From: Lacibacter luteus
GTDB lineage: Bacteria > Bacteroidota > Bacteroidia > Chitinophagales > Chitinophagaceae
NCBI RefSeq assembly: GCF_004118265.1
Contig: NZ_SDHW01000001.1
Coordinates: 620,001 to 684,000, forward strand
Reading direction: 5' to 3'
Length of the DNA: 64,000 nt
A program made the translations under genes and the position numbers. This document shows positions 1 through 64,000 of this stretch, piece by piece; the stretch's first letter is position 1; the number at the start of each line of letters is the position of its first letter. Under the pieces are notes generated by a model. It was not told the origin of the DNA. It saw nothing but the letters and a program-made list of their open reading frames with translations, and did no database searches.

Positions 1-1449
1 AAAATATTTTGCATCGTTTATTTCAACGAGGTTCGATAGCTCCGGATCGATCAATACTTTTTCTGGCCCCTCAACATTTGATTTCCAGAAATACCACGAA
101 GGTTGATCCTGGCTCAACAGCCACAATGCACCGTTGGGCATATTGATCAATGCTGCATTCTGATACTGCGGCGGAAATTGAAAAAAAGGATGAAGCTTTG
201 TTTGGCTTAGTTGAAAAACATTAGCAGCACTCAGCCAACCTGAAAAAATAAAGTGATTATTCTTTTTATCAATGGCTTGGCGTAGGTAATAAGATGCTTC
301 TCCTTTTGTTTGTTGATTGAGCGGCATCGTCAATCTTACGCCAGCGTGCTCCAATATATCTGCAATAAAATTTGTGCGATACTTATACGATTCAAATGGT
401 GCTGATTGCAGATCGATCTTTAACAGCCCCTGCGCATTAATGCTGACCCACAACACATCTGAACGATCAATAAAAAATGCGCTGATGCGTAAAGAAGGAT
501 TGATGGTATTCTCCCAAAGCATTTTCATTTCACCGCTTTCCGTGATCCTGAAAATACGTCCGCTATTTTCAAAATAAGCCCTTCCCTTTGCATCAACCTG
601 CAACTCACAATTCAAAGGAGCTAACGCTGTTTGCAGATTCGCAGGAGCTGGTATAAACCGACTTATTTTTTCTTTTGTATCTAACAGGATGATCTTATTA
701 TCCTGGGCAACAATTAAACGATCACCCGGCAGGCAAACAATGGAAAATCGTTCACTCAGTTCCGATGCAAGCACCACTTCTTTTTTTACATGTGTTGTAA
801 AACGCATCCATTGAAACTTGCTGCGACTGGTATCGCTTATGTGCACCCCATCTGTACTCACCAGGTACAACTTTCCTTCATTCGATTCAACAACAGCATT
901 AATGGTATCCTGTTGCAACAAACCGTTTACTTTATTAGCATAATGCACCTGCCCTGTTTTACTATCGAGCCAACCCATGCCTTTGTTGTTGCTCATAATA
1001 AAAAGCCAGTTGCTGGTCGTGTAACCAACATGAAAAGGTTGCCAGCGTGCATAGGGAATTTTATTCAGCAGATCCGCAGCTTTATTTCGTTTTGCTTTAA
1101 AGGTGCGCAGGTTAAAATCATCGGCTTCGTTTGTACCATAATGTATAGTGATTGTATTGTTCCTGAACCTTCCAATATTGTTAATGACATTGGCAAAAAG
1201 TCCATTGGTATCTTTTGGATTGTAACGAATATTTTTAAATCCCCTTCCGTCGTATCGGGATAGGCCATCCATTGTTGACAGCCATATAAAACCATCGCTA
1301 TCCTGCATTATACCACTGATGAAATTTTGAGGTAACCCATCCTCTACAGTAAACAGTTGCTGATTGGTAAACAGCCGTTGTTGTGCAAACAGCAATGATG
1401 CTGAACTAAAAAAAAGGGATAGCAACGTTATACGCACAACATTTATCAT
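1..1449 (-). CDS. Two-component propeller sensor protein, N-terminal part (runs off left edge)
   Basis: The reverse strand is open from an ATG at 1449 to the window edge (483 codons, no stop in the stretches translated). The protein starts with a signal peptide (hydrophobic stretch ending LLFAQQ) and continues with TVEDGLPQNFISGIMQDSDG followed by IWLSTMDGLSRYDG, the classic first blade of the two-component regulator propeller (Reg_prop) found in Bacteroidota hybrid sensors. Such proteins sense a periplasmic ligand with the propeller and pass the signal through one membrane helix to a kinase or DNA-binding output, which here would lie outside the window. Output type (LytS-like kinase, hybrid kinase or LuxR-type) cannot be decided. 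It is divergent from the gene at 1596. Confidence 0.85.
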   Translation of the reverse strand, partial: MINVVRITLLSLFFSSASLLFAQQRLFTNQQLFTVEDGLPQNFISGIMQDSDGFIWLSTMDGLSRYDGRGFKNIRYNPKDTNGLFANVINNIGRFRNNTITIHYGTNEADDFNLRTFKAKRNKAADLLNKIPYARWQPFHVGYTTSNWLFIMSNNKGMGWLDSKTGQVHYANKVNGLLQQDTINAVVESNEGKLYLVSTDGVHISDTSRSKFQWMRFTTHVKKEVVLASELSERFSIVCLPGDRLIVAQDNKIILLDTKEKISRFIPAPANLQTALAPLNCELQVDAKGRAYFENSGRIFRITESGEMKMLWENTINPSLRISAFFIDRSDVLWVSINAQGLLKIDLQSAPFESYKYRTNFIADILEHAGVRLTMPLNQQTKGEASYYLRQAIDKKNNHFIFSGWLSAANVFQLSQTKLHPFFQFPPQYQNAALINMPNGALWLLSQDQPSWYFWKSNVEGPEKVLIDPELSNLVEINDAKYF

Positions 1450-1595
1450 CCTTAAACAGTGAACGCTTTGGTGTGAAATGAAATAGTTAAGATGCGGAAG
1501 TTAGCTATTAAAAGTTGAAAATAAAATGCTGTATTGACCCAAGTTGCCTAAGGTATTGATCTGTTTAATATCTTACAACTTTAAAGTAACAACCC

Positions 1596-2171
1596 ATGAT
1601 CGACTTCAGCAACATAAAACAGTTTACCACTCCCCGTCCCGATAAACCATCGGTGTTTGGTACAGCAGCAGAGTTTGATGCTTTGCCCGAAACACATAAA
1701 GCACAGATCTGGTTTCTTGATACCACAGCAGCAAAATTTCTGAATGAGTTTATTGATCATACCTGTTTATTGTCGGATGGTGGTTGGGCACCATTTTCGT
1801 ACAAGAATTATAAAATCATTGAAGAGTTTGAACATGCCGTTGATTTGCACGAAAATATTCCCTTGCTGAAAAAATGGATGTACAGCAGGAGTATACCCTT
1901 TAGCAACTATGTATTTGTGTTAACCGACAGTAACGAACAGCCTTTACTGATGACGTGGAAAATGGCGATCAAATATGCGTTCGATCTGTTCATCTCCGGT
2001 GATACGCTCATCTTTGATCCAACGATTAACTGGGCTGTTTATAACTATCACGAAGGGAAATTGTTTTTTGCCAAAGACAATATCTACGATCCTTCGGGCA
2101 TGGAGCTTTATGTACAGGAGTTGAATGAGCGAAAGAAAAAATATCCGCAGTTCAGGCATCCGTATCTGTAA
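1596..2171 (+). CDS. Hypothetical protein, 191 aa
   Basis: I do not recognise a family. It is a soluble protein without signal peptide or membrane segment, rich in aromatic residues (Trp and Tyr about every 10-15 residues), opening MIDFSNIKQFTTPRPDKP and containing the acidic-aromatic segment FDALPETHKAQIWFLD. The ATG at 1596 is the first in the frame and there is ample upstream room. The next gene starts 64 bases downstream on the same strand, so they may be co-transcribed. The compact size and aromatic content recall immunity-type or SUKH-like proteins, but I see no diagnostic motif and this is only a guess. Confidence 0.75.
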   Translation: MIDFSNIKQFTTPRPDKPSVFGTAAEFDALPETHKAQIWFLDTTAAKFLNEFIDHTCLLSDGGWAPFSYKNYKIIEEFEHAVDLHENIPLLKKWMYSRSIPFSNYVFVLTDSNEQPLLMTWKMAIKYAFDLFISGDTLIFDPTINWAVYNYHEGKLFFAKDNIYDPSGMELYVQELNERKKKYPQFRHPYL

Positions 2172-2235
2172 CTGTTATTCGCATTCACAACAATACAAGC
2201 AGGTTTACGTTTCTGCTGTTACTAACAATCATCTG

Positions 2236-3915
2236 ATGAAAAAACAAATTATTGCCTGCCTGTTCCTGTTCGTCGCTTTGTTTACGCATGCACAAACAAA
2301 CACAGTGCCCGACAGTGTTTATCTCATACAGGACAGTGTACTCATACCCACAAAAAGCGGCATCAGTATTTCAGCCATTATCGTTCGAAAGAAAACAAAC
2401 ACAAAGCCCTTACCTGCTTTGCTTTTTTACACAACGTATTATCAAGGTGCTGGCGATGCAAATGCAGGCAAGCGTTCGGCCGACAGAGATTATGTTGGCA
2501 TTGTGGCTTATGCAAGAGGTATACGAACAGATCTGAAACACTATGCACCTTATGAACATGAAGCAACCGATGTTTATGATATTATTGACTGGATCAGTAA
2601 ACAATCCTGGTGTAATGGATCGGTGGGTATGTTCAGCGGAAGTTATACCGGCTTTGCACAATGGTCGACTGTAAAAAATATTCACTCGGCTTTAAAAACA
2701 ATTGTACCGCAGGTGGCAGTGATGCCGGGCTATGATACACCGCTTGAAAACAATGTGGAGTTGAACCTTGGTTTGTATTGGCCAAACGATAATATATACA
2801 AACGTGAAGCCATACGCAGAAGTTTACCTTTTGAATGGTTTGAAAAAGGTACAGCATGGAAAAACATGGATAGCCTTGCAGGAAACAGGAATGCCATTTT
2901 TCAAAAGTGGTTGCAACATCCTGCATATGATCAATACTGGTCATCAATGGTACCCACTCCTGCTGAATATGCACACATCAACATACCGGTGCTAACAACA
3001 ACAGGTTATTACGATGGATCGCAGATAAGTGCCTTGCAATATTTTAAACTGCATACAAAATATAACAGCAACGCCAATCATTATGTTGTTATCGGGCCTT
3101 ATGATCATTGGGGAGGTCAGCGAAGACCAGCCTTGAACTTAATGGGTTATTTAATTGACAGTGTTGCCAATGTAAGCATGATGGAGCTGGCTTATGAATG
3201 GCTCGATCATATTCTGAAAAACAAACCGAAACCTGCCTTGCTCAAAAACAAGATCAATTACCAGGTAATGGGCAGCAACGAATGGAAACATGTTGCAACA
3301 CTTCAGCAGATGAATAACGATACGTTGACATTTTACCTGCACAAGCGATCGCTTGTAAAACAAAAACAGGCAACAGCTGCTTACCAATTACAGACAGTAG
3401 ATTTTAAAGACAGGAAAACAGAAAACAATTTCTTTGTACCACAACTGATAATGGATTCGCTTGATGCAGGTAATGGATTGATCTTTTCAACTCCTGTATT
3501 TGAAAAAGAGTTTGCTATCAATGGTTCCTTTACCGGAAACCTTTTTGCCAGCATCAACAAAAAAGATATGGATGTTTCGCTGGCATTGTATGAGCAAATG
3601 CCCGATGGAAAATATTTTTATCTCACAAGATATATTGGCAGGGCAAGCTATGCAAAGAACAATGCACAACGGCAGTTGTTGCAGCCTAACAAAAAAGAAA
3701 GCATTCCGTTTACCAATACAAGATTTGTGAGCAGGAAGATCAGTAAAGGAAGCCGGTTGGTGATTGTACTGAACGTTAATAAACATCCGTTTGAGATCAT
3801 TAACTATGGATCGGGCAAACCTGTTGCGGAAGAAACAATAAAAGATGCAGGTGCTCCTTTACAAATCAAATGGCATAACAGCAGCTATATTAAAGTACCT
3901 GTGTGGGTGTATTAA
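2236..3915 (+). CDS. CocE/NonD family hydrolase (X-Pro dipeptidyl-peptidase-like)
   Basis: Secreted alpha/beta hydrolase of the CocE/NonD family, which includes X-prolyl peptidases, cocaine esterase and acyl-amino-acid hydrolases; substrate not predictable. Residues 1-20 form a signal peptide (cut after THAQ). The nucleophile sits in GSYTG with Ser136; the downstream motif TGYYDGSQ supplies the likely acid and GPYDHWGG the catalytic His. The C-terminal third is the jelly-roll domain typical of the family. The start at 2236 was chosen because it gives a clean signal peptide; an in-frame ATG at 2125 would add 37 residues overlapping the previous gene and destroy the signal. Length (559 aa) is normal. 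It ends 9 bases before the convergent DUF2071 gene. Confidence 0.9.
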   Translation: MKKQIIACLFLFVALFTHAQTNTVPDSVYLIQDSVLIPTKSGISISAIIVRKKTNTKPLPALLFYTTYYQGAGDANAGKRSADRDYVGIVAYARGIRTDLKHYAPYEHEATDVYDIIDWISKQSWCNGSVGMFSGSYTGFAQWSTVKNIHSALKTIVPQVAVMPGYDTPLENNVELNLGLYWPNDNIYKREAIRRSLPFEWFEKGTAWKNMDSLAGNRNAIFQKWLQHPAYDQYWSSMVPTPAEYAHINIPVLTTTGYYDGSQISALQYFKLHTKYNSNANHYVVIGPYDHWGGQRRPALNLMGYLIDSVANVSMMELAYEWLDHILKNKPKPALLKNKINYQVMGSNEWKHVATLQQMNNDTLTFYLHKRSLVKQKQATAAYQLQTVDFKDRKTENNFFVPQLIMDSLDAGNGLIFSTPVFEKEFAINGSFTGNLFASINKKDMDVSLALYEQMPDGKYFYLTRYIGRASYAKNNAQRQLLQPNKKESIPFTNTRFVSRKISKGSRLVIVLNVNKHPFEIINYGSGKPVAEETIKDAGAPLQIKWHNSSYIKVPVWVY

Positions 3916-3924
3916 CAATGTTGC

Positions 3925-4629
3925 TTACAACATCTTTCGTTCATGCACACTTACTTCCGATCCTTCTGCTACAAAAACAGAATCGGGCTGCATGTCGTTC
4001 ATGAAGGCAAAATCATCACCATATAGTTTTTCAAAATCGATGGTATAAGAAAATCCATTGACTGGGTACACATTCCAGCGAGGATGCTCCACTTTATACT
4101 CACCTGTTCGAAATGTTGATAGTGAGGTATAGCCGAGGTAATGTTCAAAAATAAATTCTTCCTTACTCCCCCGTTGAATAGGTAGCACATGTGCTGCTGT
4201 TTCCACTTTCAGGTGATGTTCCTGTTCTTTCCCCCATTCAAACTGCAGGTAACGTAAATTGGTTTGTTCAATTTTACTTTTAATGGGTGTATAGGCATAG
4301 CGTTCGCCATATACAAGTTTGGCTACCCATGCAATCATACGCTTTGGCACCAGTTCTTTAATGAACACCACGCCACGTTTTACTCCTTCCTTTGATGGAT
4401 AACGCACATAAAAACGAAGATTGATCTCTTCAAAATCCTTGTGATAAGGAATAGCAATGCCTTTAAGTTTGGTATCAAGAAAATGAAACGCCACAAAACT
4501 TACATAACATTTCCCGTTATACACATCCAGTTCAACACCGTTAGGTAAATGCGGCTTCAGCACCTGTTCAGGAACTACATAATTCATCATTACAAGATTG
4601 CGCCATTCAGCCGTAAGAAATGCACCCAT
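3925..4629 (-). CDS. DUF2071 family protein (YqjF-like)
   Basis: The start MGAFLTAEWRNLVMMNYVVP and the segment LPNGVELDVYNGKCYVSFVA are typical of DUF2071/YqjF proteins, a family with an acetoacetate-decarboxylase-like fold and no settled biochemical role. The protein is 234 aa, cytoplasmic, with no signal peptide. It lies 51 bases downstream of the NADH dehydrogenase gene on the same strand and is probably co-transcribed with it; this does not reveal its function. Confidence 0.88.
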   Translation of the reverse strand: MGAFLTAEWRNLVMMNYVVPEQVLKPHLPNGVELDVYNGKCYVSFVAFHFLDTKLKGIAIPYHKDFEEINLRFYVRYPSKEGVKRGVVFIKELVPKRMIAWVAKLVYGERYAYTPIKSKIEQTNLRYLQFEWGKEQEHHLKVETAAHVLPIQRGSKEEFIFEHYLGYTSLSTFRTGEYKVEHPRWNVYPVNGFSYTIDFEKLYGDDFAFMNDMQPDSVFVAEGSEVSVHERKML

Positions 4630-4680
4630 TCAATATTTTTTTAAAGGTTGCCAACCTTATGTTTTTCTTCTTTTACTCTT

Positions 4681-5967
4681 TTAACTCTTAGCTTCCTCTT
4701 TCCGATAAAACTCTTTAAAGATCAACCGCAGACTCTGATCGTAAGTAACATAGTTATACAACCAGTTAACAAACACAAAGAATCTGTTCTTTACGCCAAG
4801 AATCAGCATCAGGTGCAGACCCATCCAGATAAGCCATGCAAAGAAACCACCGAAATGCAATTTTGTCCCGATAGCTATCGGGATCGGCATATCAACCACT
4901 GCAAGGTTACGGCCAACCGTTGCCATTGCACCTTTATCGTTATACTGAAAAGCTACTGCTTTTTCACCTTTACGCAAATGCAATAGATTCTTTGCTAACA
5001 AGGTTGCCTGTTGTATGGCTACAGGTGCCACCTGCGGATGACCGTTTGGAAAAGCTTCGTTTTCCATGTACGCAATATCACCAATGGCAAACACATTGTT
5101 CATTCCCTGTACAAAGTTGAAGGCATCTACTTTTATTCGGTTGCCTCGTGCTATTAACGAAGGATCAATACCTGCAGGAATATTGCCTCTAATACCTGCA
5201 GCCCAGATAACCAACTTAGAAGGAATGATTGTACCATCTTTCAACGTAACCTGTTCTCCATTGTAATCCTGCAGCAACGCATTTGTTTTTACGGTTACAC
5301 CTAACCGTTGCAGATAGTTTAAACTGTTGTTGCTGCTCCGCTCACTCATTGCCGCCAGTGTTTTGCCTGTTCCTTCGAGCAGGTAAATATTCATTTTTGA
5401 AAAATCGAGTTCGGGATAATCTTTCGGCAATACATATTTTTTCATTTCTGCAACAGCACCACTTAACTCCACACCTGTAGGACCACCACCTACCACTACA
5501 ATATTCATCAGCCGTTGCAATTCTGTTGCATCATTGGCATGCAATGCATCTTCAAAATTCTGGATAAGCTTATGCCGCAGCTGTAACGCTTCTACCGTGC
5601 TCTTCATAGGAAAAGCATGCTGCTCCAGATTTTTATTGCCGAAGAAATTGGTGCTTGCGCCTGTTGCAATAACAAGATAATCGTACGCATAGCTGTCTTC
5701 ATTTGTAATTACCTGTTTGGCAGCTGTGTCAATACGTTCAACTTCTGCCATACGGATGCGAACATTCTTACTGTTGTGAAAAGCTTTGCGTAAGGGGAAA
5801 GAAATATTACTTGCATCCAGTGCGGCTGTAGCAACCTGGTAAAACAGCGGTTGAAACTGGTGATAATTGAACCGGTCGATGAGTGTTATTTCAATACCTG
5901 GTTTGTTGTTGAGAAGGCGGGCCAGTCGTAAACCTCCGAAGCCCCCGCCCAGTATAACGAGTTTCAT
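4681..5967 (-). CDS. ndh: NAD(P)/FAD-dependent oxidoreductase, type II NADH dehydrogenase family
   Basis: Non-proton-pumping NADH:quinone oxidoreductase that feeds electrons from NADH to membrane quinone. Visible motifs: N-terminal FAD-binding GGGFGG (residues 7-12) preceded by KLVIL; the second dinucleotide site GGGPTG (160-165) for NADH; the FAD-contacting IGDIA (295-299); and VAPVAIQQA (313-321) near the quinone site. A hydrophobic segment at 374-395 and amphipathic tail to 428 fit membrane attachment as in other NDH-2 enzymes. An 18-bp perfect palindrome lies inside the gene and encodes residues 362-368 (IPIAIGT). A TAnnTTTG box lies 22 bases before the ATG. The gene probably leads a two-gene unit with the DUF2071 gene. 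Confidence 0.92.
   Translation of the reverse strand: MKLVILGGGFGGLRLARLLNNKPGIEITLIDRFNYHQFQPLFYQVATAALDASNISFPLRKAFHNSKNVRIRMAEVERIDTAAKQVITNEDSYAYDYLVIATGASTNFFGNKNLEQHAFPMKSTVEALQLRHKLIQNFEDALHANDATELQRLMNIVVVGGGPTGVELSGAVAEMKKYVLPKDYPELDFSKMNIYLLEGTGKTLAAMSERSSNNSLNYLQRLGVTVKTNALLQDYNGEQVTLKDGTIIPSKLVIWAAGIRGNIPAGIDPSLIARGNRIKVDAFNFVQGMNNVFAIGDIAYMENEAFPNGHPQVAPVAIQQATLLAKNLLHLRKGEKAVAFQYNDKGAMATVGRNLAVVDMPIPIAIGTKLHFGGFFAWLIWMGLHLMLILGVKNRFFVFVNWLYNYVTYDQSLRLIFKEFYRKEEAKS
4866..4883. repeat. 18-bp perfect palindrome inside ndh
   Basis: TCCCGATAGCTATCGGGA reads identically on both strands. It lies in the coding sequence just before the C-terminal membrane segment of the NADH dehydrogenase. 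A related element, TCCGATGGTTATCGGA, occurs at 63867-63882, so this may be one member of a dispersed palindromic family. Confidence 0.7.
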
Positions 5968-5988
5968 AAAGAAGATTTAATCACTCGT

Positions 5989-5996
5989 CAAATTTA
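5989..5996 (-). promoter_or_regulatory. Candidate -7 promoter element for ndh
   Basis: On the reverse strand this reads TAAATTTG, an exact match to the Bacteroidota -7 consensus TAnnTTTG, 21 bases upstream of the ndh ATG. No good -33 TTG was found at the right distance. Confidence 0.4.
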
Positions 5997-6087
5997 CGAA
6001 GTTTTCAGTATTTTTTGAAAATATCGGAAAAATTTAATTTTCTTTACCACACATCCTGCTTTACATTTAATCAACAATTGACCGCTT

Positions 6088-7584
6088 ATGAAAAAGGCTC
6101 TGCTGCTCATCTCTCTATTTGTTTTGTTTTTACTTGCCTGCACAAGAGAAAATAAACCTTCATTCTTAAATACAGGAAATATCCGTACGCAGATCTTTAC
6201 AATTGACCCTGCCAAGGCAAACACTTTAAAAGGTTTCCGAGGCGGCATCTTCAACATACCAGCCGGCGCATTTGAAGGAACAGCTGCCGTAACTATTGAA
6301 TTAAAAGAAGTGTATGCTCCTATTGAAATATTAGCTGCAGGATTAACTACAGAATCAAACGGTGAACTATTGGAAAGCGGTGGCATGTTTTACATTAATG
6401 CAAAAAGAGATGGAATACAATTAGAATTAAAAAAAGACATTCAAGGATCAATACCTGCGGATTACATCAACGATTCAATGAAATTATTTAAAGGAGATTT
6501 GAAAGAAGATGGCAGCTTAAACTGGGTTGAACCGGAAGCATTATTACCTGCTACCGACTCTAATACACTTTGCATACAGGCTGGAGAAAGAATATTTAAG
6601 TCAAATTGCTTATCGTGCCATGATATATCAAAAAAAATAACTGGCCCTACACTAATTAACAGTGGCAAATATTACAACAGTGACGAATACTACCGACTGT
6701 TGAAGAATCCTGGGCTCTTTGCAAAAGAAAACAGACGCTTTGATTGCCAGATTTATGACTATAATGGTGTAATAATGACGGCATTCCCAGCTATTAGCAA
6801 AGACAATGTATCCTGCATGATCAAGTATTTCGAGAATGAAAAAATGAAAAGGCCTGATTTAGCCACAAAACTTGATAAACAAGATTTTGATAGAGAAGGA
6901 TGCGACAGTATTACTATTGAGAAAAATAAATTCCCCTGCGGAATAGATACTTTTTATAACAATGAAGAGTTTGAAAAAATTGTAGCAAACTCATTTGCTG
7001 ATATCAAAACAACTGACACAATCATAAAACCATTTCAAAGCTCTGGCATTGACACTCTGAACACAGATTTTCAGGCACCTAATGAATATAGATATGAATT
7101 TAAGATTAACTCGTTGGGTTGGTACAATATTGATATTCTTTTAAAAAAACTTGAGGGAATTACTGAAGTTACTTTGGATGCAACAACTACCTTTAAAGAA
7201 AAAGAACAGGTTGATATCAGATTACTTTTCCCGGAAAAGAGAATAGAATTGAAAAGCGAATATCATAAGGAGTCCGAAACATATACGTTTGGCATGGATG
7301 ATAATACAATCCCGTTATTTATCGGAGACATTGCCATTATGTTTGCAATAGCTGAGGAAAGCGACAAAATCTATTATTCGGTTCGAGAATTCCGGATCAC
7401 TAAAGAACAGCATATTGAAATGCCTTTTAAAGAAACATCTAAGGAAAAGCTTGAAGAAGCATTTAAAAAAGTCAACCTCGACAATATTATTCTTGACCGA
7501 CAAACCAAAAAGCCTGTTATAGTTCGAAAAAACTGTTCCGAATCAGGAAGTTTTTCTGATTCAACTTCTTCAACCTCAAAATAA
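6088..7584 (+). CDS. Cytochrome c domain-containing lipoprotein
   Basis: Predicted surface or periplasmic lipoprotein (signal peptide with lipobox LLAC, lipidated Cys18). Residues 50-120 carry GFRGGIFNIPAGAF, resembling the ZU5-like GG-x-IPAGAF segment of many Bacteroidota lipoproteins. A mono-haem cytochrome c domain follows: CLSCH gives Cys174, Cys177 and His178, and Met230 in VIMTAFPAIS is a plausible sixth ligand. The C-terminal half (about 340-450) contains NSLGWYNIDILLKKL, similar to the LGWINCDRF-type segment that I recall following ZU5-like parts in other lipoproteins. The cytochrome domain therefore appears inserted between two parts of a known scaffold. The role is presumably electron transfer or haem-based sensing at the envelope; the partner is unknown. 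The gene seems more AT-rich than its neighbours and is monocistronic between reverse-strand genes. Confidence 0.85.
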   Translation: MKKALLLISLFVLFLLACTRENKPSFLNTGNIRTQIFTIDPAKANTLKGFRGGIFNIPAGAFEGTAAVTIELKEVYAPIEILAAGLTTESNGELLESGGMFYINAKRDGIQLELKKDIQGSIPADYINDSMKLFKGDLKEDGSLNWVEPEALLPATDSNTLCIQAGERIFKSNCLSCHDISKKITGPTLINSGKYYNSDEYYRLLKNPGLFAKENRRFDCQIYDYNGVIMTAFPAISKDNVSCMIKYFENEKMKRPDLATKLDKQDFDREGCDSITIEKNKFPCGIDTFYNNEEFEKIVANSFADIKTTDTIIKPFQSSGIDTLNTDFQAPNEYRYEFKINSLGWYNIDILLKKLEGITEVTLDATTTFKEKEQVDIRLLFPEKRIELKSEYHKESETYTFGMDDNTIPLFIGDIAIMFAIAEESDKIYYSVREFRITKEQHIEMPFKETSKEKLEEAFKKVNLDNIILDRQTKKPVIVRKNCSESGSFSDSTSSTSK

Positions 7585-7592
7585 GTTTGCGA

Positions 7593-8849
7593 TTAATTCC
7601 ACCCGCCCGATGTCCAGGTATAAATAATCAATCCAACAAAATAAGCGCCTGTTACAATTCCCGCAGCAGCACCGGTAGTTGACAGCAACGAAAGTGCAAC
7701 GGCTGTAATACCGGTAAGAATTAATGCAGATGTAAAAATTGCTTTAACCGAACGCAACGTCATAGTATCACCATCTTCGAACCTGCTTACAGGCATACAC
7801 ATGGTTGCAAGTATTACACCGGCAAGTGTAAGATTAATATCCAGATTGTTAATATAAGCAACAGAGCCAAGTGTAATACCACTCAGCAACAGGCACACAA
7901 TGGCAATGGCAGTATAGCGTTCCCAGTTGTTGAGAATATATTTTCCGTCTTTATGAAAAAGCAAAATAAAATTAGCAACCGAACTGCCGATCCAGCTAAA
8001 CGAAACATATAAGAGGTACAACACAATAAACGGCACCAGTATCCATCGTATACCCGGCATGGATGATGCCATACTGGTTACAAAACGAAACAGGATGTAC
8101 AAGCCTATTGAAAAACCAATACGAAAGCCCTGCCCTTTTTCTGCGAGCCAGAAACCAAGTTGCAACAGAAAACGATACGGTGGAAAGTTTGCCTTCAACG
8201 CTTCTTTCAAACCTTCTTTTGCGGAATGTAAATTGGGCGACAAACGCAATGCTTCCCGAAAATGCTGTTGTGCTTCTTTATGTTTTCCTCTTTCGAGATG
8301 ATTGAAGCCGATCGTAACATGTGTGAAATCGCTTTCAGGAGCATTGCTTAATGCATCCTGCATGGTTTCAACTGCTTCATCGGTGCGTTTCAGTTTGTTG
8401 AGTGCTCTTGCTCTTGCATTTAAACTGGTAACATTTTCAGGATCGAGTTCCAATCCTTCATTGGCCTTTGCTAATGCAAGTTCATACTTGCGGTCGTCGA
8501 GCAACACAAATGCATACAATCCGAAATACTCTGCATGATAAGGATATAAACTGATGGCTTTGTTCAACTCTGTTGTTGCCATTGCCAACTGATTCAAATG
8601 ATAATATGCAAACCCACGCAGATAGAAATAATAAGCTTCATCGGGCTCAAGCGAAATGGCCTGTTGTATTTTATTGAGTCCTTCGCTGTATTCGCCTTTT
8701 GCATAATGACAGCGTGCATACAACGCATACACATACGCATTATCAGGATCCTGCTGTAAAGCACTTTTTAACTCCTTTACAGCATCGCTTATTCTCCCCT
8801 GTTCCAGCAACAACTCTGCCCTGCTGATGTTTACATTATTCGGCTGCAT
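7593..8849 (-). CDS. TPR repeat protein with C-terminal membrane domain
   Basis: The first about 215 residues are tandem tetratricopeptide repeats (for example AYYFYLRGFAYYHLNQLAMA and TSLNARARALNKLKRTDEAV), a protein-interaction scaffold. Residues about 230-418 contain four or five hydrophobic helices, so the TPR part is held at the inner membrane, probably on the cytoplasmic side because no signal peptide is present. It follows the AAA/TPR gene by 14 bases and is almost certainly in one operon with it and serA; a physical partnership with the AAA protein is an inference. It converges with the cytochrome lipoprotein gene. Confidence 0.85.
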   Translation of the reverse strand: MQPNNVNISRAELLLEQGRISDAVKELKSALQQDPDNAYVYALYARCHYAKGEYSEGLNKIQQAISLEPDEAYYFYLRGFAYYHLNQLAMATTELNKAISLYPYHAEYFGLYAFVLLDDRKYELALAKANEGLELDPENVTSLNARARALNKLKRTDEAVETMQDALSNAPESDFTHVTIGFNHLERGKHKEAQQHFREALRLSPNLHSAKEGLKEALKANFPPYRFLLQLGFWLAEKGQGFRIGFSIGLYILFRFVTSMASSMPGIRWILVPFIVLYLLYVSFSWIGSSVANFILLFHKDGKYILNNWERYTAIAIVCLLLSGITLGSVAYINNLDINLTLAGVILATMCMPVSRFEDGDTMTLRSVKAIFTSALILTGITAVALSLLSTTGAAAGIVTGAYFVGLIIYTWTSGGWN

Positions 8850-8863
8850 AAAAAAGTACGGTT

Positions 8864-10171
8864 CTAACGTTTAATCTTTAAATACTTCAGTATCTCATCG
8901 TACAAACCCGATTCGTTTGCATACAATGCATAATTGCGTGCACTGCTGAACCATTCCTGTGTAGTTGGCTTATGTACCTTTAATGCACGCAACAGATCTT
9001 TTGTGGTAATGGGCTGCAACTCGCCTGTTTCAATAGAGTGCGCCAGTTTATCTTCCACTGCAATATCAATCAAAGCTGTAAGGTCGGCGCCTGAATAACC
9101 ATCGCTTTGTGCAGCAATTTTCTTTACATCAATTTCAGCAACAGGCTTTTCCTTCAACAACTGTTGCAGAATATCAACTCTTGCTTCTTCATCGGGCGGT
9201 GCAACAAAAATGATGCGGTCGAAACGACCCGGTCTTCTGAAAGCGCCATCCACACTCCATGGTGCGTTTGTTGCAGCCAAAATTAAAATGCCTTCATTAT
9301 CTGCATCCACACCATCCAGCTCTGCCAAAAACTGGTTGATGACATGACGCATGGCAGATTGCTTTAAATCGGCACGGCTGCTTCCTAATGCATCCACTTC
9401 ATCAAAAAACAAAACACAGGGTTTGTTTGCTCTTGCCACTTCAAATACCTGGTGCAGATTTTTTTCGCTGTTACCGATCCACATATCCAGAATATCGTGC
9501 AAACCGATGCTGATGAATTTTGCATCAATTTCACCGGCAGTTGCTTTTGCAATAAATGTTTTACCACAACCGGGAGGGCCATATAGCAAAATACCGCCAC
9601 CGGCTTTTTTGCCAAATGCTTTATACAGATCGGGATTTTTTAATGGCTGAATGATCTTTAAGGAGATTTCATTTTTTACATTCTTCATACCACCAACATC
9701 GCTGAACTTGGTTGTTGGTTTTTCGAGAAAATAATCCGAGTCATCAAATGGAAATTCATCATCCATTTCTGTTGATGTACCCAAACGAAGTACTTTGTCA
9801 ATTTCCTCATCAGCAAACTGCGGATGATGTACAAGCAATTGCCTGTACAATTCCATTGCCTGCTCAATAGAATGTTCCTTAATTAAACTGCGGATAAAAA
9901 AAGCAGCCGACTGAACGGGTAACTGTTCAAACTCGAGCTGCTCGTACGTTATAATTGCTGCAGAATATTTACCTAAATAATAAAAGCATTCTGCCAATTG
10001 TTGTTGTGCGGTTGTATGTCCGTAACTGCGTTTCAGCACTTCGCTCAGCTGCTCAACAGCTTCGGCATACATTTTTTCATTCATCATCAGGTGCGCCACC
10101 TGTAAACGCAAAGGTACATTGTCGGGCGACAGATTTAATGCGTCTACAAGGTTCTGAATCATTTCTTTCAT
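8864..10171 (-). CDS. TPR-AAA+ ATPase (FtsH/CDC48-like AAA module)
   Basis: Residues 1-130 form TPR-like helical repeats; residues 155-400 are a single classical AAA domain. Visible motifs: Walker A GPPGCGKT (198-205), Walker B VLFFDE (253-258), sensor 1 LAATNAP (about 298-304) and the arginine-finger region FRRPGRFDR (311-319). No protease domain or membrane segment is present, so this is not FtsH; it is a stand-alone remodelling ATPase, presumably acting on a protein bound by the TPR part. It sits between serA (11 bases upstream) and a TPR membrane protein (14 bases downstream), which could be its anchor. Substrate unknown. Confidence 0.88.
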   Translation of the reverse strand: MKEMIQNLVDALNLSPDNVPLRLQVAHLMMNEKMYAEAVEQLSEVLKRSYGHTTAQQQLAECFYYLGKYSAAIITYEQLEFEQLPVQSAAFFIRSLIKEHSIEQAMELYRQLLVHHPQFADEEIDKVLRLGTSTEMDDEFPFDDSDYFLEKPTTKFSDVGGMKNVKNEISLKIIQPLKNPDLYKAFGKKAGGGILLYGPPGCGKTFIAKATAGEIDAKFISIGLHDILDMWIGNSEKNLHQVFEVARANKPCVLFFDEVDALGSSRADLKQSAMRHVINQFLAELDGVDADNEGILILAATNAPWSVDGAFRRPGRFDRIIFVAPPDEEARVDILQQLLKEKPVAEIDVKKIAAQSDGYSGADLTALIDIAVEDKLAHSIETGELQPITTKDLLRALKVHKPTTQEWFSSARNYALYANESGLYDEILKYLKIKR

Positions 10172-10182
10172 AGGCTGCGAAT

Positions 10183-11421
10183 TTAGTAAACCATTCGCAC
10201 CTTGATCGTTTCTTTTACTTCTTTTAGCAATTCAACAGCTTTTTTCGAAAGTTTGCTATCCACATCCAGCACCACATAACCGATCTGGTCGTTGGTTTTC
10301 AGGTATTGTCCAAGGATGTTGATATTGTGTTTACTCAACTGGGTATTGATCTGGCTCAATACTCCCGGCACGTTTTTATGAATATGGAGGATGCGGTGTG
10401 TACCTTCCTGTACCGGTAATGCCAGTTCGGGTACGGTATGCGATCCAATGGTTGTACCCCCTTCTAAATACTGCACCAGTTTGTTACTTACATCTTCACC
10501 AATATTTTCCTGTGCTTCTTCGGTACTGCCGCCGATGTGCGGTGTAAGAATAACATTTGGAAGATCCTGCAACGGTGTCTGGAAACGATCGCCGTTTTTC
10601 TCAGGCTCCCAGGGAAATACATCCACTGCAGCGCCTGCAAGATGTTTATCAACCAATGCCTGGCGCAATGCATCAAGATCAACAACCTCTCCTCTTGCAT
10701 AGTTTAACAGGATGGCACCTTTTTTAAACTGTTTCAGCAAAGTTTTATTAATGAGATTTTTTGTTTGATTGGTTTCCGGCACATGCAACGAAACAACATC
10801 TGCCTTGTTCAATACATCTTTCAGGTTTTTGTATTGTACTGCATTACCCAACGGAAGTTTGGTTACAACATCGTAGTAGATCACTTTCATACCCAATGCT
10901 TCGGCCAATACACTTACCTGGCTGCCGATATTACCGTAGCCGATAATGCCTAAAGTTTTTCCACGTAATTCGTAGCTGCCTTTTGCATCTTTGTTCCAGA
11001 TGCCTTCGTGTGCAGCCTTATTTTTATCAATAATTTTTCTGATGAGTACAATGCTTAAACCAATCACCAGTTCCGCCACACTACGTGTATTGCTGTAAGG
11101 GGCATTCATTACCACTACACCTTTGGATGTAGCCGATTTCAGATCTACCTGGTTTACACCAATACAAAAACAACCGATGGCCTGCAATTTCGTTGCAGCA
11201 TCAAGTACCTTTTTTGTTATTTGTGTTTTCGATCGGATACCCAGTAAATGAACATCTTTAATTTCTTTGATGAGTTCTTCTTCGCTTAGCGCCCCACCTA
11301 ATTTGCGCACGCTTGCATACCCAGAGCTTTTAATGTTTTGTACAGCTGTTTCACTAATGTTTTCCAATAAAAGAATATTAATCTTGTCTTTAGGATAACT
11401 GGTGGTCTTTTTTTCTGCCAT
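10183..11421 (-). CDS. serA: D-3-phosphoglycerate dehydrogenase with ACT domain
   Basis: First enzyme of serine biosynthesis, oxidising 3-phosphoglycerate to 3-phosphohydroxypyruvate with NAD+. The Rossmann motif GYGNIG (161-166), Arg243 in YARGEVVD, Glu272 in DVFPWEP and His295 in TPHIGGST are the expected cofactor and catalytic positions. The C-terminal about 70 residues (from 342) form an ACT domain, the serine-feedback module. Length (412 aa) matches the E. coli-type enzyme, which lacks the extra allosteric domain of longer homologues. It leads an apparent operon with the AAA and TPR genes; serC and serB are not nearby. Confidence 0.93.
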   Translation of the reverse strand: MAEKKTTSYPKDKINILLLENISETAVQNIKSSGYASVRKLGGALSEEELIKEIKDVHLLGIRSKTQITKKVLDAATKLQAIGCFCIGVNQVDLKSATSKGVVVMNAPYSNTRSVAELVIGLSIVLIRKIIDKNKAAHEGIWNKDAKGSYELRGKTLGIIGYGNIGSQVSVLAEALGMKVIYYDVVTKLPLGNAVQYKNLKDVLNKADVVSLHVPETNQTKNLINKTLLKQFKKGAILLNYARGEVVDLDALRQALVDKHLAGAAVDVFPWEPEKNGDRFQTPLQDLPNVILTPHIGGSTEEAQENIGEDVSNKLVQYLEGGTTIGSHTVPELALPVQEGTHRILHIHKNVPGVLSQINTQLSKHNINILGQYLKTNDQIGYVVLDVDSKLSKKAVELLKEVKETIKVRMVY

Positions 11422-11453
11422 AACTGTAAGTATGATTTGCTTATTTTGCAGCG

Positions 11454-11461
11454 CAAAGATA
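11454..11461 (-). promoter_or_regulatory. Candidate -7 promoter element for serA operon
   Basis: Reverse strand TATCTTTG matches TAnnTTTG exactly, 32 bases upstream of the serA ATG. The -33 region is not clear. Confidence 0.4.
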
Positions 11462-11503
11462 GTCTACCGGAGCCCAATAGAATGTTAGTTTTTAAACTTT
11501 CCA

Positions 11504-11532
11504 TTGAAGCAACTTCTTCGGCACTATTTTTA
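11504..11532 (+). promoter_or_regulatory. Candidate promoter of the serine hydrolase gene
   Basis: TTG at 11504-11506, 18 bases, then TATTTTTA at 11525-11532 (one mismatch to TAnnTTTG), 37 bases before the ATG at 11570. Weak evidence, pattern only. Confidence 0.25.
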
Positions 11533-11569
11533 GTAATAATCACTCAACCACCGATTTGAAATAAAAAGC

Positions 11570-12733
11570 ATGACATTGTTCAAAAAACGAACGTTCTTTT
11601 CTATAGCGTTGATCTCTTTTCTTGCAGCATGTAACAGCTCTGCACACAAAAAAACACAACAGGAAAATTTAGGCTACACGCCAACCCCTGTTGCACCGTT
11701 GCCCGAAGCTCAGTTAAAAGAGTATCAACGAAAAATCAATAACTTTTACGATTCGTCACTTGGCCGTACAGGTTTTAACGGATCCATACTTGTTGCAAAA
11801 AACGGTTATGTGCTGTTTGAAAAATACAATGGATTTGTTCGTTTACAGAACAAAGATTCAATTACAGCTTCCACTCCTTTTCATATAGCATCTACCAGCA
11901 AAACATTTACAGCAATGGCTGTATTAAAGCTTGCAGAAGAAGGTAAACTCAACATCAACGATTCGTTACAGAAATTCTTCCCCGGTTTTCCTTACAATGG
12001 TATTACTGTAAAAATGCTGTTGAACCAACGCAGCGGTTTACCCAATTATGGTTACTATCTTGAAAAAATAAATTGGGATAAAAAACAAAACGTAACCAAC
12101 AAAGATGTGTTGCAAACACTCATCAGCAACAAGCCCGATTTAGCCAATGCCATCAACCGCAGGTTCAATTATTCCAACACCAATTTTGCGTTACTGGCAT
12201 TGATTATTGAAGCAGCTTCAGGAAAATCGTATGCAGATTATTTGCAAACAACTTTTTTTACGCCTTTGCAAATGACCAATACAAAAGTGTACAATCATGC
12301 AGATTCTGCAACCGTAACACCATCGTATATGTGGAATGGTGTGCAGGAAGCATTTACTTTTCTCGATCTTGTTTATGGCGATAAAAATATTTACAGCACA
12401 GTGAGAGATCTTTTGAAATGGGACCAGGCATTGTACACAAACAGACTTTTCAAACAGTCTACACTCGACTCTGCTTTTCAACCCTACAGTTTCGAACGCC
12501 CCGGTATACACAATTATGGTTTTGGCTGGCGTATGTATACTTTGCCGCACGATAAAAAAATTGTTTATCATAACGGATGGTGGCACGGTAACAACTCAAC
12601 CTTCTATCGTGTATTGCCCGATTCGTTAACCATCATTATTCTCGGCAATAAGTTTAACAGGAATATTTATCGTGTAAAACCATTGATCGAATCGTTGACC
12701 GATCTGCGTTTTTCGTACGAGCCGGAAGAATAG
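11570..12733 (+). CDS. Serine hydrolase, class C beta-lactamase/PBP family lipoprotein
   Basis: Envelope lipoprotein (lipobox LAAC, Cys21) with a serine beta-lactamase-like fold. The active-site triad of this superfamily is visible: S-x-x-K as Ser108-Thr-Ser-Lys111, Y-x-N as Tyr201-Ser-Asn203, and HNG in YHNGWWHG near the C-terminus in place of KTG. Members include class C beta-lactamases, D,D-peptidases and esterases; because HNG replaces KTG and most environmental homologues are not resistance enzymes, a peptidase or esterase role is more likely than antibiotic hydrolysis. Divergent from serA; ends 3 bases before the convergent CDF gene. Confidence 0.88.
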   Translation: MTLFKKRTFFSIALISFLAACNSSAHKKTQQENLGYTPTPVAPLPEAQLKEYQRKINNFYDSSLGRTGFNGSILVAKNGYVLFEKYNGFVRLQNKDSITASTPFHIASTSKTFTAMAVLKLAEEGKLNINDSLQKFFPGFPYNGITVKMLLNQRSGLPNYGYYLEKINWDKKQNVTNKDVLQTLISNKPDLANAINRRFNYSNTNFALLALIIEAASGKSYADYLQTTFFTPLQMTNTKVYNHADSATVTPSYMWNGVQEAFTFLDLVYGDKNIYSTVRDLLKWDQALYTNRLFKQSTLDSAFQPYSFERPGIHNYGFGWRMYTLPHDKKIVYHNGWWHGNNSTFYRVLPDSLTIIILGNKFNRNIYRVKPLIESLTDLRFSYEPEE

Positions 12734-12736
12734 ATC

Positions 12737-13723
12737 TCATTCAGCAAAAGCATGCTTTTTGTTGGGCAACAAATTTTCTTTACTCCATTCTATCTGTTGC
12801 TGAAAAGGAAATTTTCGAACAGGGCATTCACTTAACAGGCAATGTCTGCAACTTGAGCTGATGCAGGGATCGGTATGAATAAAAAATTCGATGCTGCCCT
12901 TTTGAAAATTTTTATTCAGTACAGTGTCAAGCTTGGTTAATTCATCATGCACTTGTTCTAACGAATAATAATAAGGCATGGTTACATGGCAATCCACATG
13001 ATAATAATTGCCGAAACGCTGCACACGCATGTTATGCACATCGATCCATGCTGCTTTTCTATTGAGCTTCAGAATTTCAACCAACTCATCTACCACTTTC
13101 ATATCCACTTCATCCATCAAACCTTTAACCGATTTACGCATTAACCGAAAGCCCGTGTAAATAATTACCGCTGCAGCAAATACCGATGCTACAGGATCGA
13201 TCCAGCTATAACCGGTTAACAGAATCAATACAACTGCAACCAGTACACCAATGCTGGAATAACTATCGCTGAGAATATGTTTACCGTTACCGGTTAATGT
13301 TAAACTGTTTCGGTTTTTACCCGTTTGTACAAGAAAATATCCAAGAATAAAATTTGCAGCTCCACCTGCTACCGTTAACCACAAACCGGTTGTTAATCCT
13401 TTTAAACTTTGCGGATGAATAAAACCCTGCACAGCCTGTACAAGAATGCCGATACCTGCAATAAGGATCATTGCACCTTCGAAACCGATGGAAAAAAATT
13501 CGATCTTACCATGCCCGTACGGATGCTCAGTATCTCTTGGTTTGTTTGAAAGATAAATGCTGTACCATGCAAACGCAGCAGCAGCTACATTAATGATCGA
13601 CTCCAAAGCATCACTCAATATTACCAACGAACCTGTAATTGCCCACGCAACAAACTTTACAGCACAAATAAAAATGCTGACGATAAAGGAAAGACGGATG
13701 TAGAAGAGATCGGTTCGTTTCAA
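12737..13723 (-). CDS. Cation diffusion facilitator transporter with Cys-rich tail
   Basis: Inner-membrane divalent metal/proton antiporter (CDF family) exporting Zn2+, Fe2+ or similar. Six hydrophobic helices span about residues 10-200. Metal-site residues visible are Asp38 in LSDALES (helix 2) and His149 with Asp153 in GKHILSDSYSS (helix 5). The cytoplasmic ferredoxin-like domain follows and ends with a cysteine cluster C-x4-C-x2-C-x4-C (Cys287, 292, 295, 300), not part of the basic CDF fold. The start is TTG at 13723: no in-frame ATG exists before the first helix and a stop lies three codons upstream. Confidence 0.88.
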   Translation of the reverse strand: MKRTDLFYIRLSFIVSIFICAVKFVAWAITGSLVILSDALESIINVAAAAFAWYSIYLSNKPRDTEHPYGHGKIEFFSIGFEGAMILIAGIGILVQAVQGFIHPQSLKGLTTGLWLTVAGGAANFILGYFLVQTGKNRNSLTLTGNGKHILSDSYSSIGVLVAVVLILLTGYSWIDPVASVFAAAVIIYTGFRLMRKSVKGLMDEVDMKVVDELVEILKLNRKAAWIDVHNMRVQRFGNYYHVDCHVTMPYYYSLEQVHDELTKLDTVLNKNFQKGSIEFFIHTDPCISSSCRHCLLSECPVRKFPFQQQIEWSKENLLPNKKHAFAE

Positions 13724-13767
13724 CAGTTGTTATTTAAGACTCCGCAAAACAACACATTTTATTGCAT

Positions 13768-13796
13768 AAAAAAAGGGCGTGTTTTACAACACACCC
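13768..13796 (-). terminator. Intrinsic terminator of the SusC-SusD-DUF4397 operon
   Basis: On the reverse strand, GGGTGTGTT and AACACGCCC form a 9-position stem with one mismatch and a GTAA loop, followed by seven T (complement of 13768-13774). It lies 11 bases after the DUF4397 stop codon. Confidence 0.75.
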
Positions 13797-13806
13797 TCCT
13801 GCTTTT

Positions 13807-14592
13807 TTACTGATTGTAAATAAGGCTGACCAACCGTCTTCTTGGTTCAGCCGTTGAAGTTGATGTGATTGCGTTATAACCTCTGGCTATTACGGTATAC
13901 ACACGCTGATTAGATATTGACGCTGTAGTACCTGCATATGTTACCAGGTTAGTGGTACCGCCTGCCACACGAATAGCCCAAGTGGTTGATGCATTATTTG
14001 TAGGCAATACAAACGAAGGGCTTACACCTTTGTAAGGAATAGCTGAAGCCACCTTTACTGTACCAATGTACAAATCCAAACCTGCAGCTACATCGGGCAT
14101 CATGTTTACAAACTTGTACTTCGCATAACCCGAATCGGGAGCTATCAACGAATCTTCTACCAGCAAACTTGTAGTAGCTGCACTTGTATCGGCAAAATAG
14201 AGCGAATACTTTTTACCGGCAGTAACAGTGTGTTGCACATTTGCCAGCTGCAACGAATCTACATTGGTGCCAAACTTAGGTATAGCAACGGCAAAACTGT
14301 TTTGTCCTGCAGCAACACGCAGGTAATCGGCCGTACTTCCTCCCCCGGTATTTAAACCGCCGCCGGGAAATGGAGTAAATGTTGTAAGCGTACTGCTTAC
14401 AAGCTGATCGTTTATTTTAATATAGATACGGGGATTTGACCGGTAAAAAGAAGCAAACATCACTTTTACCTGCGCCTCGTTTGAAGTAAGTTTATTTACC
14501 TCTGTCGTTTTCAGTTCGTTTTTTTCGCAGGCTGTAAACAAAGTAACAACAGCTGCAAAAAAACATATGAGTTGAAAAAATCTGTTTCGCAT
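13807..14592 (-). CDS. DUF4397 domain lipoprotein
   Basis: Lipoprotein (lipobox FTAC, Cys22) of 261 aa, with immunoglobulin-like beta repeats typical of DUF4397: AKVKFVNMMPDV-type segment (YAKYKFVNMMPDVAAGLDLY, about 155-175) and YSLYFADT. DUF4397 proteins are extracellular beta-sandwich proteins of unknown function, often encoded next to SusC/SusD pairs. Here it is the last gene of the SusC-SusD run (18 bases after SusD), followed by a terminator, so it may be an accessory surface-exposed binding protein of the same uptake complex. Confidence 0.85.
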   Translation of the reverse strand: MRNRFFQLICFFAAVVTLFTACEKNELKTTEVNKLTSNEAQVKVMFASFYRSNPRIYIKINDQLVSSTLTTFTPFPGGGLNTGGGSTADYLRVAAGQNSFAVAIPKFGTNVDSLQLANVQHTVTAGKKYSLYFADTSAATTSLLVEDSLIAPDSGYAKYKFVNMMPDVAAGLDLYIGTVKVASAIPYKGVSPSFVLPTNNASTTWAIRVAGGTTNLVTYAGTTASISNQRVYTVIARGYNAITSTSTAEPRRRLVSLIYNQ

Positions 14593-14610
14593 ATGTAATA
14601 GTTTAAAAAA

Positions 14611-16254
14611 TTAAGGTAAGCTGAACCACATTTCTTTTGTATGATAATCTACTGCTGTTCCACCAATACGGATCAACTCATCAAGGTTCCATACATACTC
14701 CGAATTGTAACGTGGCCGAATGCGTGTTGCCAGTTTACCATTGTTTGTTGCAGGTATTGCAGCAGGAGTAATGAATCCTTTATAAACAACTGTGCCTGTA
14801 ACAGGATCAAGATCGGTATAGTGGTAACGACGCATATCAACCCATGTTTCGGTAAAGCCCCAGCCCCAAAGTGCAATGTATTTCTGCAACATAATATCGG
14901 TAAGCGTTAATGCAGCGGCACTCTGTTTTACGTTTGCACTTACGAGGTAAGCGTTACGTTGTGCGGTAGAAATTGTTACCGTATTATAAATCGGCACATT
15001 GCTTCTTGGATAAACTGCTCGGTTAATAAAATCGAAGTGGCCATTAATACCATTCAGGTAAGCCTGGTAAGCCGTTGCATCAGGACCTCCTGCTTTTTTA
15101 TAGGCAGCTTCTGCTTTCATAAACTGCAATTCGCTGTAAGTCATAACTGGCGATACGGCTTTATCACGGAACAGATATTTACCACGTGATGGGTCGAAAC
15201 GGCTTGCACTTGGATTGGCATAGATCGAATCGCCAAATGGTGCAGCAACACGTTTGGGGGACGTACTTCCATTTGGATCAGCTAATCCCGGTTCAAGACC
15301 GTAGTACCCTCCATTCCCATTTGTTGTATCGTTCGAAGCGCAAAGCATATGGCGCAAACGGGGATCTCTGTTTATGCCTAACGTAGTGCCGGTAAAAGTT
15401 GTACCATCGAGCAACTGTACAATCATTTTTGTTTGACGGAAAGAACTAAGGTTATCACGATAAGTACCAAAGAAATTAGAATCATCGTTTTTGGTTGCAT
15501 CAAAAGGAACAACAAAATCTTCCTGTGTGTTGGCAAATGAGCGATCTACATAATAAATCACCGAATCGGCCAGGTAGGAAGATTTATTGGTCATGCGATG
15601 AAAGTTTTTTGCCAATAGGCCATTCACAAACTTGATCCATTTTGCATTGCTTCCATCGTAAATATAATCGCCTCTTACCAATAAGGAATTTGAAGGGCTG
15701 AGATCGGTACGTTGCAGATAGTTCAACGCCAACTTACATAACGAGTCGATGCCTTTGTAAACAACCTGCTGATCGTCGTACTTAAACATCGATGTATTTT
15801 CCTTAAAAGCTTCAGTGTAAATAATTTCACCATATTCATCGGTACACATCTGGAACATCATTGCCTTTAATGCATACGCAGCACCAACATAATCCCACTG
15901 ACCTTTACGTTTACCATTGTCGATAATGTAATTAAGGTTTGCACCCAAACCATAGTAACACTGGCGCCAGATATCGCCACCAATGTCGGATGGGTTGGGA
16001 TAGTTTTGATGTCCGTGAAGATCCCATGCATTAGCTGCAGCGTTCTGTGCAAAGTTTTGGATGTACTTTGAAACATAACGTGCATCGTATTGCGTACCTC
16101 TTGGTATTGCAGCCAGCATTGCAGGAAATACCGATGACACATCGGGCTGCTGCGGTGTATCCGGATCGGAGTTGATGTCGAGATATTTCTTACAGCTTGT
16201 TGCATTGATCAACACAGCCGAAAGAAGCAGTATATGAAGAAGTTTCTTTTTCAT
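14611..16254 (-). CDS. SusD/RagB-type nutrient-binding outer membrane lipoprotein
   Basis: Surface lipoprotein that captures substrate and lids the SusC channel. Lipobox ATSC places the lipidated residue at Cys21, followed by KKYLDINSDPDTPQ, the hallmark start of the SusD-like 2 subgroup. Later segments such as YIQNFAQNAA and the C-terminal AALWGWGFTETWVDMRRYHY-like region (ALWGWGFTETWVDMRR) also fit that subgroup. The gene starts 11 bases after the SusC gene stop, as expected for an obligate pair. Ligand unknown; see the SusC entry. Confidence 0.93.
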   Translation of the reverse strand: MKKKLLHILLLSAVLINATSCKKYLDINSDPDTPQQPDVSSVFPAMLAAIPRGTQYDARYVSKYIQNFAQNAAANAWDLHGHQNYPNPSDIGGDIWRQCYYGLGANLNYIIDNGKRKGQWDYVGAAYALKAMMFQMCTDEYGEIIYTEAFKENTSMFKYDDQQVVYKGIDSLCKLALNYLQRTDLSPSNSLLVRGDYIYDGSNAKWIKFVNGLLAKNFHRMTNKSSYLADSVIYYVDRSFANTQEDFVVPFDATKNDDSNFFGTYRDNLSSFRQTKMIVQLLDGTTFTGTTLGINRDPRLRHMLCASNDTTNGNGGYYGLEPGLADPNGSTSPKRVAAPFGDSIYANPSASRFDPSRGKYLFRDKAVSPVMTYSELQFMKAEAAYKKAGGPDATAYQAYLNGINGHFDFINRAVYPRSNVPIYNTVTISTAQRNAYLVSANVKQSAAALTLTDIMLQKYIALWGWGFTETWVDMRRYHYTDLDPVTGTVVYKGFITPAAIPATNNGKLATRIRPRYNSEYVWNLDELIRIGGTAVDYHTKEMWFSLP

Positions 16255-16265
16255 GTTCAGAAAAT

Positions 16266-19200
16266 TTAAAATTTAATAGCACAACCAAAGTTGAAACCAC
16301 GTGGAATACTTAATGCACCGTAATCAATACCTGCACCGCCGAAACCACGGTTTGAAGCAGTGTTTGCATTTACAGCAGGATCAGCACCGCTGTAATTGGT
16401 GATCATTAATAAATCTGTACCTGTAAAATAGATAGATGCAGACTTAATAAATTTTGCACCTGATAGTATTCTTGCAGGAACAGTATAACGAAGCGTTACA
16501 TCACGCAAACGAGCCCAGTTTACAGTCTCAACAAAATCTTCTTCTGTTGCAGCTGTTGTGCTTGAGTAAAACGATGAGTTGTACATAGGTGTAACTGCAA
16601 TGGTATTTTTGGTTGGATTAGCTGTATTTTCCAAGCCATCCTGCAATACGCCTTCAATTACACGTGGCATTTCACGATCGAGTGTTTTAACGCTGTAACC
16701 TGTTAAATACAGGAAGTATTCAGTAGCATTAAACACATCGCCGCCTTTTCTGAAATCGATATTAAATGATAAATCGAACTGCTTGTAACGAAGATTGTTT
16801 ACCCAGCCTAATTTAAATTGTGGCTGACGATCTCCAACAGTTTTAAAATCATTATCACGAACAGGTAATCCTGATGTTGGACTGATTAACACCTGGCCTG
16901 CATTGTTGCGGGCAACAGTGTTCGCAGCCATATTACCAATTTTCGCCCCGGGGAAATATTGTGAGCGAAGGTTACCGAATACCCAGGTATCAGAATCGTA
17001 GTACGTTGGTAAACCTGCAGGCATTGATTTTACTGTGCCTACGTTACGATCGAAATTGAAAATTGTTTCCCAACGGAAATCCTTTGTTTCAACAGGCGTA
17101 CCTGCAAGTTGTACTTCAATACCCTTGTTTTCTACTTCACCACCGTTAAACCACTTAATTACAAAGCCGGTACCGTATGATGCACGTGCTGCAAGTATCT
17201 GGTTTTTGCTCAACAAATGATAGCGGGCAACATCCAAACGTATACGGCCTTTAAACATCGATAATTCTGCACCATACTCCAGGTTGTTTGAACGTTCAGG
17301 AATCAGATCGAAGTTATTACCCGTAACATCGTATGCAAAACCACCTCCTGTTGTAATCTGGCTTGTAAAACGATAGTCGATAATGTAAGGAAGAGAAGGG
17401 CTCTTACCTGTTGTTGCATAAGAGATGCGGCCTTTGGCAAGGTTCAACCAGGGCAATGCTTCTTTTACACCTTTAATATCAGAGAATACAAAACTAAGAG
17501 AAGATGAGCCATAGTTAAAGAACGGATCTTTATCAACTACACTCGACATAAAAGTTGAAGAACCTTCACGGCTGCCTGCCAACGACAAGTAAGCAAACTT
17601 ATAACCTAAGATATAGTTACCAAAGAAACGCACCTTACGGATGTTGCTGATAGCTGTACGGGCATCACGTGAAAGCGGATCGGTATTGTTTATGCCAAGA
17701 AAATCACGTTCGTAAAAACGTTCGCCTTTTTGCGATTCAACTTTCGTGTAGTTATTCTCCATATAAAAGCCTGCAGTAAACGAGTTACTGAAATCGCCGA
17801 ACTTTTTCGTTGCAGTAGCTTTAAGCGTATTACTGAAGTTGCGTGTAGTTTGTTGATACAACGAATAAAAACCATTACCTGCTAAACCAAAACGTGAAAG
17901 CGGATGAACAGCCAGTGTACCATATTGTGTATAATAGTCAATACCTGTAACTGCACCAAGATTTAACCAGCTTGTTACATCGTACGAAAGATTAAGATTA
18001 CCGGTTAAACGATCTACTTTATCCATGCCGGGGTTTTTGTACACATCCCACATAGGGTTATCGTACTCCAGATTAAGATTGGTGATATTTCTTAAAGGAA
18101 TTTTTGTTCCGTCAGGTTTTTGATAATTACGTACATCAACCGTAACAGGCCATGTAAGTAAGGTGAGCAAATAACCTCCTGCACCTTTGCTTGCTTTTGT
18201 TGTGGTGCTGCTAACATAGTTCATACTGGTGGTTAAGCGGAGCTTATTACCAATTTTAGTTGAACCCATTAAACGTGCTGAGAATTTTTCAAATCCTGTA
18301 TTTGGTACCACACCAGCCTGATCGGTATAGTTAGCAGAGAAACGATACGTTGCAATATCGCTGCCACCTTCTACATTAATATTGTGCTGTTGTGTAAACC
18401 CGTTACGGAAAAAGTTTTCAGCATTATTAAACGTTGATGTACCTGTTGGCAGTTTAGGACCATAAGCTGCAGGAATACCGGCACCTGTTGATGTACCTAA
18501 TACTGAAAACGGATTCGTTGTATAGTTTGGATCATAGATACCGTTGTTACCCAAACCATACACCTGTTGTACTTCGGGAAAACGATATACATTCTCCACA
18601 CGAAAAGAGTTATCGTATGAAATTGAAGCTTTCCCCGATTTACCCTTCTTTGTAGTAATTACAATGGCGCCTGATGCACCGTCTGCACCATACAATGCAG
18701 TTGCTTCAGGACCCTTTAAGATGGTTACATTTTCAATATCATCGGGGTTAATATCCATTGCACGGTTACCATAATCGGAGTTACGGTTTGCAAACGAAAC
18801 AGAACCGCCAACAAGATTTTCCTGGTTAAGCGTTTGGTTATCGTATGGTACACCATCCACCACAAATAAAGGCTGGTTATTGCCACCAATTGAAGTGGCA
18901 CCACGTAATACAATTTGCGATGATGCACCCGGCACACCTGATGATGGAGTAATAGTTGCGCCTGCTACACGACCAGCAAGAGAGTTTACAAAGTTTTCAC
19001 GACGTGTTCCGGCAATTTCATCACCATCAACAACCTGTGTAGAATAACCGAGTGATTTCTTTTCACGACGGATGCCGTAAGCAGTTACAACTACTTCTCC
19101 CAAACTGCTTTTAGAAGTACGAAGCGTAACAGTAATAGTGGTACTGGTTCCTAAACGAACAGATTGTTGTTCGTAACCAATATAACTCACTACTAATGTT

Positions 19201-19412
19201 GCACCGCTTGCAGCACTTATTGTAAATACACCGGAAGCATTTGTTGTTACAGATCGGTTTGTACCTCTAACCGAAACAGTAGCTCCGGGCAATGGTGTGT
19301 TTTCTTCGGATAGAACTGTACCTGTTATTGTTTTATCCTGCCCAAAAACCAATAAGGGCAACCAGAAAAACAGCAACAACAGTTTGTCTTTGCATTTCAA
19401 CAGTTTTCTCAT
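16266..19412 (-). CDS. SusC/RagA-type TonB-linked outer membrane transporter
   Basis: TonB-dependent import channel, 1048 aa. Signal peptide to about residue 24 (LVFGQ), carboxypeptidase-like regulatory domain about 28-100 (ITGTVLSEENTPLPGATVSV), TonB box region SLGEVVVTAYGIRREKKSLG, plug domain with VDGVPYDN, then the 22-strand barrel ending in an aromatic residue (CAIKF). It is paired with SusD and preceded by a DeoR-type regulator instead of the usual sigma/anti-sigma pair or hybrid sensor. No glycoside hydrolase, sulfatase or lyase is nearby, so the substrate may not be a polysaccharide. A hairpin overlaps the end of the regulator gene just upstream. Confidence 0.95.
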   Translation of the reverse strand: MRKLLKCKDKLLLLFFWLPLLVFGQDKTITGTVLSEENTPLPGATVSVRGTNRSVTTNASGVFTISAASGATLVVSYIGYEQQSVRLGTSTTITVTLRTSKSSLGEVVVTAYGIRREKKSLGYSTQVVDGDEIAGTRRENFVNSLAGRVAGATITPSSGVPGASSQIVLRGATSIGGNNQPLFVVDGVPYDNQTLNQENLVGGSVSFANRNSDYGNRAMDINPDDIENVTILKGPEATALYGADGASGAIVITTKKGKSGKASISYDNSFRVENVYRFPEVQQVYGLGNNGIYDPNYTTNPFSVLGTSTGAGIPAAYGPKLPTGTSTFNNAENFFRNGFTQQHNINVEGGSDIATYRFSANYTDQAGVVPNTGFEKFSARLMGSTKIGNKLRLTTSMNYVSSTTTKASKGAGGYLLTLLTWPVTVDVRNYQKPDGTKIPLRNITNLNLEYDNPMWDVYKNPGMDKVDRLTGNLNLSYDVTSWLNLGAVTGIDYYTQYGTLAVHPLSRFGLAGNGFYSLYQQTTRNFSNTLKATATKKFGDFSNSFTAGFYMENNYTKVESQKGERFYERDFLGINNTDPLSRDARTAISNIRKVRFFGNYILGYKFAYLSLAGSREGSSTFMSSVVDKDPFFNYGSSSLSFVFSDIKGVKEALPWLNLAKGRISYATTGKSPSLPYIIDYRFTSQITTGGGFAYDVTGNNFDLIPERSNNLEYGAELSMFKGRIRLDVARYHLLSKNQILAARASYGTGFVIKWFNGGEVENKGIEVQLAGTPVETKDFRWETIFNFDRNVGTVKSMPAGLPTYYDSDTWVFGNLRSQYFPGAKIGNMAANTVARNNAGQVLISPTSGLPVRDNDFKTVGDRQPQFKLGWVNNLRYKQFDLSFNIDFRKGGDVFNATEYFLYLTGYSVKTLDREMPRVIEGVLQDGLENTANPTKNTIAVTPMYNSSFYSSTTAATEEDFVETVNWARLRDVTLRYTVPARILSGAKFIKSASIYFTGTDLLMITNYSGADPAVNANTASNRGFGGAGIDYGALSIPRGFNFGCAIKF

Positions 19413-19451
19413 GATCCAGTTTTATTTTGGTTGTTTAAGAATACATATGAA

Positions 19452-20201
19452 TTATAAAACGATTACACCTGCTTTGTGGTAATCGTTTAATCGTTTATCA
19501 TCGGGCGGTAATTCTGTAATAAGATGTGTGATCTTTTCCAAACCACATATCCGTAAAGGTTGCGAACTGTTCAGCTTTTCGGAAATACTCAAACACACAA
19601 CTTTCTTCGATGCTTCAATCATTTCACGTTTAAGGTTTGCAACTTCCCAATCGTTTTCGGTTACACCGCTTTTGCTGTCAATTGCATTAATCCCCAAAAA
19701 ACAGATATCGGCATTTAACTGCCGTATTTTACTAATGGCTTCCGAGCCGCATGTAATTTTTGAATCCTTCAGAATTTTATCACCGATCATTACCACATCT
19801 ATCGAAGGATGTTTGAGGTATTCGTTTACTGCAGGAATACTTCCTGTAATAAATGTTGCTCGTAATTGTGGAGGTAACACTTTGGCCATTTCCACAATAG
19901 TTGTACCCCCGCCGGTTAAAACAAACATTCCATTCTCCACTAAGGAAACAGCTTTCTCGGCAATAATGCGTTTCTTTTCCGGTGAGTATAAATGATCGGT
20001 TGAAAACTGGACTTCGCTAAAGGAAAGCGATAAGGCACCACCATGCACTTTAATCAACTTCTCTGCCGCTGAAAGTTCCTGCAGATCCCTGCGGATCGTA
20101 TCTTCCGACACTTCCATTATCTGGCATAAATCGTTCGACAAAACCTTGTTGTGCAGGTTTAGCTGATGCATAATAAACGCATGTCGTTCTTTCTTAAGCA
20201 A
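19452..20201 (-). CDS. DeoR/GlpR family transcriptional regulator
   Basis: N-terminal winged helix-turn-helix of the DeoR type (LSNDLCQIMEVSEDTIRRDL) followed by KVHGGAL and a C-terminal sugar-phosphate-binding (DeoRC) domain with GGGTT and GINAID segments. Family members repress sugar or nucleoside genes and respond to phosphorylated sugars. No ATG precedes the helix-turn-helix; I chose TTG at 20201 because it gives the family-typical start (M)LKKERHAFI, but a TTG at 20252 would also be open. The stop is 39 bases before the SusC gene, so it probably controls and is co-transcribed with that operon. A sugar-phosphate effector would argue for a carbohydrate ligand. Confidence 0.88.
   Translation of the reverse strand: MLKKERHAFIMHQLNLHNKVLSNDLCQIMEVSEDTIRRDLQELSAAEKLIKVHGGALSLSFSEVQFSTDHLYSPEKKRIIAEKAVSLVENGMFVLTGGGTTIVEMAKVLPPQLRATFITGSIPAVNEYLKHPSIDVVMIGDKILKDSKITCGSEAISKIRQLNADICFLGINAIDSKSGVTENDWEVANLKREMIEASKKVVCLSISEKLNSSQPLRICGLEKITHLITELPPDDKRLNDYHKAGVIVL
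19457..19488 (-). promoter_or_regulatory. Perfect 10-bp hairpin at end of regulator gene, before SusC
   Basis: AAACGATTAC (19457-19466) and GTAATCGTTT (19479-19488) are perfect complements with a 12-base loop. The element covers the last codons of the DeoR gene, about 45 bases before the SusC ATG. There is no T-run, so it could be an operator, an mRNA-processing or stability element between regulator and transporter, or a coincidence of coding sequence. Confidence 0.4.
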
Positions 20202-20311
20202 TTTCTTTGGTTTGAACTCCAATATAGTAAATAGCTGCAAAAAACCGCACAAACTCTCAACAACTTGCAGGAAATGTGGAAAACTAGTAGCTATTAGTTT
20301 ACGGTCCGGGC

Positions 20312-20347
20312 AAGAAAAAACCCTGAAAGGAATTCCTTTCAGGGTTT
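20312..20347 (-). terminator. Intrinsic terminator of the M14 peptidase gene
   Basis: A 30-base perfect palindrome (20318-20347), centred on GGAATTCC and with arms starting AAACCCTGAAAGG, is followed on the reverse strand by TTTTTTCTTG. It lies 22 bases after the M14 stop codon and separates it from the DeoR-Sus operon. Confidence 0.85.
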
Positions 20348-20369
20348 GCTTTAATTCGTTTACTACCGC

Positions 20370-22871
20370 CTAGAAGAACACCGCATTACACAACATCAGC
20401 TTTCCGTTTTCCCAGAAATTACGGAACATGATATTATCGGTTAAATACACTACCGAACCACGACCAATGTTTTGTGCGCCAAACAACAATCCATCTTTCA
20501 AACGGTTTTGCAGTTTATTACCAACAAAACCTGCAAGCTGTCCTTCTTTCTTTACTACGCCAACATTCCATCCGTTTCCGTTCATGAAATCGTAAATATT
20601 ATCATCCATTTTTAATGTGAAATAAAAATCCGGGTAACCAAATGCCAATGGATGCGTATTATCGAGTTGAACTTTGTAAATAGAACCGGGTGTCATTGTG
20701 CTTACAAAATCACGTTCACGGTTTTCGTAAGTGGTTAACGCCTTGTAGGGATCTTTGGTTGATGCATCTTCTGTTTTCTTTGATTTCAATCCCCAATCTA
20801 AACGTGCAAATGCTGCAACTGCTGCTTCAAGCGCAATTACTTTACCGCCTTTGCTCACCCACTCTTTTAACTGATCGGTTGATGTTTTATCGCCCATAAA
20901 ACGATAGTTCCCATCGGGCATAATAATTACATCTGTTTCGGCCCAGTTAATTCTGCTGAAGTCGTTTGCATATACCAGCGAAACAGGATACTCCAATTGC
21001 TTATCAAAGAAATGCCAGATTTCACCGGCACCTAAGCTGCTTACACCTTCGCCTGTGAGCAATACAACTTTCTTGAGTTTGAAAGGTGTAACAAGATCAC
21101 TTCCAAAATCGCCGCCATTGTCTACAAAACCAGTTGTTACCGGATAGAGTTTTACATTATTTGCATTGGCGGCATCAACCACATGTTTCCACAATTGTGT
21201 ACCCAGCGATTGGTTACTTGTTTTCATTACAATAATGGAACCTCTGTCAAACTTCTGTCCGTTTACTTCAAACGGCACTTCGCTGTAACGCAGAGTGATT
21301 CCTTTTTGCAATAATTGGCCTGCAGTTTTTGCACTTTGCACGCCTTCCCACTTAATTACATAAGCATACACATCAGCAGCAGCATTTACAACAGCTGCCG
21401 GTTTTTGATATGCAGATGGATTAATGCGGTCTTTCGAAGCAAAAGCCTGTAACCCGTATGCATATGGAAGACTCCATGCTGTAATATCGTAGGTTGCAGA
21501 ATCGCTCAGTTTCGATTTAGGTTCAAGCAAGGCTTGCACCATTGCCGAACGTGGCTGAAATGCACTTACCACCACATCGCCATTGGCAACTGCAAAATTT
21601 TCTTCTTTAGCTGTAAAATAATTGTAGCCTTTGCCTGTTGCTGTTGCAGTACCATATTCGATACCATTCTTTTCGAGTAATTGTAAAAATGCCTGCAAAC
21701 GATCTGCATCTTTTGTGCTGCTTTTAATGATGTATGTTTTATACTCACCAAAACCACCACTTATTCCTTTATTAAAAAACTTACGGTATTCAGCAATAAG
21801 TTTTGATGCATTTACAGATGCAACTTCAATCGTACTCATGCCAGTAGTGAAATGATGGATAGCACGATCGTACAGGGTAAGCGTATCGCCTTCTTCGGTT
21901 AATGCAGTTGCACCACCAGCAGGACCGCCACCTTGCTCATACGTCATACCAATTGCTCCGTTGTAAGTTGGATAAGTATCGCCGTAAGAAGGATAAAACA
22001 GATCGAAACGAAGTTTGGTAAAATACAACCAGCCATTTGCGTCGAAATATTTTGCATGGTTCTTACCAATTGTTGTTTGAAAATCACGCTGCCACTGTGT
22101 AATTATTTCATGAAAAGGTTCTGCGGCCGGTGCAAAATAATACGGCTCGTTAATGCCCTGCTCATGATAATCAACATGTATCTGCGGCATCCATTGGTTA
22201 TAAAGTTTTAAGCGTTGCTGACTTTCTACCTGTGTTTGCCAGGCCCAGTCACGATTAAGATCGAAGTTATAATGATTACTTCTGCCGCCCGGCCAGGGAT
22301 CACGGTGCTCACGTGTATCCATGCGAGGTGTAGCTTTTACACCTACAACCGAATTAAACCAGTTTACATAACGGTCACGGCCATCCGGATTAATACAGGG
22401 GTCCATTACCACCACTGTATTCTTCAACCACTCTTTTGTTTTTGTATTGGCAGGATCAACCAATGCCCACACCGTCATTAAAGCAGCTTCACTGCTCGAT
22501 GTTTCGTTGCCATGCACATTGTAACTGAGCCAGACAATGGGTGCTGCATTTTCGTTGGGTGCAGCTTTATCTCTGCTGAGGTTTGCCAAACGCAGGTTGT
22601 TTGTACGAATGGCTTCAAGATTGCTCATGTTTTCTTCTGATGAAATAAACGCAACCATCAGTGGACGACCTTCGTTTGTTTGTCCGTACTGTTGCAGCTT
22701 AACTGTTTTAGGTGCGTTAGCTGCTACATGTTGAAAGTAGCTGACAATTTTCCAATGTGGCGTATAACGTGTTCCTATTTTATAGCCAAGAAACTGTTCG
22801 GGACTTTGTAATTGAGCCCAAGACTGCCCTGCAAAAGCAGCTAAAAGAACCAGTAATAGAAATTTTCTCAT
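20370..22871 (-). CDS. M14 family zinc metallopeptidase
   Basis: Secreted zinc carboxypeptidase-like enzyme, 833 aa. Signal peptide cut after SWAQ (residue 20). The zinc-binding H-x-x-E is His120 and Glu123 in NVHGNETSSSEAA; the third ligand is His in IHVDYHEQG (about 235), and MTYEQGG supplies the likely catalytic Glu. The long C-terminal part (about 500-830) resembles the class I amidotransferase-like domain seen in the large Bacteroidota M14 proteins, including WHFFDKQLEYP. It would trim peptides or modified peptides in the periplasm. It is monocistronic, with its own -7 box and terminator. It is divergent from gamma-glutamyltransferase, and both act on peptides, which may be meaningful. 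Confidence 0.92.
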   Translation of the reverse strand: MRKFLLLVLLAAFAGQSWAQLQSPEQFLGYKIGTRYTPHWKIVSYFQHVAANAPKTVKLQQYGQTNEGRPLMVAFISSEENMSNLEAIRTNNLRLANLSRDKAAPNENAAPIVWLSYNVHGNETSSSEAALMTVWALVDPANTKTKEWLKNTVVVMDPCINPDGRDRYVNWFNSVVGVKATPRMDTREHRDPWPGGRSNHYNFDLNRDWAWQTQVESQQRLKLYNQWMPQIHVDYHEQGINEPYYFAPAAEPFHEIITQWQRDFQTTIGKNHAKYFDANGWLYFTKLRFDLFYPSYGDTYPTYNGAIGMTYEQGGGPAGGATALTEEGDTLTLYDRAIHHFTTGMSTIEVASVNASKLIAEYRKFFNKGISGGFGEYKTYIIKSSTKDADRLQAFLQLLEKNGIEYGTATATGKGYNYFTAKEENFAVANGDVVVSAFQPRSAMVQALLEPKSKLSDSATYDITAWSLPYAYGLQAFASKDRINPSAYQKPAAVVNAAADVYAYVIKWEGVQSAKTAGQLLQKGITLRYSEVPFEVNGQKFDRGSIIVMKTSNQSLGTQLWKHVVDAANANNVKLYPVTTGFVDNGGDFGSDLVTPFKLKKVVLLTGEGVSSLGAGEIWHFFDKQLEYPVSLVYANDFSRINWAETDVIIMPDGNYRFMGDKTSTDQLKEWVSKGGKVIALEAAVAAFARLDWGLKSKKTEDASTKDPYKALTTYENRERDFVSTMTPGSIYKVQLDNTHPLAFGYPDFYFTLKMDDNIYDFMNGNGWNVGVVKKEGQLAGFVGNKLQNRLKDGLLFGAQNIGRGSVVYLTDNIMFRNFWENGKLMLCNAVFF

Positions 22872-22888
22872 AACTTAAAAATATGTTG

Positions 22889-22896
22889 CAAATGTA
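22889..22896 (-). promoter_or_regulatory. Candidate -7 promoter element for M14 peptidase gene
   Basis: Reverse strand TACATTTG matches TAnnTTTG exactly, 17 bases before the ATG. A 7-bp inverted repeat lies immediately upstream. Confidence 0.4.
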
Positions 22897-22908
22897 AGGA
22901 TGCGGTTT

Positions 22909-22925
22909 AGTGGCAGCTTGCCACT
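22909..22925. promoter_or_regulatory. Inverted repeat in the M14/ggt divergent promoter region
   Basis: AGTGGCA-GCT-TGCCACT is a perfect 7-bp inverted repeat with a 3-base spacer. It sits 12 bases upstream of the M14 -7 box and 71 bases before the ggt ATG, a position expected for an operator acting on the M14 promoter. Confidence 0.35.
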
Positions 22926-22996
22926 TATCACAACTTTATAATAATCAAGATATGTTGCTTTCGTCCGAAAAAATTAAATTCGGCAAAAAATAGTAC

Positions 22997-24697
22997 ATGA
23001 GAAAAATCGCTGCATTGCTGCTGTTATTGGTATTTATTAATGCAGAAGCCCAGTATAATCCTTACCGGTACAGTATTAGCAAAAAAGCAGAAGTTAAAAA
23101 CGGAGCAGTTGTAAGCGCACATCCGCTTGCAAGCAAAGTGGGTGTTGCTATTTTAAAAAAAGGAGGCAATGCGTTTGATGCAACGATTGCAACGCAATTG
23201 GCATTAGCCGTTGTGTATCCCGGTGCAGGAAATATTGGCGGCGGTGGTTTTCTTGTAGCTGTTACTGCAAAAAACGAACAGATCGCTTTAGACTATCGGG
23301 AAAAAGCACCTGCGGCTGCAAGTCGTGATATGTATTTAGATAAAGATGGTAACGCACAAACAAATCTGAGTCAGAATGGACATTTAGCATCGGGTGTACC
23401 CGGTACTGTTGCCGGTTTATTCTCCACACACAAATACGCAAAGCTTCCATTTACACAATTGATACAACCTGCAATTGATCTGGCCGAAAAAGGTTTTGCA
23501 ATTACAGAGGCTGAAGCAAACAATTTAAATAACAGCATGGGCGATTTCGTACGTTACAACACAAAGTCCAACGCCCTTATTAAATATGGTGGATGGAAAG
23601 CCGGTGACACCTTGATACAAAAAGAGCTTGCAGCTACATTAAAACGTATTCGTGATTTTGGACAGAAAGGTTTTTACGAAGGCGAAACAGCTAAATTAAT
23701 TGTGGCCGAAATGAAACGAGGTGGCGGTTTAATTACATTAGCCGATCTGAAAAACTACCAGACTGCAAAGCGTGAAGCAATGGTATCGCAATACAAAGGC
23801 TATACAATTGTTGGTATGCCCTTGGTAAGCAGTGGCGGCATTCTTATTCAGCAAATGATGGGCATGGTCGAAAACAGGAATATTGCACAATATGGTTTTC
23901 ATTCGCCAGAGGCTGTGCAATTGATGATTGAAATTGAACGCAGAGCATTTGCCGATCGTGCAGAATTTCTTGGCGACAGAGACTTTGTAAAAGTGCCTGT
24001 TAAAAAACTTACTTCTCCCGAATACTTACGGCAACGCATGGCCGATTACGATGCAACAAAACCGGGCAGCAGTAAAACAACCACACATGGCAACATCAGC
24101 CCCGAGAGCGAAGAAACAACACATCTGAGTGTATGCGATCAGTTTGGCAATGCTGTTTCGGTAACCACTACATTAAACGGCAACTACGGAAGCCGCACTG
24201 TTGTTGCCGGCGCAGGTTTTTTATTGAACAATGAAATGGATGATTTCAGCATTAAACCCGGCGTACCAAACATGTATGGCGCATTGGGTACAGAAGCCAA
24301 TGCCATTGCCGCCAACAAGCGCATGCTCAGTTCCATGACGCCAACTATTGTATTGAAAGATGGCAAACCTTATTTGGTACTTGGTTCACCCGGTGGCACT
24401 ACTATTCCTACACAAGTATACCAGGTGTTAATAAATACACTGGAGTTTAATTTAAGTCTGGAAGATGCAGTATGGAAACCTCGCTTCCACCATCAATGGT
24501 TGCCCGATGTGGTTTATGTGGAACGAAATTTTCCTGCAGATACTCGTGATAAATTAAAAGCAATGGGTTATGAAATTGTAGTGCGTGGAAACATCGGCCG
24601 CTTTGAAGCAATAAAGATTACAAGAAATGCATCCTCCGTATTAACAATTGAAGCTGTTGCCGATAACCGTGGCGATGACCATGCAGAAGGATACTAG
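22997..24697 (+). CDS. ggt: Gamma-glutamyltransferase
   Basis: Periplasmic N-terminal-nucleophile enzyme that cleaves gamma-glutamyl bonds, as in glutathione, and transfers the glutamyl group to water or peptides. Signal peptide cut near EAQ (residue 19). Arg100 in DYREKAP binds the substrate carboxylate. The autoprocessing site and nucleophile is Thr374 in EETTHLSVCDQFGNAVS, where the precursor is split into large and small subunits. The glycine-rich GSPGGTTIP follows in the small subunit. Full length, 566 aa. It is divergent from the M14 peptidase, so a shared peptide-salvage role is possible. Confidence 0.94.
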   Translation: MRKIAALLLLLVFINAEAQYNPYRYSISKKAEVKNGAVVSAHPLASKVGVAILKKGGNAFDATIATQLALAVVYPGAGNIGGGGFLVAVTAKNEQIALDYREKAPAAASRDMYLDKDGNAQTNLSQNGHLASGVPGTVAGLFSTHKYAKLPFTQLIQPAIDLAEKGFAITEAEANNLNNSMGDFVRYNTKSNALIKYGGWKAGDTLIQKELAATLKRIRDFGQKGFYEGETAKLIVAEMKRGGGLITLADLKNYQTAKREAMVSQYKGYTIVGMPLVSSGGILIQQMMGMVENRNIAQYGFHSPEAVQLMIEIERRAFADRAEFLGDRDFVKVPVKKLTSPEYLRQRMADYDATKPGSSKTTTHGNISPESEETTHLSVCDQFGNAVSVTTTLNGNYGSRTVVAGAGFLLNNEMDDFSIKPGVPNMYGALGTEANAIAANKRMLSSMTPTIVLKDGKPYLVLGSPGGTTIPTQVYQVLINTLEFNLSLEDAVWKPRFHHQWLPDVVYVERNFPADTRDKLKAMGYEIVVRGNIGRFEAIKITRNASSVLTIEAVADNRGDDHAEGY

Positions 24698-24849
24698 CAA
24701 GTACGAAGTATAAAGTTGGAAATACAAATTGAAGGCACAAGGAAAAAGAAGAAAATTCCAAAATCCAAAAACCAACCATAACAAGAAACAAGCAACAAGG
24801 CACAAGAATCAGCGTGCAAACATTCATCATTGACTATTCACCATTCACT
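24698..24849 (+). repeat. Low-complexity word-repeat island, no gene
   Basis: This gap is built from variations of a few short words: AAGGCACAAG occurs at 24732-24741 and 24797-24806, with AACAAGAAACAAGCAACAAG between, and a different motif (CATTCATCATTGACTATTCA) at the 3' end. The composition is very purine-biased on the plus strand. A similar island with the same AAGGCACA word is at 61023-61144. No promoter or terminator recognised. Confidence 0.5.
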
Positions 24850-25383
24850 ATGACATTCGCAGAAACTTTTTTAAACTCTTATATAAAACGGGCGCTTGGC
24901 TATAAAGAGTTAGCCGATAAAACATTTGCACAATTAAGCGATGCCGATTTTCATTATCAGCCAAATGAAGCAAGCAACAGCATTGCAGTAACCATGCAGC
25001 ATTTGGCGGGCAACATGCTTAGCCGTTTTACAAACTTTCTTACAGAAGATGGCGAAAAAGAATGGCGTAAGCGTGATGAGGAATTTGAAGATCAGCAATG
25101 GAGTAAAGACGCATTGTTGAAAAGATGGAACGAAGGCTGGGACTGTTACCTCAATGCAGTTAAGCAATTAACAGCAGATGATCTGTTGAAAACAATTACC
25201 ATCCGCAGCGAAGGTTTAACTGTTATTGATGCATTGAACAGGCAACTGGCCCATTATCCTTATCATGTTGGCCAGATCGTTTATGTAGGCAGAATGATAA
25301 AAAACAACGAATGGCAAAGCTTATCTATCCCCAAAGGACAGTCGCAGCAGTTTAACGATCAAATGCAGCACAAACATTCATGA
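24850..25383 (+). CDS. DinB/DUF1572 family protein
   Basis: Four-helix bundle DinB superfamily protein of the DUF1572 type, 177 aa. The metal-binding histidine triad is His51 (MQHLAGNM), His135 and His139 (RQLAHYPYHVGQIVYVGR). Related enzymes transfer or use low-molecular-weight thiols or act as metal-dependent hydrolases; the substrate is unknown. ATG at 24850 gives the family-typical start MTFAETFL; a GTG at 24814 would add 12 residues read from the repeat island. The stop overlaps the start of the next gene by 4 bases (ATGA), so translation is coupled. Confidence 0.88.
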   Translation: MTFAETFLNSYIKRALGYKELADKTFAQLSDADFHYQPNEASNSIAVTMQHLAGNMLSRFTNFLTEDGEKEWRKRDEEFEDQQWSKDALLKRWNEGWDCYLNAVKQLTADDLLKTITIRSEGLTVIDALNRQLAHYPYHVGQIVYVGRMIKNNEWQSLSIPKGQSQQFNDQMQHKHS

Positions 25384-26417
25384 TCACTTTACAAAATATT
25401 CCCGGCCGAACAACAATCATCAATAATGAGGAATTCCAGTTCTTCTCCGGTTATTCGTATCTCGGCCTGGGTATGTTACCGGCGTTTACCGATCTTGTGA
25501 AAAAAGGAATTGATCTTTACGGCGTTGTTTATCCATCATCCCGTATTTCCAACACACAGCTCGCTCTGTATGCAGCTATGGAAAAACAATTAGCCGCATT
25601 TACACAAACAGAAGATGCAGCCTGTTTATCGTCAGGTTTTCTTTCGGCACGTACAGCGGTAGAAGTAGTGAGCGAAGAAATGATGGTTTATGCATTGCAA
25701 CATACGCATCCGTCATCGACTGCATTGGCAGGCATACAACAAATTCCTGCTGCACAAAGCTGGGAGGAGTTCTTACGGCTACGGGCAGCCGCAAACGAGT
25801 TTCGGTTTGCTGTTGCAGCCGACAGCATCCATGCTACTCCCGGGCACATCAACGATTTTTCCTTTTTTAAAAATACGCCTGCAAATTTCAGCATTACACT
25901 CATCATCGACGATTCGCATGGCATTGGCTGGTTAGGTAAAGAAGGCCGGGGCATTGTTTCGTTGCTGCAATTGCCGGACAATATTGAGTTGCTGCTGAAC
26001 TTCTCCTTATCTAAAGCTTTTCATATGAACGGTGGCGCAGTTTGCGGCTCACGTAAATGGATAAACGCTGTTCGCAAACATGTAAATTATGCAACAAGTA
26101 CACCGTTTATGCCATCGCTGGCATATGCGTTTACACAAGCCGGCGATCTGTTTCAACAGCAACGGGTTAAGCTGCAGCAAAACATCGAATATTTGCAAAA
26201 ACTAACTGCAAGCCATACATTTGTGGCCAATGAAGGAACGCCTGTATTTGTTGTAGCAAAAAAAGGTATTGCACAACATCTATTGCAAAATAACATGATC
26301 ATTTCATCCTTCGGTTATCCTCATCCTGAAGACGACCCTGTAAACAGGGTTGTTGTGAATGCCCTCCATACCAATTCCGATTTAGAAAAACTGGTTCGCT
26401 TATTGGAAGCGTTTTAA
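25380..26417 (+). CDS. Alpha-oxoamine synthase-like PLP enzyme (BioF/KBL family)
   Basis: Fold-type I PLP enzyme related to 8-amino-7-oxononanoate synthase and 2-amino-3-ketobutyrate CoA ligase, which condense an acyl-CoA with an amino acid or cleave the product. Asp177 and His180 in IIDDSHGIGWLG correspond to the DEAH-type cofactor motif; Lys212 in FSLSKAFHMNGG is the Schiff-base lysine. At 345 aa it is about 40 residues shorter than typical BioF. No other biotin or threonine-degradation gene is nearby, so the exact reaction is open. It is translationally coupled to the DinB-like gene. Confidence 0.85.
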   Translation: MITLQNIPGRTTIINNEEFQFFSGYSYLGLGMLPAFTDLVKKGIDLYGVVYPSSRISNTQLALYAAMEKQLAAFTQTEDAACLSSGFLSARTAVEVVSEEMMVYALQHTHPSSTALAGIQQIPAAQSWEEFLRLRAAANEFRFAVAADSIHATPGHINDFSFFKNTPANFSITLIIDDSHGIGWLGKEGRGIVSLLQLPDNIELLLNFSLSKAFHMNGGAVCGSRKWINAVRKHVNYATSTPFMPSLAYAFTQAGDLFQQQRVKLQQNIEYLQKLTASHTFVANEGTPVFVVAKKGIAQHLLQNNMIISSFGYPHPEDDPVNRVVVNALHTNSDLEKLVRLLEAF

Positions 26418-26451
26418 ACTTCCGGCTACAATCACTAAAATAAAAAATGTA

Positions 26452-27090
26452 ATGAAATCTCTTGTGCTTACCACTGTTATTTGCCTGTTTCTTTCTGCAA
26501 CATCGTTTTCGCAAACACTTGGTAAAATTGAATATGGTATTAAAGGCGGTTACAGTTATGTATTCTCCAGTTTTTCTGCTGCAAAAACGGAAGGCTTTTC
26601 CGGTGGCTATGCAGGTGTAATGATGAAAATACCCTTCGATAACCGTTTATTCTTTAATCCGCAGGTTGACTTTAATTATCGTGGCATGAAAACAAATGCA
26701 CTGCCTGCAGGCACGTACAGCAAGCTCAACGAAGTGCAGTTACGTTTAATGCCTGTTGTGCAGATAGACTTTAAACACCCAAGTCAAAATGAAAACAGCA
26801 TGTTTGTAATGACGGGGCCTTCGCTTGGCTTTGGTCTTACTGGCAAACAAACAAAACAGGATGGCGCAGGTGTTCCAACAAATGCCAAACTTAAATATGG
26901 TTTTCAACACTACGGTATGTATGATGCAAGCTGGCATGCAGGTTTAGGTTACGAAACAACTTCGGGCCTGCGTATTTTGGTTGATTATACCTATGGCTTC
27001 GGTAATATGATCAATACAGACGATGCGCCGAGTTTACGTTACCACACTGTAAGTGCAGGCATCGGTTATTGGTTTGGTCGAAAAAAATAA
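26452..27090 (+). CDS. Outer membrane beta-barrel protein (porin/PorT-like)
   Basis: Signal peptide ending SATSFSQ, then GKIEYGIKGGYSYVFSS, the usual first strand of small 8-10-stranded outer membrane barrels (OMP_b-brl_2 type). It ends with AGIGYWFGRKK, a final aromatic strand. 212 aa. Structural or small-molecule-permeability role; no specific ligand. The gene may be co-transcribed with the oxoamine-synthase-like gene (34-base gap) and the bestrophin gene (24-base gap). Confidence 0.85.
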   Translation: MKSLVLTTVICLFLSATSFSQTLGKIEYGIKGGYSYVFSSFSAAKTEGFSGGYAGVMMKIPFDNRLFFNPQVDFNYRGMKTNALPAGTYSKLNEVQLRLMPVVQIDFKHPSQNENSMFVMTGPSLGFGLTGKQTKQDGAGVPTNAKLKYGFQHYGMYDASWHAGLGYETTSGLRILVDYTYGFGNMINTDDAPSLRYHTVSAGIGYWFGRKK

Positions 27091-27114
27091 GAACTTCGCT
27101 TTTTACTTGTTAGT

Positions 27115-28002
27115 ATGATCGGTTACAATCCTAAAGAGTGGTTTACGTTTTTGTTTCATCTGCATAAGTCAGATACTATTCGTAAACTGTCGCCCCTCCT
27201 GCTCGGCATTGCTGCTTATTCTGGCATTATTGCTGTGCTGGAGGTAGAAGTATTTCGTCTTTCAGATAATAATCATCTTAAAAACATCCCTTTAATGCAT
27301 AGCCTTTTGGGCTTTGCCATTTCAATGCTGCTGGTATTTCGTACCAACACGGCGTACGACCGCTGGTGGGAAGGCCGCAAACTTTGGGGAGCACTTGTAA
27401 ACAATAGCCGGAATCTTTCAATTAAACTGGCGACAATACTCAAAGAAGATGATAAAGCCAACCGTACTTTTTTCAGCAGCAGTATTCCCTTTTATGCATA
27501 CAGCTTATTGAACCACCTGCAGCAGGAAAGCACAAAAACAGCTTTGTTTGATGAAGATGATCATGGTCATTTAATTGCAACCATCGACCAGGGAAAACAC
27601 ATTCCTAACCAGGTGGCAGCACAATTGTTTAAACGTGTGCATAGCTTACACAAGCAGGGAAAAATAACCGGCGAAGAATTGATTGTATTGAATGCCGAGC
27701 TGCAATCGTTCACCGATATCTGTGGTGCCTGTGAACGGATTAAAAATACACCCATCCCCTTTTCGTACAGTGTGTTTATTAAAAAATTCATCTTCTTCTA
27801 TGTAATGACCCTTCCTTTTGGTTTTGTATTCAGCATGGGTTATTATGTAATACCTGTAGTAACGTTTGTGTTTTATGTACTCGCCAGCCTGGAGTTGGTA
27901 GCCGAAGAAATTGAAGACCCTTTTGGTATTGATGCCAACGATCTGCCAATGGAGAAAATAGCCACGAATATTAAAAAGCATGTACAGGAGATCCTGCATT
28001 AA
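27115..28002 (+). CDS. Bestrophin family ion channel
   Basis: Inner-membrane channel of the bestrophin/UPF0187 family, 295 aa. The hallmark RTNTAYDRWWEGRKLWG runs from Arg76. Hydrophobic segments lie at about 27-45, 58-76, 225-245 and 245-265; the C-terminal tail EEIEDPFGIDANDLPMEKIA matches the conserved EDPFG acidic cluster. Bacterial homologues form pentameric cation- or anion-selective channels. Full length; no obvious regulation. Confidence 0.93.
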   Translation: MIGYNPKEWFTFLFHLHKSDTIRKLSPLLLGIAAYSGIIAVLEVEVFRLSDNNHLKNIPLMHSLLGFAISMLLVFRTNTAYDRWWEGRKLWGALVNNSRNLSIKLATILKEDDKANRTFFSSSIPFYAYSLLNHLQQESTKTALFDEDDHGHLIATIDQGKHIPNQVAAQLFKRVHSLHKQGKITGEELIVLNAELQSFTDICGACERIKNTPIPFSYSVFIKKFIFFYVMTLPFGFVFSMGYYVIPVVTFVFYVLASLELVAEEIEDPFGIDANDLPMEKIATNIKKHVQEILH

Positions 28003-28071
28003 GCAATTGTTTGCACGAATCGTTAACCGGCTGCACTATTTGAGTTTGTTTTGTTAATTATGGTATTGAAT

Positions 28072-28101
28072 TTGCCGTAACAGGCCGAATGGTTATTTTT
28101 A
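28072..28101 (+). promoter_or_regulatory. Candidate promoter of the TamB-like gene
   Basis: TTG at 28072-28074, a 19-base spacer and TATTTTTA at 28094-28101 (one mismatch to TAnnTTTG), 13 bases before the TTG start codon. Spacing fits the Bacteroidota -33/-7 pattern. Confidence 0.35.
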
Positions 28102-28114
28102 CAGCTCAGATACC

Positions 28115-31100
28115 TTGGCACGAAAAATCGCTAAAATACTATCCCGCATTGTACTTGTTTTATTGCTTCTGCTCATAGCGGGGTGGTTGCTCATTCAAAC
28201 AAGTCCCGTACAAAACTGGCTTACAAAAAAAGCAGCCAACTGGCTTGCCGGCGAATTAAAAACCGAAGTAAGTGTTAAGCATGTTAACCTTTCACTGTTT
28301 AACAAAGTATCGATTGAAGGCGTACTGGTTAAAGACCGCAATAAAGACACGCTTGCCAATATTGGTAAACTGAAGGCAAACATTACCGACTGGTTTTTCC
28401 TGAAAGAGAAGATTGAGTTGGAATATATCGGTCTTGAACAAACGAAATTATATGCCTACAGGAAAGACAGTGTATGGAACTATCAGTTTCTCATCGATTA
28501 CTTCTCTTCTCCAGGTACAGGTAAAAAGTCGAAGTCGCAAACCGATCTGCGTTTTAAGAAAGTTGAACTGAAAGACATCGAGCTTATTCAACGTGATGAC
28601 TGGCGTGGACAAACTATGTCGGGCAAACTTGGTTATCTCCTGGTAAACTTTAAAGAATTCGATCTCAACAAAAAAATAATCAATGCCGAATCGGTAGAAA
28701 TAGAATCGCCTTACTTCAGCATCAACAGTTATGCGGGACTACGCCCCAAACGCCAACGGAAACCTGACAGTGCCTATCATCTAAACGAAAATAGTCCTGT
28801 TCACTGGAATGAAGCCGGCTGGAAATTTTCTGCGGCTGATATACGTATTGCGAATGGAACGTTCAAAAACGATATTGCAACCGAACGTGCAGTCTTCGAT
28901 TATTTTGATGGTGCACATATTGCGTTTGAAAAAATAAACGGCCGTTTTAAAGATCTCAAATTCATTGGCGATTCGCTTACTGCAAACATTCAGCTTTCAA
29001 CAAAAGAACGCAGCGGGTTTCAAGTAAAACAATTGAAAGCCGATTTCCTGTTTCATCCGCAGGGTATGGAGTTCAGCAACCTGTTGGCAGAAACAAACAA
29101 AAGCCGGCTCAGTAATTTCTTTGCCATGCGTTATTCGCAGTTCGATCACGACATGAGCGAGTTTATTACACATGTGCGTATGGAAGGTGTGTTTAACAAC
29201 AGCGAACTGCATAGCGATGATATTGCCTTCTTTGCCCCTGTTTTAAAAGACTGGAATGATAAGATAAATATCAAAGGCCGGGTAAGAGGTACAGTTGATC
29301 ATTTAAAAGGAAACGACATTGTAATAACAACGCTCAAACAAACAGAGTTTGATGGCAGCTTTACCATGGATGGCTTACCCGATATTAACAGTACGTTTCT
29401 TGATCTGAAGTCGAATACACTCCGTACATCATATGCTGATGCAGCTGCAATTTATCCTCCTTTGCGCAACATCACCTACCCTGCTATTTCAAAAATCAGC
29501 TATCTCAACTTTACCGGATCGTACACCGGCTTCTTTAACGATTTTGTTACCTATGGCACCATTCACACCAACCTTGGCACATTGGTTACCGATATTAACC
29601 TGAAGCTGCCGAAAGGAACAGAAGCTATTTATTCGGGCAAAATAAAAACAGATGGTTTTGCATTAGGTACGTTTATTAAGGATACCTTGTTTGGCTCTAT
29701 TGCAATGAATGGCTCTGTAAAGGGAAAAGGCTTTAACCCGAAAACATTGTTTGCAGAAGTAGATGGTAATGTGCGTGCCATTTACCTGAACGGTTACACG
29801 TATAAGAACATTACAGCAAAAGGCATTTACGAAAAACAAAAATTCGATGGTGCTTTTGTTGTAAACGATAGTAACCTGCGTGTAAATCTTACCGGTTTGG
29901 TAAACTTCAGAAAAGATACTCCCGTTTACAAAGTAACCGGCGATGTGTACCACATCAATTTTAAACAGCTTGGTTTTACTAAAAACGATCTTCGTCTTAA
30001 ATCGTATGTTGATCTTGATTTTAAAGGTCGCAACATCGACGACTTTTTAGGTACAGCCGATTTACGCAATGCGGTTCTTACAAACGATACTACTCAACTC
30101 TCATTTGATTACCTTTCTTTATCATCGATAATTATTGATGGAAAAAAACGATTAACGGCAAGCAGTAATGAAGCTGATGTTAGCGTTGCAGGCGATTTTA
30201 ATATTCTTGATTTGCCCAACGCTACCCTTTCATTTTTGCATACCTATTTTCCAAGTTATATTGCTCAACCCAAAAAACAGGCAAAGAACCAGGATTTTAC
30301 ATTTGAAATAACTACAAGAAACATTGCATCCTACATCGACCTGCTGAATATTCCGGTTAAAGGTTTCGATAACAGTACGGTTAAAGGCCGCATCAGCACA
30401 AAAGAAAATACGTTTGAAGTACAAACCGATGTGCCTGCTTTCAAATACAACAATATTGCGTTCAACAGTTCGTCCATTGTTGCAAAAGGCGATTACAATC
30501 GCTTAAACCTGCAGGGCGGTATTAATGAAGTAGCTTTTAACGATAGCCTGAGTTTACCAAAAACAACTTTTTCCTTAGTTGCTGCTAACGATACCGGCTC
30601 AGTAAATATTCGTACAAGAGCAACCCAAACGTTAAAGGATGCCGATCTCAATGCAAAAATCAAAACATCGAGAGAAGGTGTTGAAATTGTATTTCAACCT
30701 TCAACCCTGGTTGTAAACGATAAGGTTTGGAATATTGAAGATAAAAGCGATCTGTTCATTGGTAAAAACTCAATTCATTCGGACCGTATACGTTTGAACT
30801 CAGGTAATGAATCGATACTTGTTTACACAAAGATTACCGATACAGGATCATATTCGGATGAAGATGTTATAGTGGAATTGAACAAAGTACAGATCGGCGA
30901 CTTTATGCCTTATGTACTCAAAGATCCACGGCTTGAAGGACAGGTAACCGGTCGTGTGGATATTCTTAATCCGCTTGGAAAGTTTATGATCGAAACAGAA
31001 CTCGATGCAGAGCGCTTTCGCTTTAACAATGATTCAATCGGCACCGTAAAACTTTCGGGTAATTACAACAGTCAATCGGGTGAGATCAATACAAAGATTA

Positions 31101-32806
31101 TTTCCGACAATCCGCTGTACGATTTCTTCAGCGAAGGAAAGATCAACATCAAAGACCCGAAGAACCCGCAGATAGACCAGGTAATTGATGCAAAGAATTT
31201 AAAGCTGAGCATTCTTGAAAAATACCTGTCAATTATTATGACGGATATGCGTGGTGTTGCCAATGGAAAAATTCTGGTTCAAGGCAATGCTGCTAAACCC
31301 GACCTGATCGGCAATGTAAAACTCAGCAACGCATCGTTTGTGTTAGACTATACGAAGGTTCGTTACAATATGAAAGAAGGTACCGAGATCGCCTTCCGTA
31401 AAGGCGAAATTGATTTCGGCAACATTGCTTTAACCGATACAACCAACCGTGCTGCAACTTTTTCCGGAAAACTCTATCATCAATTCTTCGACAGCATGAG
31501 TTTCCGTATGTCGTTTCGTGCAAACGATACCCGCAGAGGTTTGCTTGTGCTTAATACTACCAAGAAAGACAACAGTCTTTTTTATGGAAAAGTAATTGCA
31601 AACGCAAGCGGCACTGTTAATGGCGATGTTGACAATCTTGTGTTACGTTTCCAGGGCGAACCAACAGACAGCTCACATATCTACTTACCTACTTCCGATT
31701 CGAGAGTAACGGGCACAGCCGATTTCATTGTGTTCCGCAAGTATGGTAAAGAAATGAAAGTGGAATCGCAGATAAAGAAAACATCGAACATGTTGGTTGA
31801 TCTGGATATTACTGCCAACCCGCTTGCAAAAGTTGACTTGATCTTAGATGAAGTAACCAATGATATTATTCAGGGGCAAGGTTATGGCAACCTCAACATT
31901 CGCACCAGTACAATTGAGGGCACAACCATGGCTGGTCGCTACAATATTACCAATGGTAAGTACACCTTTAACTGGCAGAAAGTATTTAAAAAACAATTTT
32001 TTATTGATAACGGAAGTGTTGAATGGAATGGCGATCCGTATAATGCAAACATTAATATTGATGCGAAATATATAACTCCTAATATAGCATTACCTCAGGA
32101 TCTTGTACAGGGTTGCAGCTCAAACGAGCGAAGCCCTATAACATTGATCAGTAAATTAACTGGAACCCTTTCCAATCCAGTTATACAATTCAGGTTTGAG
32201 CTACCAAATGATCACCCTTGTAAATCAAATGCTGCGACCAGAGCGGGCTTCGAACGTTTATATGCAAATCCTAACGAATTGAACAACCAGGTTTTCTCGG
32301 TGTTATTGTTCAACCAGTTCCTTTCAACAAGCGCCAGCTCATCTAACTCTGCTGCGAACATTGGGACAAGTGTGTTGAGCAGTGCAGCAGGTACTATTTC
32401 AGAATTTATTGCACAACAGCTCGAATCGGGTTTGGGTATAGCGTTGAAAAATATTCCCGGCATTAATAAGCTCAATCTCGATCCGTATGTAACATTTAAT
32501 CCGCTGCTCGTTTCAGGTTTGCAGGCACAAGGTGTAGGCTTCAACGGCACAGGAAATTTTGGTGTAACCAAAACCATGTTAAACGGAAGATTGATCTTAA
32601 AAGCAGGCGGTTCCTTATTGGTAAATACAGGCCAGGCCACTACTACACAAACCAACCAGCTGACTCCTGACTTTACATTGGAGTGGTTACTTTCACCCGA
32701 TGGTAAACTGCGTATCATCGGCTTCTACCGAAGTGTATACGATGTGCAATGGCGTGCAGCTAACCGCACAGGTATCAGCTTCTCTTATGTTCGGGAATTT
32801 GAATAG
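28115..32806 (+). CDS. TamB-like translocation and assembly module protein
   Basis: Very large (1563 aa) AsmA/TamB-type protein anchored in the inner membrane by one N-terminal helix (LSRIVLVLLLLLIAGWLL) and spanning the periplasm as a long beta-groove, moving lipids or assisting outer-membrane protein insertion. The beginning TSPVQNWLTKKAANWLAGEL matches the Bacteroidota TamB start; the middle is repetitive beta structure; the last about 400 residues are the TamB (DUF490) domain with NGKYTFNW and FNQFLSTS. The start is TTG: no in-frame ATG exists before the anchor helix. No BamA/TamA-type barrel gene is adjacent. It converges with ribBA. Confidence 0.9.
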   Translation: MARKIAKILSRIVLVLLLLLIAGWLLIQTSPVQNWLTKKAANWLAGELKTEVSVKHVNLSLFNKVSIEGVLVKDRNKDTLANIGKLKANITDWFFLKEKIELEYIGLEQTKLYAYRKDSVWNYQFLIDYFSSPGTGKKSKSQTDLRFKKVELKDIELIQRDDWRGQTMSGKLGYLLVNFKEFDLNKKIINAESVEIESPYFSINSYAGLRPKRQRKPDSAYHLNENSPVHWNEAGWKFSAADIRIANGTFKNDIATERAVFDYFDGAHIAFEKINGRFKDLKFIGDSLTANIQLSTKERSGFQVKQLKADFLFHPQGMEFSNLLAETNKSRLSNFFAMRYSQFDHDMSEFITHVRMEGVFNNSELHSDDIAFFAPVLKDWNDKINIKGRVRGTVDHLKGNDIVITTLKQTEFDGSFTMDGLPDINSTFLDLKSNTLRTSYADAAAIYPPLRNITYPAISKISYLNFTGSYTGFFNDFVTYGTIHTNLGTLVTDINLKLPKGTEAIYSGKIKTDGFALGTFIKDTLFGSIAMNGSVKGKGFNPKTLFAEVDGNVRAIYLNGYTYKNITAKGIYEKQKFDGAFVVNDSNLRVNLTGLVNFRKDTPVYKVTGDVYHINFKQLGFTKNDLRLKSYVDLDFKGRNIDDFLGTADLRNAVLTNDTTQLSFDYLSLSSIIIDGKKRLTASSNEADVSVAGDFNILDLPNATLSFLHTYFPSYIAQPKKQAKNQDFTFEITTRNIASYIDLLNIPVKGFDNSTVKGRISTKENTFEVQTDVPAFKYNNIAFNSSSIVAKGDYNRLNLQGGINEVAFNDSLSLPKTTFSLVAANDTGSVNIRTRATQTLKDADLNAKIKTSREGVEIVFQPSTLVVNDKVWNIEDKSDLFIGKNSIHSDRIRLNSGNESILVYTKITDTGSYSDEDVIVELNKVQIGDFMPYVLKDPRLEGQVTGRVDILNPLGKFMIETELDAERFRFNNDSIGTVKLSGNYNSQSGEINTKIISDNPLYDFFSEGKINIKDPKNPQIDQVIDAKNLKLSILEKYLSIIMTDMRGVANGKILVQGNAAKPDLIGNVKLSNASFVLDYTKVRYNMKEGTEIAFRKGEIDFGNIALTDTTNRAATFSGKLYHQFFDSMSFRMSFRANDTRRGLLVLNTTKKDNSLFYGKVIANASGTVNGDVDNLVLRFQGEPTDSSHIYLPTSDSRVTGTADFIVFRKYGKEMKVESQIKKTSNMLVDLDITANPLAKVDLILDEVTNDIIQGQGYGNLNIRTSTIEGTTMAGRYNITNGKYTFNWQKVFKKQFFIDNGSVEWNGDPYNANINIDAKYITPNIALPQDLVQGCSSNERSPITLISKLTGTLSNPVIQFRFELPNDHPCKSNAATRAGFERLYANPNELNNQVFSVLLFNQFLSTSASSSNSAANIGTSVLSSAAGTISEFIAQQLESGLGIALKNIPGINKLNLDPYVTFNPLLVSGLQAQGVGFNGTGNFGVTKTMLNGRLILKAGGSLLVNTGQATTTQTNQLTPDFTLEWLLSPDGKLRIIGFYRSVYDVQWRAANRTGISFSYVREFE

Positions 32807-32841
32807 AAAAAAAGCTGCTTGAGTTTTAAGTCAAACAGCTT
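32807..32841 (-). terminator. Intrinsic terminator of ribBA
   Basis: On the reverse strand AAGCTGTTTGA pairs with TCAAGCAGCTT (one mismatch, loop of 8), followed by seven T (complement of 32807-32813). It starts 8 bases after the ribBA stop codon. Confidence 0.75.
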
Positions 32842-32848
32842 GCACACT

Positions 32849-34048
32849 TTATTTCAGAATTTCGTGACCGAGTTTATCTCTTTTTGTTTCGAGATATTTT
32901 TGATTGTGCATGTTGGGAGCGATCTGTATGGGAACAGTATCAACGATCTTCAACCCATAACCCAATAAACCTGCACGCTTTTTAGGATTGTTGCTGATGA
33001 GTTTTATGTTGCAAACATTTAATGTACGCAGAATTTGTGCACCTACACCATAATCTCTTGCATCCATTGGTAAACCAAGATGAAGATTGGCTTCAACCGT
33101 ATCCATCCCTTCTTCCTGCAGCTTATAAGCTTTTAGTTTATTGAACAAACCGATACCTCTTCCTTCCTGGTTCATATATAATACCACACCCTTTCCTTCC
33201 TTCTCAACCATTTGCATGGCGCCATGTAATTGTTCGCCACAATCGCAACGCAGCGATCCTAAAATATCGCCGGTAAAACAAGATGAGTGCACACGCACCA
33301 ACACCGGTTCATCATGTTCCCACTGGCCTTTTATTAATGCAAGATGTTCCTGTCCGGTTTCTTTTTCTTTAAAAGCAGCTAGTTGAAACTGTCCGTATGC
33401 TGTAGGCATTTCTACCCGTACAATTTCTTCAATAAGTGAATCTGTTTTTAAACGGTACTCAATGAGGTCTTTGATGGAGATGATCTTTACATCGAGCTTT
33501 TGTGCCAGCACTTCCAATTGCGGCAAACGAGCCATGGTGCCATCTTCATTCATAATTTCTACCAGCACGCCGGCGGGTTCAAGACCTGCAAGTCTTGGCA
33601 AATCGATAGCCGCTTCGGTATGGCCTGTACGACGGAGTACACCGCCGGGCTTTGCACGCAAAGGAAAAATATGTCCCGGACGGGCAAGATCTTCTGGCTT
33701 GGTATCGGGATTAATGAGCGCAAGAATTGTTTTTGAACGATCCTGTGCCGAAATGCCTGTTGAAGTTCCCTGACCAATCAGATCAACAGAAATGGTAAAA
33801 GCAGTTTCGTGTAAAGATGTGTTGGAAGAAACCATTGGTTCAAGGTTCAGCTCTTTACAACGGTCATCGGTAAGCGCTGCACAAATAAGCCCACGTCCCT
33901 CTTTTGCCATAAAATTGACAATTTCGGGAGTAGCGTGCCTGGCCGCAACAATAAAATCGCCTTCATTTTCACGGTCTTCATCATCTACCACAATAACTAT
34001 TTTACCTTGCTTAATATCCTCAATAGCACTTTCAATAGAATCCAGCAT
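32849..34048 (-). CDS. ribBA: Bifunctional 3,4-dihydroxy-2-butanone 4-phosphate synthase/GTP cyclohydrolase II
   Basis: Catalyses both entry reactions of riboflavin synthesis: ribulose 5-phosphate to dihydroxybutanone phosphate, and GTP to the pyrimidine intermediate. The N-terminal RibB domain shows [12 protein letters not shown] (about 21-32) and [10 protein letters not shown] (about 140-149). The C-terminal RibA domain has zinc ligands Cys257, Cys268 and Cys270 ([17 protein letters not shown]) and [10 protein letters not shown] chose the ATG at 34048, which gives the usual [16 protein letters not shown] start; a TTG at 34069 would add 7 residues but falls on the likely -7 box. Monocistronic; other rib genes are not nearby. 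Confidence 0.95.
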
Positions 34049-34066
34049 GCGTTTCCTTTTAGGCCG

Positions 34067-34074
34067 CAAAGTTA
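34067..34074 (-). promoter_or_regulatory. Candidate -7 promoter element for ribBA
   Basis: Reverse strand TAACTTTG matches TAnnTTTG exactly and lies 18 bases before the preferred ATG at 34048. It overlaps the alternative TTG start at 34069, supporting the shorter protein. No FMN-riboswitch-like fold was recognised. Confidence 0.4.
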
Positions 34075-34241
34075 GTTGAAAACAAGGCCGGAAAACGCAA
34101 GAAAAATGAGTTGTTTAAAAACGCCCGCTTGCACTTGCAGCAATTGCTTAAAAACCCTTGTCATTCTTTACGAATTGTTAATATTTCTTTATTTCTCTAA
34201 CACAAGTTTGTTGTTTATTTGCACACGTAAAACTATAAAGT

Positions 34242-37200
34242 ATGCTAAAAATCAAAAAACTGCTTTTGGGAGTCATTTCCCTGTTTCTTGCTTTTGCAGC
34301 CTATTCGCAGGTTACCACGGCTAATATTGCGGGTGTGGTAAAAGACGAGAGCGGAAATGTGCTTGAAGGCGCAACTGTTAAAGTAACGAATACCCAAAAC
34401 GGCTCAGTTAAGTTGTCTAAAACAGACAAAAACGGTCGTTTCTCAATCCCCAACCTCGATGCAGGTGGTCCGTACGTTGTTTCTGTAACTTTCGTAGGAT
34501 TTACGATTGCCGACAAAACAGATGTAATTCTGCAACTCGGTACAACTGAAACACTCGATTTTACTGCACGCTCATCGGGCAGCACACTGGAAACAATTGT
34601 GGTAACAGGCAGCAGATCTTCCCGTACCATCAAAACCGGTACAGGTGCAAACTTCAGCCAGCGTACAATTAATAGTTTACCGAACATTAACCGTAACATT
34701 TCAAACGTTGCTACTTTAACTCCACAAGCTGGTGGTGGTAACTCGTTTGGCGGTCGTGATGGTCGTTATAACAATATTCAGATTGATGGAGCCAGCTTCA
34801 ATAACAACTTTGGTTTGTCGAGCAGCCCTTTGCCAGGTGGTACTATTCAGCCGATTTCTATCGATGCTATCGATGAAATTTCGGTAAACGTAAGTCCGTT
34901 TGATGTGCGCCAGGCAAACTTTACAGGTGCAGGCATTAACGCTACAACTAAAAAAGGTACCAATACATTTAAAGGAAGCATTTACGGCTTCTATCGTGAT
35001 CAGGAGTTTTTGGGAAGAACAGCTGTAGGTCAAAAAATTCCAACTGTAACACAGTCACGTTCTAAAACAATGGGCGCACAAATCGGTGGCCCGATCATCA
35101 AAAACAAATTGTTCTTCTTTGTAAACGTAGAGCAGGTGGAAGTAAGTGTACCGGGTGTTGTTTGGAAAGCAAGCAGACCAGGTGTTACTCCAGATGCAAA
35201 TACTACACGTGTTCGTGCAACTGCACTCGACTCTGTAAGTGCTTATTTGAAATCGAAATATGGTTACGAAACAGGTCCTTCCGAAAACCTTGGCAACTTC
35301 GAAACCAAGAACCAGAAAATCCTCGGCCGTTTAGACTGGATCATTAATACAAAACATACAGCTTCTTTCCGTTACAACTTCTCTAAAACAGACGACGACC
35401 AGTTGCTTAACGGTAACAGTGCGCCTAACCCACGCAGCTCTACCAACAGATGGAGTGTAAACAGTATGAGTTTTGAAAATTCAAACTACGCAAACACGAA
35501 TAAGCTTGAATCGTATGCATTGGAAGTAAAGAGCAACTTTAACGATAAACTTTCGAACCAGTTTATTGCTACTTACACAAAAGCAAACGATCCTAAAAGA
35601 AGCTCTAATTCAACTCCTTTCCCTTTCATTGATATATGGGAAGGTGGTTTCAACTACATCAGTGCAGGTTACGAACTCTTTTCATGGAACAATGATGTTG
35701 TAAACAACACATTAACCTTTAACAACAACGTTACCTACACTACCGGCAAACACACTTTTACAGGTGGTGCTGCTTACGAAAAAATTTATGTACAGAACTA
35801 TTTCATGCGTTATGGTACCAGCTACTACAGATATAATTCTTTAGCTGATTTCTTCAATAACGCAACTCCAAGTTCTTTTGCTATTACATTCCCTGTTGAA
35901 GGAAGAACTCCTTATGTTGAGTTAGACTTTGGCCAGGCAAGCTTGTATGCACAGGATGAAATTAAGTTCAGCGATAAATTTAAATTAACTGTTGGTTTAC
36001 GTGCAGATCGTCCTTTATTCCAGAACGATCTTATTGCAAACAGTTCAATCAAAGCATTAACTTTCTACAATCTTAACAACCAACCTTTCAACATTGATGT
36101 AAGCAGCTGGTCGAAAGAACGCACTTACTTTAGCCCACGTGTTGGTTTTAACTGGGATATTCAAGGCGACAAAAGTTTAATCATCCGTGGTGGTACAGGT
36201 GTCTTTACCGGCCGTTTCCCGTTTGTATGGTTTACCAACCAGCCAAGCAACAGCGGTACTTCTGTAGTTCCTTACGAAGTTTCAGGTGCAGCATTAAGCA
36301 ACTACCTGTTTAACCCCAACCCTCTGCATTATGTTAGCAGCTTCCCAAGCAGCGCTGGTACACCACCGTTACCAAGCAGCTTAGCAGCGGTTGACAAAGA
36401 TTTTAAAATGCCACAGGTGTTCAGAACAAGTCTTGCTGCCGATAAAAAATTAGGCAACGACTGGACATTAACTGTTGAAGCTATTTTCAATAAAGACATC
36501 AATGCATTGTTGCAGTATAACGCCAACCAACGCCAGGCAGTAGGTACCACATTTGGTCCAGGCAGCCGTCCGTTATTTGGCAACACAACTGCTACAAGAA
36601 GATATAACACAGGTATCTCTGAAGCGATCATCCTTTCTAACACAAGCCGTGGTGCAGCTGGTATCTTTACTGTACAGTTAGCAAAACGCTTTAACAAGAA
36701 CTGGGATTTCTCAGTTGCTTACACAGGAACAGTTGCTTTAGATGTTACGGGTAACCCGGGCTCACAGGCTGCAAGTTCCTGGAGTAACGTACAAAGCTTA
36801 AGAGGCAACAACAGTCTTGATCTTTCTTACAGCGATTACGCTACACCAAACCGTATTATTGCTTATGCATCGTACAAAGCAAACTGGAACAAGTTCTTAA
36901 ATACAACATTTACATTGGTGTACTTAGGTTACGAACAAGGTCGTTTCAGCTATGTATATTCAAACGACTTCAACCAGGACGGTTTATCGAACGATTTGAT
37001 CTATATTCCTAAAGATGCATCTGAAATTACATTTGCAACAAATGGTGCTTTCAGTCCGCAACAACAAAGCGATGCATTCTTTGCTTACATCAACCAGGAT
37101 AAATACCTGAAAAAACACAAAGGTCAATTTGCTGACAGAAATGGCGCTAAAATGCCTTGGTTCAGCAACCTCGATTTCCGTGTATTACAGGATATCTTAC

Positions 37201-37469
37201 CAATCAGCAAACACAAGAATTATGGTGTACAGTTAAGCTGGGAAATTGAAAACTTCACTAACCTGCTTAACAACGATTGGGGTGTAAGTAAACGTACAAA
37301 CTACAACAACGGTGCAATCTTAGCTGTTGCTACTGCTCCTACAACAACTACAGCAGCAACTTACAGAATGAACCTTGTTAACGGTGCATTACCGGGCAAA
37401 ACATATAGCAGCAATATTACTGTTGCTAATACCTGGAGAATGAACTTTGGTGTACGTTTGTTATTCTGA
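34242..37469 (+). CDS. Oar-like TonB-dependent outer membrane receptor
   Basis: 1075 aa receptor. Signal peptide ending FAAYSQ, an N-terminal carboxypeptidase-regulatory-like domain (TANIAGVVKDESGNVLEGAT), then a plug with SLPNINRNISNVATLTPQ and GRDGRYNNIQIDGASFNNNF, which mark the Oar-like group, and a large barrel ending MNFGVRLLF. Oar-type proteins are TonB-linked barrels; some are linked to protein or matrix export and adhesion, others take up nutrients, so no ligand can be named. It has no SusD partner and is followed by a strong terminator, so it is monocistronic. The codon use looks highly optimised and repetitive, consistent with an abundant protein. Confidence 0.92.
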   Translation: MLKIKKLLLGVISLFLAFAAYSQVTTANIAGVVKDESGNVLEGATVKVTNTQNGSVKLSKTDKNGRFSIPNLDAGGPYVVSVTFVGFTIADKTDVILQLGTTETLDFTARSSGSTLETIVVTGSRSSRTIKTGTGANFSQRTINSLPNINRNISNVATLTPQAGGGNSFGGRDGRYNNIQIDGASFNNNFGLSSSPLPGGTIQPISIDAIDEISVNVSPFDVRQANFTGAGINATTKKGTNTFKGSIYGFYRDQEFLGRTAVGQKIPTVTQSRSKTMGAQIGGPIIKNKLFFFVNVEQVEVSVPGVVWKASRPGVTPDANTTRVRATALDSVSAYLKSKYGYETGPSENLGNFETKNQKILGRLDWIINTKHTASFRYNFSKTDDDQLLNGNSAPNPRSSTNRWSVNSMSFENSNYANTNKLESYALEVKSNFNDKLSNQFIATYTKANDPKRSSNSTPFPFIDIWEGGFNYISAGYELFSWNNDVVNNTLTFNNNVTYTTGKHTFTGGAAYEKIYVQNYFMRYGTSYYRYNSLADFFNNATPSSFAITFPVEGRTPYVELDFGQASLYAQDEIKFSDKFKLTVGLRADRPLFQNDLIANSSIKALTFYNLNNQPFNIDVSSWSKERTYFSPRVGFNWDIQGDKSLIIRGGTGVFTGRFPFVWFTNQPSNSGTSVVPYEVSGAALSNYLFNPNPLHYVSSFPSSAGTPPLPSSLAAVDKDFKMPQVFRTSLAADKKLGNDWTLTVEAIFNKDINALLQYNANQRQAVGTTFGPGSRPLFGNTTATRRYNTGISEAIILSNTSRGAAGIFTVQLAKRFNKNWDFSVAYTGTVALDVTGNPGSQAASSWSNVQSLRGNNSLDLSYSDYATPNRIIAYASYKANWNKFLNTTFTLVYLGYEQGRFSYVYSNDFNQDGLSNDLIYIPKDASEITFATNGAFSPQQQSDAFFAYINQDKYLKKHKGQFADRNGAKMPWFSNLDFRVLQDILPISKHKNYGVQLSWEIENFTNLLNNDWGVSKRTNYNNGAILAVATAPTTTTAATYRMNLVNGALPGKTYSSNITVANTWRMNFGVRLLF

Positions 37470-37489
37470 TAACAGCAAATCACTATAAA

Positions 37490-37523
37490 AGAAAAAGGTT
37501 GTCTTTGCAGACAACCTTTTTCT
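37490..37523. terminator. Bidirectional intrinsic terminator
   Basis: AGAAAAAGGTTGTCT (37490-37504) and AGACAACCTTTTTCT (37509-37523) form a perfect 15-bp stem with a TTGC loop and A/T-rich flanks. It lies between the convergent TonB receptor and esterase genes and can serve both. Confidence 0.88.
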
Positions 37524-37537
37524 TTTCAATCAATTTT

Positions 37538-38344
37538 TTATTTACCCCATCCCCACTCTAAAAACTCGGGAAATGCTTTGGTCCATGTTGGCACATCATG
37601 TGCTCCATCTTCCAGTTCGAGGTATTTTATTGCATCTGCAGCATAACCTTTGCGTTTCAGTTCCATTATAAGATCCAACGCATCATCAATTGAATCGATA
37701 ATACCGTTGTTGTTGCGATCGGACTTTTCATCGAGCAATCCTGTTTGAAAAAAGAACCGCAACCACGGTGATGCTTTTCCTGCACGCACCTGGTTATGCA
37801 TAATGCGGTCTGCCTCATCGGTATAACCATTATCATACGCCTTTTGCCGCCACCACAACGAGCCGGAAAACACGCCTACTTTAGTAAACTCATGTGCATG
37901 ATTCCAAACAATATCCAACGCCATTAAACCACCGAGCGAAAAACCTGCAAATGCTTTTTCTTTAAACTGCGGAACGTTGTATTTTTTACGGAGGTAAGGG
38001 AGCAATTCGTTAAACACAAATTTTGTGTACAAATCTGCTTTGGCACCACGTCCTAAATAATCGGCCTGGCTGGCAATACCATATTCCATTTTACGATCGG
38101 TACCGCAATGTATACCCACACAAAGCAATGGTTGTATTTTTTGTTGATCGTATAAGTTTTCAAGAATATCTGTAAACGGCATTTTCAATAAATCCTGTCC
38201 GTCGTTTATAAGCAGTAAACTTATTTCGGCCGAATCAATAACGGGAGTCGGCAAATAAAAATCAACCGTTACTTCCCGTTCCAGGTACTCCGATAACAGC
38301 AGCTCCGATACAAACACAACCTGCATTAATTTCGTGTTAAGCAT
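37538..38344 (-). CDS. Alpha/beta hydrolase, esterase D/enterochelin esterase-like family
   Basis: Cytoplasmic alpha/beta hydrolase (268 aa, no signal peptide). The nucleophile elbow GFSLGG contains Ser136; IHCGTDRKMEYG and the late DGAHDVPTW supply oxyanion and catalytic His regions. The family hydrolyses esters such as enterochelin or S-formylglutathione, or acts as acyltransferase. The ATG at 38344 was chosen; a TTG at 38353 is possible but overlaps the TATTTTTG box at 38351-38358. The promoter/start sequence is nearly identical to that of the amidotransferase gene at 42666, linking this gene to the adjacent ATP-grasp/ligase cluster, from which it is divergent. Substrate unknown. Confidence 0.88.
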   Translation of the reverse strand: MLNTKLMQVVFVSELLLSEYLEREVTVDFYLPTPVIDSAEISLLLINDGQDLLKMPFTDILENLYDQQKIQPLLCVGIHCGTDRKMEYGIASQADYLGRGAKADLYTKFVFNELLPYLRKKYNVPQFKEKAFAGFSLGGLMALDIVWNHAHEFTKVGVFSGSLWWRQKAYDNGYTDEADRIMHNQVRAGKASPWLRFFFQTGLLDEKSDRNNNGIIDSIDDALDLIMELKRKGYAADAIKYLELEDGAHDVPTWTKAFPEFLEWGWGK

Positions 38345-38350
38345 AAACGT

Positions 38351-38358
38351 CAAAAATA
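38351..38358 (-). promoter_or_regulatory. Candidate -7 element of esterase gene, shared with amidotransferase gene
   Basis: Reverse strand TATTTTTG matches TAnnTTTG; the ATG follows after only 6 bases (TATTTTTGACGTTTATG). 16 of these 17 bases are the same in front of the gene starting at 42666. The spacing implies a leaderless or nearly leaderless transcript. Confidence 0.5.
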
Positions 38359-38434
38359 AGGAAATGCAGTAAAATATTTTAAAGGCAATAATTGATGTTA
38401 CAGAATTGTGTGCTATATTAATGCAGTGAACAAA

Positions 38435-38455
38435 GAACTATACAATCAATAGTTC
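38435..38455. promoter_or_regulatory. Inverted repeat in esterase/ATP-grasp intergenic region
   Basis: GAACTAT-acaatca-ATAGTTC is a perfect 7-bp inverted repeat with 7-base spacer, 28 bases before the ATP-grasp ATG, in the region between the divergent genes. The size and spacing fit a dimeric-repressor site, but no regulator gene is adjacent. Confidence 0.35.
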
Positions 38456-38483
38456 ACACATCACCTACACAAAATAAAAAAGT

Positions 38484-39437
38484 ATGAAAAAGATCGGCAT
38501 CTTACACGGAAAAGAACGCTCTTTCCCCACTGCATTTGTTGACCGTATTAACAGTAAAAACATAGCCGGTATAACAGCTGAGCCTGTTCGTATTGACAAA
38601 GTAGTGCAGGGTGTAAATAATGGTTATGCTGTTATTGTGGATCGTATTTCGCAGGATGTGCCGCATTACCGTGCTTATTTAAAAAACGAAGCCATTACGG
38701 GCACAGCTGTTATCAATAACCCATTCTGGTGGAGTGCCGATGATAAATTTTTCAACAACTGTCTGGCTACAAAAATCAATGTACCTGTTCCCAAAACAGT
38801 GATCCTTCCGTCGAAAGAACGACCAGACGATACAAGCGACGCATCGTTCAGCAACCTTGCGTACCCGATGGATTGGGAAGGCATGTTCAACTACATTGGC
38901 TTTCCGGCTTATATGAAACCATTTGCAGGAGGTGGTTGGAAGAATGTTTACAAGCTCAACAATGCTGCCGACTTTTTTGATAAGCATGCAGAAACCGGAC
39001 AGCTTGTAATGTTATTGCAGGAAGAGATTGTGTTTGAAGAATATTACCGTTGTTATTGTATTGGCCGCAAGTATGTACGTATTATGAGTTACGAACCACG
39101 TAACCCACATCATTTACGCTATGTAGCAGACTTTCAACCATCGGCAGAAAAACTGCAGATGATGACAGATATTGTATTGCGCATCAACAATTATCTTGGT
39201 TATGATTTTAATACCGTAGAACTTGCATTGCGTGATGGTGTGCCGTATGCAATTGACTTCTGTAATCCTGCACCTGATGCCGACCTTGCAAGTGTTGGGC
39301 AGGAAAATTTCGATTGGGTTGTTGAAGCTGCCGCCAATTATGCCATTGAACGTGCCTTAGAACAAAAACCGGGTGAAGACAATTTAACCTGGGGTGAATA
39401 TGTAAAACGTGGAGCGAACAAGCAATCCTTGTATTAA
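38484..39437 (+). CDS. ATP-grasp family ligase-like protein
   Basis: I infer an ATP-grasp amide or peptide ligase, 317 aa, cytoplasmic. Lys145 in AYMKPFAGGGWKNVYKL with the glycine run 149-151 looks like the phosphate-binding lysine and loop; Glu180/Glu181 in LLQEEIVF fit the adenine-contacting segment; Glu246 in NTVELALRDG plus Asp258 and Asn261 in AIDFCNPAPD fit the Mg2+-binding end of the fold. The N-terminal third (about 1-110) is the substrate-binding pre-ATP-grasp domain. The partner ligase gene begins 17 bases downstream, so both are co-transcribed. Substrates unknown; this is a fold-level call. Confidence 0.8.
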   Translation: MKKIGILHGKERSFPTAFVDRINSKNIAGITAEPVRIDKVVQGVNNGYAVIVDRISQDVPHYRAYLKNEAITGTAVINNPFWWSADDKFFNNCLATKINVPVPKTVILPSKERPDDTSDASFSNLAYPMDWEGMFNYIGFPAYMKPFAGGGWKNVYKLNNAADFFDKHAETGQLVMLLQEEIVFEEYYRCYCIGRKYVRIMSYEPRNPHHLRYVADFQPSAEKLQMMTDIVLRINNYLGYDFNTVELALRDGVPYAIDFCNPAPDADLASVGQENFDWVVEAAANYAIERALEQKPGEDNLTWGEYVKRGANKQSLY

Positions 39438-39454
39438 AAAATTAATATTAACGA

Positions 39455-40567
39455 ATGGCTAGCATCAACTATAAACAGTTTACAATAGGTGTTGAAGAAG
39501 AGTACATGGTTTTTGATCCTGTAACAAGAGAATTAAAAAGCCATGAGCAGAAAATTGTAAGCGAAGGACAAAAAGTGATAAAGGACAAAGTGAAGGCCGA
39601 GATGCACCAGGCTGTGGTGGAAGTTGGTACAGATATTTGTCACAGTATTGAAGAAGCGTACAACGATGTTGCTTTACTGCGCAAAACCATACATGGTATT
39701 GCAGGCAATATTGGGTTAGCTGTTGGCGCAAGCGGTACACATCCGTTCAGTCATTGGCAGGACCAGCTAATTACCGATCATGTACGTTACAACCAGATCG
39801 TAAACGAATTGCAGGAAGCTGCAAGAAGCAATCTCATATTTGGTTTGCATGTACATGTAGGAATGGAGAACAGGAAGATGGCTATTCACCTGGCCAACTC
39901 TGCACGTTATTTTTTACCACATGTATATGCACTAAGTACCAACTCTCCTTTTTGGGAAGGACGCATGACGGGTTACAAATCGTTCCGCACAAAAGTGTTT
40001 GATAAGTTCCCCCGTACAGGCATTCCCGAATCGTTCGACAGTATTGAAGCATACGAAAACTATGTTGCACTGCTTATTAAAACAAACTGTATTGATAATG
40101 CAAAGAAGATCTGGTGGGACCTACGTGTACACCCCTTCTTCAACACCATTGAGTTTCGCATTTGCGATGTACCGATGACCGTAATGGAAACCATTGCGAT
40201 TACAGGCTTGTTCCAGGCTATTACAGCTAAACTGTATAAGCTGCGTAATCAGAATATGAACTTCATCCAATACCAACGGGCACTGATAAACGAAAACAAA
40301 TGGAGAGCGAGCCGCTATGGCATTGATGGTTATCTGATTGATTTTGGTAAAGAAGAAGAAACCAATACCCGTGCACTCATTTACGAATTGCTCGATTTTG
40401 TTGATGATGTTGTGGATGAGTTGGGTTGCCGTGCTGCCATCAACTACATTCCTGAAATGTTGAACAAAGGCACCGGTGCCGACAGACAGCTAAAGGTATA
40501 CGAGGATACAAAAAGTCTTCCTTCGGTTGTTGATTATATTGGTGCTGAGTTTTTGAGTGGAGTGTAA
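39455..40567 (+). CDS. Carboxylate-amine ligase, YbdK/GCS2 family
   Basis: Glutamine-synthetase-fold enzyme of the GCS2 (COG2170, YbdK) family, 370 aa, which activates a carboxylate with ATP and joins it to an amine; the E. coli protein has weak glutamate-cysteine ligase activity. The diagnostic FTIGVEEEYMVFDP (Glu14-Glu16 as metal ligands) is at the start, followed by GLHVHVGMENR, NSPFWEGRMTGYKSFR and VHPFFNTIEFRICD. Adjacent ATP-grasp and amidotransferase genes suggest a dedicated small-molecule or peptide pathway. A role in glutathione-like thiol synthesis is possible but no glutathione synthetase is seen. Ends 6 bases before the convergent gene at 40574. Confidence 0.92.
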   Translation: MASINYKQFTIGVEEEYMVFDPVTRELKSHEQKIVSEGQKVIKDKVKAEMHQAVVEVGTDICHSIEEAYNDVALLRKTIHGIAGNIGLAVGASGTHPFSHWQDQLITDHVRYNQIVNELQEAARSNLIFGLHVHVGMENRKMAIHLANSARYFLPHVYALSTNSPFWEGRMTGYKSFRTKVFDKFPRTGIPESFDSIEAYENYVALLIKTNCIDNAKKIWWDLRVHPFFNTIEFRICDVPMTVMETIAITGLFQAITAKLYKLRNQNMNFIQYQRALINENKWRASRYGIDGYLIDFGKEEETNTRALIYELLDFVDDVVDELGCRAAINYIPEMLNKGTGADRQLKVYEDTKSLPSVVDYIGAEFLSGV

Positions 40568-40573
40568 TCCTCG

Positions 40574-41773
40574 TCAGACGGAACGTTCTACAAACGCCAC
40601 ACTACCTCCAACCCAGGTTTTGTCTTTGTTATAACGCACACCAATCATTTTCCCTTTGCTCATACGTGCAAGGTTAATTGCTGCATGCGGACGCTCATCG
40701 CCATCAGGCCATACATACATGATCCGGATTTCCACTTTTGCAGGATCGTCGGGTGTTTCCACCACATCGGCATATTGCACTTTCTTTTGCAGAATATAAT
40801 TTTCAGGATCATTAATTGCATCAATATCTTCCTGCGTAACATCAATAATTACACCTTGCCCGGCAAATGAAAACAACGGTTTCAATACATACTTCGACAA
40901 ATCATCTGGCAGTTGTTTGATCTCATTCAGGAAAAATGTTTCAGGGATGTAAGGATGTTGAATAAACGGCAATGTGAATTTGCTGATGCGATAAAACCAG
41001 TTGGGATGCGGCAACCATTCCACATCAAGATCCTGCGTAATATCCACTACATCGCCCAGCTTTTCTTTATTCGCTTTCAGATCGTCGAAGATGATGCGGT
41101 TGTAAATGCGCTTTACTTCTGTTTTTACACCATCCTTCATGTAGTAAAGCTTGCGTCCTTCCTGCATCAGTTTAGTTAAACAAACAGCTTCAATACCGAT
41201 ATAATCTTTGGTGCAGGAAAAATCAATTCTTGTTTTTTGTTCTTCAGGTTTTATTTCAAGCAGAATAACATTTTCTGTTGCATGCGAACCGATGATGAGT
41301 TTTCGCAGCAACTCGATATACGTTTCTTTTGTATACCCGTTTAAGAATTGACTGTAGTTAGAAGGGATATCAAAATGCCGTTGCACTACTTCGGGATAAT
41401 ACACCTGGAAACCAAACAAGGTTGGGAAACCCTGCATTTCGATCAACTGAGGCTCCAGTTCGCCCGCTTCATTCATGCACACACCAAAATCAAATGCGAT
41501 CATGTGTGCTTGTTTGTTTTCGTTGGGTACTTTTTCTCCTGCCGGAATTGAACGTTCGGTTAACGAAAGAAAAGAAGGTTCACAAATAACATCTACAATG
41601 CGTTCGCATGCATCGATCATTTTTTGTGCAAAAGCTTTATCTACAAACACAGGTGTTTCGCTTACACGAAATTCAATATCTCCGGGATGAAGACTGTGCA
41701 GGTCTTTTAAGAAAGCCTCATACTTTTCAACAGTAAATGCATTGTTGAATGCTTTGCGTATTGCAGGAACCAT
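40574..41773 (-). CDS. Hypothetical protein, possible circularly permuted ATP-grasp
   Basis: Unassigned 399-aa cytoplasmic protein. Asp95 and Glu112 in the region FDFGVCMNEAGELEPQLIEM resemble the metal-binding end of an ATP-grasp, but appear before the apparent nucleotide-binding lysine: KPLFSFAGQGV (Lys298) with ENYILQKKVQ (about 325-333) and VEIRIMYV. In normal ATP-grasps the order is reversed, so this looks like the permuted arrangement of glutathionylspermidine-synthase-like enzymes. A ligase function would fit the neighbourhood. It lies 53 bases downstream of the amidotransferase gene on the same strand, with a small hairpin directly before its ATG. The fold assignment is inference. Confidence 0.75.
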   Translation of the reverse strand: MVPAIRKAFNNAFTVEKYEAFLKDLHSLHPGDIEFRVSETPVFVDKAFAQKMIDACERIVDVICEPSFLSLTERSIPAGEKVPNENKQAHMIAFDFGVCMNEAGELEPQLIEMQGFPTLFGFQVYYPEVVQRHFDIPSNYSQFLNGYTKETYIELLRKLIIGSHATENVILLEIKPEEQKTRIDFSCTKDYIGIEAVCLTKLMQEGRKLYYMKDGVKTEVKRIYNRIIFDDLKANKEKLGDVVDITQDLDVEWLPHPNWFYRISKFTLPFIQHPYIPETFFLNEIKQLPDDLSKYVLKPLFSFAGQGVIIDVTQEDIDAINDPENYILQKKVQYADVVETPDDPAKVEIRIMYVWPDGDERPHAAINLARMSKGKMIGVRYNKDKTWVGGSVAFVERSV

Positions 41774-41793
41774 AGAAGATGTTTTGTCTTCTA
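41773..41793 (-). promoter_or_regulatory. Hairpin abutting the start codon of the ATP-grasp-like gene
   Basis: On the reverse strand TAGAAGA-CAAAACA-TCTTCTA is a perfect 7-bp stem whose last base is the A of the ATG start codon. It could mask the start and limit translation, or be an operator. A TACTTTTA (one mismatch to TAnnTTTG) lies just upstream, so the gene may also have its own promoter. Confidence 0.35.
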
Positions 41794-41826
41794 AAAGTAT
41801 TTGATTTTATTTAAACAGGAAAGTGT

Positions 41827-42666
41827 TTACGCTTCTACCGCATATTGAGAAAAAACAGCACTGTGTAAAAAGTTGGGAAGTATATGCGAATAAGTGAACA
41901 GAATCTTATCCGGATCTTCAAGATGTTCGATCATGCTCTTCCATTTTTCGAACCCATGATTATCGATCACGGTTTTCTTTTTGTCTTCTTTCTGCAGGTA
42001 CATGCTCATACCAATTGCATCGGCCTCGGGGTGAAACTGTGTACCGATCATGTATCGGTTAAAACGTACACCCATAATTGCACGTTCGAGCGGTATATGC
42101 GGACGTTCTTTTTCAATACACAATAAAGATGCTCCTATTTGCTTCAGGTATTTATGATCGGGCTGTATTACCTGGTAATCTCTGCTATCTACAGCATAGA
42201 ACGGATCTTTCAAGCCACTAAAAACAGCCTCTCCTTCTATGCCTTCAATAATATGAACAGGAAAAACGCCAAAGGCAGTTGATTTGCGGGCACAAACATT
42301 ACCGATCTTAAAATAACGGCAGGCTAACTGAAACGAGTGACAGATAAAAAACACCGGCTTTTTCTGATTGTTCAAGGGATTATCGTTCCAATGTTTTACA
42401 GAATCGATCCAGCTGAAAAAAACATTCTCCCATTCTGTGCCTTCGCTTTCCAATGGACTGCCGGGACCACCTGAAGAAATAAACAAATCGTACGACAGAT
42501 CGGGCACTTCGCATTTACCACGTACATCAAATTCATCCCAACTCAAATCCAGTACGTTGATGTCGGCAAAACTGTTCAGTATTTCACGAATACAACGCAT
42601 GCCCTGGTTCGCAACGCCATCATACATATCCAATATTGCAACACGTACCTGTTTTACTTCTGCCAT
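41827..42666 (-). CDS. Class I glutamine amidotransferase-like protein
   Basis: Class I amidotransferase fold, 279 aa. Cys109 in FFICHSFQLAC is the nucleophile; His212 and Glu214 in TQFHPEAD complete the triad; SSGGPGSP (64-71) is the oxyanion segment. The elbow departs from the usual G-x-C-x-G-x-Q: both glycines are replaced (F-I-C-H-S-F-Q). It presumably hydrolyses a glutamine or gamma-glutamyl amide and passes ammonia to a ligase, or removes a gamma-glutamyl group. The ATG at 42666 (MAEVKQVRVAILDMYDG) is preferred over 42711, because a TATTTTTG box lies between them, 6 bases before 42666. First gene of a pair with the ATP-grasp-like gene. Confidence 0.87.
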   Translation of the reverse strand: MAEVKQVRVAILDMYDGVANQGMRCIREILNSFADINVLDLSWDEFDVRGKCEVPDLSYDLFISSGGPGSPLESEGTEWENVFFSWIDSVKHWNDNPLNNQKKPVFFICHSFQLACRYFKIGNVCARKSTAFGVFPVHIIEGIEGEAVFSGLKDPFYAVDSRDYQVIQPDHKYLKQIGASLLCIEKERPHIPLERAIMGVRFNRYMIGTQFHPEADAIGMSMYLQKEDKKKTVIDNHGFEKWKSMIEHLEDPDKILFTYSHILPNFLHSAVFSQYAVEA

Positions 42667-42672
42667 AAACGG

Positions 42673-42680
42673 CAAAAATA
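42673..42680 (-). promoter_or_regulatory. Candidate -7 element of amidotransferase gene
   Basis: Reverse strand TATTTTTG followed 6 bases later by the ATG: TATTTTTGCCGTTTATG. The same 17 bases with one change stand in front of the esterase gene at 38344. Supports the 42666 start and predicts a leaderless mRNA. Confidence 0.5.
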
Positions 42681-42725
42681 CCGAAAAATTGATGTTTGAA
42701 CAGGCATACATCTATCCACAAATGT

Positions 42726-42763
42726 GAAAAAGCAACAGGCCGCTGATTTTCAGCGGCCTGTTG
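42726..42763 (-). terminator. Intrinsic terminator of the TPR protein gene
   Basis: CAACAGGCCGCTGA (42733-42746) and TCAGCGGCCTGTTG (42750-42763) form a perfect 14-bp stem with a 3-base loop; on the reverse strand it is followed by CTTTTTC. It lies 21 bases after the stop of the gene at 42785 and insulates the downstream amidotransferase gene. Confidence 0.85.
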
Positions 42764-42784
42764 TTATATCAAGTTTGTTTGAGC

Positions 42785-43816
42785 TTACATACCCATATCC
42801 ATTTTCTTTTGCTTCAGACTGTTTAACGAAGGATCTAATTCAATGGCTTTATCGCAAAGCATCATTCCTTTATCTTTTTGTCCCATTTTTTGGTAAGACA
42901 TGCCAATCATGTACAATGCTCTTGCATTTTTATTATCGTTTTGCAACACCATATCCCAGTTGTCAATTGCATCTTTATACTTGCCGCCTTTGTAGAACGA
43001 TTCGGCCAAAGCATAGCGAACAGTTAAGCTATGTGGTCTTTTTTCAAGCGATAATTGAAGATTTTCAGCCGCCTTTGCAAAGTCGCCGATGTTCATATAA
43101 CAATAAGCAAGGCTCTCGTAATAATCCGCATTTTTTTGCCAGCCTCTTTCTGCAGCGAGCTGAAACGTAGCAATAGCATTTTTATCATCAGGAATTGAAT
43201 AATAAACCATTGCCATCTCAAACACATAACGTGCATTTTTCTGATCGGCATTAGCTGCTTTCTGATAATAGGGAATGGCTTGCTTGTAACGCTCCATTTC
43301 TAAATAGCTGCGGCCAATGGTATAATACAACACCGCATTACTGGTATCTGTTTCCATGGCGTACATTAAACGGTTGATGGCTTGCGGATAATTTTCGAGA
43401 TAATAATTACACATGCCGGCAATGTAATGCATGGGTTTATCCTTGTGTAACTTCTCCCATTTTTCGGTGAAGCTTAATGCATCCTGATGACGACCGAGAT
43501 TAAAGTAAAGTGTTGCAAGTTGCTGAAATGTTTCTTCGTTGTTTGGTTCCAATCGATTCCAGCGGGTGTATGCATCAACTGCCTGACGGTAGTTACGGCT
43601 TTCAATACCATATTGCCCCATCGCTTTTAAGGCTTCAACATTCGATGTATCGTATTTGATTGCCTGTTCAAAAAGATTCAGTGCTAACTGAATACGACGC
43701 TCATTCTTAGCAGTAATTGCACGCTGCAATACGGCGTTTGAACTATCTCTGTTTTGTGCAAAAAGGGAAATACTGCAGGTAAGAAAGATGGTTGTTAGGG
43801 TTAACCAGGTTTTCAT
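42785..43816 (-). CDS. Secreted TPR repeat protein
   Basis: Signal peptide ending SISLFAQ, then nearly the whole protein (343 aa) is tetratricopeptide repeats, for example VEALKAMGQYGIESRNYRQA, VLYYTIGRSYLEMERYKQAI and ARALYMIGMSYQKMGQKDKG. A periplasmic scaffold protein with no enzyme motif. It is 104 bases downstream of glgB on the same strand and closed by a strong terminator. A functional link to glycogen metabolism is not supported. Confidence 0.85.
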   Translation of the reverse strand: MKTWLTLTTIFLTCSISLFAQNRDSSNAVLQRAITAKNERRIQLALNLFEQAIKYDTSNVEALKAMGQYGIESRNYRQAVDAYTRWNRLEPNNEETFQQLATLYFNLGRHQDALSFTEKWEKLHKDKPMHYIAGMCNYYLENYPQAINRLMYAMETDTSNAVLYYTIGRSYLEMERYKQAIPYYQKAANADQKNARYVFEMAMVYYSIPDDKNAIATFQLAAERGWQKNADYYESLAYCYMNIGDFAKAAENLQLSLEKRPHSLTVRYALAESFYKGGKYKDAIDNWDMVLQNDNKNARALYMIGMSYQKMGQKDKGMMLCDKAIELDPSLNSLKQKKMDMGM

Positions 43817-43920
43817 GGATTTACGGTTTTTGGATTTCGTGTAAAATTAGACATATTAAAGTTATTGCAAAGCGTAAATCTACTCGCATAAATCCTGCCA
43901 TTTTTCCCATTTTTAAGGGT

Positions 43921-45870
43921 TTACTTTAAAATAATTGCCCCTAAAGAAGGTAAATGCACGTTCAACTCGTACCAGCCGGCTTGCCCATCAACTATTCTTA
44001 CCTGTATGTCGGGATTGTATGTATCGCCTGTTCCCCAGAATTTTGCGTCGTTGCTGTTGAAAATCTCTTTCCAGCTTTGTTTCCCCTGCACATGTATCTT
44101 CCAGTCTTTGCGAACAACCGGAGTCATATTTAATATCACCAGAACATCGTTTGCAGCATCCTTTCCTTTGCGTTTGTACACCATTACCGATTCGGCTCCG
44201 TGGTTCAGATCAACCCATTCAAACCCATATTGGTTGAATTGGTTTTCGTACAAAGCAGGTTCTGCCTTTAATAGATTCGCCAACGCTTTTACACATTCCC
44301 GAACACCATTATGCGACTCGTATTGCAACAACTCCCACTGCAGTTCACTCTTGTAATTCCATTCGTTTGTAGCTCCAAACTCGTTACCCATGAACAGCAA
44401 CTTGCCTCCCGGGTGCGTAAACATATAACTGTACATTAAACGCAGGTTGGCGAATTTCTGCCATTCATCGCCGGGCATTTTATACAGCATCGGGCTTTTG
44501 CCATGCACCACTTCATCGTGACTGAGAGGTAACATAAAATTCTCGTCGTAATAGTACATCATACTGAAAGTGAACTGATCTTGCTGAAACTGCCGATACA
44601 CGGGATCTTGCTTAAAGTATTTCAATGTATCGTGCATCCATCCCATCATCCACTTCATACCAAAACCCAATCCGTCTTCAAAAGTAGGCTTGCTAACGCC
44701 GGGCCAATCAGTTGCTTCTTCTGCAATGGTTTGTACATCGGGAAAATCACGGAAGATGGTCTCGTTGAGATCTTTGATAAATGCAATTGCTTCCAGGTTA
44801 CCATCGCCTCCATGCTCATTTGGCTCCCACTGTCCTGCTGTTCGGGAATAGTTCAATTTGAGCATTGAAGAAACAGCATCCACCCTTATGCCATCAATAT
44901 GGTATTTGCGGAACCAATGCATAGCGCTGCTGATGAGAAATGATTTTACTTCGCCACGTTTGTAGTTAAAAATATAACTGTTCCAATCGGGGTGGTAGCC
45001 TTTACGCATATCAGCATACTCATAGGTATGCGTACCATCGAACATAAACAAACCATGTGCATCGTAAGGAAAATGCGAAGGCACCCAATCGAGAATAACA
45101 CCAATGCCTTCGTTATGAAACGCATTAACCAATTCCATAAACTCCTGCGGTGTTCCGTAACGGGAGGTTGGTGCAAAATAACCCGCTCCCTGGTAACCCC
45201 AGCTGCCATCGAAAGGATGTTCCATGATCGGCATTAATTCCACATGCGTAAAACCCATCTCCTTTACATAGCTAACCAGGTGCTCTTTGAAAAACGAATA
45301 ACTATGATAGATTTCTTCATTGTGCTTATCGGGACGCATCCAACTGGCAAGATGCACTTCGTACACACTCCAGGGCGCATCGAGTTTGTTATGCTCTTTT
45401 CGTTTATCCATCCACGTTACATCGCTCCATTCATAATCAAGTGCCCATGTACGGGAAGCAGTATTGGGTCGCACTTCCCAGAAGTTTGCATAGGGATCGC
45501 CTTTATCTAGCTTCTGTCCGGCATAACCATGAGTGTGAAATTTATACGACGCTCCTTTCGGTAAATCGGGAATAAACCCTTCCCATATACCGGAATTATC
45601 GAGACGTACAAAGAGCGGATGACTTTGCTTATTCCATTCGTTAAACTCGCCGAAAACCGATACAAACGTTGCGTTGGGGGCCCAAACTGCAAAATAATAT
45701 CCTGTTGTTCCCAGCACTTCCATTAAGTGCGATCCAAACAATTCATCGCACCGGTAGTTTGTACCGTTTTGAAAATTGGCAATATCATCGCCTTCAAACC
45801 GGGAATAATTCCACACGGGTTTGGTTGTATCAACAAAATGATAGTCTTCGTATTTGCCGGCAGTTTGCAT
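43921..45870 (-). CDS. glgB: 1,4-alpha-glucan branching enzyme
   Basis: Introduces alpha-1,6 branches into glycogen. An N-terminal CBM48 domain (about 50-140; YYFAVWAPNATFVSVFGEFN) precedes the GH13 barrel. Catalytic residues: Asp331 in GIRVDAVSSML, Glu384/Glu385 in TIAEEATDWPG, and the transition-state Asp in LPLSHDEVVHG. The C-terminal all-beta domain closes at 649 aa, a normal length for the GH13_8 type without the extra N1 domain of E. coli GlgB. It is separated from glgA/glgC by about 8 kb but belongs to the same pathway. Confidence 0.94.
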   Translation of the reverse strand: MQTAGKYEDYHFVDTTKPVWNYSRFEGDDIANFQNGTNYRCDELFGSHLMEVLGTTGYYFAVWAPNATFVSVFGEFNEWNKQSHPLFVRLDNSGIWEGFIPDLPKGASYKFHTHGYAGQKLDKGDPYANFWEVRPNTASRTWALDYEWSDVTWMDKRKEHNKLDAPWSVYEVHLASWMRPDKHNEEIYHSYSFFKEHLVSYVKEMGFTHVELMPIMEHPFDGSWGYQGAGYFAPTSRYGTPQEFMELVNAFHNEGIGVILDWVPSHFPYDAHGLFMFDGTHTYEYADMRKGYHPDWNSYIFNYKRGEVKSFLISSAMHWFRKYHIDGIRVDAVSSMLKLNYSRTAGQWEPNEHGGDGNLEAIAFIKDLNETIFRDFPDVQTIAEEATDWPGVSKPTFEDGLGFGMKWMMGWMHDTLKYFKQDPVYRQFQQDQFTFSMMYYYDENFMLPLSHDEVVHGKSPMLYKMPGDEWQKFANLRLMYSYMFTHPGGKLLFMGNEFGATNEWNYKSELQWELLQYESHNGVRECVKALANLLKAEPALYENQFNQYGFEWVDLNHGAESVMVYKRKGKDAANDVLVILNMTPVVRKDWKIHVQGKQSWKEIFNSNDAKFWGTGDTYNPDIQVRIVDGQAGWYELNVHLPSLGAIILK

Positions 45871-46035
45871 GTGTTAAGTTTAGTTGGTTCAGTTTCCTTA
45901 CGAGAAGCCCAATTACACAGTTATAAAAAAACTATTGTCGTTTGTATGGAAATATACCACTTTAACATCTTTCAGGGAAAAACTCTAAGAAAAACATTTT
46001 AATATCGCAACCACTTATTATCATCAATTAAAACC

Positions 46036-48807
46036 ATGATGTCACCAAAGCAACTACTACTGCTCGTATGCGGAGCATTTATCGCATTACAATCCTTTAG
46101 TCAATCAAACAAAATTTCAGGCAGCATTACCGATACCAGCTCGGGTAAAAAACTGAGTATGGCTGTAATCAGTTTGATACGTACGAAAGATTCCACCCTT
46201 TCGAAATTTACCCGAACCAACGAACAGGGCAGTTTTGAAATAAACAATCTCCCCGCAGGATCTTACATTTTCATGGTAAGTTATCCCGGCTATGCAGAAT
46301 ATGTAGACGATGTGCATATTACTGAAGGCAGTAACGTACAAAAGAACATCACCATCATTCCACGAAGTAAATTACTGGAAGAGATTATCATTCAACAAAA
46401 AGTAGCTGCCATTAAAATTAAAGGCGACACTACAGAGTATAAAGCCGATAGTTTTAAAGTAGGACCGAATGCAAGTGCCCAGGAATTGCTGAAACGACTG
46501 CCGGGCTTGCAGGTTAACTCCAAAGGTGAGATTACCGCACAGGGACAGAAAGTAGAAAAGATATTAGTGGATGGCGAAGAGTTCTTTAGTGACGATCCTG
46601 CAGTTGTTGCACAAAACCTGCGTGCCGATGTGGTTGACAAAGTACAGGTATTTGATAAGAAGAGCGAGCAGGCAGAGTTTACAGGTGTTGATGACGGGCA
46701 GAAAACGAAAACCATTAATCTTGAGTTAAAAGAAGATAAGAAGAAAGGCTATTTTGGTAAGATTGAAGCAGGCACCGACTTCGACCGTTACCGTAACGGC
46801 AAAGCAATGATCAACTCGTTTAAGAAAAAACAGAAAATTACAGCATACATTACACACAACAATACAACATTTGAAGGGTTGAACTGGAACGAACAACGCA
46901 ACTTCGGCAGCAGCGGCAATACCAACATGGAAATAACAGATGATGGGGCAATGATGATGTGGAGCGGAGGCGATGATTTCAGCGGCGGACAAGGTTTACC
47001 TACTTCCACCACAGGAGGCATTTCTTATTTGAATAAATGGAACAAAGACAAAAATACCATCAATGGCAGCTACCAGTTTAACGATCAAAATGTGACAGGC
47101 CGTAACGGAAGCTTTACGCAAACACTGCTCGATGATTCAAGTTTCAGCAATACAACAACAGAAATTTTCAACAGTAATCGCCGCCGCAACAAGCTGAATG
47201 CAAATTACGATTGGCAAATTGATTCAAGTGCCACGCTGAAGTTTAAAGCAAGCGGTTCGTTGGTGAACAACAGCAAAACAAGCGAATATACCGGTATGTC
47301 TTATACCGATGACAACCTGCCCATCAATGACACCAAACGCACAACAACAACTGCGGGTGATAACAAAGACTTTACATCGGAGTTGAGTTTCCGAAAACGT
47401 TTAAAGAAAGCAGGCCGTACCATCAGTTACACAGGCAACTTCAGCAGCAATAACAAAACCGGCGAAGGTTTTCTTTTTTCTGAAAATAATTTCTACGATA
47501 AAACAGGTCAGTTTTTACGCAATGAAGATATTGATCAGAAAAAAATAAACAACGAACAGCAGCTCACGTTCCAGAACAATATTGTTTACACCGAACCGCT
47601 TTCTAAAAAATGGAATCTTGAACTAATCTATCGCAACAACTTCAGCCAAAACGATGCTGAAAGAAACACACTGGAGAAACCTGTGAGTAACGATAAGTAC
47701 ACAGACATCGTTGATACCCTAAGCAATCATTTCCTGTTTAGAACAAATGATCATACCGGAGGATTCTCATTCCGTTATGCAGGAAAAAAAATAACTACTT
47801 CGTTTGGCGCAGCTGTTGGCCGCACAAACTTCAACCTTGATGAATTGAACAAAGGAACCAACCGGAATATTTCTTTTACCAACTTATTGCCAAGAGCAAG
47901 TTTCCGTTTTGCTCCTAAAAAACAACGCAGTTTTACACTTAACTATAACGGCTCTACACAAAACCCGAGTCTGCAACAAATCAATCCCATCAGAGATAAC
48001 AACGATCCGTTGAATATTACAATCGGTAACGAAAATCTGAAACAGGCCTTTCGTCATAATTTCTCATTCAACATGAGCGATTATAAAATTATCAAAAGCA
48101 AGAATCTGTATGCAAGCGCCAACTTCTCTTTTGTAAACAATGCCATCAGTAACTCAAACTATATCGATTCAATTGGCCGGCGTATTAATCAAACAATTAA
48201 TACCAACGGCAACTACGGCGGAAATCTTTGGGCACATTATGGTTTTGAACTTTTTAAAGGTGTGAATTTCAACATCAGTACTAACTCAAACATGAGCAGG
48301 CTTGTAAACAAAGTAAACAACCGGCTTAACACAAGCGACAACTATTCAGCCGGGCTTGGTATTGGTCTCAGCCGCTGGAGCGACAAATGGATCAGCTTTA
48401 GTATAAATCTTCAACCGACTTATAACTATTCAAGATCATCTATCAGCAAAGCACGTGAAATAAAATACTGGAGTCTGAGCTCCTACCCATATCTGTCGAT
48501 GCGTTTCAAAAAGCAAAAACTATATATCGATATGGAAAGCAACATTTCAATTTACCAGAAAACAGAAACGTTTGCCAACCAGCGCAATGTTGCTTACGTT
48601 ACAGCAGCCATACGTCGCACTTTTACAAAAACAGATGCTTTTGAAGCAAAGCTTTCTGTAAACGATCTGTTTAATCAAAACCTGGGAGTAAGACGTAACA
48701 TCAGCAGCAACTTTATTTCGGAAAACACTTTCCAGAACATCCGTCGCTTCTGGCTGCTTACACTTACATGGAACTTTACAAAAAACGGCAAACCATCAGA
48801 ATTTTAA
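46036..48807 (+). CDS. Outer membrane beta-barrel protein, TonB-receptor-like
   Basis: 923 aa outer membrane protein with signal peptide ending IALQSFSQ, a carboxypeptidase-regulatory-like domain (ISGSITDTSSGKKLSMAVIS), a plug-like part with KVEKILVDGEEFFSDDP and VDKVQVFDKKSEQAEFTGV, and a C-terminal barrel of the OMP_b-brl_3 type (KKQRSFTLNYNGSTQNPSLQ). This subgroup lacks a convincing TonB box and a SusD partner and is typically encoded beside a GLPGLI protein, as here (21-base gap). Function unknown; a joint envelope role with the GLPGLI protein is likely. Confidence 0.9.
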   Translation: MMSPKQLLLLVCGAFIALQSFSQSNKISGSITDTSSGKKLSMAVISLIRTKDSTLSKFTRTNEQGSFEINNLPAGSYIFMVSYPGYAEYVDDVHITEGSNVQKNITIIPRSKLLEEIIIQQKVAAIKIKGDTTEYKADSFKVGPNASAQELLKRLPGLQVNSKGEITAQGQKVEKILVDGEEFFSDDPAVVAQNLRADVVDKVQVFDKKSEQAEFTGVDDGQKTKTINLELKEDKKKGYFGKIEAGTDFDRYRNGKAMINSFKKKQKITAYITHNNTTFEGLNWNEQRNFGSSGNTNMEITDDGAMMMWSGGDDFSGGQGLPTSTTGGISYLNKWNKDKNTINGSYQFNDQNVTGRNGSFTQTLLDDSSFSNTTTEIFNSNRRRNKLNANYDWQIDSSATLKFKASGSLVNNSKTSEYTGMSYTDDNLPINDTKRTTTTAGDNKDFTSELSFRKRLKKAGRTISYTGNFSSNNKTGEGFLFSENNFYDKTGQFLRNEDIDQKKINNEQQLTFQNNIVYTEPLSKKWNLELIYRNNFSQNDAERNTLEKPVSNDKYTDIVDTLSNHFLFRTNDHTGGFSFRYAGKKITTSFGAAVGRTNFNLDELNKGTNRNISFTNLLPRASFRFAPKKQRSFTLNYNGSTQNPSLQQINPIRDNNDPLNITIGNENLKQAFRHNFSFNMSDYKIIKSKNLYASANFSFVNNAISNSNYIDSIGRRINQTINTNGNYGGNLWAHYGFELFKGVNFNISTNSNMSRLVNKVNNRLNTSDNYSAGLGIGLSRWSDKWISFSINLQPTYNYSRSSISKAREIKYWSLSSYPYLSMRFKKQKLYIDMESNISIYQKTETFANQRNVAYVTAAIRRTFTKTDAFEAKLSVNDLFNQNLGVRRNISSNFISENTFQNIRRFWLLTLTWNFTKNGKPSEF

Positions 48808-48828
48808 ACCTTATTCAATTTTAAATAC

Positions 48829-49569
48829 ATGAAACATCTTTTAATATTCTTTTTACTTGCAAGCTGCAGTATTGTAAATGCACAAGTAAAGTTCATCAGT
48901 ACCGGACATATTGAATATGAAAAACGCAGCAACCAGTTTTCGTATTACGATAAAGACGACGATGAGAGTCCGTGGGTTGTTGAAATGAAAAAAGCATTTC
49001 CAAAGATGGTAAGCGAAACGTACACACTCGACTTCAATGAAGAAAAATCGGTTTATAAATTAACCAAGGAAGATCCTGCAGGCAAATATGTATGGGGCCG
49101 TAAGCCAAGTGAAAACGATATAACGGTAAAGGATGTACGAACAGGACAAATATCGTTACAGCGTGATATTTTTGAACAAACTTATCTTATTAAAGACAGC
49201 ATACGCAATTACCAATGGCGTATTACCAACGAAACAAGAACCATTGCAGGATTTGAATGCCGTAAAGCTGTAACGATTATCTGCGACTCTGTTTATATTG
49301 TTGCGTTTTATACCGATGAAATTACCGTTAGCAGCGGACCGGAAAGCTTCGGGGGTTTACCAGGCATGATACTGGGCCTTGCAGTACCACGTTTGCAAAT
49401 GACATGGTTTGCTACAAAGGTTGAACTTAAAGAACCCACTCCTGCCATCCTTGCACCAAAACAAAAAGGTAAAACAGTAACATGGGCCGCTTATGAAAAG
49501 GATTTAAACAAAGCCATGAGCGATTGGGGTAAATACGGTGCCAAGGTTTTATGGACCAGCTTCCTGTAA
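48829..49569 (+). CDS. GLPGLI family protein
   Basis: Secreted 246-aa protein (signal peptide ending SIVNAQ) with the family-defining motif as GGLPGMILGL (175-184). GLPGLI proteins are restricted to Bacteroidota, lie in the periplasm or outer membrane, and accompany TonB-like barrels; no reaction is known. Co-transcribed with the barrel gene; a bidirectional terminator follows. Confidence 0.92.
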   Translation: MKHLLIFFLLASCSIVNAQVKFISTGHIEYEKRSNQFSYYDKDDDESPWVVEMKKAFPKMVSETYTLDFNEEKSVYKLTKEDPAGKYVWGRKPSENDITVKDVRTGQISLQRDIFEQTYLIKDSIRNYQWRITNETRTIAGFECRKAVTIICDSVYIVAFYTDEITVSSGPESFGGLPGMILGLAVPRLQMTWFATKVELKEPTPAILAPKQKGKTVTWAAYEKDLNKAMSDWGKYGAKVLWTSFL

Positions 49570-49587
49570 CAAAACAATCATCAGCAT

Positions 49588-49620
49588 AAAAAAAGACAGA
49601 ACATTGTTCTGTCTTTTTTT
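49588..49620. terminator. Bidirectional intrinsic terminator
   Basis: AGACAGAAC and GTTCTGTCT form a 9-bp stem with loop ATT, flanked by seven A and seven or more T, between the convergent GLPGLI and DUF805 genes. Confidence 0.85.
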
Positions 49621-49647
49621 ATTGTAAGAAGCGTAGTTGCTTTAAAC

Positions 49648-50085
49648 TTATTGTCCTGTAAATTCCAGTTCGGGTATACCGGGATTTTTTGGATCTTCTC
49701 CATAGTTGTTTACAAAACGATTTCCATCGGTAAACAACCAAACAAGCATTAAAATTGGTCCAACAAGCGGTATAAAATACATTAAGAAATACCAGCCGCT
49801 TTTATTAAGATCGTGCAGGCGGCGAACTAATACAGCGAGGCTTGGTATAAGCATCCCCAGTGCAAAAATGCCAAGCACGCCCATGCCCAACGAACCAACT
49901 ATTTCCGATTCGTTTAACATACCGCCGATAAAAAGAATGTAAAGAGGGATGTAAACAATAAAATTCACCAAAACAAAATTCCAGTATTCGGCCCTGCGTG
50001 CACGGCCATTGAAATTAGCGTAGTTTTTAAATACTACTTTTTTCCACCAGTCGAACAAATTGTAATTCGATTCATGTTTCTCCAT
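49648..50085 (-). CDS. DUF805 membrane protein
   Basis: 145-aa inner-membrane protein. Starts with the family signature NYNLFDWWKKVVFKNYANFNGRARRAEYW, then three or four hydrophobic helices with the conserved VRRLHDLNKSGWY (about 86-98). Function of DUF805 is unknown. It appears to be the last gene in the glgA-glgC-MFS-GH13 run, probably as a passenger. Confidence 0.92.
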   Translation of the reverse strand: MEKHESNYNLFDWWKKVVFKNYANFNGRARRAEYWNFVLVNFIVYIPLYILFIGGMLNESEIVGSLGMGVLGIFALGMLIPSLAVLVRRLHDLNKSGWYFLMYFIPLVGPILMLVWLFTDGNRFVNNYGEDPKNPGIPELEFTGQ

Positions 50086-50132
50086 GTTGTGTTGATTTTT
50101 GGTTTAGGATTAAATATTCTTTTAAAAATAAC

Positions 50133-50660
50133 CTATTCGAACTTATTGACCAAAGCTATTCCATCATCCCACTTTCCATATCCGGCAACAGCATTAATAT
50201 GCCCGGCATTACCAATGTTTACCAACTCGCTGCCCCAGTTTGCGGCAAAGAACATCGCACGTTGCAACAATACCCACTCATCGTTTTCGCTTGCAACAAC
50301 AATTGTTTTAAAAGAAAACTTGTTTAAAGGAATTGGTGTAAATCCTGTGGCAGGAAATGTATATACCGGGCTTTCAATATCGCTTGGTGCAACAAGTAAT
50401 GCAGCTTTTATAGTTCTGCCATATTTGGCAAACCAATGTGCAATGGCCGTGCAGCCAAGGCTATGACCGATCAACACAACTTCATCTGAATTATATCCGT
50501 TGATGGCAGCATCAATCGTATTGATCCAATCGGTACAATCAGGAGCATCCCACTCCTTTTGCTCAATACGCTTGCAATTGTTTAATGTTTGCTCAAAATA
50601 TGTTTGCCAATGATCGGCGCCTGAATTACCAAGTCCCGGTACAATAAAATAATGCGTCAT
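50133..50660 (-). CDS. RBBP9/YdeN family serine hydrolase
   Basis: Small alpha/beta hydrolase (175 aa). Opening HYFIVPGLGNSGADHWQ is diagnostic of the RBBP9/YdeN group. Nucleophile Ser67 in IGHSLGC, acid in VASENDEWV and His in NIGNAGHINAVAGYGKW. Cytoplasmic; substrates of the family are mostly unknown. 26 bases after the GH13 gene, so likely co-transcribed, but no metabolic link is evident. Confidence 0.9.
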   Translation of the reverse strand: MTHYFIVPGLGNSGADHWQTYFEQTLNNCKRIEQKEWDAPDCTDWINTIDAAINGYNSDEVVLIGHSLGCTAIAHWFAKYGRTIKAALLVAPSDIESPVYTFPATGFTPIPLNKFSFKTIVVASENDEWVLLQRAMFFAANWGSELVNIGNAGHINAVAGYGKWDDGIALVNKFE

Positions 50661-50686
50661 AAATGAAATTAAGTGTCGGTCATCTG

Positions 50687-52543
50687 TTATTTCAGCTCCA
50701 GCACAAGATTGGAAACAGGCATCAGTTGTAATTCTTTCTCCAGTTTAAATTCTATTCCTGCAGCAACATCAACAGCAGAACGATAACCATTCATGCGTTC
50801 TGCAAAACGGGAAAGATCGATGGTCTTCGGTTCTGCATTCGTATTCATTACACACATCACCGTTTGTTTGGCATCGTAACGGAAGTAAACATATACACCA
50901 TCAACAGGAATAAACTGCATCAGCTTTCCTGTTTTGATGGCTGATGATGTTTTACGAAAATTAGCCAGTCGTTTAATGTAGTTGAACAGTTTGTTTTCTT
51001 TTTCGGTGCGCCCTGCTGCAGTAAACTTATTCTCTTTATCGCCGTCCCAACCGCCGGGAAAATCCTGGCGCACATAACCATCGTTGGGCGAAGTAAATCC
51101 TGTCATGAGAATTTCATTGCCATAATACATTTGCGGAATACCACGGAATGTAAGCATCCATGCAAAAGCCATTTTGTATTTCGAGGTATCTTCTCCCACT
51201 ACCGAATAAAAACGAGGCAGGTCATGATTGTCTAAAAAGATCACCTGGCGCATCGGGTCTTTGTAAAGAAAATCCTGCGCTGTTGTTGTATACAGTTTAT
51301 TTACACCGTCTGTCCATCCAAACTTTTCGTTACATGCAGCTTTTATTCCATAAAACAACAGTTGAAAATCGGTAGTTGCCTGTAAATTACTTTTGTAAGG
51401 AATTGTGTATTTGTTTTCGCAAAAGAAACTTTGATTAGGCACACCATGCACCCATGTTTCGCCAAAGATGCTGATGCGTGGATATTCATCGTACAACGCT
51501 TTGTTGCACCTGTTCATAAATGCAAGATCGTTGTACGCATAGGTGTCGATGCGCCATCCGTCAATACCAAATTGTTCAACTGTCCACAATGCATGCTGTA
51601 TTAAAAAGTTTTGTACAAACAGATTGCTTTGATCCCAATCGGGCATTGAGGTAACAAACCAGCCATCGCTCATAATTTTCTTATCAACCATTGCGGCATA
51701 AGGATCGAAGAGCGCCTGATCTTTATAATTTGTTTGTGTGAATTTTGGCCAGCGATGAAACCAGGTGCTGTCGGGCTGATCTTTAAAAAGAATATGATCA
51801 ATCCCTACATGGTTATACACAGCATCCTGAATGATCTTAATACCTTTTGCATGTGCAGCGTTAATTAAAGTGCGGTACGCTTCATTGCCGCCTAAACGAC
51901 GATCTACTTTATAATGATTGGTAAACGCATATCCATGTTCGGTACGTTCGGCCATATCGTTTTCGATAATGGGGTTTAACCAAAGTGTAGTAACACCAAG
52001 ATCAGTAAAGTAATTGAGATGATTTTGAATTCCTTTTAAATCGCCGCCATGACGGTTGAATACAGTATCTCTGCGAAGGGTTTGATCTTTCATACCCGGC
52101 ACACGATCATTTGAAGGATCGCCATTGCTGAAACGATCGGGCATGATGAGATACATGAGATCGGAAGAGGTGGCACCATTGGCATAACTTGTTCCATTGC
52201 CTTTGCGACGAGGCACCAGATCAAATTCAAAATTTGACTGTTTGCCGTTTGCATTAACAGAGCGGATACCGATTGTTCCCGGCTTTGCTGTTGCAGCAAT
52301 ACTTATATCAAGTATAACATAGTTGCTGTTGCTGAACTTATTTACTTTGTTTAATGTAACACCGGAATAACGGATAGCAAAGCCACTATGTTTGCCAACA
52401 TCATTACCACGGATCATCAACTGAATTTTATTGTACTTCATACCAACCCACCAGTTGGATGGATAAAGCTCATAACTGTTTTGTGCAAATGAAAAAGTTA
52501 CTGCTGTTAACAGTAACTGAAGGATAAAAAGTCTTTTCCGCAT
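50687..52543 (-). CDS. Secreted GH13 alpha-amylase/cyclomaltodextrinase (SusA-like)
   Basis: Periplasmic starch- or maltodextrin-hydrolysing enzyme, 618 aa. Signal peptide ends TFSFAQ; an N-terminal cyclomaltodextrinase-type Ig domain (about 22-115; ELYPSNWWVGMKYNKIQLMI) precedes the GH13 barrel. Catalytic residues: Asp333 in GWRIDTYAY, Glu362 in IFGETW and Asp441 in FLDNHD. A beta-domain closes the C-terminus. It is directly downstream (40 bases) of a sugar symporter gene and glgC-glgA, so it probably feeds maltose or short maltodextrins to that transporter and their glucose into glycogen. Confidence 0.94.
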   Translation of the reverse strand: MRKRLFILQLLLTAVTFSFAQNSYELYPSNWWVGMKYNKIQLMIRGNDVGKHSGFAIRYSGVTLNKVNKFSNSNYVILDISIAATAKPGTIGIRSVNANGKQSNFEFDLVPRRKGNGTSYANGATSSDLMYLIMPDRFSNGDPSNDRVPGMKDQTLRRDTVFNRHGGDLKGIQNHLNYFTDLGVTTLWLNPIIENDMAERTEHGYAFTNHYKVDRRLGGNEAYRTLINAAHAKGIKIIQDAVYNHVGIDHILFKDQPDSTWFHRWPKFTQTNYKDQALFDPYAAMVDKKIMSDGWFVTSMPDWDQSNLFVQNFLIQHALWTVEQFGIDGWRIDTYAYNDLAFMNRCNKALYDEYPRISIFGETWVHGVPNQSFFCENKYTIPYKSNLQATTDFQLLFYGIKAACNEKFGWTDGVNKLYTTTAQDFLYKDPMRQVIFLDNHDLPRFYSVVGEDTSKYKMAFAWMLTFRGIPQMYYGNEILMTGFTSPNDGYVRQDFPGGWDGDKENKFTAAGRTEKENKLFNYIKRLANFRKTSSAIKTGKLMQFIPVDGVYVYFRYDAKQTVMCVMNTNAEPKTIDLSRFAERMNGYRSAVDVAAGIEFKLEKELQLMPVSNLVLELK

Positions 52544-52583
52544 AATTGAAAATCTTAGAGAGTCAACAGAAATAAATTGAAAG

Positions 52584-53918
52584 CTAAAGCCGTTGCCTTT
52601 GTTCTTTTACAAAAAGAAAACAGATGGTCGCAGCCAATATCATTAATCCACCACCTATCTGTACAGCCAGTAAGCGATCGTTATTTAAAACGTTCCGCAT
52701 CAGCCAGCCAAAGCCAAGCGAAGCAATAATTTCGGGCAATACAATAAAGAAATTGAAAATACCCATGTAGATGCCTACTTTTTCCTTCGGCAGCGAACCA
52801 CTTAACATGGCATAAGGCATACTTAAGATGCTTGCCCATGCAATACCAACGCCCGTCATACTCACATACAACATGTATTTGTTTTGTACCCATGCTACGC
52901 TTATTAAACCAATAGCACCTGCAAGTAAACAAAGTGCATGTGTAAGTTTTCTTCCTAACTTATCGGCAATAAACGGTAACACCAATGCAAACAAAAACGT
53001 AACAACACTGTAGTATGAGAGTGTTAAGCTGCCAAAGTCGGCACCTTCTGCATAAACAGGATCGCTTGCATCTTTACCACCAAATACATTTACAGCAACG
53101 GCAGTGGTGTAATAAAACCACATGAGGAATAAACCGGGCCATGTAAAGAATTGCACCAGCGAAACAATCTGCATGCGCTTAGGCATATTGCGTAATGCGT
53201 GCAAAATCTCACTTGCACCTGTTGCAAAACCACCTTTCTTTTCTTCATCCTTTTTAATGCCTAATTCTTCAGGCGAATATTCTCGTGTGGTAAACACCGT
53301 GTATAAAACAGAAGCCAGAAAAAAGAATGCGCCGAGATAGAACGACCATTTTACATTTTGCGGTATCTCTCCTATTGCAGCTGTGTTTTGCAGTTTAAAC
53401 ACGTTCCGCATGATCCAGGGTAGAGCCGATGCAATACTTCCTCCTAAACCAATCATTAAGCTTTGCATAATAAAACCACGGTTCACCTGTGAGTCGGGTA
53501 ACTTATCTGTTACAAATGCCCGGAAGGGTTCCATTGATACATTACCAAACACATCGAGCACCCATAACAAACCTGCAGCCATCCACAATGCACTGCTGTG
53601 CGGCATTGCAATTAATGCAATGGAGCTTAAGATGGCACCGATCATAAAGTAAGGACGACGACGCCCCCATTTCGGATGCCAGGTATTATCGCTCAAATAA
53701 CCGATGATGGGTTGTACCAACAAACCGGTTAACGGAGCTGCAAGAAAAAGAATGGGAACTTCATCGGGATTGGCACCAAGATTTTCGTAAATACGTCCCA
53801 TGTTGGCACGTTGCAAATCCCAGCCGAACTGGATACCAAAAAAGCCAACGCTCATATTGATGATCTCAACAATACTGAGCCTTGGCTTTGAAACAGAAAT
53901 ATTCTGCATAACAATCAT
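52584..53918 (-). CDS. MFS sugar transporter, SLC45/maltose symporter type
   Basis: 12-helix inner-membrane symporter, 444 aa. N-terminal FGIQFGWDLQRANMGRIYEN and the loop YLSDNTWHPKWGRRRPYF (R-R-R-P) are typical of the sucrose/maltose:H+ symporter branch (SLC45, GPH-like) found beside SusA-like amylases in Bacteroidota. Substrate is probably maltose or a maltodextrin, inferred from the neighbouring GH13 gene. Two possible ATG starts (53918 and 53909) differ by three residues. Confidence 0.9.
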   Translation of the reverse strand: MIVMQNISVSKPRLSIVEIINMSVGFFGIQFGWDLQRANMGRIYENLGANPDEVPILFLAAPLTGLLVQPIIGYLSDNTWHPKWGRRRPYFMIGAILSSIALIAMPHSSALWMAAGLLWVLDVFGNVSMEPFRAFVTDKLPDSQVNRGFIMQSLMIGLGGSIASALPWIMRNVFKLQNTAAIGEIPQNVKWSFYLGAFFFLASVLYTVFTTREYSPEELGIKKDEEKKGGFATGASEILHALRNMPKRMQIVSLVQFFTWPGLFLMWFYYTTAVAVNVFGGKDASDPVYAEGADFGSLTLSYYSVVTFLFALVLPFIADKLGRKLTHALCLLAGAIGLISVAWVQNKYMLYVSMTGVGIAWASILSMPYAMLSGSLPKEKVGIYMGIFNFFIVLPEIIASLGFGWLMRNVLNNDRLLAVQIGGGLMILAATICFLFVKEQRQRL

Positions 53919-53973
53919 TCATCTCCCGTCCCGGACGAAAGATCTGTTTAAGTTCATAATCAATAGTCAACAA

Positions 53974-53995
53974 AAACTTTCCGGGAAGAAAGTTT
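53974..53995 (-). terminator. Weak hairpin after glgC
   Basis: AAACTTTC (53974-53981) and GAAAGTTT (53988-53995) form an 8-bp stem with a 6-base loop overlapping the glgC stop codon; no proper T-run follows on the reverse strand. It may partly uncouple glgC from the downstream transporter gene. Confidence 0.3.
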
Positions 53996-55280
53996 AAATC
54001 ACAAAACCGTCCGGTAAAATAGCGCCCTTCTTCACCACTACAATGCCATCTTTCACTGTGTACAATGAATGATCGGTATTAGGTAAATGATGACCGCCAT
54101 TAATACGCACATCGTTACCAATGCGGCAGTTTTTATCGATGATGGTATTTTTGATGTAACAACGTTCGCCAATACCAATTTTAGGAATACCTCTTTCTGC
54201 AGCGTGTTTCATTTCTTCAAGTGTTTCGAAATAATCGCCACCCATAATGTAACTGCTTACAACAGTAGTACCATGACCAATGCGTGTACGAATACCAATT
54301 ACACTATTCTCTACTCTGCTTGCAAGAATGATAGAACCTTCTGCAATAATTGTTTTCTCTAATGTGGTACCGCTGATCTTTGCAGGAGGCAGCATACGTG
54401 CACGTGTGAACACAGGCTTTGTATTATCAAACAAATTAAAATCGGGTATCTCCTGTGTAAGTGCAAGGTTGGCTTCAAAGAAAGAATAGATGTTACCAAT
54501 ATCCGTCCAGTAACCATCGTACTGGTAGCTTGCTACTTTATATTTTTCAATAGAAGCAGGCATAATTTCTTTACCGAAATCTGTAGCATCTTTATACTCG
54601 TTCTGTAACTGATCGATGAGTAGTCGTCTGTTGAAAATATAAATACCCATTGATGCAAGATAGATGCGGCCTGCACCACGCATTTCATCGCCTGTATCGC
54701 TTACCCAATCACTTAAAATATCTTTCTTCGGTTTTTCAATAAACGAAGTGATCATACCCTGATCGTCCGATTTCAGAATACCAAACTCGGGAGCTTCACG
54801 CTCTGCTACAGGAATTGTAGCAATGCTGATATCTGCACCACGTGCAATATGATCTTCGAGCATTTGCTGAAAATCCATCTGATACAACTGATCGCCGGAA
54901 AGAATGAGCACATATTCTGCATCGTGTTGTTCAACATGACGCAAACATTGGCGTACCGCATCAGCTGTACCCTGGTACCAACCCGGATTATCAGGAGTTT
55001 GTTCTGCAGCAAGAATATCAACAAACGCATTGCTGAACATGCTGAAGTGATACGTGTTTTTAATGTGTTTGTTTAACGATGCTGAATTGAACTGCGTTAA
55101 CACAAACATGCGGTTAATACCCGAGTTAATACAATTTGAAATGGGAATATCAACCAAACGGTATTTACCGGCAATAGGTACTGCGGGTTTACTACGGCTT
55201 GCTGTTAACGGATATAAACGTGTGCCTGCGCCTCCACCAAGGATGACAGCAAGGGTGCTCTTTGCGGGAGATTTACTCAT
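53994..55280 (-). CDS. glgC: Glucose-1-phosphate adenylyltransferase
   Basis: Makes ADP-glucose from ATP and glucose 1-phosphate, the committed step of glycogen synthesis. The nucleotide-binding LGGGAGTRLYPLT (14-26) and SKPAVPIAGKYRLVD (30-44) are intact, and FVLTQFNSASLNKHI and GTADAVRQCL follow. The C-terminal third is a left-handed beta-helix with repeated I-G-x-R/N hexapeptides, the allosteric domain. Length 428 aa is normal. It lies 36 bases after glgA, so glgA-glgC form one transcript. Confidence 0.96.
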   Translation of the reverse strand: MSKSPAKSTLAVILGGGAGTRLYPLTASRSKPAVPIAGKYRLVDIPISNCINSGINRMFVLTQFNSASLNKHIKNTYHFSMFSNAFVDILAAEQTPDNPGWYQGTADAVRQCLRHVEQHDAEYVLILSGDQLYQMDFQQMLEDHIARGADISIATIPVAEREAPEFGILKSDDQGMITSFIEKPKKDILSDWVSDTGDEMRGAGRIYLASMGIYIFNRRLLIDQLQNEYKDATDFGKEIMPASIEKYKVASYQYDGYWTDIGNIYSFFEANLALTQEIPDFNLFDNTKPVFTRARMLPPAKISGTTLEKTIIAEGSIILASRVENSVIGIRTRIGHGTTVVSSYIMGGDYFETLEEMKHAAERGIPKIGIGERCYIKNTIIDKNCRIGNDVRINGGHHLPNTDHSLYTVKDGIVVVKKGAILPDGFVI

Positions 55281-55316
55281 AGAAAGTAGTTTAAGTGTAA
55301 GGGGCCTGTTCTAAAA

Positions 55317-56732
55317 TTATCGCAAACTTTGATACAAAGCAAGATATTGTTGCACACTTGTTTCCCAACTGAAATCAAGTTGCATCATTTGTGCTCTTGC
55401 TTTAGTAAATAAAGATTTATCACTATACAAATCGCATGCACGCCAAACTGCATTGCATACATCGCCAACAGAGGCATTGTTAAACACAAGACCATAACCG
55501 TTTTCTTCGGCTATGTCTTTTACCGTATCACGCAAACCTCCTGTATTACGTACCAGCGGCACCGTACCGTAACGCATCGAATACATTTGATTTAAACCAC
55601 AAGGCTCCACTCTGCTTGGCATTAAGAGAAAGTCAGCTCCGGCATACATGAGGTGACTGAGACCTTCGTTATAACCGATATAACAACTGTAATCGTTTTG
55701 CGATAAAGGCATCATACCGTTTAAACGGGCTTCTACATCGGGTTCGCCACTGCCGAGAATGAGAAAGTTCATCCGGCGACCAATATAGTAAAACGAATCA
55801 CCAATAACATTCGGTAACAGATCGGCTGCTTTTTCCCCTACCAATCTTCCAATAAAAACAAATAGCGGTTTGTTTACGTCCAGGCCAAATGTTTCACATA
55901 GCTGGGCTTTATTTTTTGCCTTGCCTTCTTCAACAGTTGCCAGAGAAAAATCGTGTTTAATGTAAGTATCCGTTTCCGGATTCCATACCTGCGTATCAAT
56001 TCCGTTTAAGATACCCACACATTTTCCCTTCTCATATTCAAACAAAGCTTCAAGACCATTGCTCATGTACTTCAGCTCGTCGAGATAACTATTACTTACA
56101 GTTGTTACTTTACTTGCACACTTTATAGCACTTGCCAATGGATTAATGCTGTTACCCCATTCCAGCATGCCACGTTTCCAATCGTCGTACGGGGGAAGAA
56201 GTGTACTCTGCTCCCATGTCATCCAACCCTGGTATTGTGCATTGTGAATAGTAAGTACAGTAGGAATAGACGCAAGTGCATTGTAACGGTAACAATGCTG
56301 CATCATAAACGGAATCAAGCCTGCATGATAGTCGTGTACATGCACCACATCGGGTTTAAACTGCCAGGAAGCAATCCAGTCTACCACGCAAACCTGGAAA
56401 GCAGTGAAGCGTTGCACATCATCATCGTATCCATAGATCTTTTCCCGATCGAGTAAGCCATTTATATCAACGAGGTAAAGACCAAAGCCCAGCTTGTTTG
56501 TTTTTTCTTTGATGATGGTATAGTCAAAGAAATAGTCGCCAATATTGGTGTAGCCTTTATGCACTACATCAAAATCGTTGTTGTAAAGAAATTTAGTACG
56601 GTACATCGGCATTACCACTTTGGCCTGATGACCTGCATCCTGCTGATATTTGGGTAAAGCTCCCACCACATCGCCTAAACCACCGGCTTTTGCCACGGGG
56701 TAACATTCGGCACTAACATGAAGTATTTCCAT
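55317..56732 (-). CDS. glgA: Glycogen synthase (starch synthase type, GT5)
   Basis: Extends alpha-1,4-glucan from ADP-glucose. N-terminal KAGGLGDVVGALPK with Lys15 binds ADP-glucose; HVHDYHAGLIP and TIHNAQYQG are typical GT5 segments; Lys301 in RLVGEKAADLL and Glu376 in PSRVEPCGLNQMYSMRYG are the conserved active-site residues of the second Rossmann domain. Full length (471 aa), no signal peptide. First gene of the glgA-glgC-MFS-GH13 run. Confidence 0.96.
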   Translation of the reverse strand: MEILHVSAECYPVAKAGGLGDVVGALPKYQQDAGHQAKVVMPMYRTKFLYNNDFDVVHKGYTNIGDYFFDYTIIKEKTNKLGFGLYLVDINGLLDREKIYGYDDDVQRFTAFQVCVVDWIASWQFKPDVVHVHDYHAGLIPFMMQHCYRYNALASIPTVLTIHNAQYQGWMTWEQSTLLPPYDDWKRGMLEWGNSINPLASAIKCASKVTTVSNSYLDELKYMSNGLEALFEYEKGKCVGILNGIDTQVWNPETDTYIKHDFSLATVEEGKAKNKAQLCETFGLDVNKPLFVFIGRLVGEKAADLLPNVIGDSFYYIGRRMNFLILGSGEPDVEARLNGMMPLSQNDYSCYIGYNEGLSHLMYAGADFLLMPSRVEPCGLNQMYSMRYGTVPLVRNTGGLRDTVKDIAEENGYGLVFNNASVGDVCNAVWRACDLYSDKSLFTKARAQMMQLDFSWETSVQQYLALYQSLR

Positions 56733-56865
56733 TTGGCAAGAATTTGTAACTGTTTGATGACCTGAATATAGGAAGGACTTTGACTGTTACCAAAAATGAA
56801 TAAATAATTTTTCGCAAAGCAATTTCTTGCATACTTTCAGCCCTTCAACAACAACTATTTGATTT

Positions 56866-58347
56866 ATGTCTCAGCAAACAAAATGGTCACAATTTGGTGT
56901 GCTCATCTCCGTGTTCTTTTTTTGGGGATTTGTAGCCGCATCAAACGACATCCTCATCCCCGTATTTAAAGAAAAGCTACACCTCGCACAATGGCAATCG
57001 CAAATGGTTTCGTTTGCATTTTATGTTGCTTACACCGTTGGTTCAATTATTTACTTCCTTGTTTCAAAAGCCGTTGGTGGCGATGTACTCAATAAGATCG
57101 GTTACAAGAACGGCATTTCATTAGGTTTGGTTATTTCAGCTTTAGGCACATTGCTGTTTTACCCTGCAGCACAAAACGCATCGTTTAACTTAATGATTAC
57201 CGGTTTGTTTATTGTTGGTTTAGGCTTCTCATTGCAACAAACAGCAGCAAACCCGTTGGCAATTGTTATGGGCGATCCTAAAACTGGTTCGCAACGTTTA
57301 AGTATGGCTGGCGGTATCAATAACTTTGGTACAACCATCGGACCATTGATTGTAAGTTTTGCCATTTTTGGTTCTGTTGGTGCAGCTTCAAGTGATGCCA
57401 GCATTGAAAGTATTAAAACGCCTTATTTGATTTTAGGTGCTGCATTTTTAATTGCTGCAGTTATTTTCAGACTGTCTTCTGTACCTAACAAGATCGATCT
57501 TGAAGTTGCAGACGATCCTATTCATCTTGATGCGGACTCTTCTACAAAAGGAGGAACATCTAATCCAAAAATGTTGCACAAGAAAAGTGTATTACAATAT
57601 CCACAACTTGTTTTAGGTATGATCGGCATATTTGTTTATGTAGGAGTTGAAGTATCTACAGCATCGAACCTGCCGGAGTTTATGAAGCAACACCTCAACA
57701 CGCCTACCGAGCAGATCGCTCCATATGTTTCGTTGTTCTGGGCCAGTTTAATGATCGGCCGCTGGACATCTGCAACAGGTGCATTTGGCGTAAGTAAAAG
57801 TGCAGCACAGATCCTTCGCTTTTTAATGCCATACATTGCGTTCGGCGTGTTCCTTTTGGTAAACGCTATTGCACAACACGATCTTTCACATTTCTACATT
57901 TATGCTGTAGTGATTGTATTTATGATCATCGGCGATATGTTTAGTAAAGGCAGTCCTGCACGTTTGCTCCTCATTTATTCACTCATGGGTATTACAGCAT
58001 TGTTTATCGGTATGCTTGCCGATGGTATGTTAAGTGTATACGCATTCATTAGTGTAGGCTTGTTCTGCAGTACCTTATGGCCTTGTATTTTTACACTAGC
58101 CATTGCAGGTTTAGGTAAACACACCAACGAAGGCGCAAGCTTTTTGATTATGATGATTATGGGTGGTGGTGTTATAAGCCTTTTACAAGGTGTGGTTGCA
58201 GACGATGCTATTCTCGGTATTCAATGGTCGTACCTCGTTGGTGTGGCTTGCTTTGCTTACCTTGCGTTCTATGCCATCAAAGCCAAATCGATCCTGAAAG
58301 CACAGGGTATTGATTACGATAAGCTCGAAGGCGGCGGCGGACATTAA
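56866..58347 (+). CDS. Sugar MFS transporter, FucP/glucose-galactose type
   Basis: 12-helix inner-membrane symporter of the FHS family, 493 aa. Start of helix 1 FFFWGFVAASNDILIPVFKE and PAAQNASFNLMITGLFIVGLGFSLQQTAANPL are hallmarks of the fucose/glucose/galactose:H+ symporters. A long hydrophilic central loop (about 205-245) separates the halves. It is followed after 50 bases by a ROK kinase gene, suggesting uptake plus phosphorylation of glucose or a related hexose. Divergent from glgA. Confidence 0.92.
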   Translation: MSQQTKWSQFGVLISVFFFWGFVAASNDILIPVFKEKLHLAQWQSQMVSFAFYVAYTVGSIIYFLVSKAVGGDVLNKIGYKNGISLGLVISALGTLLFYPAAQNASFNLMITGLFIVGLGFSLQQTAANPLAIVMGDPKTGSQRLSMAGGINNFGTTIGPLIVSFAIFGSVGAASSDASIESIKTPYLILGAAFLIAAVIFRLSSVPNKIDLEVADDPIHLDADSSTKGGTSNPKMLHKKSVLQYPQLVLGMIGIFVYVGVEVSTASNLPEFMKQHLNTPTEQIAPYVSLFWASLMIGRWTSATGAFGVSKSAAQILRFLMPYIAFGVFLLVNAIAQHDLSHFYIYAVVIVFMIIGDMFSKGSPARLLLIYSLMGITALFIGMLADGMLSVYAFISVGLFCSTLWPCIFTLAIAGLGKHTNEGASFLIMMIMGGGVISLLQGVVADDAILGIQWSYLVGVACFAYLAFYAIKAKSILKAQGIDYDKLEGGGGH

Positions 58348-58397
58348 TAACAACCTTTGTCTATAGTATTAAAAGAATTGAATAAACAACCCGAATT

Positions 58398-59363
58398 ATG
58401 ACTAAAGACTATGCAGTAGGCATAGACATCGGCGGAACGAATACCAAGTTTGGTATTGTTGACAGAAAAGGAAATATCCTTGAGCAAGGCCGTATGCGTA
58501 CTGACACACATGAGAATGCAGAAGATTTTATTTCCGAACTGTATGTAAATCTTTCGAAGCTTATTGACTCGCATGGTGGTAGTGAAAAATTTAAAGGAAT
58601 TGGCGTTGGTGCTCCTAACGGCAACTACTACACCGGAACCATTGAATATGCACCAAACCTTAAATGGAAAGGCATTATTCCTATGGCCGAGCTGATTGAA
58701 AAAAAGTTTGAATTACCTACCAAACTCACCAACGATGCCAATGCCGCAGCAATGGGCGAAATGATGTATGGTGTAGCAAAAGGATTAAAGCATTTTATCA
58801 CCATTACACTTGGTACAGGCGTTGGCAGTGGTATTGTTATTGATGGTAAAATTGTAGTTGGTCATGATGGTTTTGCAGGCGAATTAGGCCATATAATTGT
58901 AAAACCGGGCGGACGTTTACACAAAGGAACAGGCATGCGTGGTTCATTGGAATCGTATGCATCTGCAACCGGTGTTCGTGAAACGGCCATTGAGTTTTTA
59001 ACCAACGAACCGGATACAGCAAGTTTACTACGCAACTATTCAATCGATGATCTTACCAGCGAAACAGTGTACAACTGCGCCATACAGGGCGATGTAATTG
59101 CAAATAAGATCTTTGAATTTACCGGTGAAGTTTTGGGTGAAGCATTGGCCAACTTTGTTATGTTCTCATCACCCGAAGCCATTGTATTGTTTGGCGGCTT
59201 AACCAAAGCAGGCGACTTAATACTGAAGCCAACCGTTCGGGCAATGGAAGCAAACCTGTTACCCATTTTCCAGAACAAAGTAAAAGTGATCTTTAGTGAT
59301 CTGAAAGAAGCAGATGCCGCCATTCTCGGTGCAAGTGCATTGGTTTGGGAAAGTGAGCATTAA
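58398..59363 (+). CDS. ROK family sugar kinase (probable glucokinase)
   Basis: ATP-dependent hexokinase of the ROK group, 321 aa. Phosphate loop GIDIGGTNTKFG (8-19), catalytic Asp113 in KLTNDANAAAMGE and GELGH (161-165) are intact, and TLGTGVGSGIV matches the second ATP segment. The usual zinc motif C-x-C-G-x-x-G-C that follows GELGH is absent: the aligned positions are Lys176, Thr178 and Ser183 in LHKGTGMRGSLESYAS. A zinc-independent ROK kinase is therefore predicted. Co-transcribed with the FucP-like transporter, so glucose is the likely substrate; others such as fructose or N-acetylhexosamines cannot be excluded. Confidence 0.92.
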   Translation: MTKDYAVGIDIGGTNTKFGIVDRKGNILEQGRMRTDTHENAEDFISELYVNLSKLIDSHGGSEKFKGIGVGAPNGNYYTGTIEYAPNLKWKGIIPMAELIEKKFELPTKLTNDANAAAMGEMMYGVAKGLKHFITITLGTGVGSGIVIDGKIVVGHDGFAGELGHIIVKPGGRLHKGTGMRGSLESYASATGVRETAIEFLTNEPDTASLLRNYSIDDLTSETVYNCAIQGDVIANKIFEFTGEVLGEALANFVMFSSPEAIVLFGGLTKAGDLILKPTVRAMEANLLPIFQNKVKVIFSDLKEADAAILGASALVWESEH

Positions 59364-59385
59364 AAAGCATTATTTGTTCGTAGAC

Positions 59386-59416
59386 AAAAGACGGCAGCTG
59401 TTGCCGTCTTTTTTTT
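59386..59416 (+). terminator. Intrinsic terminator of the transporter-kinase operon
   Basis: AAAAGACGGCA and TGCCGTCTTTT form an 11-bp stem with loop GCTGT, followed by a T-run. It lies 23 bases after the ROK stop and only about 12 bases before the ATG of the Uma2 gene. Confidence 0.85.
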
Positions 59417-59427
59417 ATCTTTATTGC

Positions 59428-60000
59428 ATGGCACAGCCCGCAGTTAAATATTATTCACAGGAAGAATATCTTGCTTTCGAACGGGAAAGCCCCGATCGGC
59501 ATGAGTATTATCGGGGTGAGATTTTTAACATGAGCGGTGCATCGTACGAGCATAATGTTATTGAAGATAACATACGAGTAAACCTTGGCAGCTTTTTAAA
59601 AGGTAAAAACTGCCGCTCTCTTGGCAGTAACCTGCGTGTACACGTAAAAGAAAATACCCTTTACACTTACCCGGATGTTTTGATCGTGTGCGGAGAACCG
59701 GAATTCCTGGATAATACATTCGACACGTTATTGAATCCGTCTGTTTTGTTTGAGATACTGTCGCCTTCAACAGCCAATTACGATAAAGGTGTAAAGTTTG
59801 AATTGTATCGTGATATTCAAAGTCTGCAGGAATATGTATTGGTAAACGCAAGCAAACAGCATGTTGAATTTTATCAACGCAACAAAGACAATTCATGGAC
59901 ACTCACCGAATACAAAAACATTTCAGATGTATTTGTATTACAAACGATCAACAAACCTATGCTGTTGAGCGAAATATATGAAGGTATTTCGTTCGGTTAA
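59428..60000 (+). CDS. Uma2 family (DUF820) PD-(D/E)XK nuclease-like protein
   Basis: 190-aa protein of the Uma2 family, with a restriction-endonuclease-like fold. Opening YYSQEEYLAFERESPDRHEY and GEIFNMSGASYEHN are typical; the putative metal site is Asp83 in YPDVLIVC, Glu109 in LFEILSPST and Lys120/Lys123. Biological role unknown: such proteins are often found singly or in large families without partner genes. ATG at 59428 gives the family-typical start; a longer frame from 59314 would begin inside the kinase gene. The stop overlaps the convergent epimerase gene by 4 bases. A strong terminator just upstream leaves almost no space for its own promoter. Confidence 0.9.
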   Translation: MAQPAVKYYSQEEYLAFERESPDRHEYYRGEIFNMSGASYEHNVIEDNIRVNLGSFLKGKNCRSLGSNLRVHVKENTLYTYPDVLIVCGEPEFLDNTFDTLLNPSVLFEILSPSTANYDKGVKFELYRDIQSLQEYVLVNASKQHVEFYQRNKDNSWTLTEYKNISDVFVLQTINKPMLLSEIYEGISFG

Positions 60001-61022
60001 AAATCATCCAGCAACTCAATTCCCAATCCCGGTTTATCACTCACTTCTACTTTTCCATACTCATAGCTTAATCCTGTTGCAATATCTTCTGCAAGCAACA
60101 ACGGACCATCCATATCTACATAATCAACAAGAGGAGCAAGATGAGCAATTGCAGCAGAACCAACGGTTGACTCGTTCATACAACCGATCATGATCTTCAT
60201 GTTCAATGTACGTGCTTTATCGATCATTCGTTTGGCAGGTGTAATACCACTGCACTTGGTAAGCTTGATATTGATGCCATGAAAATAACCGTTGCATTTT
60301 TCTACATCCTGTTCCAGTACACAACTTTCATCGGCAATTAAAGGCAAAGGCGATTCGTTGTACAAAACTTTCATACCTTCCCAATTATCTTTTGCAAGCG
60401 GTTGTTCTATCAACTCCACGCCCAATTCTTTCAGTACAGGAATTTTTTGTTGCGCTTCTTCCAATGTCCAGCCTGCATTGGCATCCACACGAAAAACAGC
60501 ATCGGTGTGTTTGCGTAATGCTTCTACCATTTCAAGATCGCCGGACACACCTACTTTAATTTTATAAACAGGCCAGGGCTTCTCCTGCATTTTTTCTACC
60601 ATCTTTTCTACTGTATCAATACCGATGGTATAATCGCATACAGGCGCTTTGCTGTAATCGATATTCCAGAGTTTATGCAACGGCAGATTCCGCAGCTTGC
60701 CATATATATCCCAGCTGGCAATATCCAATGCACAAACCAAAAAATTATTCTGCGGAAATAAATGATGCAGGTAATGCCAGTAACGTTCCGGATCGGTGTA
60801 TGCAAACTTCTCCACAAACATTTTCTTGCGTTCAAGATCTTCGGCCATCTTATCAACCGGAATATTGTAATACGCAATGGCAGGTGCTTCGCCGTAACCT
60901 TTACGTCCTAAATATTCCAACTCTACAACTAATGCAGGCTGATGTGTTTTCGTTCCCTTTGAAATAGTGAACGGGTAACGGAACGGTAACTCTGTTTTTT
61001 TATAGCGAACTTTTAAAGGCAT
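59997..61022 (-). CDS. Dipeptide epimerase, enolase superfamily
   Basis: Mandelate-racemase/muconate-lactonising-like enzyme, 341 aa. The catalytic lysines are Lys154/Lys156 in YKIKVGVSGD and Lys253 in NIKLTKCSG; the Mg2+ ligands are Asp180 in RVDANAGW, Glu206 in LIEQPL and Asp231 in IADES. This pattern fits L-Ala-D/L-Glu and related dipeptide epimerases, used in murein-peptide recycling or other dipeptide metabolism. Cytoplasmic. It may be unrelated to the sugar genes around it. Its upstream gap is the second word-repeat island. Confidence 0.9.
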   Translation of the reverse strand: MPLKVRYKKTELPFRYPFTISKGTKTHQPALVVELEYLGRKGYGEAPAIAYYNIPVDKMAEDLERKKMFVEKFAYTDPERYWHYLHHLFPQNNFLVCALDIASWDIYGKLRNLPLHKLWNIDYSKAPVCDYTIGIDTVEKMVEKMQEKPWPVYKIKVGVSGDLEMVEALRKHTDAVFRVDANAGWTLEEAQQKIPVLKELGVELIEQPLAKDNWEGMKVLYNESPLPLIADESCVLEQDVEKCNGYFHGINIKLTKCSGITPAKRMIDKARTLNMKIMIGCMNESTVGSAAIAHLAPLVDYVDMDGPLLLAEDIATGLSYEYGKVEVSDKPGLGIELLDDF

Positions 61023-61144
61023 CTGTTTTTAAGGTTTAAGGTTGAGGGGATAAGGCTTAAGGAAAAGGCACAAAAAACAAGTCACAAGGTTCAAGGTTCA
61101 AGACTCCATAAACAATAAACTACAACCCATAAACCGCAAACGTT
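61023..61144 (+). repeat. Low-complexity word-repeat island, no gene
   Basis: Built from AAGG-type words: AAGGTTTAAGGTTGAGG, TAAGGCTTAAGGAAAAGGCA and, at 61085-61102, CAAGGTTCAAGGTTCAAG (AAGGTTC in tandem). It shares AAGGCACA with the island at 24698-24849. It separates the epimerase and glucanotransferase genes, both read leftward; no terminator or promoter was recognised within it. Confidence 0.5.
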
Positions 61145-63835
61145 TTATCCTCTTCCACTCGCATCAATATATCCTTTCAACTCCTGGTTAAACATTTCTT
61201 CATTCAGCAACTGTTCAAATGAAAGATGCATACGGTAACGCCAGTAGTGTTTCGGATTGGCAGGAACGTTAATCCGTTCTTCAGCCGGATTTTCTCTGCG
61301 CAGCACACCATTCATACCCAACAATTCCTGTATTTGAAAAATGCTCCACATTGCAGGCGAGTACAGGTGCTGTGTAATAATGCTGCGAACGATCCAGGGT
61401 TCGCAGTAATAAGGCGCTTCGCCTGTTTGTGCTAATTCGTGTGTAAAGAATTTTTGTGTTTGTGTACGGTCTTCTTCCCACCATCCACGAATTGTACTCA
61501 TATCGTGTGTGCTGGGTGTAACCACACTTAAGTAAGGTGCATCTTTCGGATGAAAGAATTGTTTGGCCGGATCTTTTGGCATGCGTTGAATTTCCAGGCT
61601 CAGCATACCCATCTGTTTCATTACATCGGGCACACAATCGGGCACCATACCTAGATCTTCGCCACAAACCAACATATTTGTGCTGCGTTTAAGCGAGGGA
61701 AGTTTTGCCATTGCTTCCTTACGCCAGAAATCATCCTGTCTGCGATAAAAATAATTTACATAAAATTCATCCAGCTTACGACGGGAATCTTCATCCAGAA
61801 AACGGAACGATGAAGTTGAACTTACACTGATGCGGAAATGAAACTGCTGCGATTGGCTTCCTTCCACTTCAAACAGAATTACATTGCTGATGCAATCGTA
61901 CAAACCATGTTTGATGTTTTCGTTTTGTGCATTCTGTTCCTGTGCTGCAAAATGCGCTTCTACTTTGCGCTGTGTATTGAACTCTTCTTTTAATTCAAAC
62001 TGTCCGTTACCAATGTGATTCAGGTAAGGCTTTAATATCTCCACATCACCATTCATTAACTCACGCAATACCTCATCGTTAATAAACGGTTTGCACAAAC
62101 GTTGATAATCGAACCACAAACCACGTTGACCAAATTCGTTGATGTGTACCGGTAACGCTGGTACAAAATAACCGAGTATACCTTCAACTGCATCCATTGG
62201 AATACTCCAGATGCGAAAGAACCCAAGTATATGATCGATACGGAATGCATCGAAATAATTACTCATCTGTTCAAACCTTCTGCGCCACCATTTAAATCCA
62301 TCTTCTGCCATGCGTTGCCAGTTATAGGTTGGGAAGCCCCAGTTCTGTCCTTTCACTGCAAAATCATCAGGCGGTGCACCGGCCTGCATGCTCATATTGT
62401 ACAGCTCAGGTTCAACCCATGCATCGCAACTGTTACGGTAAATACCAATCGGGATATCGCCTTTTACAACAATGCCGTTCTTATGTGCATAGTTTGTTGC
62501 ATCGAGTAATTGCAAATGCAAATGATACTGGATGAAATAATACAACGCAATTTCATCGTAATGCTTTTGCGATGGTGCAACAAATTCCTGTATGGCATGT
62601 TCGTTATAAACACTGTGCGATTTCCACTTTGTAAAATCAGGTGTCTTGTACTTATCCCGCAAATAACTGAAAGCAGCGTAAGGAACAAGCCAATACCTGT
62701 TCAATTCAAAAAAGCTGAAAAATTCTGCATCTTCATGCAGTGCATCTTTTTGTTCCTGGTACAACTCTTTAGCTGCAGCCCATTTTACTTTCATCACCGC
62801 TTCATAATCTACTTCGGGCAATGCATTTAACTCCGTTTGCTTTTTCTTTAATGATTTTATAACCGGATGAGTTGCTTTCTGTGCAATCATTTCCAGGTTG
62901 AGATAAACAGGATGCAAAGCAAATGCAGAGATTGCTGCATACGGATAAGAATCCTGCCAGGTATGTGTTGCTGTTGTATCATTGATGGGTAAGATCTGTA
63001 CGAGCTTCATGCCTGCTTTCTTTGCCCAGTCAACCAACAACTTCATATCGCTGAACTCACCAACACCGAGGCTTTTTTCTGTACGCAAACTAAACACCGG
63101 AATAGCAACGCCTGCTCCCTTCCAGCCATCTGCAGGCAATTGTGCAAATCCATCGTGCAGAATGGTTATTTTCTTTTTGCCATAACTATCGTAAAGAATG
63201 CGGTTGTTACCACTCTCAAACTGCACAAAAGTTTTTGTTTTGGTATTGAACACACCATACTTATATGCAACAGGAAAACTTTCGTTCGAGAGATCAATGC
63301 GTGCTGTCCACCAGTTGTCTTCTTTGTGCATCAGCAATGGTTCTGCATTACTCCATTTGCCCAGTGTTTCGTTGCTGCCCGAAATAAACAACACTTCATC
63401 GGCCTTTAGCAACGGAGCTTTTATTTTAAAGAGATGTGTAACGCCTTTATACGTTCTTGTTTTGTTTTCTCTATGCTTTGGGAATAGCACTTCCTGAAAA
63501 GGCTGTGTAAAAAAAGCATTCTCATATTCACCTGCATGATTCCATGTATCGATAAGCGTAAGTTCATCCACCTGCAGTTTCATAAACTCAACCACACGAT
63601 CGTTCCCCCACTCTCTTATTTCTTCGCCATTTTCGTTTTTAAGAATATAGCTGTATTGCAGATCGTTCTCGAAATCTTTACCCAGTTCAACAGTCACCGT
63701 CCAGAATTCATCTGTAAGATATTGCATGGGAAGAGCGGCAGACAAATCGTTATTTCCTAAAGCATCGCAGTTTCCTGTAAGAAAAAGGCTTTGGCCATAC
63801 TGCGTAAAGAAACGCAGATAGAATTGAATCTTCAT
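61145..63835 (-). CDS. malQ: 4-alpha-glucanotransferase (DPE2-like GH77 with tandem CBM20)
   Basis: Transfers maltosyl or longer glucan chains between alpha-glucans. Two N-terminal starch-binding CBM20 modules are visible (about 1-100 with LFLTGNCDALGNND, and 130-225 with LFISGSNETLGKWSNAEPL). The GH77 barrel follows, with nucleophile Asp534 in FRIDHILGFF, Glu726 in CGEDLGMVPD and HDMS (777-780). The barrel carries a long insert between about 570 and 715, as in plant DPE2, the cytosolic enzyme acting on maltose and heteroglycan. The ATG at 63835 (MKIQFYLRF) was chosen over TTG at 63844. No signal peptide. It would use maltose or maltodextrin from the importer in this region. Confidence 0.94.
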   Translation of the reverse strand: MKIQFYLRFFTQYGQSLFLTGNCDALGNNDLSAALPMQYLTDEFWTVTVELGKDFENDLQYSYILKNENGEEIREWGNDRVVEFMKLQVDELTLIDTWNHAGEYENAFFTQPFQEVLFPKHRENKTRTYKGVTHLFKIKAPLLKADEVLFISGSNETLGKWSNAEPLLMHKEDNWWTARIDLSNESFPVAYKYGVFNTKTKTFVQFESGNNRILYDSYGKKKITILHDGFAQLPADGWKGAGVAIPVFSLRTEKSLGVGEFSDMKLLVDWAKKAGMKLVQILPINDTTATHTWQDSYPYAAISAFALHPVYLNLEMIAQKATHPVIKSLKKKQTELNALPEVDYEAVMKVKWAAAKELYQEQKDALHEDAEFFSFFELNRYWLVPYAAFSYLRDKYKTPDFTKWKSHSVYNEHAIQEFVAPSQKHYDEIALYYFIQYHLHLQLLDATNYAHKNGIVVKGDIPIGIYRNSCDAWVEPELYNMSMQAGAPPDDFAVKGQNWGFPTYNWQRMAEDGFKWWRRRFEQMSNYFDAFRIDHILGFFRIWSIPMDAVEGILGYFVPALPVHINEFGQRGLWFDYQRLCKPFINDEVLRELMNGDVEILKPYLNHIGNGQFELKEEFNTQRKVEAHFAAQEQNAQNENIKHGLYDCISNVILFEVEGSQSQQFHFRISVSSTSSFRFLDEDSRRKLDEFYVNYFYRRQDDFWRKEAMAKLPSLKRSTNMLVCGEDLGMVPDCVPDVMKQMGMLSLEIQRMPKDPAKQFFHPKDAPYLSVVTPSTHDMSTIRGWWEEDRTQTQKFFTHELAQTGEAPYYCEPWIVRSIITQHLYSPAMWSIFQIQELLGMNGVLRRENPAEERINVPANPKHYWRYRMHLSFEQLLNEEMFNQELKGYIDASGRG

Positions 63836-63866
63836 AATCAACAATTGGGTGGAAAAATACTGAAAT

Positions 63867-63882
63867 TCCGATGGTTATCGGA
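63867..63882. repeat. Inverted repeat related to the ndh palindrome
   Basis: TCCGAT-GGTT-ATCGGA, 32 bases upstream of malQ. Its 14-base core CCGATGGTTATCGG differs from CCGATAGCTATCGG (within 4866-4883) at only two central positions. Could be an operator or a dispersed palindrome. Confidence 0.4.
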
Positions 63883-64000
63883 GTTTATGTGGCCAAAAAG
63901 AAGCAGGTTTTTCTGAACTTATCCCTAAATCGTTTGCAGAGAATGAGGACTTCGGCAAAAAAGACCTAAAACAGACTAAAGCCTCCTTCAACCATTTACA
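63875..64000 (-). other. Right-edge region; possible C-terminal end of a gene
   Basis: On the reverse strand one frame is open from the window edge to a TAA at 63875 (41 codons, ending FWPHKLR). I do not recognise the peptide and the stretch is too short to call; it may simply be intergenic DNA upstream of malQ. Confidence 0.15.

Follow-up and report, generated by a model that had tools for sequence, protein, structure and literature searches.

The described systems that come closest to the one considered here belong to several groups of enzymes. Eukaryotic-type glutathione synthetase, YgiC/YjfC, and Cp1B form the class of permuted ATP-grasps, whose ExN motif binds metal; RimK, LysX, and ArgX are ATP-grasp ligases of another kind. 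Class I glutamine amidotransferases (GATases) carry the canonical nucleophile motif GxCxGxQ, and together with the plant gamma-glutamyl peptidases they come closest to the hydrolase discussed below. The title of a reference cited in PMC2588565 assigns a gamma-glutamyl:cysteine ligase activity to YbdK of E. coli, and PMC12568646 designates YgiC and YjfC as peptidylpolyamine synthetases. In PMC6376114, a glutathione-synthetase-like ATP-grasp and a hydrolase-fold protein are encoded together in the CP_ATPgrasp/alpha-E/transglutaminase/Anbu operon.

The window analysed here is a stretch of 64,000 nucleotides from Lacibacter luteus, and five adjacent ORFs were confirmed in it where a preliminary description had put them. 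They are referred to as EST (esterase), AG1 (RimK-like ATP-grasp), GCS (YbdK-type GCS2 ligase), AG2 (permuted ATP-grasp), and GAT (hydrolase). Like the operon outlined in PMC6376114, the set combines an ATP-grasp with a hydrolase-fold protein, but in addition it encodes esterases and two further ligases, one of the GCS2 type and one RimK-like; alpha-E, transglutaminase, and Anbu were absent from the eight window proteins scanned. No tRNA was found in the window, nor any Rfam family that reaches its gathering score.

The adjacency of these genes is more than chance, since they co-occur in other genomes, and they form a system, as the preliminary description had supposed. Among 296 Bacteroidota genomes, AG1 is present in 108 (35 family labels), GCS in 103, AG2 in 92, and GAT in 70, while 50 genomes have all four. 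AG1 shares 89 genomes with AG2 (Fisher p 3e-52), 91 with GCS (p 1e-44), and 69 with GAT (p 6e-38; n = 296 in each case), p-values that overstate the association because the surveyed genomes are related to one another. Where AG1 is absent, AG2 still occurs in three genomes, GCS in 12, and GAT in one. Distances among the four proteins correlate moderately across 33 genomes (Spearman 0.47–0.68), from which nothing is drawn because there was no control gene alongside. An origin from mobile elements was rejected: AG1 and AG2 gave zero matches in 72,556 plasmid records, and no AG2 relative was found in viral contigs.

The arrangement that recurs is EST2-AG1-GCS-GAT-AG2 as one operon, EST being encoded divergently. 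On the AG1 strand within 6 kb, 74 hand-chosen AG1 loci contain GCS (42), AG2 (33), GAT (31), and EST2 (31), and EST lies within 6 kb of AG1 in 18 of the 74. Median gaps in the four main co-directional pairs are 10.5–46 bases, with 77 of 117 gaps being 60 bases or less. Of 80 named relatives, 78 have EST upstream of AG1 in divergent orientation and 78 have GCS downstream of AG1; near the cluster, EST is seen in five and EST2 in 17 of the 34 families of fetched loci. The genes are scattered in many genomes (e.g., families f37, f39, f42, and f43), and for GAT and AG2 this is so across much of the family to which the window belongs; in the genus of the window, the half made up of GAT and AG2 stands tail to tail. 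Cultured type strains whose loci are among those covered include Sediminibacterium, Niabella, Flavihumibacter, and Hydrotalea. The divergent and convergent pairs noted in the preliminary description are present in the window but are not the form of the system, which is a simple operon elsewhere; the window's layout is a lineage-specific rearrangement of that operon. The neighbourhood check proposed there found conserved co-occurrence with varied flanks across Bacteroidota. Of the two outcomes that it had regarded as contrary to a system, non-ATP-grasp folds were not found, and scattering without co-occurrence is not seen for the set as a whole, although some lineages do have the genes scattered.

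EST (37538..38344, minus strand), divergent to AG1, is an alpha/beta hydrolase with a GFSLGG nucleophile motif. Its PF00756 match (2e-24, 86.9 bits versus a gathering score of 22) and the GxSxG nucleophile in 18 of 18 homologues bear out its earlier reading as an esterase. The ORF of EST extends up to 38353 and that of GAT up to 42711; both starts were trimmed because ATG 38344 and ATG 42666 each stand 6 bases behind a TATTTTTG box, and the N-termini of GAT homologues agree in starting close to ATG 42666. These two ATGs are most likely the true starts, the latter matching the earlier choice. A promoter -7-type box together with the start codon occupies 38342..38358 at EST (TATTTTTGACGTTTATG) and 42664..42680 at GAT (TATTTTTGCCGTTTATG), both on the minus strand. 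Exact copies of TATTTTTGnCGTTTATG in the window are two, at the EST and GAT starts, a count that has no chance figure because the shuffle control takes in up to 3 mismatches (3 found versus 1.92 expected). The TAnnTTTG part of TATTTTTGnCGTTTATG, the usual Bacteroidota promoter box, precedes 64 of 96 EST homologues and 26 of 56 GAT homologues versus 137 of 1363 other ORFs; the whole 17-mer recurs in the fetched loci only at the EST of the closest relative (genome G009, locus L002). The supposed promoter module shared by the genes therefore holds for EST and GAT, not for the others, and is mostly a generic box. A terminator-like hairpin on the minus strand (42733..42763; 14 pairs, 9 GC), located between an upstream TPR gene and GAT, is likely the boundary of a GAT-AG2 unit. 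It is the longest of six such sites in the region, a number not in excess of shuffles (7.1), and generic sigma-70-type promoters likewise show no excess there (20 versus 20.2).

AG1 (38484..39437, plus strand) is the most widespread gene of the set. It has zero Pfam matches, and its score against the RimK family TIGR00768 (1e-5, 25.1 bits versus a cut-off of 143.4) falls 118 bits short, so that on sequence it is related to this family and not a member of it. A sub-threshold LysX match and profile matches to biotin carboxylase (0.0009) and Ddl (0.004) were also obtained. Foldseek matches its predicted model, a weak one (pLDDT 63), to a RimK-domain ATP-grasp at best (1.9e-9), with 254 matches at E ≤ 0.001; among the best ones listed, almost every one is an ATP-grasp ligase, for example RimK, ArgX, Ddl, or a graspetide ligase. 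An ATP-grasp fold is thus predicted for AG1 from a low-confidence model. AG1 resembles RimK, LysX, and ArgX in fold but differs from them in its own conserved motifs, NNPFWW and NPAPDAD.

GCS (39455..40567, plus strand) begins 17 bases behind AG1 and carries a GVEEE motif. It matches GCS2 at 5e-59, passes the cut-offs of NF010039 "carboxylate-amine ligase" (518 bits versus 371) and TIGR02050 (287 versus 176), and matches 1r8g (YbdK) at 2.5e-46. Across 33 genomes, residues G12 and E14–E16 of the GxExE metal-site motif are each conserved in 97% or more. GCS is accordingly classed, by sequence criteria, among the YbdK-type GCS2 carboxylate-amine ligases, in agreement with the preliminary description; unlike YbdK, it is associated here with a hydrolase and two ATP-grasps. 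No GCS turned up in 13 of the 104 genomes having AG1 plus either AG2 or its stand-in (see below), and therefore a gamma-glutamyl step is not universal. A third ATP-grasp (E 1e-20 or better) is present in 12 of the 13 GCS-less genomes versus 24 of 45 GCS-bearing ones (p 0.011, post hoc), a count that leaves out four genomes with divergent AG1s although they were searched. As evidence that it replaces GCS, a reading that was rejected, the count is at most suggestive.

AG2 (40574..41773, minus strand) has a single family match, below threshold, to the glutathionylspermidine (GSP) synthase family PF03738 (0.075, 12.6 bits versus a gathering score of 29.3) and is not counted as a member. Its predicted model (pLDDT 84) has as its best structural match a glutathione (GSH)-synthetase-like ATP-grasp (8e-14), and all 16 matches at E ≤ 0.001 are GSH-synthetase-like, GSP-synthase-like, Cp1B, or YjfC proteins, with TM scores (query) of 0.46–0.59 and 9–16% identity over the fold. 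The model places AG2 in the permuted (GSH-synthetase-type) ATP-grasp class, so that the ATP-grasp nature proposed for both AG1 and AG2, and the suspected permutation of the latter, are supported by fold matches. AG2 shares with YgiC a K-P-x-F-S loop but is distinguished from the whole class by its low identity and by an ExQ where the ExN motif is expected.

The position of AG2 may be taken by another protein, CPAG, a CP_ATPgrasp_2-like protein assigned by a sub-threshold Pfam match and not by a model. CPAG occurs in 15 genomes spread over nine family labels, none of which has AG2 (chance 6e-13, a figure that overstates on account of the kinship among the displaced genomes). Either AG2 or CPAG is present in 104 of 108 AG1 genomes, both together were found in none, and the four genomes without either are those with the most divergent AG1s. 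Sequence homology between AG2 and CPAG is weak (HH probability 12%), and their link rests on fold class, common operon place, and mutual exclusion.

GAT (41827..42666, minus strand) matches PF00117 at 1e-8 (35.2 bits versus a cut-off of 22.8), and its Cys, His, and Glu triad (124, 227, and 229, numbered from 42711) is invariant in 17 sequences. By this match and triad, it qualifies as a predicted class I glutamine amidotransferase, the family named for it earlier, and it is like other hydrolases of this fold in keeping the triad intact. It differs from class I GATases in its ICHSFQ-like nucleophile motif, in having no fused synthetase, and in being replaceable by an M29 peptidase. The latter was found in six of 80 searched genomes (five family labels), with GAT in none of the six (chance 0.015, likewise overstated by relatedness), and in five of them it occupies the operon position of GAT. 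Since M29 fills this position in five loci and none of the 80 genomes has both, the supply of ammonia by GAT, one of the roles proposed for it, is disfavoured. Searches for both GAT and an M29 orthologue were negative in 33 of the 108 AG1 genomes. Each of the 70 GAT genomes has AG2 or CPAG.

The genes thus co-occur, often in one operon, with two replaceable positions (AG2/CPAG and GAT/M29). The chances seem evenly balanced that they constitute a cytosolic small-molecule pathway making a glutathione-like gamma-glutamyl peptide or amide, with a dedicated hydrolase. The likeness of the AG2 fold to glutathione synthetase and YjfC points to the assembly of an amide in the manner of glutathione, served by a hydrolase of its own, with GAT as an amidase and not a donor of ammonia. 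AG1 and AG2 would be an obligatory pair forming two successive amide bonds via acyl-phosphate chemistry: AG1 would add an amino acid to a small acid, and AG2 would couple an amine or amino acid to the carboxylate of the AG1 product. In most genomes, not all, GCS would attach a gamma-glutamyl unit in the manner of YbdK-type enzymes. A dedicated amide or peptide hydrolase, GAT or M29, would take off a glutamyl or N-terminal residue, either to deprotect the compound or to turn it over, with no ammonia feed, and the esterases may act on an acyl derivative of the product, processing or recycling it. The product would be a small glutathione-like gamma-glutamyl peptide or amide; its nature, the gamma-glutamyl bond, and the sequence of reactions are inferred.

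It is unlikely that the product is instead a low-molecular-weight thiol, with GCS making gamma-glutamyl-cysteine, AG2 and AG1 extending it to a glutathione analogue, the esterases acting like S-acyl-thiol hydrolases, and GAT acting like a gamma-glutamyl peptidase. PF00756 takes in S-formylglutathione hydrolases, which fits such a role, as do the fold matches of AG2 to GSH synthetases. The cysteine ligase activity of YbdK named in the reference title in PMC2588565 points the same way. However, BshA scores over the cut-off in 288 of the 296 genomes, among them that of the window (3 of 14 in a control set), so that bacillithiol is probably already present and a replacement thiol becomes less credible. 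Moreover, a GSH-like tripeptide needs fewer than three ligases, and GCS was not found in the 13 of 104 genomes mentioned above.

Peptide–polyamine conjugation, with AG1 and GCS making a short peptide, AG2 joining a polyamine to it like YgiC/YjfC, and GAT/M29 serving as an amidase arm, is also improbable. By sequence, the sole PDB match of AG2 is YgiC (E 0.032), named peptide--spermidine ligase in RefSeq, and the HH alignment with E. coli YgiC covers 69 columns at 38% identity (probability 55%); AG2 also matches YjfC in fold, and YgiC and YjfC are both peptidylpolyamine synthetases in the terms of PMC12568646. This sequence match is, however, confined to part of the ATP-binding half, and the esterases are left without explanation. 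A link via nspC, which covers a single polyamine route, was rejected, nspC being over the cut-off in 3 of 45 genomes with AG2 versus 1 of 35 without it.

We consider quite unlikely a salvage or detoxification route in which an amine or acid, either imported or toxic, would be conjugated by the ligases and later set free by the hydrolases. A sodium:solute symporter is fused in one ORF with AG2 or adjoins it in three genomes of family f43 (two scanned), a YtcJ-like amidohydrolase is close to AG2 or GAT in eight genomes of three families, and an ethanolamine-ammonia-lyase gene lies inside one region (L116), but these partners are lineage-specific. AG1, AG2, and GCS are retained in some genomes of about 2.0–2.8 Mb, so that a core role fits better than salvage. 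Protein or peptide modification, with AG1 acting like RimK on a protein tail or like a graspetide ligase on a precursor peptide, is very improbable in spite of RimK and graspetide ligases among the best matches of the low-confidence AG1 model: the short gaps (60 bases or less in 77 of 117) leave little room for a precursor gene, no small gene is prominent among the recurrent neighbours of at least 90 aa that were clustered, and GCS, AG2, and the esterases would have no clear role.

To return to the glutathione-like pathway, a widespread bacterial route seems to build, and partly to take apart, a small amide or peptide. Among the literature matches listed, there was no paper on this gene set; outside that scope is the amidoligase survey of Iyer et al. 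2009, reportedly the source of the CP_ATPgrasp/Anbu operon and said to be a likely place for such a neighbourhood. Roughly one in three of the Bacteroidota genomes sampled carries AG1, some of these genomes being small, and no assigned product was found. Tentatively, and with somewhat more doubt than confidence, we propose that many Bacteroidota share an overlooked core metabolite, a glutathione-like gamma-glutamyl peptide amide. Three different ligases (RimK-like, YbdK-type, and glutathione-synthetase-type) would make it and its own hydrolase would turn it over; it would be retained even by some genomes of about 2 Mb, and the ligase and the hydrolase would each have been replaced independently during evolution. 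A widely kept amide metabolite would be a new part of the central or stress metabolism of a major phylum, and the swaps of AG2 for CP_ATPgrasp_2-like proteins and of GAT for M29 peptidases hint at functions in enzyme families that are large and poorly characterised.

The cluster comprises an esterase (EST, 37538-38344, minus strand), a RimK-like ATP-grasp (AG1, 38484-39437, plus), a YbdK-type GCS2 ligase (GCS, 39455-40567, plus), a permuted ATP-grasp (AG2, 40574-41773, minus), and a putative hydrolase of the class I GATase fold (GAT, 41827-42666, minus); an ORF check of the window recovered each ORF where the preliminary description had placed it. AG1 and GCS are separated by 17 bases, the ends of GCS and AG2, which stand tail to tail, lie 6 bases apart, and AG2 and GAT share a strand with a gap of 53 bases. 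The longest terminator-like hairpin in the scan (42763-42733) is located between GAT and its upstream TPR gene, in a region where such sites are no more numerous than in shuffles. The outer flanks look ordinary: one holds a TonB-type outer-membrane protein, the other the TPR protein together with a glycogen-branching-type enzyme.

Judged by its profile score, GCS is clearly a YbdK-type carboxylate-amine ligase (NF010039, 518 bits against a cut-off of 371), and it matches 1r8g in the PDB at 2.5e-46. EST is a PF00756 esterase; its best NCBIfam models, GTNG_0744 esterase and enterochelin esterase, both score far under cut-off, and among its PDB matches the best sensible one is the esterase 2qm0. 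The pentatricopeptide matches that head the EST listing in the PDB cover about 30 residues and were attributed to composition. The GAT protein has the class I GATase fold, and its Cys, His, and Glu do not vary across 17 aligned sequences. AG1 scores under the cut-offs of both RimK and LysX, to which it is related, and the 50 matches listed for its predicted structure, a poor model (pLDDT 63), are nearly all ATP-grasp ligases. A family profile scan of the window proteins found no confident sequence family for AG2. Its structure model is good (pLDDT 84, pTM 0.86), and its 16 significant fold matches place it in the permuted ATP-grasp class: they are the putative glutathionylspermidine synthase 3n6x (7.8e-14), the glutathione synthetases of yeast, human, and trypanosome, glutathione-synthetase-like proteins of nematodes, homoglutathione synthetase, Cp1B, and YjfC. 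In weak agreement with the fold result, YgiC is the sole match of the AG2 profile in the PDB (E 0.032); the part of AG2 that aligns with E. coli YgiC (38% over 69 columns, probability 55%) includes the K-P-x-F-S loop.

The GAT-AG2 half is tail to tail with AG1-GCS in eight further genomes of the window's genus (G002, G006, G007, G008, G009, G013, and, via loci L151 and L229, G011 and G012). The same layout is partly visible at a contig end in G005 and occurs in G004 (L227) with EST not nearby; it was not seen within the examined part of G001 or G010, and that of G003 stops at a contig end. Since GAT and AG2 often share a distant locus elsewhere in the window's family, the convergent layout is lineage-specific. 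The shared promoter module proposed earlier stands as far as copies of the 17-base TATTTTTGnCGTTTATG mark the starts of EST and GAT in the window; beyond the window's own genome, the whole motif was found only at EST of G009, while other relatives retain the TAnnTTTG box. In many homologues of EST and GAT, this box precedes the start codon by only a few bases, which would leave a very short leader or none. Ahead of AG1 it is no commoner than background (19/155 versus 137/1363).

The idea that these genes form a system was borne out by their co-occurrence. AG1 was found in 108 of 296 sampled Bacteroidota genomes, AG2 in 92, GCS in 103, and GAT in 70; 50 genomes carry all four. Pairwise overlaps are far above chance, though the genomes are related. 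Genomes without AG1 yet with AG2, GAT, or GCS number 3, 1, and 12, respectively. Gene order was read from 80 regions hand-picked for spread, most around AG1, of which six were dropped for want of a called AG1 ORF. Within 6 kb of AG1 and on its strand, GCS occurs in 42 of the 74 remaining loci, AG2 in 33, and GAT and a second small esterase of about 236 aa (EST2) in 31 each; EST is near AG1 in 18. Members of families f18, f20, f23, and f24 share the full order EST2-AG1-GCS-GAT-AG2 and a divergent EST. The four main gene pairs have median gaps of 10.5-46 bases. A further set consisted of 80 named loci, the best-scoring out of at least 596 matches, with titles that mostly name Chitinophagaceae or unplaced Bacteroidetes. 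Of these, 78 have a divergent EST upstream and 78 have GCS downstream; GAT and AG2 are both in reach in 14. Contig ends truncate many of the loci. At L116:2591-7597, a scanned EutB (ethanolamine ammonia-lyase large subunit) and an unscanned permease-like gene lie between the GAT-AG2 and GCS-AG1 halves.

Two positions are replaceable. In eight loci, whose genomes are without AG2, AG1 is followed by CPAG, a ligase-like protein that is about 450 aa long and matches CP_ATPgrasp_2 below threshold (best value 8e-7). High-scoring CPAG (at least 682 bits) occurs in 15 of 80 genomes searched, under nine family labels, and AG2 in none of these 15, as against 61 of the 80; a 374-bit relative in G174, which has AG2, and 22-42-bit matches in four other AG2 genomes are located elsewhere and were not counted. 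AG2 or CPAG is present in 104 of 108 AG1 genomes, a near-invariant pair with AG1; the exceptions (G045, G124, G197, G324) carry the most divergent AG1s (31-41% identity versus at least 50% in the rest). GCS went undetected in 13 of these 104. In families f17, f19, and f33, a third ATP-grasp is situated close to the cluster (L089:10345-11553, L146:1341-2555, L077:12136-13314, L078:3085-4314; PF13535 in the two scanned); it was found in 12 of 13 GCS-less genomes versus 24 of 45 with GCS. An M29-family peptidase (PF02073, 2e-17) lies between GCS and AG2 in five loci. Its orthologues (at least 425 bits) occur in 6 of 80 genomes, under five family labels, none with GAT, which is present in 39 of the 80 (chance p 0.015); the exclusion is stronger through the shared operon position. 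Weaker relatives in 25 further genomes were taken as other paralogues, and 33 of the 108 AG1 genomes, all searched for both, yielded neither GAT nor an M29 orthologue.

No metallopeptidase is known as an ammonia donor; therefore, if M29 does the job of GAT, that job would be amide or peptide hydrolysis. Several neighbours hint in the same direction. In family f31, where GAT stands apart from the operon, an M24-type metallopeptidase of about 396 aa lies 0.3-4 kb from GAT in five of eight loci (L233-L236, L238; one domain-scanned, four recognised by N-terminal sequence). A YtcJ-like amidohydrolase is near AG2 or GAT in eight genomes of three families (L246, L104, L102, L101, L115, L103, L096, L116; PF07969 in three scanned), overlapping or abutting a core gene in five. 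There is also a precedent in the literature: in PMC2588565, a GCS2-related ligase family adjoins a GATase-like thiol peptidase or gamma-glutamyl cyclotransferase.

As for other readings, a salvage role is hinted at by an 867-aa ORF in G162 (L231:4637-7240, family f43, PF00474) that unites a sodium:solute symporter with AG2; the two adjoin in one f43 relative (L244) and are in two overlapping pieces in another (L232, unscanned, its stretch in two ORFs). If natural, the fusion would hint at an imported solute as the substrate of AG2. A glutathione-like thiol is a possible product but not a needed one, because the bacillithiol gene BshA is over cut-off in 288 of the 296 genomes and under it in 8. 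Peptide-polyamine conjugation has a YgiC/YjfC precedent in PMC12568646 and fits the RefSeq name of YgiC, which, according to PMC12506659, is not a glutathionylspermidine synthase; however, the polyamine gene nspC showed no association. For a protein tag or RiPP, no substrate gene is apparent among the recurrent neighbours of at least 90 aa.

Stand-alone amide ligases and hydrolases making peptide metabolites are of a known kind; among the results listed by literature searches, no description of this gene combination and its replacements was found. The 2009 amidoligase survey of Iyer and colleagues reportedly catalogues such neighbourhoods and may contain this one. The searches covered Bacteroidota genomes, plasmid records, and viral contigs. 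Two Chitinophagaceae-like clusters under the titles Williamsia sp. (L186) and Flavobacterium sp. (L210), with AG1 identities of 79% and 77%, are probably misnamed metagenome bins. In the most economical reading, with all of its chemistry putative, AG1 and AG2 would make two obligatory amide bonds, GCS would add an optional gamma-glutamyl unit, GAT or M29 would perform a removal step, and the esterases EST, EST2, and EST3 would handle an ester or thioester.
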